From: Candidatus Poribacteria bacterium
Lineage (GTDB): Bacteria; Poribacteria; WGA-4E; WGA-3G
Assembly: GCA_009835515.1 (NCBI GenBank)
Contig: VXXH01000167.1
Span: forward strand, 1-15,713
Reading direction: 5' to 3'
DNA length: 15,713 bases
The number at the start of each line of letters is the position of its first letter. Position 1 is the stretch's first letter. The notes beneath the pieces were generated by a model, which was given only the letters and a program-made list of their open reading frames with translations, searched no databases and had not been told where the DNA came from. Both the position numbers and the translations under genes were made by a program. Of the stretch, positions 1 through 15,713 are shown one piece after another.

Positions 1-18
1 TCCCCCTTATCAGGGGGA
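1..18. repeat. Short perfect hairpin at the window edge
   Basis: TCCCCC (1-6) and GGGGGA (13-18) pair perfectly around the loop TTATCA. It lies about 45 bases downstream of the stop of the short-chain dehydrogenase gene, so it could act as a 3' end structure for that minus-strand transcript. No T-run follows that would make it a clear terminator. The left side is cut by the window edge, so a longer dispersed repeat cannot be excluded. Confidence 0.4.
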
Positions 19-63
19 CTTTAAGAGGAAATATGTCTGCCTTAAGTATTTATCAAACTCACG

Positions 64-780
64 TTAGGTAAAGAATTCTTCGTTATGGGGACGGACATCG
101 ACCTCAAACGTCCACGCGCTTCTCTCTTGCTGCACTAATGCCCAATAGGTGTCCGCGATTGCATCGGGTTCGAGAAGCGGTTCATTTTCACTGAGTTTAT
201 AGCGTTGTCGCACACCCGGTGTATCAATAACACCGTCGATAATAACATGGGCGACATGGATGCCGTGCGGACCGACCTCGCGGGCGAGTGCCGATGCTAA
301 ACCTCGCGTCGCATACTTGGCACTGCTGAATGCCAATGCCCCTGCTCTACCGCGAACAGCGGAGGTTGCCCCTGTAAAGAGTATATTCCCGCCACCTTTT
401 TTTAGCATCCCCGGCACGACCTGCTTTGAACAGAGGAACCCGCCGAGAGTGCAGACGCGCCATGCGCCCTCAAATGCCTCTGGCGTGAGGTCAGCGAAAC
501 TTCCCCAGGCTGCGTTTCCAGCATGATTCACCAAGATGTCGGGGTCGCCGAGTTCTTCTCGAATACGATCAAAACTTTGATCTACCTGCTCAGGTTCGGT
601 AATATCTGTCGGGATCGGGATGGCTGTGCGTCCGGATTTTGCCAATCGCGTGGATAGGTTTTTAATGTAGGCAGATGAGCGCGACAGGAGTGCTACGTTA
701 CACCCTTCTTCTACAAATTTACGGGCGAGTGCAGCCCCTAAACCGGGACCGACACCTGCAATAACTGCTATTTTTTCCAT
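64..780 (-). CDS. SDR-family NAD(P)-dependent oxidoreductase, atypical active site
   Basis: This 238-residue protein has a complete short-chain dehydrogenase fold. The cofactor loop GVGPGLG is at residues 9-15, a variant NHAG (classically NNAG) at 85-88, and the catalytic segment at about 135-160. In that segment the usual YxxxK reads F151-S-S-A-K155: the Lys is kept and the catalytic Tyr is Phe. The usual Ser position 12-13 residues earlier is Thr/Ala. I recall a subfamily of SDRs with FASAKF-like motifs and the following GIHVAHVxIDG stretch, also present here, so this is probably a subfamily trait. It may bind NAD(P) and act on an unknown substrate, or be non-catalytic. I chose the ATG at 780 over the one at 807 because GAAGGA lies just upstream of 780, the fold begins there, and the extension runs into a repeat. 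The gene follows the permease gene after 161 bases and is probably transcribed separately. Confidence 0.88.
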   Translation of the reverse strand: MEKIAVIAGVGPGLGAALARKFVEEGCNVALLSRSSAYIKNLSTRLAKSGRTAIPIPTDITEPEQVDQSFDRIREELGDPDILVNHAGNAAWGSFADLTPEAFEGAWRVCTLGGFLCSKQVVPGMLKKGGGNILFTGATSAVRGRAGALAFSSAKYATRGLASALAREVGPHGIHVAHVIIDGVIDTPGVRQRYKLSENEPLLEPDAIADTYWALVQQERSAWTFEVDVRPHNEEFFT

Positions 781-795
781 AGTGATTCCTTCAGG

Positions 796-876
796 ACTTA
801 TGAACATTTCGGAGTTGGGTCTGCTGCCAATTTAACTGGGTCTATATAGACTTACGAAAATTTCGGGGTTGGGTTT
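796..876. repeat. Pair of near-identical 27-bp direct repeats
   Basis: Bases 796-822 and 850-876 are two copies of the same 27-mer, differing at four positions as I align them. Both begin ACTTA and contain ATTTCGG and GTTGGGT. Start-to-start spacing is 54 bases. The copies lie in the gap between the dehydrogenase and the permease and carry no gene. They look like pieces of a dispersed genomic repeat; I recall similar GGGTTGGGT-containing repeats in Poribacteria, which I cannot verify here. Confidence 0.7.
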
Positions 877-897
877 CACTCACAGTTCGACCCAACC
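867..897. repeat. Inverted repeat GGTTGGGT / ACCCAACC (hairpin)
   Basis: GGTTGGGT at 867-874 is perfectly complementary to ACCCAACC at 890-897, with a 15-base loop and possible G-T pairs extending both ends. The left arm lies inside the second copy of the 27-bp direct repeat. The structure sits about 45 bases downstream of the permease stop on the minus strand. It could serve as a transcript 3' end or REP-type element, but no T-tract supports a classical terminator. Confidence 0.6.
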
Positions 898-941
898 TAC
901 ATTCTTGGTGAAGATATGCGCTGCACAAACCGCCCGATATT

Positions 942-2153
942 TTATTCGTGTCTGAGTGCATCAATCGGATGAAGTTTAGCGGCTTTCCACGCCGGATACG
1001 CGCCAAAAAAGATGCCCACCAACGCGCTAACAACAAAGGAAAGTATGCCGTACACCGGCGAAACCAGGGTTCGCCACTCCCAGAACGATGTGACCAGTTC
1101 CGCGCCGCCTATACCGACACCAATACCAACGATGCCTCCTATGAGTGCGAGGCTTGTGGATTCAACGAGGAACTGCGCGAGGATATCGGAGCGTTGTGCG
1201 CCAACGGCTTTTCTGAGCCCAATCTCTTTCGTCCGCTCCGTTACAGAAACGAGCATAATGTTCATAATACCAATGCCCCCGACGACTAACGATACGACAG
1301 CAATTCCTAAAATCAGGTTGGTAAAGGTTTGGTTTGATTCTTCAAGCGTTTCCATGAATTCTGCCTGGTTCCGGACGTGAAAATCAGGATCTTTATTTGG
1401 GGCAATTTTGTGTTCCTTACGGAGCAACTCTGTCACCTCGGTTTCAGCTGCTTCAAGGAGTTTACCGTCATTTGCCTGTATACTGATACTTGAGAGATAA
1501 TCCTCCCCGAAAACGCGCTTCATAGCAGTTGAATAAGGGATAAAAACTTGGTCATCAGGGTTTCGCCATCCGCTCGCGCCTTTCTCTTTCATAACGCCTA
1601 CGACATGGAAACCGACATTTTTAATTTTGACAGTTTGGCCGACGGGTTCTACGGTTTCAAAGAGATCATCAACAACGGTTTTACCGAGCACACACACGCG
1701 GTCCCGGTATCGGATTTCGCCCTCTGTAAAAAATCGTCCTTTCTCAACGGTAAAATTCGCTGTGACGAGGTACGCTGGAGAGGTACCAACAATAGTTGTG
1801 TTCGTATTTTTATTGCGGAACTTCACTTGTGCGCGGCTGCTCACCTCAGGGGTGACATAACCAAAATTCTGTCCGCGTTCCTCTAACGCTTCCATATCTT
1901 TGACAGTGAGACTTCTACGAGCATCCGCGGAGCCTCGTCCGCGAAACCTACTCTGTCCAGGGCGGACGGCGAGAATGTTCGCGCCTAATGTCTGAATCCG
2001 TTCGGTGACATCTGCCTTCGCACCTTCACCGATTGAGGTAGTGGTTATAATTGCACCGACCCCGATGATTACACCTAACATCGTCAACAGGGATCGAAGT
2101 TTGTTCGCCAATAAGGCACTGAATGCGTTTGCAAAACTTTCAAGGATACCCAT
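942..2153 (-). CDS. MacB/FtsX-type ABC transporter permease
   Basis: This 403-residue inner-membrane protein has the MacB permease layout. A first transmembrane helix at about 21-42 is followed by a large periplasmic MacB_PCD-like domain (about 45-275). Three C-terminal helices lie at about 279-302, 331-356 and 365-388. The family signature around 298-319 (NIMLVSVTERTKEIGLRKAV) and the C-terminal PAWKAAKLHPIDALR box are intact. E. coli MacB carries its ATPase at the N-terminus of the same chain; this protein does not, so it needs a separate ATPase. The start is supported by AGGAGAG a few bases upstream. It lies 57 bases after the adaptor gene and is almost certainly co-transcribed with it. 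Together they would couple cytoplasmic ATP hydrolysis to export or envelope work, with an unknown substrate. No ATPase gene is present anywhere in the window. Confidence 0.92.
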   Translation of the reverse strand: MGILESFANAFSALLANKLRSLLTMLGVIIGVGAIITTTSIGEGAKADVTERIQTLGANILAVRPGQSRFRGRGSADARRSLTVKDMEALEERGQNFGYVTPEVSSRAQVKFRNKNTNTTIVGTSPAYLVTANFTVEKGRFFTEGEIRYRDRVCVLGKTVVDDLFETVEPVGQTVKIKNVGFHVVGVMKEKGASGWRNPDDQVFIPYSTAMKRVFGEDYLSSISIQANDGKLLEAAETEVTELLRKEHKIAPNKDPDFHVRNQAEFMETLEESNQTFTNLILGIAVVSLVVGGIGIMNIMLVSVTERTKEIGLRKAVGAQRSDILAQFLVESTSLALIGGIVGIGVGIGGAELVTSFWEWRTLVSPVYGILSFVVSALVGIFFGAYPAWKAAKLHPIDALRHE

Positions 2154-2210
2154 AGCACTCTCTCCTATGTGTTGTCGCCTTTTAAAAACCTAAGATCAAG
2201 TAATAAGTGT

Positions 2211-4289
2211 CTATCGCCCACGACCGCCCCCGGTCATTCGGCGCATTGTAGAGGCAGGGTTCTGCATCATACGTCGCCAATTTTCATTGCCACCACCACC
2301 GCCACGCTCAAAGCCCCCGATTGCGATGATATCTCCCTCTGCGAGTCCTGAGATGATTTCAATCTTGTCATAACTGTTAACACCCGTCACGACAGGCTGA
2401 GGCCGCCCGGGTTGTCCTTCTGCTCCGACGATTCTAACCATTTTCCTGCCCCGCATATCAAGAACGGCTTCGATTGGTACGGTAAGGATGTCTATTTTGT
2501 TAACAGCCGAGATTTGGACAGTAGCGTTCATACCGGGTTTGAGAAACGGCATCTTCGTCTCTTCAGTCTCTGCGGGTTGCGTCTGGGTCGGTGGTTCTTC
2601 TGCCGGTGCTTCCTCAAAGAAGCCGCCGAACAGTCCGCCCCAATCATCGTCATCAGTTTCCGCTTTCGCCTCGGCTTCGTCAGATTCTTCGGGTTGCTGT
2701 GCGGGTTGTTGTGCAAGAGGTTCTTGCGGCGTGGGTCTTGATGGGACTCCATCAGCCTCACCACCTTCTGCTTGACGTTGTTGGCGCATTGCTCGGAAAC
2801 GCTCACGCTGTTCGTCCGTTAGATTTGTCATATCTGGTCGGGCACCGCCGCCTCGTCGCCCTTCTGCGCCTCGCATCATTCCCTGGCGTGGTCCGGCAGC
2901 TTCCACATTTTTCAACTCGGATGTCACTTCAAAGGTTGTCACATTCTGAATCGCTCGTCCCTGGGGTGCAATCTTCAAGACTTCACCCTGAAAGGGCGTA
3001 TCGGGATAGGCTTCGACAGTAATTGTCACAGGTTGTCCGATTTGGACTTTACCGATGTCGGTTTCATCGACCTCAGTTACGACATAGACAGTATCAAGGT
3101 CTGCCATAGTAACGATCGCCTGCCCTTCAGTCGAGGAGAGTGAGGAGAGGCGCGAAGTGATCACCTGTCCTTCTTCAACCAGTTTTTCAAGAATCGTTCC
3201 GGAGATAGGTGCCTTGATAACTGTATCATCGTACTCAATTTGACGGAGTTCAAGCTGCGTTTGACTGCGTTTGACTGCTAAACGTGCGGTCTCAATATCG
3301 CGTTCCTTTCGGGTAATTTGTTTCCGATTCGCTTGTGCAAGTTTCAATGACTCTTCAGCCTGTACGATTCGTTGTTGCTGAAGTTCAACATCCATATCTC
3401 GCGAGGCTTCAGCCTCAACGCGTTCGTTGGCAAGTTCACGGTTGAATTCCGCCTTTTTGATATCTGCTTTTCCCAATTCAAGTTCTGCTTCAGTAGCGGG
3501 ATTCTCTACCAAGTTCAGATTTTCTTCAGCAGACCGATGCCGCGCCTGCGCCGATTTAAGTTGCGCCTGTGAAGACTCTAACGCAGCCTGTGAAATGAGT
3601 TCTTTCTCGTAAAGTTTCTTATTACGTTCATGCTCTGCAGTTACCAGATCTAAATTTGCCTTGTCTTGTTCCAAAGAGGCTTGGGCACGCCGCTTATTTT
3701 CGTCTCGGACCTCATCGGAAGTGAGCAATTTATACCGAATTTTGGCGATGTTGAGGCTATTTTCAGCATCCATGACACCGCGTTTGTTAGCTATTTTCTC
3801 AAGACGGATATCTTCCTTGAGCTGGATGAGCCGTTGTTGGGCTTCAGCGAGAGACTCCTGTGACTGCCGGATCTGGATATCGGACTGTTCCCTCTGGAGT
3901 TGGATGTCGATTTCCGCCTGTTGCAAGCGGGCTTCGGCAGATTGTAAGTCGGCTTGTGCTTGTTCCAAACTGATCTGGACGTAGGTCGTTTCAACCACAG
4001 CGATGATATCGTCCTTCTGAACGTAATCACCTGCGTCAACTTTGAGTTCCAGAATCTTTCCGCTTGCTTTGGAACTGACTTCAACAATATTCAACGGCTT
4101 GATTGTACCTGTTGCTTCAATCGTGACAGCAATGTTGCTGCGTTCAACGGTTGCCGTCTTTATTGCCGCTGTGTTGGCACCATTCGCGTCATCTTTGGTT
4201 GCAAACACGATGCGTCCGACAACAACCGCGATTGCCACGACGAGTACGATTGCGCCAGCAATTGTAATAATTTTCCACTTTCCCATCAT
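2211..4289 (-). CDS. MacA/HlyD-type membrane-fusion adaptor with long coiled coil and low-complexity insertion
   Basis: This 692-residue periplasmic adaptor is nearly twice the length of E. coli MacA. A single N-terminal membrane helix (about 7-29) anchors it. The two lipoyl half-motifs lie at about 66-100 and 356-380 (IKAPISGTILEKLVEEGQV). Between them, at about 103-350, is a long Gln/Glu/Ala-rich coiled-coil hairpin, which normally docks onto an outer-membrane partner. The beta-barrel follows at about 395-460. Residues about 465-578 form a low-complexity insertion: Gly/Arg-rich, then an LTDEQRERFRAMRQQRQ segment, then Pro/Gln and Glu/Asp runs. The membrane-proximal domain resumes at 580 (PFLKPGMNATVQI). 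The C-terminus (about 660-692) is Gly/Arg/Met-rich. GAGGAGAG precedes the start; an ATG codon directly follows the first one, so either could be used. Upstream, 4290-4421 shows a minus-strand TTGACT box (4384-4389) but no convincing -10. It pairs with the downstream permease. Confidence 0.92.
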   Translation of the reverse strand: MMGKWKIITIAGAIVLVVAIAVVVGRIVFATKDDANGANTAAIKTATVERSNIAVTIEATGTIKPLNIVEVSSKASGKILELKVDAGDYVQKDDIIAVVETTYVQISLEQAQADLQSAEARLQQAEIDIQLQREQSDIQIRQSQESLAEAQQRLIQLKEDIRLEKIANKRGVMDAENSLNIAKIRYKLLTSDEVRDENKRRAQASLEQDKANLDLVTAEHERNKKLYEKELISQAALESSQAQLKSAQARHRSAEENLNLVENPATEAELELGKADIKKAEFNRELANERVEAEASRDMDVELQQQRIVQAEESLKLAQANRKQITRKERDIETARLAVKRSQTQLELRQIEYDDTVIKAPISGTILEKLVEEGQVITSRLSSLSSTEGQAIVTMADLDTVYVVTEVDETDIGKVQIGQPVTITVEAYPDTPFQGEVLKIAPQGRAIQNVTTFEVTSELKNVEAAGPRQGMMRGAEGRRGGGARPDMTNLTDEQRERFRAMRQQRQAEGGEADGVPSRPTPQEPLAQQPAQQPEESDEAEAKAETDDDDWGGLFGGFFEEAPAEEPPTQTQPAETEETKMPFLKPGMNATVQISAVNKIDILTVPIEAVLDMRGRKMVRIVGAEGQPGRPQPVVTGVNSYDKIEIISGLAEGDIIAIGGFERGGGGGNENWRRMMQNPASTMRRMTGGGRGR

Positions 4290-4421
4290 AGATCACTCTC
4301 CTCTGATAATAAGGTGTGAGATCGTCCTTTACTCCTATTTAGCACCGACCTTCGTTGCCCAGAACGTATGTTTCCGTTAATTTAGTCAAACCTATAAGAG
4401 AAAAGTTCGCTGTTTTTGTCG

Positions 4422-5435
4422 CTACAACCGGGGCATATCAACAGCACTATCGCGTCGTTCATGCATGTTCTTTTCCATCGCTTCAGGATAGCGGTCAGGT
4501 AGATGCGAAACTTCGTTGAGTTTTTGGAGTGCGTCGCCTTCAAGCCGCCACCCGGCTGCACCGAGATTATCACGCAGATGTCCAGTGTGCCTTGCACCGA
4601 CAATCACGGAAGTCATTGCGCGTTGTTCAAGCACCCACCGCAAGGCGACTTGTGCTGGACTATGTCCAAGTTCGTCAGAAATATCAAAGAGGGCTTGTAG
4701 TGTCTCATCGGCGTTGTCTGCGAAATAGCGTTGTGGATATGCCCATCCTTCCTCTGATCGAGTGCCACCGTGTGTGCGTTCGCCAGGCTTGTATTTTCCA
4801 GAAAGAAATCCACCAGCTAACGGACTCCATACGACTATGCCTAACCCTTTAAGTTCACAGAGCGGCACGATTTCTTGTTCTATATCCCGCACAACGAGGC
4901 TGTATTGCGGTTGATAGCAGGCAAACCGTGCCCAACTGTTGACATCGCTGAGCCATAACGCTTCGGCTAACCGCCACGCTTGGTAGTTGCTACACGCGGT
5001 GTAACGGACTTTGCCTTGTTGGACGAGATCATCCAATGCGCGAAGCATCTCCTCTAACGGTGTCTGTGAATCAACGTGGTGAATATAGTAGATATCTACG
5101 TAATCCATCTGGAGGCGTTTGAGACTGTCGTCGATCGCCTGCATAATGTGGACGCGCGACATTCCGGAGTCGTTGGGACTGGTGCCCATCGGGTTGAAAA
5201 ACTTGGTTGCGATAACGGCATCGCGTCGCCGACCCTTGAGTGCTTTACCGAGGAGGACTTCGGATTCGCCATCGGCATAAGAATTTGCGGTATCAAAGAA
5301 GTTGACACCGGCATCGAAAGCGAGGTCGACCATTCTGTTTGACTCTGCCTCGTCAGCCCCGTGCCCGAAGGTCATGGTGCCTAAACAGATTTCGGATACT
5401 TTGAGTCCACTTTTTCCCAATCGTCTATATTCCAC
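4422..5435 (-). CDS. Aldo/keto reductase (GTG start)
   Basis: This 337-residue cytosolic NADPH-type aldo/keto reductase has the catalytic tetrad D48, Y53, K78 and H119. These sit in FFDTANSY, ATKFF and YYIHH. The C-terminal cofactor motif is at about 277-291 (SVIVGARHTGHLRDNLGAA). The family fold starts with EYRRLGKSGLKVSEICLG, immediately after a GTG at 5433-5435. GGAG lies 7 bases before that GTG, so I prefer it to the in-frame ATG at 5471, which adds 12 non-homologous residues. It is the third gene of an operon, 42 bases after the Gfo/Idh/MocA gene. The physiological substrate cannot be read from sequence. Next to a sugar-type dehydrogenase, carbonyl or sugar metabolism is a reasonable inference. 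This family also includes voltage-gated potassium channel beta-like members. Confidence 0.93.
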   Translation of the reverse strand: MEYRRLGKSGLKVSEICLGTMTFGHGADEAESNRMVDLAFDAGVNFFDTANSYADGESEVLLGKALKGRRRDAVIATKFFNPMGTSPNDSGMSRVHIMQAIDDSLKRLQMDYVDIYYIHHVDSQTPLEEMLRALDDLVQQGKVRYTACSNYQAWRLAEALWLSDVNSWARFACYQPQYSLVVRDIEQEIVPLCELKGLGIVVWSPLAGGFLSGKYKPGERTHGGTRSEEGWAYPQRYFADNADETLQALFDISDELGHSPAQVALRWVLEQRAMTSVIVGARHTGHLRDNLGAAGWRLEGDALQKLNEVSHLPDRYPEAMEKNMHERRDSAVDMPRL

Positions 5436-5477
5436 GTTTTTTCTCCATCTTATGACCGATATGAAAGACATTCCTTT

Positions 5478-6524
5478 TTACACAACAGCAACGGTTTCGC
5501 CTTCTGAACGGAGTCCTGCCTCATAGACTTTCATGACTTCCAGTGCGAACTCAAGCGATCCTTGCTCAGCCGGTTTGCCTTCGAGAACACAATCACAGAA
5601 ATATCGCATCTCTTGATAGAACCCCTGAACGAAAAGCCCTTTGTTTTCGAGGGTGCCGAGACTGTATTGCGGTTCCCAGACGACGGCACCACTCTCAAAA
5701 CCTTCGGGGACATAACTGGTACTGCCGCTATAATTGAAAGACATGCCGCGTTGGAGTAGGACCCGGTTATTGTTCCGAATTTCGGCGTGGCACCCGTCAC
5801 CAAAGAATTGATAAAGTTCGGAAGGTTGTCCGTGCCTTGCGCCATCCGCGAGATGAAAGTTTCCGAGTGTGCCGCTCTCGTATTCTAAGATACACACGCC
5901 ACCACCACGCTGTCCTTGACGGACGGTTACAGCAGAAACCTTCCCGCCGACTGCCACCATCAGCGATAACGGGTGGCAACCGTTTTGGAGCCAATTCGTA
6001 TGCTCTTTCTCGCGCAGCACTCGCTTTCCGTCGTTCGGAATCGTCATCGGATAAACCGCTAAGAGGCTTCGCAAGGGCCCGTATTCTTCCGTTGCGAAGA
6101 TTTCAACAATCTTCTGTGTCGCAGGCATGAACGCTTTTTTGAATCCGACAACGACGACGCGATCCTTGCGATGGCGAATCATTTCCCGAACTTCATCAGC
6201 AAACATTCCGGGCGGTTTTTCTAACCAAACATGCATCCCCGCGTCGAGTGCTTCGCAGGTCAATTCGGGGTGCAGGCGCGGCGGTGCGCAGAGAAAGATA
6301 GCATCCAACTCTTCGTTTCTAAACATCTCCGCCATACTCGAATAACACGCTTTAACGCCGTATTGTTCAGCAGTAATGTGGGCGCGGTCAAGATCAAGGT
6401 CGCAAAACGCCTTCAATCGAATAGGGAGAAATGTTAGCGTCGGTAAGACGTTGCGATAGCCGTGTGAACCGACACCGACGACTGCGACATTTAACCGCTC
6501 TTCAAATTCGCGTTGATAGCTCAT
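5478..6524 (-). CDS. Gfo/Idh/MocA-family oxidoreductase
   Basis: This 348-residue protein has an N-terminal Rossmann domain with GVGSHG (17-22). The family LEKPPG box is at 101-106, containing the E-K-P that contacts the nicotinamide. A C-terminal alpha/beta domain follows from about 125. Members typically oxidise or reduce sugars, inositols or related polyols with NAD(P). The usual GxHxxD segment reads G182-C-H184-P-L-S187, so the acidic position appears to be Ser; this could alter catalysis or reflect my alignment. Its ATG overlaps the TGA of the carboxypeptidase gene (ATGA at 6521-6524), which implies translational coupling. The aldo/keto reductase follows 42 bases later. Substrate unknown. 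Length is normal for the family. Confidence 0.92.
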
Positions 6525-8014
6525 ACCGACTCATCTCCCGGCAGCACGTCATCAAGGTACGTATCCAGGTCTTTTTTCATTTTTTGTAATTCCGTTTGGT
6601 CAATATACATCATGTGCCCAGCCTGATAGTAAGCCATCGTGATGTTATCTTGCAAAGACGGATCAAGTCCGAGGTGGCTGAAGGTATATTCTGATGCCAA
6701 AAACGGGGTTGCCAAGTCGTAATACCCGTTCGCGACGAACACTTTCAAGGCAGGATTAACAGTCATCGCCTTTCGCAAGGTATCAGCGACGTTGACGTAT
6801 TCGTTCTGATGGCCGCTGTAGTCCCAAGGATGCACACGTCTGCTCAGGATCTCATAAGGGAGGTCCGACTCGAATTCGAGTTCGCCACGCACATAATCGT
6901 TGAGGGTCGCGGTATAGGCACCTTGGACGACCGCGGAACTTGGGTCATATTCGTAATATTCGCCTGCTGAATCGCGGTCAATCCCTTTGTATCGACTATC
7001 AAAGCGACCGACTGTCTGTGCTTCATCACGGAGCAATTCCTTGCAAAACCGACTGATATTAATTCGCAAGTCAGTCCGCTCGATGTACTCCGGCGAGAGT
7101 CCGGTATAACTTGCGAGTTTCTGAACAATGTCGGCACGTTGTTCAGAGGGGACGTTACTGCCTTTCATGAGTGCTACGGTGTAATCACCTACGGCAAATT
7201 CTCTGACCTCGTCAATGAAAGTTTCTAATTGCCTATCGGTTTCATCCAATTTGTTATGATAAAACGCTGTCGCTGCATAAGTCGGCAGGAAGAGGATGTA
7301 GGGGAGATCATTGCCGGGTGCGAACCGAATTGTCTGGAAGTTGAGGACGACCGAAACGAGCATGATGCCGTTAAGGTAAGTGCCGTGTCGTTCCTGAAGG
7401 TAACCTGCGAGACCACCAGCGCGGGTTGTTCCATAACTTTCGCCGATGAGGAATTTCGGGGATCCCCAGCGTTGATAGCGTCCCAAATAGAGGAGGATAA
7501 AATCGCCGACGGATTCAATATCTCTTTTGAACCCGTGGAACTGCTTCGCTTCTTCCCCCGGTACGGCTCTGCTGAATCCTGTGCTGACAGGATCGATGAA
7601 AACGAGGTCGGTTTTGTCTAAGATAGAACACTCGTTATTGGTAAGCTGATAGGGAGGCTGTGGCAATTCGCCATCTTCATTGGGTTTGACGCATCTCGGT
7701 CCGAGAACTCCCAAATGTAGCCATACCGACGAAGATCCGGGCCCCCCGTTGAAGGAGAAGGTTATAGGACGGGTGGAAGTATCTTCTACATCATCGCGCG
7801 TATAGGCAACAAAGAAAACGGCGGCTTTCGGCTTCTCGCCCTCCTTGTCGATTTCTTCTTTGAGGATAAGCGTGCCTGTTGTTGCGGTGTAACGCATCTC
7901 CTCACCGTTGATGGTAACGCTGTGGTGTGTAACTGAGAGTTTATCCTCAGGTATATCGGCGTTTTTTTCTTCGTCCTTGGTTTCCTCAGATTCTTTTTTT
8001 ACTTCTTCGCTCAT
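6521..8014 (-). CDS. Serine carboxypeptidase, peptidase family S10, no signal peptide
   Basis: This 497-residue alpha/beta-hydrolase has all S10 landmarks. The oxyanion segment FNGGPGSSS is at 88-96. The nucleophile Ser193 sits in GESYG (191-195), Asp433 in GYYDLATPF (430-438), and His467 in AGHMMYID (465-472). Family members remove C-terminal residues from peptides. The N-terminus is strongly charged (Glu/Lys-rich over the first 25 residues) with no hydrophobic segment. No signal peptide appears with either possible start, which suggests a cytoplasmic enzyme. I chose the ATG at 8014 over the in-frame one at 8044 because GAGAGGAA lies 6-7 bases upstream of it. It is the first gene of the three-gene operon driven by the extended -10 box at 8077-8085. 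Its stop codon overlaps the start of the Gfo/Idh/MocA gene. Confidence 0.93.
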
Positions 8015-8076
8015 ATTGAATTCCTCTCTATTTTTGATTGGCAAGACGCTGCATAGTGCCTTATTAAATTAAACGC

Positions 8077-8085
8077 ATTATAGCA
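8077..8085 (-). promoter_or_regulatory. Extended -10 promoter for the carboxypeptidase operon
   Basis: Read on the minus strand this is TGC-TATAAT, a perfect -10 hexamer with the extended TGn element. It ends about 60 bases upstream of the carboxypeptidase start at 8014. No good -35 hexamer is found at 16-18 bases, which fits an extended -10 promoter. It sits back to back with the plus-strand promoter at 8129-8157. Confidence 0.6.
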
Positions 8086-8128
8086 TATTTTGCAGAAACG
8101 GGTGTGACAATTTTTTGTTGATTTCGGG

Positions 8129-8157
8129 TTGCTTAACGGCTATGTCTGTGGTATACT
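8129..8157 (+). promoter_or_regulatory. Sigma-70 promoter for the small coiled-coil gene
   Basis: TTGCTT (8129-8134) and TATACT (8152-8157) are separated by exactly 17 bases, close to the sigma-70 consensus. Transcription would begin near 8164. The TTG at 8158, which would extend the small ORF, is therefore outside the mRNA, and the ATG at 8197 with its AAAGGAGA ribosome-binding site is selected. Confidence 0.65.
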
Positions 8158-8196
8158 TTGGTAAAAGAAGTCACGCTGCACAAAGGAGATATCAAA

Positions 8197-8367
8197 ATGG
8201 CTGATCAAGATTTTCGGGAAAGGGTTCTCGAAGCCTTGTCACGGATCGAGTCACAAGCGAGAGAAAACAATGCCCGTTTGGAAAAACGGCTTGATTCTCT
8301 GGACACGCGTGTAGGGACTCTGGAACGCGATGTGGGATGGATAAAGGGAAAATTGGAAGGTAAGTAA
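8197..8367 (+). CDS. Small coiled-coil protein, function unknown
   Basis: This is a 56-residue, highly charged protein with no membrane segment and no cysteine. Hydrophobic positions recur in a heptad-like pattern (V10, L11, L14, I17, then L28, L32, L35, V39, L42, V46, I49, L53). It is therefore probably one long helix that oligomerises. The ribosome-binding site AAAGGAGA at 8182-8189 is strong and correctly spaced from the ATG, and a good promoter lies upstream. These signals make it a credible gene despite its size. The sequence resembles the helical part of XhlA-like or other small coiled-coil proteins, but without their membrane helix; I do not recognise a family. It lies 132 bases upstream of the nuclease-methyltransferase gene on the same strand. 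A regulatory or accessory role for that enzyme is possible but only inferred from position. Confidence 0.65.
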   Translation: MADQDFRERVLEALSRIESQARENNARLEKRLDSLDTRVGTLERDVGWIKGKLEGK

Positions 8368-8374
8368 GAAGGCA

Positions 8375-8411
8375 GCAGTAAAGTGTTAACTGTCCTGACT
8401 GTATGTACTGC
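8375..8411 (+). other. Weak stem-loop after the small coiled-coil gene
   Basis: GCAGTA (8375-8380) can pair with TACTGC (8406-8411) around a 25-base loop, starting 8 bases after the stop codon. There is no T-run after it, so it is not a standard intrinsic terminator. It could be a 3' UTR structure. Apart from this and the promoter at 8465-8493, I see nothing in the 132-base gap. Confidence 0.25.
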
Positions 8412-8464
8412 CGTTGGGGCCGCAATTATAGATCTTATTGCCTTGTTGAACTAAACGTCCGCTT

Positions 8465-8493
8465 TTGAACCTACTCCCAAAATCTGCTATCAT
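8465..8493 (+). promoter_or_regulatory. Promoter of the nuclease-methyltransferase gene, leaderless arrangement
   Basis: TTGAAC (8465-8470) is followed after exactly 17 bases by TATCAT (8488-8493), which is preceded by TGC as an extended -10. The expected transcription start, about 7 bases after the -10 box, falls on the A of the ATG at 8500. No Shine-Dalgarno sequence lies upstream of that ATG. Both facts suggest a leaderless mRNA. Confidence 0.65.
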
Positions 8494-8499
8494 ATCCCT

Positions 8500-11400
8500 A
8501 TGCCACAACTCAATCTTAAACCCAGCCACAAAGCAGTCCGTGACTACTACGCCACGCTGCGTCAATACGACAAACACAGCGTCACACACGAAGGCGCGGT
8601 CAGTTCCCCTTTTGAAACGCTGCTCACTGTCTGTGCCAAACAGGTGGATGCTACCCTCATTCCACAATTTGCTATGCGGGCACCATCAGGTAACCGTATC
8701 GTTCTTGATGGCGTGATACTTGACGCATACGGACTCCCCTTCGCCTATTGGGAAGCGAAGGATATGGACGATAATCTTACCAGAGCCGTGCAGGAGAAAC
8801 GAGAGGCAGGCTATCCCCTTGACAACACGCTCTTCCAAAACCCACAACACAGCATCCTCTATCAGAACGGGGAACAGGTTTTTGACGTAGACATCACCGA
8901 TCCAACGCGCTTGATTACGGCACTCCAACACTTCTTCGCTGCACCACCCGCTGCGCTCGCGAACTGGCACGCCGCTGTCGCCGAATTCAAAGAGAAGGTC
9001 CCCGCACTCGGTAGAAAAGCGGCAGAACTCATAGCAGAACAACACAAGACGAACCCACAATTTGTCACCGCTTTCACAGGCTTTTATGAACAGTGCCGCG
9101 CCGCGATTAATCCGAATCTTTCTAAAGCCGCCGTCGAGGAGATGCTCATCCAACATCTGCTCACTGAACGCATCTTCCGTACTGTCTTTAATAACCCTGA
9201 CTTCACCCGCCGAAATATCATCGCACGCGAGATTGAAAAAGTCATTGAAGTGCTCATCGGGCAGACCTATAGTCGCGATGCGTTCCTCAAAGAACTGAAT
9301 CCGTTTTATCTCGCCATTGAACAGGCAGCACTCCTCTGTAAAGACTTCTCCCAAAAACAGCAATTTCTCAATACCGTCTACGAGCAGTTTTTTCAGGGAT
9401 TCTCTGTGGAGGTAGCAGACACGCACGGCATCGTCTACACACCACAACCGATCGTGGATTTCATGGTGAAAAGTGTTGCGCATATCTTGGAAACTGAATT
9501 TGACAGGTCGCTGTCGGATACCGGGGTTCACATTATCGATCCGTTTGTGGGGACTGGCAATTTCATTGTTCGACTCATGCAGGATATCCAAGCGACTACA
9601 CTCGAAGAGAAGTACTGCCACGAACTGCATTGCAATGAGATTCTGTTACTGCCCTACTATATTGCGAGTTTGAACATTGAGCAGGAATACTTTCAACGGA
9701 CAGGGACCTACCTGCCATTCGAGGGGATCTCACTTGCGGACACGTTTGAGTTGTTTGAGGATCAACAAATAGCACTCTTCACACAGGAAAACACGGCACG
9801 CGTGGAGAAGCAGAAAGCGGCGGATATGTTCGTTGTCATCGGTAACCCACCTTACAACGCACAGCAAATAAACGAAAACGACAACAATAAAAACCGCAAA
9901 TATCCCACTATGGATAAACAGGTGGAAGAGACTTATGCGCAAGATTCTAAGGCGCAGTTAAAAAACAAACTATACGATCCGTATGTCAAAGCGTTCAGTT
10001 GGGCATCAAAGCGAATTGGAAAGGAAGGCGTTGTCGCGTTTGTGACGAACAACGGCTTTCTGGACGGTATAGCGTTTGATGGCATGCGGAAACACCTCGC
10101 AGCTGATTTTGATGCGATTTACATTTTGGATCTGAGCGGGAATGTCCGTAAGAACCCGAAGTTGTCAGGAACGACGCACAACGTCTTTGGAATTCAGGTC
10201 GGCGTGAGCATCAATTTTTTCGTCAAGAGAAACGCTACCAAGACAAACCTAAAAACTGCCGAAATTTTCTATGCGCGCGTTGACGAATTTTGGCGGAAAG
10301 AGGAGAAGTACCGCTATCTTGATTCAAAACAACACTATCAAAACATTAGCTGGCAGCAGATAACACCTGACAGTCGCTATACATGGCTGATGGAAGGGCT
10401 CCGCCCTGAATTTGACACTTTCCTTCCGATGGGAAGCACGAAAGCAAAGGATGTGGGTACGAATGTTGTTTTCAAAACTTACAGTCTCGGTGTATCAACG
10501 AATCGAGATGCATGGGTTTACAACTTCAATCAAAACGCTCTCGCTGAGAATGTTCAGCAGATGACTGAGACTTACAACACAGAGACAGCCCGGTGGAAAC
10601 GAAGGGAAAACAGCGCGGTAAAACTTGATGATTTTGTGATACTCGATGCAACAAAAATCAAGTGGAGTTCAGGCTTAAAAAATAAATTGAAAAATGGGAA
10701 AACTACTCACTTTTCTCAAGAAAAGATTAGAAGATCCCTTTATCGCCCATTTACCGAATTGAACCTCTATTTTGATCCAAGAATGCTGACCGAGCGCGCA
10801 TCCGTTTTCCCAGCTATCTTCCCAACACCCAATGCAGAATCAGAAAATCGGGTAATTTGCGTCAGTTCTTCGAGGACAAACGCGTCTTTTCATACACTGA
10901 TGGTTGACATGATTCCAGATCTCCATCTCACAGTCGATTCCCAATGCTTTCCCTTCTACACCTACAATGAAGATGGCACAAACCGCCAAGAGAACATCAC
11001 CGATTGGGTATTGGCACAGTTCCGAACGCATTACGGTGACGACACTATCACTAAGTGGAACATCTTCCACTACAACTACGCTGTCCTGCATCACCCTGAT
11101 TATCGTGAAAAGTATCAGGCGAACCTCAAGCGCGATTTACCGCATATCCCGTTTGCTCAAGACTTCTGGGGTTTCGCTAACGCAGGTGCGCAGTTGGCAG
11201 ATATCCATGTCAACTATGCATCTGCGCCGAAATACGATGGACTGAAATACATTGAAACTCCCGGCATGCCGATAGATTGGCGCGTGGAGAAGATGCGATT
11301 CTCGAAAGATAAGACGCAGATTTATTATAACGACTACTTTACGTTGGCGGGCATTCCGGCGGAGGCGTTTGCATATCAATTAGGCACGCGTTCTGCGTTG

Positions 11401-11565
11401 GAGTGGGTGGTGGATCAGTATCGTGTGAAGGTAGACAAGCGGAGCAGGATTGTGAACGACCCGAATCGTGCGGATGCGCCGCGATATATTGTGGATTTGA
11501 TTGGACGCGTTATCACCGTTAGCCTAAAGACGGTCGAGATTGTTAAGGGATTCCCGCCATTGTAA
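8500..11565 (+). CDS. Type ISP-like restriction-modification enzyme: nuclease plus N6-adenine methyltransferase, no helicase
   Basis: This is a 1021-residue single-chain enzyme. The N-terminal domain (about 10-145) has a PD-(D/E)xK-like nuclease core with D70 (or D75) and E85-A-K87. A helical connector fills about 150-300. The methyltransferase domain (about 305-580) has a motif X region (YTPQPIVDFM, 313-322), the SAM-binding motif I DPFVGTGNF (347-355) and the catalytic NPPY (449-452) typical of N6-adenine methylation. The C-terminal region (about 600-1021) ends in a segment I recognise from type ISP specificity domains (LlaBIII/LlaGI-type), such as YNDYFTLAGIPAEAFAYQLG. Full type ISP enzymes are about 1500-1600 residues, with RecA-like helicase domains between nuclease and methyltransferase. 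No Walker A motif is visible here, so the architecture is closer to type IIG. It would methylate adenine in one asymmetric site and may cut unmodified DNA; cleavage activity is unproven. Its promoter appears leaderless. Confidence 0.85.
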   Translation: MPQLNLKPSHKAVRDYYATLRQYDKHSVTHEGAVSSPFETLLTVCAKQVDATLIPQFAMRAPSGNRIVLDGVILDAYGLPFAYWEAKDMDDNLTRAVQEKREAGYPLDNTLFQNPQHSILYQNGEQVFDVDITDPTRLITALQHFFAAPPAALANWHAAVAEFKEKVPALGRKAAELIAEQHKTNPQFVTAFTGFYEQCRAAINPNLSKAAVEEMLIQHLLTERIFRTVFNNPDFTRRNIIAREIEKVIEVLIGQTYSRDAFLKELNPFYLAIEQAALLCKDFSQKQQFLNTVYEQFFQGFSVEVADTHGIVYTPQPIVDFMVKSVAHILETEFDRSLSDTGVHIIDPFVGTGNFIVRLMQDIQATTLEEKYCHELHCNEILLLPYYIASLNIEQEYFQRTGTYLPFEGISLADTFELFEDQQIALFTQENTARVEKQKAADMFVVIGNPPYNAQQINENDNNKNRKYPTMDKQVEETYAQDSKAQLKNKLYDPYVKAFSWASKRIGKEGVVAFVTNNGFLDGIAFDGMRKHLAADFDAIYILDLSGNVRKNPKLSGTTHNVFGIQVGVSINFFVKRNATKTNLKTAEIFYARVDEFWRKEEKYRYLDSKQHYQNISWQQITPDSRYTWLMEGLRPEFDTFLPMGSTKAKDVGTNVVFKTYSLGVSTNRDAWVYNFNQNALAENVQQMTETYNTETARWKRRENSAVKLDDFVILDATKIKWSSGLKNKLKNGKTTHFSQEKIRRSLYRPFTELNLYFDPRMLTERASVFPAIFPTPNAESENRVICVSSSRTNASFHTLMVDMIPDLHLTVDSQCFPFYTYNEDGTNRQENITDWVLAQFRTHYGDDTITKWNIFHYNYAVLHHPDYREKYQANLKRDLPHIPFAQDFWGFANAGAQLADIHVNYASAPKYDGLKYIETPGMPIDWRVEKMRFSKDKTQIYYNDYFTLAGIPAEAFAYQLGTRSALEWVVDQYRVKVDKRSRIVNDPNRADAPRYIVDLIGRVITVSLKTVEIVKGFPPL

Positions 11566-11622
11566 CCCAATACCTCTTTTGTAGGAGCGAGTGTTTTTGC
11601 TTGGGTGTTTCCCCCTGCTCGC
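11565..11622. repeat. Interleaved inverted repeats between convergent genes
   Basis: ACCCAA (11565-11570) is complementary to TTGGGT (11601-11606), and GCGAG (11587-11591) to CTCGC (11618-11622). The arms interleave, so they could form alternative hairpins or a pseudoknot-like fold. The GTAGGAGCGAG...GCTCGCGA wording resembles REP-type palindromes known from other bacteria. The element fills most of the 83-base gap between the converging nuclease-methyltransferase and HicB-like genes. No clear T-rich terminator is present. Confidence 0.35.
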
Positions 11623-11648
11623 GATTCTCTGCTGAATTTTCGCTACAA

Positions 11649-11891
11649 TTAAACGCTCACTGTAATTAACGCGGATGACACCTCCGGCTCATTTTGAATT
11701 GGAAGGCTTGACGACGGCTGCGGGACGACTTCCCCATCTTCCCGTAATCCTTCAATATGAAACTCGATGGCTTCAGCGATCAGTTCTCTGACTTCTACCA
11801 TTGTCTTAGCGACAGCGATGCATCCCGGAAGATCGGGAACAGAAGCCCCGTAACTATTTTCGCCCTTTTCAAAAATAACGACGTATTCCAT
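11649..11891 (-). CDS. HicB-like antitoxin-fold protein, solitary
   Basis: This 80-residue protein carries the HicB fold signature: an N-terminal strand, SYGASVPDLPGC at residues 13-24, and a helix ending AIEFHIEGLREDGEVVPQP (41-59). In HicAB systems the antitoxin binds and inhibits the HicA mRNase and often carries a C-terminal DNA-binding helix or ribbon. Here the chain ends about 20 residues after the fold in a short strand-like tail (ALITVSV). It therefore probably does not bind DNA itself. No HicA-like frame (about 60 residues with a GSH motif) fits in the 83 bases downstream or the 217 bases upstream; the only upstream minus-strand frame I found codes 31 unrelated residues. It is thus a solitary HicB-type protein, a class common in genomes and mostly uncharacterised. 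The ribosome-binding site is weak (GAGG at long spacing). Confidence 0.85.
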   Translation of the reverse strand: MEYVVIFEKGENSYGASVPDLPGCIAVAKTMVEVRELIAEAIEFHIEGLREDGEVVPQPSSSLPIQNEPEVSSALITVSV

Positions 11892-11990
11892 GTCGGTTTC
11901 TAACCTCGGTAGAGACGGTTTGATGAAGATTAAGTATCTAATTCAAAATACCAGTCCCATAGGGTTTATTTGCTTAGGTGTTTCTTCAGT

Positions 11991-12043
11991 ATGTTTATAG
12001 AAACATGTCCTTCATCTTCTTCAGCCCTGTAAGGGCGGCATGT
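11991..12043. repeat. Compound palindromic element (REP/MITE-like)
   Basis: Three nested or adjacent dyads are visible. ATGTTT/AAACAT pairs at 11991-12006 with a 4-base loop. GCCCT/AGGGC pairs at 12024-12036 with a 3-base loop. ACATG (12003-12007) can pair with CATGT (12039-12043) around the second hairpin. Such clustered palindromes in an intergenic spacer are typical of REP or small non-autonomous elements. The element lies in the 217-base gap between the protease stop and the HicB-like start, which holds no convincing gene. Confidence 0.5.
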
Positions 12044-12108
12044 GAGTAGTAACTGATTCATGCCAGAAAAAGAAATAAGCACAAGAAATCCTGTAGAAAA
12101 TCCTCTTG

Positions 12109-12897
12109 TTAGGCACCTTGAGATGTCCGTTGTATATACTCATTAACAACATAATCTATAAGTTCCTGTACATGTCTCTGCTTTATAACAATACCAAGTC
12201 CTAGTGTTTGTTCGACTCCAACCTGTGGCATATTCACTGGTAATGTTTGAAGTTGTGAATGGCGAATCATCGTTTGAGAAACAACACCAAGCAATGAATA
12301 CTCACCATCCCAATGAACAAAAACAGGACTCCCACTGGACCCTTGAAATATTTGGGCATCAATGACAATTTGACCTTTACCATTAAAGTCAATATTAGGC
12401 ATTGATGCTATCCATCCTTTTCTGATTAGAGGTAAATTATTTACAACATCGTATCGATTTTCCGGATAGCCAACAAATATAACTTCACTTCCCACGACTA
12501 CTTTTTCGTAATCTATTGGCTTTAGAAGGTCGTTCCCCAAATTTCTATAAAAAGCATCTGTGTTTGTAATACCACCAACATTAATGCACGCCAAATCAAC
12601 TCCTGAATCAGGGTGAACAAAATATGCGTCTTCAAACCCAACCTGATCGAAAGTCCTTATATTTCCAAATTCTGGAGTCCCATCTTCTTTCCGACGATTC
12701 AGGCTAATAATCAATCTTGCTTTTGGATCAAGAAATACATGTCTATTTGAAATTAAAAGTGTTACTGAACGGTTCGTCCCATCATTCAAGGGAGCATGAT
12801 AAAAAAATCCTGTTCCGATGGAATTAGTGTTGTGTAGTTTAATCTCAACTCTAGCTGTAATATAAACTATCTGATGTTCAAAAAATTGTTTTGCCAT
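12109..12897 (-). CDS. Trypsin-like serine protease (family S1 fold), no signal peptide
   Basis: This 262-residue protein has a full chymotrypsin-fold triad. His53 lies in LISNRHVF, Asp101 in DSGVDLACI, and nucleophile Ser188 in FQGSSGSPVF. The latter matches the family GDSGGP box with Asp194 and Gly197 (chymotrypsin numbering) replaced by Ser. The motif GTGFF at 28-32 and the GYPE turn at 143-146 are also typical of HtrA-like or conflict-system trypsins. There is no signal peptide, membrane helix or PDZ domain, so it should act in the cytoplasm. The start is supported by AGGA 6 bases upstream. It lies 90 bases after the DUF2806-type gene, with a hairpin between them. Cytoplasmic trypsin-like domains often serve as effectors or maturation proteases in bacterial defence systems; that role here is inferred from the neighbours. 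GC content by eye is lower than in the left half. Confidence 0.87.
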   Translation of the reverse strand: MAKQFFEHQIVYITARVEIKLHNTNSIGTGFFYHAPLNDGTNRSVTLLISNRHVFLDPKARLIISLNRRKEDGTPEFGNIRTFDQVGFEDAYFVHPDSGVDLACINVGGITNTDAFYRNLGNDLLKPIDYEKVVVGSEVIFVGYPENRYDVVNNLPLIRKGWIASMPNIDFNGKGQIVIDAQIFQGSSGSPVFVHWDGEYSLLGVVSQTMIRHSQLQTLPVNMPQVGVEQTLGLGIVIKQRHVQELIDYVVNEYIQRTSQGA

Positions 12898-12935
12898 TCG
12901 GTTTCCTGGTCAGAGGTTAAAGTATAAAACAAGTA

Positions 12936-12956
12936 AACAAAGCACGAGGCTTTGTT
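12936..12956 (-). terminator. Hairpin between DUF2806-type and protease genes, possible weak terminator or attenuator
   Basis: AACAAAGC and GCTTTGTT form a perfect 8-bp stem with a 5-base loop. On the minus strand the downstream side continues TTTACTTGTTTTAT, so a U-rich tail follows. Only three of eight pairs are G-C, so termination would be partial. It starts 31 bases after the DUF2806-type stop and ends 38 bases before the protease start. Confidence 0.4.
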
Positions 12957-12987
12957 CTATATTAATGCCTCATGCTACACTTATACA

Positions 12988-13836
12988 TTAGTCATTCTTA
13001 ACTGCAGGTAAGTACTGCTTCCACTGCTCCTTGACATATTCATAAAAACCCTCCACAGGTTTACTTCCGCATATCGGAGCAAGTTCTTGTCCGATCTTTG
13101 TGAGAAATACTTTTCCAGTCTTAAGTTCATTGTTAGCATCCTCAGGTATCTCCAAGGAGAGAGGCTTACTATAATAATACACGACAAATCTCTTAGAAAC
13201 ACCGATCCGCTTGAAACCTGAAAGCCCGCCAAATTGAATAAGTCCAATAGTTTCAAGGTGATTCAGAGTATCAAAGTTAATCTCGTTTCTATTGTAGATG
13301 TCTGCTTGAACATCAAACACCAATGGTACAACATTCCCAATCACCCAACCGAATCCGCAGAGTCTGGTGAATAAATCTGCATCGTTTTTGTCGAAATCTG
13401 AAAGAAGATTAACAGTCCGCTTTGAATAGGTCCCAGGGGTGTTCGCTTCTCCAGCTAGAACACGCGCCCACAAACTTTGCATCTCATCGTTAGACACAAT
13501 CCGGCATTTATCAAACAAGTTGGCGACCCAGTCATCATCCATAGCATCGGGATTTGCATCTTCATTCAAATGAGGTGCCGCTTTAGCCGTAATATCCTCC
13601 ATATTCTTCTGGTGTTTTGCTTCTTCCTCGATCCGACGCTGTTCTGCCCGTCGATGCAAGTCCGTTATCTCAATCTCCGATTCCGCCTTCATCTTTGAAG
13701 CCTCAGCTTCTGCTTTAGCAACGTTCTTAATTCTACGAGGCTCGTAGAGAGTGCCTACTCCCTTTGATATCTTCTTAACCAGTGTATCAAAGGGTTTCGC
13801 TAAGTCTCCCACATTCGCGAGAGGATTATCTGACAT
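12988..13836 (-). CDS. DUF2806-type protein with N-terminal coiled coil
   Basis: This is a 282-residue soluble protein. The first 35 residues are moderately hydrophobic and basic (VKKISKGVGTLYEPRRIK). Residues about 36-85 form a long Ala/Glu/Lys/Arg-rich coiled coil. The conserved core follows: DDDWVANLFDKCR (100-112), SNDEMQSLWARVLAGEANTPG (115-135) and SKRTVNLLSDFDKNDADLF (138-156). I recognise this wording from DUF2806 proteins, whose function I do not know to be established. The C-terminal third (about 185-255) looks like a winged-helix-type domain (FDTLNHLETIGLIQ, then two strands and KVFLTKIGQEL). No catalytic motif or true transmembrane helix is visible. AAGGAGG lies 10 bases before the ATG. 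It is 94 bases after the TPR gene and 90 bases before the protease gene, all on one strand. A sensor or adaptor role in a shared pathway is plausible but inferred. Confidence 0.75.
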   Translation of the reverse strand: MSDNPLANVGDLAKPFDTLVKKISKGVGTLYEPRRIKNVAKAEAEASKMKAESEIEITDLHRRAEQRRIEEEAKHQKNMEDITAKAAPHLNEDANPDAMDDDWVANLFDKCRIVSNDEMQSLWARVLAGEANTPGTYSKRTVNLLSDFDKNDADLFTRLCGFGWVIGNVVPLVFDVQADIYNRNEINFDTLNHLETIGLIQFGGLSGFKRIGVSKRFVVYYYSKPLSLEIPEDANNELKTGKVFLTKIGQELAPICGSKPVEGFYEYVKEQWKQYLPAVKND

Positions 13837-13930
13837 GATTGGGTTTCCTCCTTATCTCATTTGTATTTCCCGCGTTAAGTTATATCCAAGTCCCACAATC
13901 CTTATTCAATATATCTGAGTTTCAAACCTA

Positions 13931-15713
13931 CTATTGTCCCAACATTGCTGCGATGTCTTCTGGCAACTGAACACTGTTTTGCTGTTCAAACTCTGCAACA
14001 CTATTGTGGTAATGACGAAACGCAGCGATAATATCCATTCCCATGTACCTCGCAATAATCAAACTTTCTCTGGCTTTTACCCATTGTTGTAAGTGTAAGC
14101 AAGCCAAACCGCGATAGCAATAAGCATGGGCATCATCGCGTTTTCGCCCTATCGCTTGGTTATAGTCTGCGATTGCAAGAGCGTATTCGTGTTTCTGATA
14201 GTAAGTAGTACCTCGACCATAGTAACCAGAAGTATCGTTTGGTGCCAGTTCTATTACCCGGTTGTAATCCTCAATTGCCTTGTCAAACTGACCTATATCG
14301 CCATAGGTTGCTCCACGGTTGCAATAGCCCTCAACAAAATCTGGATTTAGCTCTATCGCTCGGTTATAGTTTTCCATAGCCTTTTCATGTTCACCTTTGA
14401 GATTGTAAGCATAACCGAGTTGGCTATAGCCCTCGGTATCATTTCGCTCTAATCGAAGCATTTCTTTAAAATCATTGATAGAAGGATCAATTTGTCCTAT
14501 AGCGAGGTAAGCGGTCGCGCGCATTTTATAGGTCTTGGTATCGTTCGGGGATAGTTTTAGGGTTTCGTTAAAGTCATTAATCGCAGGGTTAATCTGACCT
14601 ACAGCGAAGTAAATTCTGCCTCGAGAATAATGTGCTTCAGCAAGATCTGCGTTTAGTTCAATTGCTCTATTATAGTCTGCCATAGCTTTTTCAAATCTGC
14701 CACTTCCATCATAAACTAAGCCACGAGCGAAGTATGCTTTACCGTAATCTTGGTTGAGTTGTATTGCTTGATTATAACTCTCAATAGCAAGATCAAAATC
14801 GCCTCTTTTGTAGTAGGCACATCCGCGCCAATAGCACGCCTCGGCATAATCTGATTTCAACCGTATCGCCTCGGTATAATCCGCAATAGCAGAATCAAAA
14901 TCACCTTCTTTGTAGTACATACTGCCACGGTTGAAATATGTTCCAGCATCATTCGGTTCCAACTCTATTGCTTTGGTATAATCCACAATAGCCTCATCGA
15001 AATTACCCTTTTTATCGTGAGCAGCCCCTCGGTCGCGATAAGCCTTGATAAATCTTGGGTTCAGTTGTATCGCCTCGGTATAGTCGGCAATAGCCTCGTC
15101 GTGTCGTCCTTTACTGCTGTGAATGAAACCACGACTGCAATAGGCTTCCGAGTAATTTGGCTTTAGTCGTATCGCCTCCGTGTAGTCAGCAATAGCCTTG
15201 TCATCTTCACTGTTTAGATCGTAAGTCGCGCCGCGGTTAAGATAAGTTACAGCAAAATTAGGTCTCTTTTCTATTACCCTATTGTAGTCTTTGATGGCTA
15301 AATCTCGCTCCCCTTTGTCAGAGTACGCGAGTCCGCGATTCGCGAGAACTTCAACAAACTCAGGGTTCAGTTCTATAACTTTATCATAGTCCTGAATAGC
15401 GAGATCATAGTCCTCTTTCGCACGGTAAACGTTCCCGCGATTATTATAAAGTTCAATATAATTGGGTTTCAGTTTTAAGGCTTCGGTGTAGTGATTAATG
15501 GCATCTTCATAGTGATCCTGTTTCTCCTTATTGTTTCTCGCTTTATCTCCTTTTGCTTGACAGGTGAGCCCTTTAAGAAATTCTGTGGAAGCACTTCGTC
15601 TAATAAAGCCATGAAGGTCATTATAGATCGTCTCAGCAGAAATCCTGTGGTATTTTCGTAGGTATTCTAACATGGGAAACTTGAGATCTATAGGGATATC
15701 GACTTCAATATCC
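13931..15713 (-). CDS. TPR-repeat protein, 5' end outside the window, possible FRG-domain tail at the N-terminus
   Basis: The reading frame is open to the right edge: upstream of the first in-window Met (codon 15671-15673) it continues DIEVDIPIDLKFP without a stop. That Met has no Shine-Dalgarno sequence, so the gene is probably truncated by the window. Counting from that Met, residues 30-72 are a first TPR with a 9-residue insertion. Residues 73-548 are 14 regular 34-residue TPRs (consensus RGxxYxxxGxxDxAIxDYxxAIxLxP). Residues 549-580 are a tail ending QLPEDIAAMLGQ. Residues 1-26 (EYLRKYHRISAETIYNDLHG) resemble the end of FRG domains, with the tlFPDLdGla-type box, so an FRG-TPR fusion is my preferred guess. 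TPR arrays bind peptides or scaffold partners. It is the first gene visible of the TPR, DUF2806, protease cluster. If the Met at 15673 is used, the product is 580 residues. Confidence 0.85.
   Translation of the reverse strand, partial: DIEVDIPIDLKFPMLEYLRKYHRISAETIYNDLHGFIRRSASTEFLKGLTCQAKGDKARNNKEKQDHYEDAINHYTEALKLKPNYIELYNNRGNVYRAKEDYDLAIQDYDKVIELNPEFVEVLANRGLAYSDKGERDLAIKDYNRVIEKRPNFAVTYLNRGATYDLNSEDDKAIADYTEAIRLKPNYSEAYCSRGFIHSSKGRHDEAIADYTEAIQLNPRFIKAYRDRGAAHDKKGNFDEAIVDYTKAIELEPNDAGTYFNRGSMYYKEGDFDSAIADYTEAIRLKSDYAEACYWRGCAYYKRGDFDLAIESYNQAIQLNQDYGKAYFARGLVYDGSGRFEKAMADYNRAIELNADLAEAHYSRGRIYFAVGQINPAINDFNETLKLSPNDTKTYKMRATAYLAIGQIDPSINDFKEMLRLERNDTEGYSQLGYAYNLKGEHEKAMENYNRAIELNPDFVEGYCNRGATYGDIGQFDKAIEDYNRVIELAPNDTSGYYGRGTTYYQKHEYALAIADYNQAIGRKRDDAHAYCYRGLACLHLQQWVKARESLIIARYMGMDIIAAFRHYHNSVAEFEQQNSVQLPEDIAAMLGQ
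14030..15457 (-). repeat. 102-bp tandem coding repeat, 14 units (TPR)
   Basis: Fourteen consecutive 34-codon units encode the TPRs without a single insertion or deletion between them. Units diverge at the base level but keep the RG, AIxDY and AIxL positions. Units 9 and 10 share a distinctive GQI-P-IND(F) core, which suggests that one arose from the other by duplication. Confidence 0.85.

Follow-up and report, generated by a model that had tools for sequence, protein, structure and literature searches.

A probable composite antiviral island of two separable modules at a recurrent insertion site in a Poribacteria genus

In several bacterial defence systems trypsin-like proteases activate partner nucleases, and such nuclease-protease pairs have been described, in the available part of Tuck et al. 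2025 (PMC12799240), for Hachiman, AVAST, Lamassu and DRT systems as well as for canu loci. In the pairs presented there, an MBL-fold nuclease gene precedes that of the trypsin-like protease, which forms part of a fusion with a core defence enzyme, and a term search of the main text of the same paper returned no mention of FRG, subtilisin or restriction-modification (RM). FRG domain proteins are described as antiviral effectors of the ADP-ribosyltransferase (ART) superfamily (PMC9503650). Abi-alpha (EF2833, DUF4393/PF14337) is a prophage gene which brings about abortive infection with early lysis, and it is reported, in the accessible portion of PMC6356687, to be similar to PF10987 (DUF2806). 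The part of PMC8221240 that we consulted mentions DUF2806 merely as a gene disrupted on Escherichia coli plasmids. In PADLOC, PDC-S45, PDC-S15, and PDC-S54 are three distinct candidate families for which no mechanism is described, and PDC-S45 is named in a Sinorhizobium prophage in the available section of PMC12429752.

The stretch of DNA analyzed here, hereafter the window, is the whole contig C324 (15,713 bases) of a 78.6% complete Poribacteria metagenome-assembled genome (G000). The original prediction had proposed three same-strand genes with gaps of 90-94 bases, and an ORF check bore out the coordinates and gaps of 90 and 94 bases between neighboring genes for a protease (12109-12897), a DUF2806 protein (12988-13836) and a TPR protein (13931-15712), all on the minus strand. 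Since three adjacent genes are expected to lie on one strand by chance one time in four, this adjacency is weak evidence when taken alone. All three genes are under purifying selection, with dN/dS of 0.15-0.29 against the relatives compared. The predicted signal-less serine protease with an intact triad was found as such: the stand-alone protein of 262 aa matches Trypsin_2 (1.5e-10) and, over residues 1-253, i.e. as a whole-protein profile match, PADLOC family PDC-S45 (1.9e-51), its catalytic triad His53/Asp101/Ser188 is invariant in 38 of 38 aligned relatives (chosen by hand for the alignment), and a 19-residue hydropathy scan revealed neither a signal peptide nor a membrane stretch.

Matches to this protease are patchy, being present in 11 of the 84 genomes of the phylum. 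In G018 (identified by Pfam) and G020 (same layout) it is flanked by the Res and Mod genes of a type III RM system; it adjoins a nuclease-like gene in G074, and is convergent with an RM gene at another site in G034, where both genes are broken. In G079 a nuclease-like gene, a PDC-S54 match (5.7e-144) and PDC-S45 stand in a row. The nuclease-like partner of G074 and G079 shows in its relatives a weak similarity, below the family cut-off, to Tox-REase-9, a restriction-fold Pfam family. The window protease, the FRG part of the G077 ortholog of the TPR gene and the G079 neighbor thus match PDC-S45, PDC-S15, and PDC-S54, respectively, while their stacking as seen here lies outside those PADLOC models. 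As in the pairs of the available part of PMC12799240, an intracellular protease has been repeatedly acquired beside nucleases, with the logic of a proteolytic switch, and the window case may work in a like manner. Unlike those pairs, the window protease is stand-alone, its upstream gene encodes DUF2806, an RM gene is its neighbor, and its relatives have other nuclease-like partners. We considered an assignment of the locus to that type of nuclease-protease pair and rejected it, as there is no fusion and the upstream gene is that of DUF2806 and not of an MBL-fold nuclease.

The DUF2806 assignment of the original prediction was correct (282 aa, profile match 2e-39), and the protein has long N-terminal helices and a possible C-terminal winged helix. 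DUF2806 matches occur in 32 of the 84 genomes of the phylum. The Abi_alpha profile is matched weakly (E<=0.1; best 4.1e-7) by 41 of 65 members of the family, which, together with the similarity reported in the accessible portion of PMC6356687, suggests that the DUF2806 family is distantly related to Abi-alpha. The window protein itself had no Abi_alpha match at E<=0.1 among the 25 of 32 families listed, and, in contrast to the prophage gene with its early lysis described in that portion of PMC6356687, it follows an FRG-TPR gene in a chromosomal island. We also scanned 57 of 84 same-strand neighbors of DUF2806 genes, which were picked by hand, mostly longer ones, from loci outside Poribacteria. 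RM families recurred among them (four Methylase_S and two each of N6_N4_Mtase, MmeI-type, N6_Mtase, ResIII, and Eco57I, with overlaps, among the 25 of 95 families listed), and single housekeeping families were also found. As several of these neighbors are housekeeping genes, DUF2806 may act alone.

Upstream of DUF2806, the 94-base gap at 13837-13930 (minus strand) carries a purine-rich AAGGAGG ahead of the DUF2806 start, has no terminator-like site, and is of equal length in G077. The sole terminator-like site within 11550-15713 is a hairpin at 12935-12957 (minus strand; nine pairs, three of them G-C, loop of 5), a pattern match only, which lies between the DUF2806 and protease genes and may be a chance occurrence, because shuffled sequence yields 2.9 such sites. 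The gene at 13931-15712 had been predicted as a long TPR protein, possibly with an FRG domain. The TPR part is real, with 13 TPR_1 stretches, and the FRG domain was borne out in the G077 ortholog, a protein of 753 aa with FRG at its start (8.1e-11) and a PDC-S15 match of 6.3e-16; the window gene itself is incomplete, because its reading frame runs off the contig end. FRG was absent among the 25 of 32 families listed for it in the Pfam scan, as the FRG part corresponds to the missing 5′ portion, and by comparison with the G077 ortholog it lacks about 160 N-terminal residues, including the FRG domain. FRG relatives occur in 62 of the 84 genomes, often several per genome. A predicted structure of the G077 FRG domain, poor in quality (pLDDT 61), gave matches to ADP-ribosyltransferase folds, so that the domain models weakly as such a fold. 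The Poribacteria proteins share with the antiviral effectors of PMC9503650 the FRG sequence family and, from this weak model, ART-like fold matches, and differ from them in being fused to TPRs and present in many copies; their activity is putative.

The other side of the window is occupied by an RM gene at 8500-11565 (plus strand), as had been predicted, encoding a single chain of 1021 aa with ISP_coupler, N6_Mtase, and Type_ISP_C (1.9e-104) domains and a REase_MTase_IIG match. Type ISP RM enzymes carry a helicase/ATPase domain within the same chain. We call the gene Type ISP-like because its product has only 1021 aa and no helicase family match at E<=0.1 among the 25 of 32 Pfam families listed; it thus shares the coupler, N6-methylase and Type_ISP_C domains with Type ISP and type IIG single-chain enzymes and differs from them in length and in this missing helicase domain. 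Allele comparison at the site located its most variable segment at 10222-10941 (plus strand, about residues 575-814), where the G056 allele, 91% identical up to 10221 and 86% from 10942, has no match in between and six relatives are mostly 37-68% identical in amino acids. This segment is likely the target-recognition region.

Beyond the RM gene lies a minus strand gene at 6521-8044, which we take to be serine carboxypeptidase-like and which forms one border of an insertion hotspot, the other border being a GFO/IDH/MocA oxidoreductase gene. The two border genes have matches in 57 (E<=1e-80) and 61 (E<=1e-60) of the 84 genomes, respectively. In G000 the oxidoreductase gene is found on contig C69, only 204 bases from the contig edge, which is consistent with the missing 5′ end of the TPR gene lying inside the assembly gap. 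In 24 of the 38 genus genomes a single contig spans both borders, which gives 25 sites (G079 being counted across its record start); 12 of these sites are near-empty, with gaps of 174-498 bases, and 13 are filled with 1.4-10 kb. In the other 14 genomes, including G000, the site is split over contigs, displaced or devoid of one border. The RM gene is a frequent member of this island, being present at 8 of the 13 filled sites (G054, G056, G061, G064, G070, G071, G081, and as a remnant in G077), and it or a piece of it was also seen at contig-broken sites of G000, G050, G053, G055, G062, G063, G068, and G073. The filled sites of G049, G072, G080, and G083 hold other genes, and that of G079 holds the row of nuclease-like gene, PDC-S54 and PDC-S45.

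Proteases of two unrelated folds keep recurring beside this RM gene, which was unexpected and is a stronger pattern than the gene trio itself. At the hotspot PDC-S45 is present in G000 and G079, with fragments of it in G069; G064 and G071 have a fusion of a trypsin domain with TPRs, and G070, G077, and G065 a short subtilase of the S8 family; accordingly, 5 of the 13 resolved filled sites and 4 of the 8 RM-bearing ones carry a protease. In G047 a contig beside the same border gene encodes a trypsin-TPR protein that, judged by eye, seems to bear a lipoprotein signal and was left out of these counts. A search of the 38 genus genomes for the S8 family returned mostly proteins of about 1200-1400 aa, some further long ones, a small number of fragments (e.g. 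in G051 and G063), and six intact short genes of 434-442 aa. For five of these six the RM gene belongs to the same island. They represent three sites (G070 together with G077, which has the remnant only; G047 and G056; G082), and the stretch of the sixth, in G065, stops at a contig edge; the count covers the neighbors of the six intact short genes. The chance estimate for three independent sites is about 1e-7, assuming two RM genes per genome and ignoring that islands attract both kinds of gene. Each of the six retains Asp, His and Ser motifs and is followed by an ORF of 105-116 aa, that of G070 having a weak match to the Pro-kumamolisin activation family (0.005, below the cut-off). In G047 the S8 gene, the small ORF (gap of 1 base) and a TPR gene with an FRG-like start (gap of 54 bases) face an RM gene split in two ORFs, and G056 has the same S8, small ORF and FRG-TPR set; the FRG part of G047 was recognized by motif and by similarity to the G077 FRG domain (33% over 63 residues, 9e-10) and not by the Pfam profile. 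The predicted theme of a repeat scaffold joined with an intracellular protease is thus sound, as a protease beside FRG-TPR recurs at other sites with other proteases. No publication on proteases at RM islands was found in the literature that we searched, which included few subscription papers and preprints.

Taken together, we consider it fairly probable (about 0.6) that the locus, situated at an insertion site which this Poribacteria genus uses repeatedly and where the Type ISP-like RM gene is often found, is a composite antiviral island with two separable modules side by side and perhaps a proteolytic layer on restriction. The upstream module would consist of FRG-TPR and DUF2806, probably expressed as one transcript. 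Its TPR part would sense infection or bind a regulator and thereby release the FRG domain, a proposed ART-fold enzyme which would consume NAD or transfer from it, and DUF2806, as an Abi-alpha relative, would act with FRG-TPR as an abortive infection component. The second module would be the PDC-S45 protease as one member of a set of cytoplasmic proteases that settle interchangeably beside the RM gene, the alternatives elsewhere being the trypsin-TPR fusion or the subtilase with its small inhibitor-like ORF. Such a specific intracellular protease would be restrained in healthy cells and, on infection, might cut the product of a neighbor (the RM enzyme, FRG-TPR or a nuclease) and so switch or back up defence. 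The defence setting of the original prediction agrees with the PDC-S45 protease, the PDC-S15 match of the FRG ortholog, the Abi-alpha-related DUF2806, the RM neighbor and the hotspot, and it is the fixed set of TPR/FRG, DUF2806 and trypsin that was not supported.

Two other explanations are each, in our view, rather unlikely. The RM gene and the protease may be partners, with the protease trimming the RM enzyme or nuclease to limit self-restriction or serving as a guard triggered when a phage disables restriction, while FRG-TPR and DUF2806 are bystanders. The convergent RM and protease genes of G000, G034 (both broken), G082 and the G047/G056 site, the Res-protease-Mod order of G018 and G020, the nuclease-like neighbors in G074 and G079, and the trypsin-TPR or S8 protease at half of the resolved RM-bearing hotspot sites would all fit this, as would the proteolytic activation of pro-nucleases known elsewhere from the available part of PMC12799240; but the other half of those sites (G054, G056, G061, G081) have no protease, and no RM gene accompanies PDC-S45 within the stretches read of G079 and G074. 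Since islands attract many kinds of genes, the co-residence of RM and protease genes can also be passive, and the second explanation, doubtful to a similar degree, is that unrelated single-gene defences and selfish genes gather at a tolerant site with no functional coupling. The cargo indeed varies between most genomes, G055 has transposase (integrase core) genes, ORFs of G061 and G080 look transposon-like by eye, and G049 and G072 hold genes of other kinds; against this, the RM gene and proteases of two folds recur at several sites, and five of the six short S8 genes are in islands with the RM gene or its remnant. A more ambitious and still less probable proposal is that a protease slot with exchangeable contents (cytoplasmic trypsin, trypsin-TPR, or subtilase with its own small inhibitor) belongs to the single-chain RM genes of Poribacteria, frequently accompanied by a TPR or FRG-TPR gene; it would provide a proteolytic layer guarding or switching restriction and unleash an ADP-ribosyltransferase-type effector when restriction fails. 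If such a slot were functional, it would extend proteolytic control from Hachiman, AVAST, and canu, as presented in the available part of PMC12799240, to classical restriction-modification, the exchange of one protease fold for another at a given site would strongly indicate that selection acts on proteolysis itself, and roles would be at hand for the three PADLOC candidates and DUF2806.

It was also argued that the three genes form one system, in which a TPR/FRG sensor-effector and a DUF2806 adaptor work with a trypsin-like protease whose release upon infection would switch on the FRG enzyme or the Abi-alpha-like protein. The same strand and short gaps, the G077 FRG-TPR/DUF2806 pair with a subtilase in the place of the trypsin, and the S8, small ORF and FRG-TPR clusters of G047 (closely spaced) and G056 speak for this. 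Moreover, contigs of 155588 and 42310 bases are common to the DUF2806 and protease protein clusters and may carry both genes, judging from equal size only and from matches made by eye among the 120 listed for each protein; the pairing may therefore be common to close relatives, which would argue for a lasting link. A contig of 9058 bases is likewise common, by equal size only, to the FRG-TPR and DUF2806 clusters. A 5763642-base contig shared by DUF2806 and a 56% FRG relative is chromosome-sized and uninformative. We nevertheless find the single system improbable. Among the 84 phylum genomes five besides G000 match both protease and DUF2806 (G018, G020, G034 and, weakly, G044 and G069), and in all of them the two genes are on different contigs, although in G034 the DUF2806 copy is at a contig edge, so that its distance to the broken protease copy is not fixed by the assembly. 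In a wider scan of 80 DUF2806 loci (six from Poribacteria) no protease homolog was found within the flanks fetched (phmmer E<=1e-4) and FRG was present only in the G077 and G081 records; among 37 whole genomes that contain DUF2806, four have a distant homolog of the protease, in each case away from the DUF2806 locus. The conserved neighborhood that the original prediction expected around DUF2806 homologs was thus largely absent. FRG and DUF2806 occur together, among the matches listed, only in the window, G077 and G081, all at one orthologous site, and in G081 a deletion has produced an in-frame fusion between the beginning of FRG and the end of DUF2806, and no protease is present. As a control we examined 40 FRG loci of the genus, namely the highest-scoring of those listed once the two known had been set aside, and noticed a trypsin-like gene within about 4 kb at three (0.85 Trypsin_2 matches expected) and no trypsin-like or S8 gene nearby at the other 37, so FRG and protease are sometimes, not usually, neighbors. 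Those three loci resemble one another: the gaps measure 11, 11, and -4 bases, and the protease has an apparent signal peptide at its start (by eye). The terminator-like site ahead of the protease gene also counts against a single unit. A conserved TPR/FRG-DUF2806-trypsin system recurring at unrelated sites was not found, only the FRG-TPR/DUF2806 pair having been seen again, and from these comparisons the three-gene set is a local stack of separable modules, not one conserved machine.

Poribacteria live in association with sponges, and the genus is rich in trypsin-like genes (544 matches to Trypsin_2 across 38 genomes), but proteolysis for host interaction or housekeeping in a symbiont, in place of antiviral defence, is very improbable in view of the missing signal peptide, the matches in only 11 of 84 genomes, the RM and nuclease-like neighbors and the hotspot location.

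It may be noted that the solitary HicB of the original prediction was also recovered, as a HicB-like gene at 11649-11891 (minus strand; HicB_lk_antitox 2.4e-15). The longest other ORF between the RM and protease genes has 48 aa, and no HicA-sized ORF was found there. The HicB-like gene lies at the same place in G064, with 92% nucleotide identity.

FRG domain genes are multi-copy in Poribacteria, with matches in 62 of the 84 genomes compared, and in three genomes a trypsin-like gene lies directly after an FRG-TPR gene (L262:3998-6768, L268:2130-4699 and L269:3980-6417; positions here and below, unless assigned to the window, are on fetched locus records). The trypsin-like proteins encoded at these three loci carry an apparent signal peptide. 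DUF2806, which follows FRG-TPR in the window, was also observed in a natural in-frame FRG::DUF2806 fusion in the genome G081 (L060:7021-8226), which originated by deletion. At another locus (L059:7690-9932) DUF2806 follows an ApeA-like HEPN gene (ApeA_NTD1, 1e-54), with an RM gene near. Furthermore, the plasmid search returned 308 plasmid records with DUF2806 relatives, mostly conjugative and from E. coli, Salmonella and Klebsiella.

The protease family of the window, the PADLOC candidate PDC-S45, was found in two genomes within a type III RM system, its gene lying between Res and Mod (L049:5087-10600 and L051:4978-10505); Res and Mod were assigned by Pfam for L049 and by matching layout for L051. 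In G079 a nuclease-like gene, PDC-S54 (another PADLOC candidate defence family) and PDC-S45 stand in a row (L070 end and L048:1-2784); G070 has the nuclease-like gene with PDC-S54, as in G079, and G074 a nuclease-like gene with PDC-S45.

Among the RM alleles of the hotspot, window positions 10222-10941 form the most divergent segment, while both ends are common to the alleles, a sequence pattern that looks as if target-recognition parts had been exchanged. The short S8 subtilases recurring near this RM gene are each followed immediately by a small inhibitor- or propeptide-like ORF (L208:1882-2340, L238:248-718, L246:6144-6494 and L248:7020-7370), and the two are perhaps a protease-inhibitor pair. 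In the hotspot island of G055, transposase genes flank a CAP12/Pycsar-type TIR gene (L231:961-1548).
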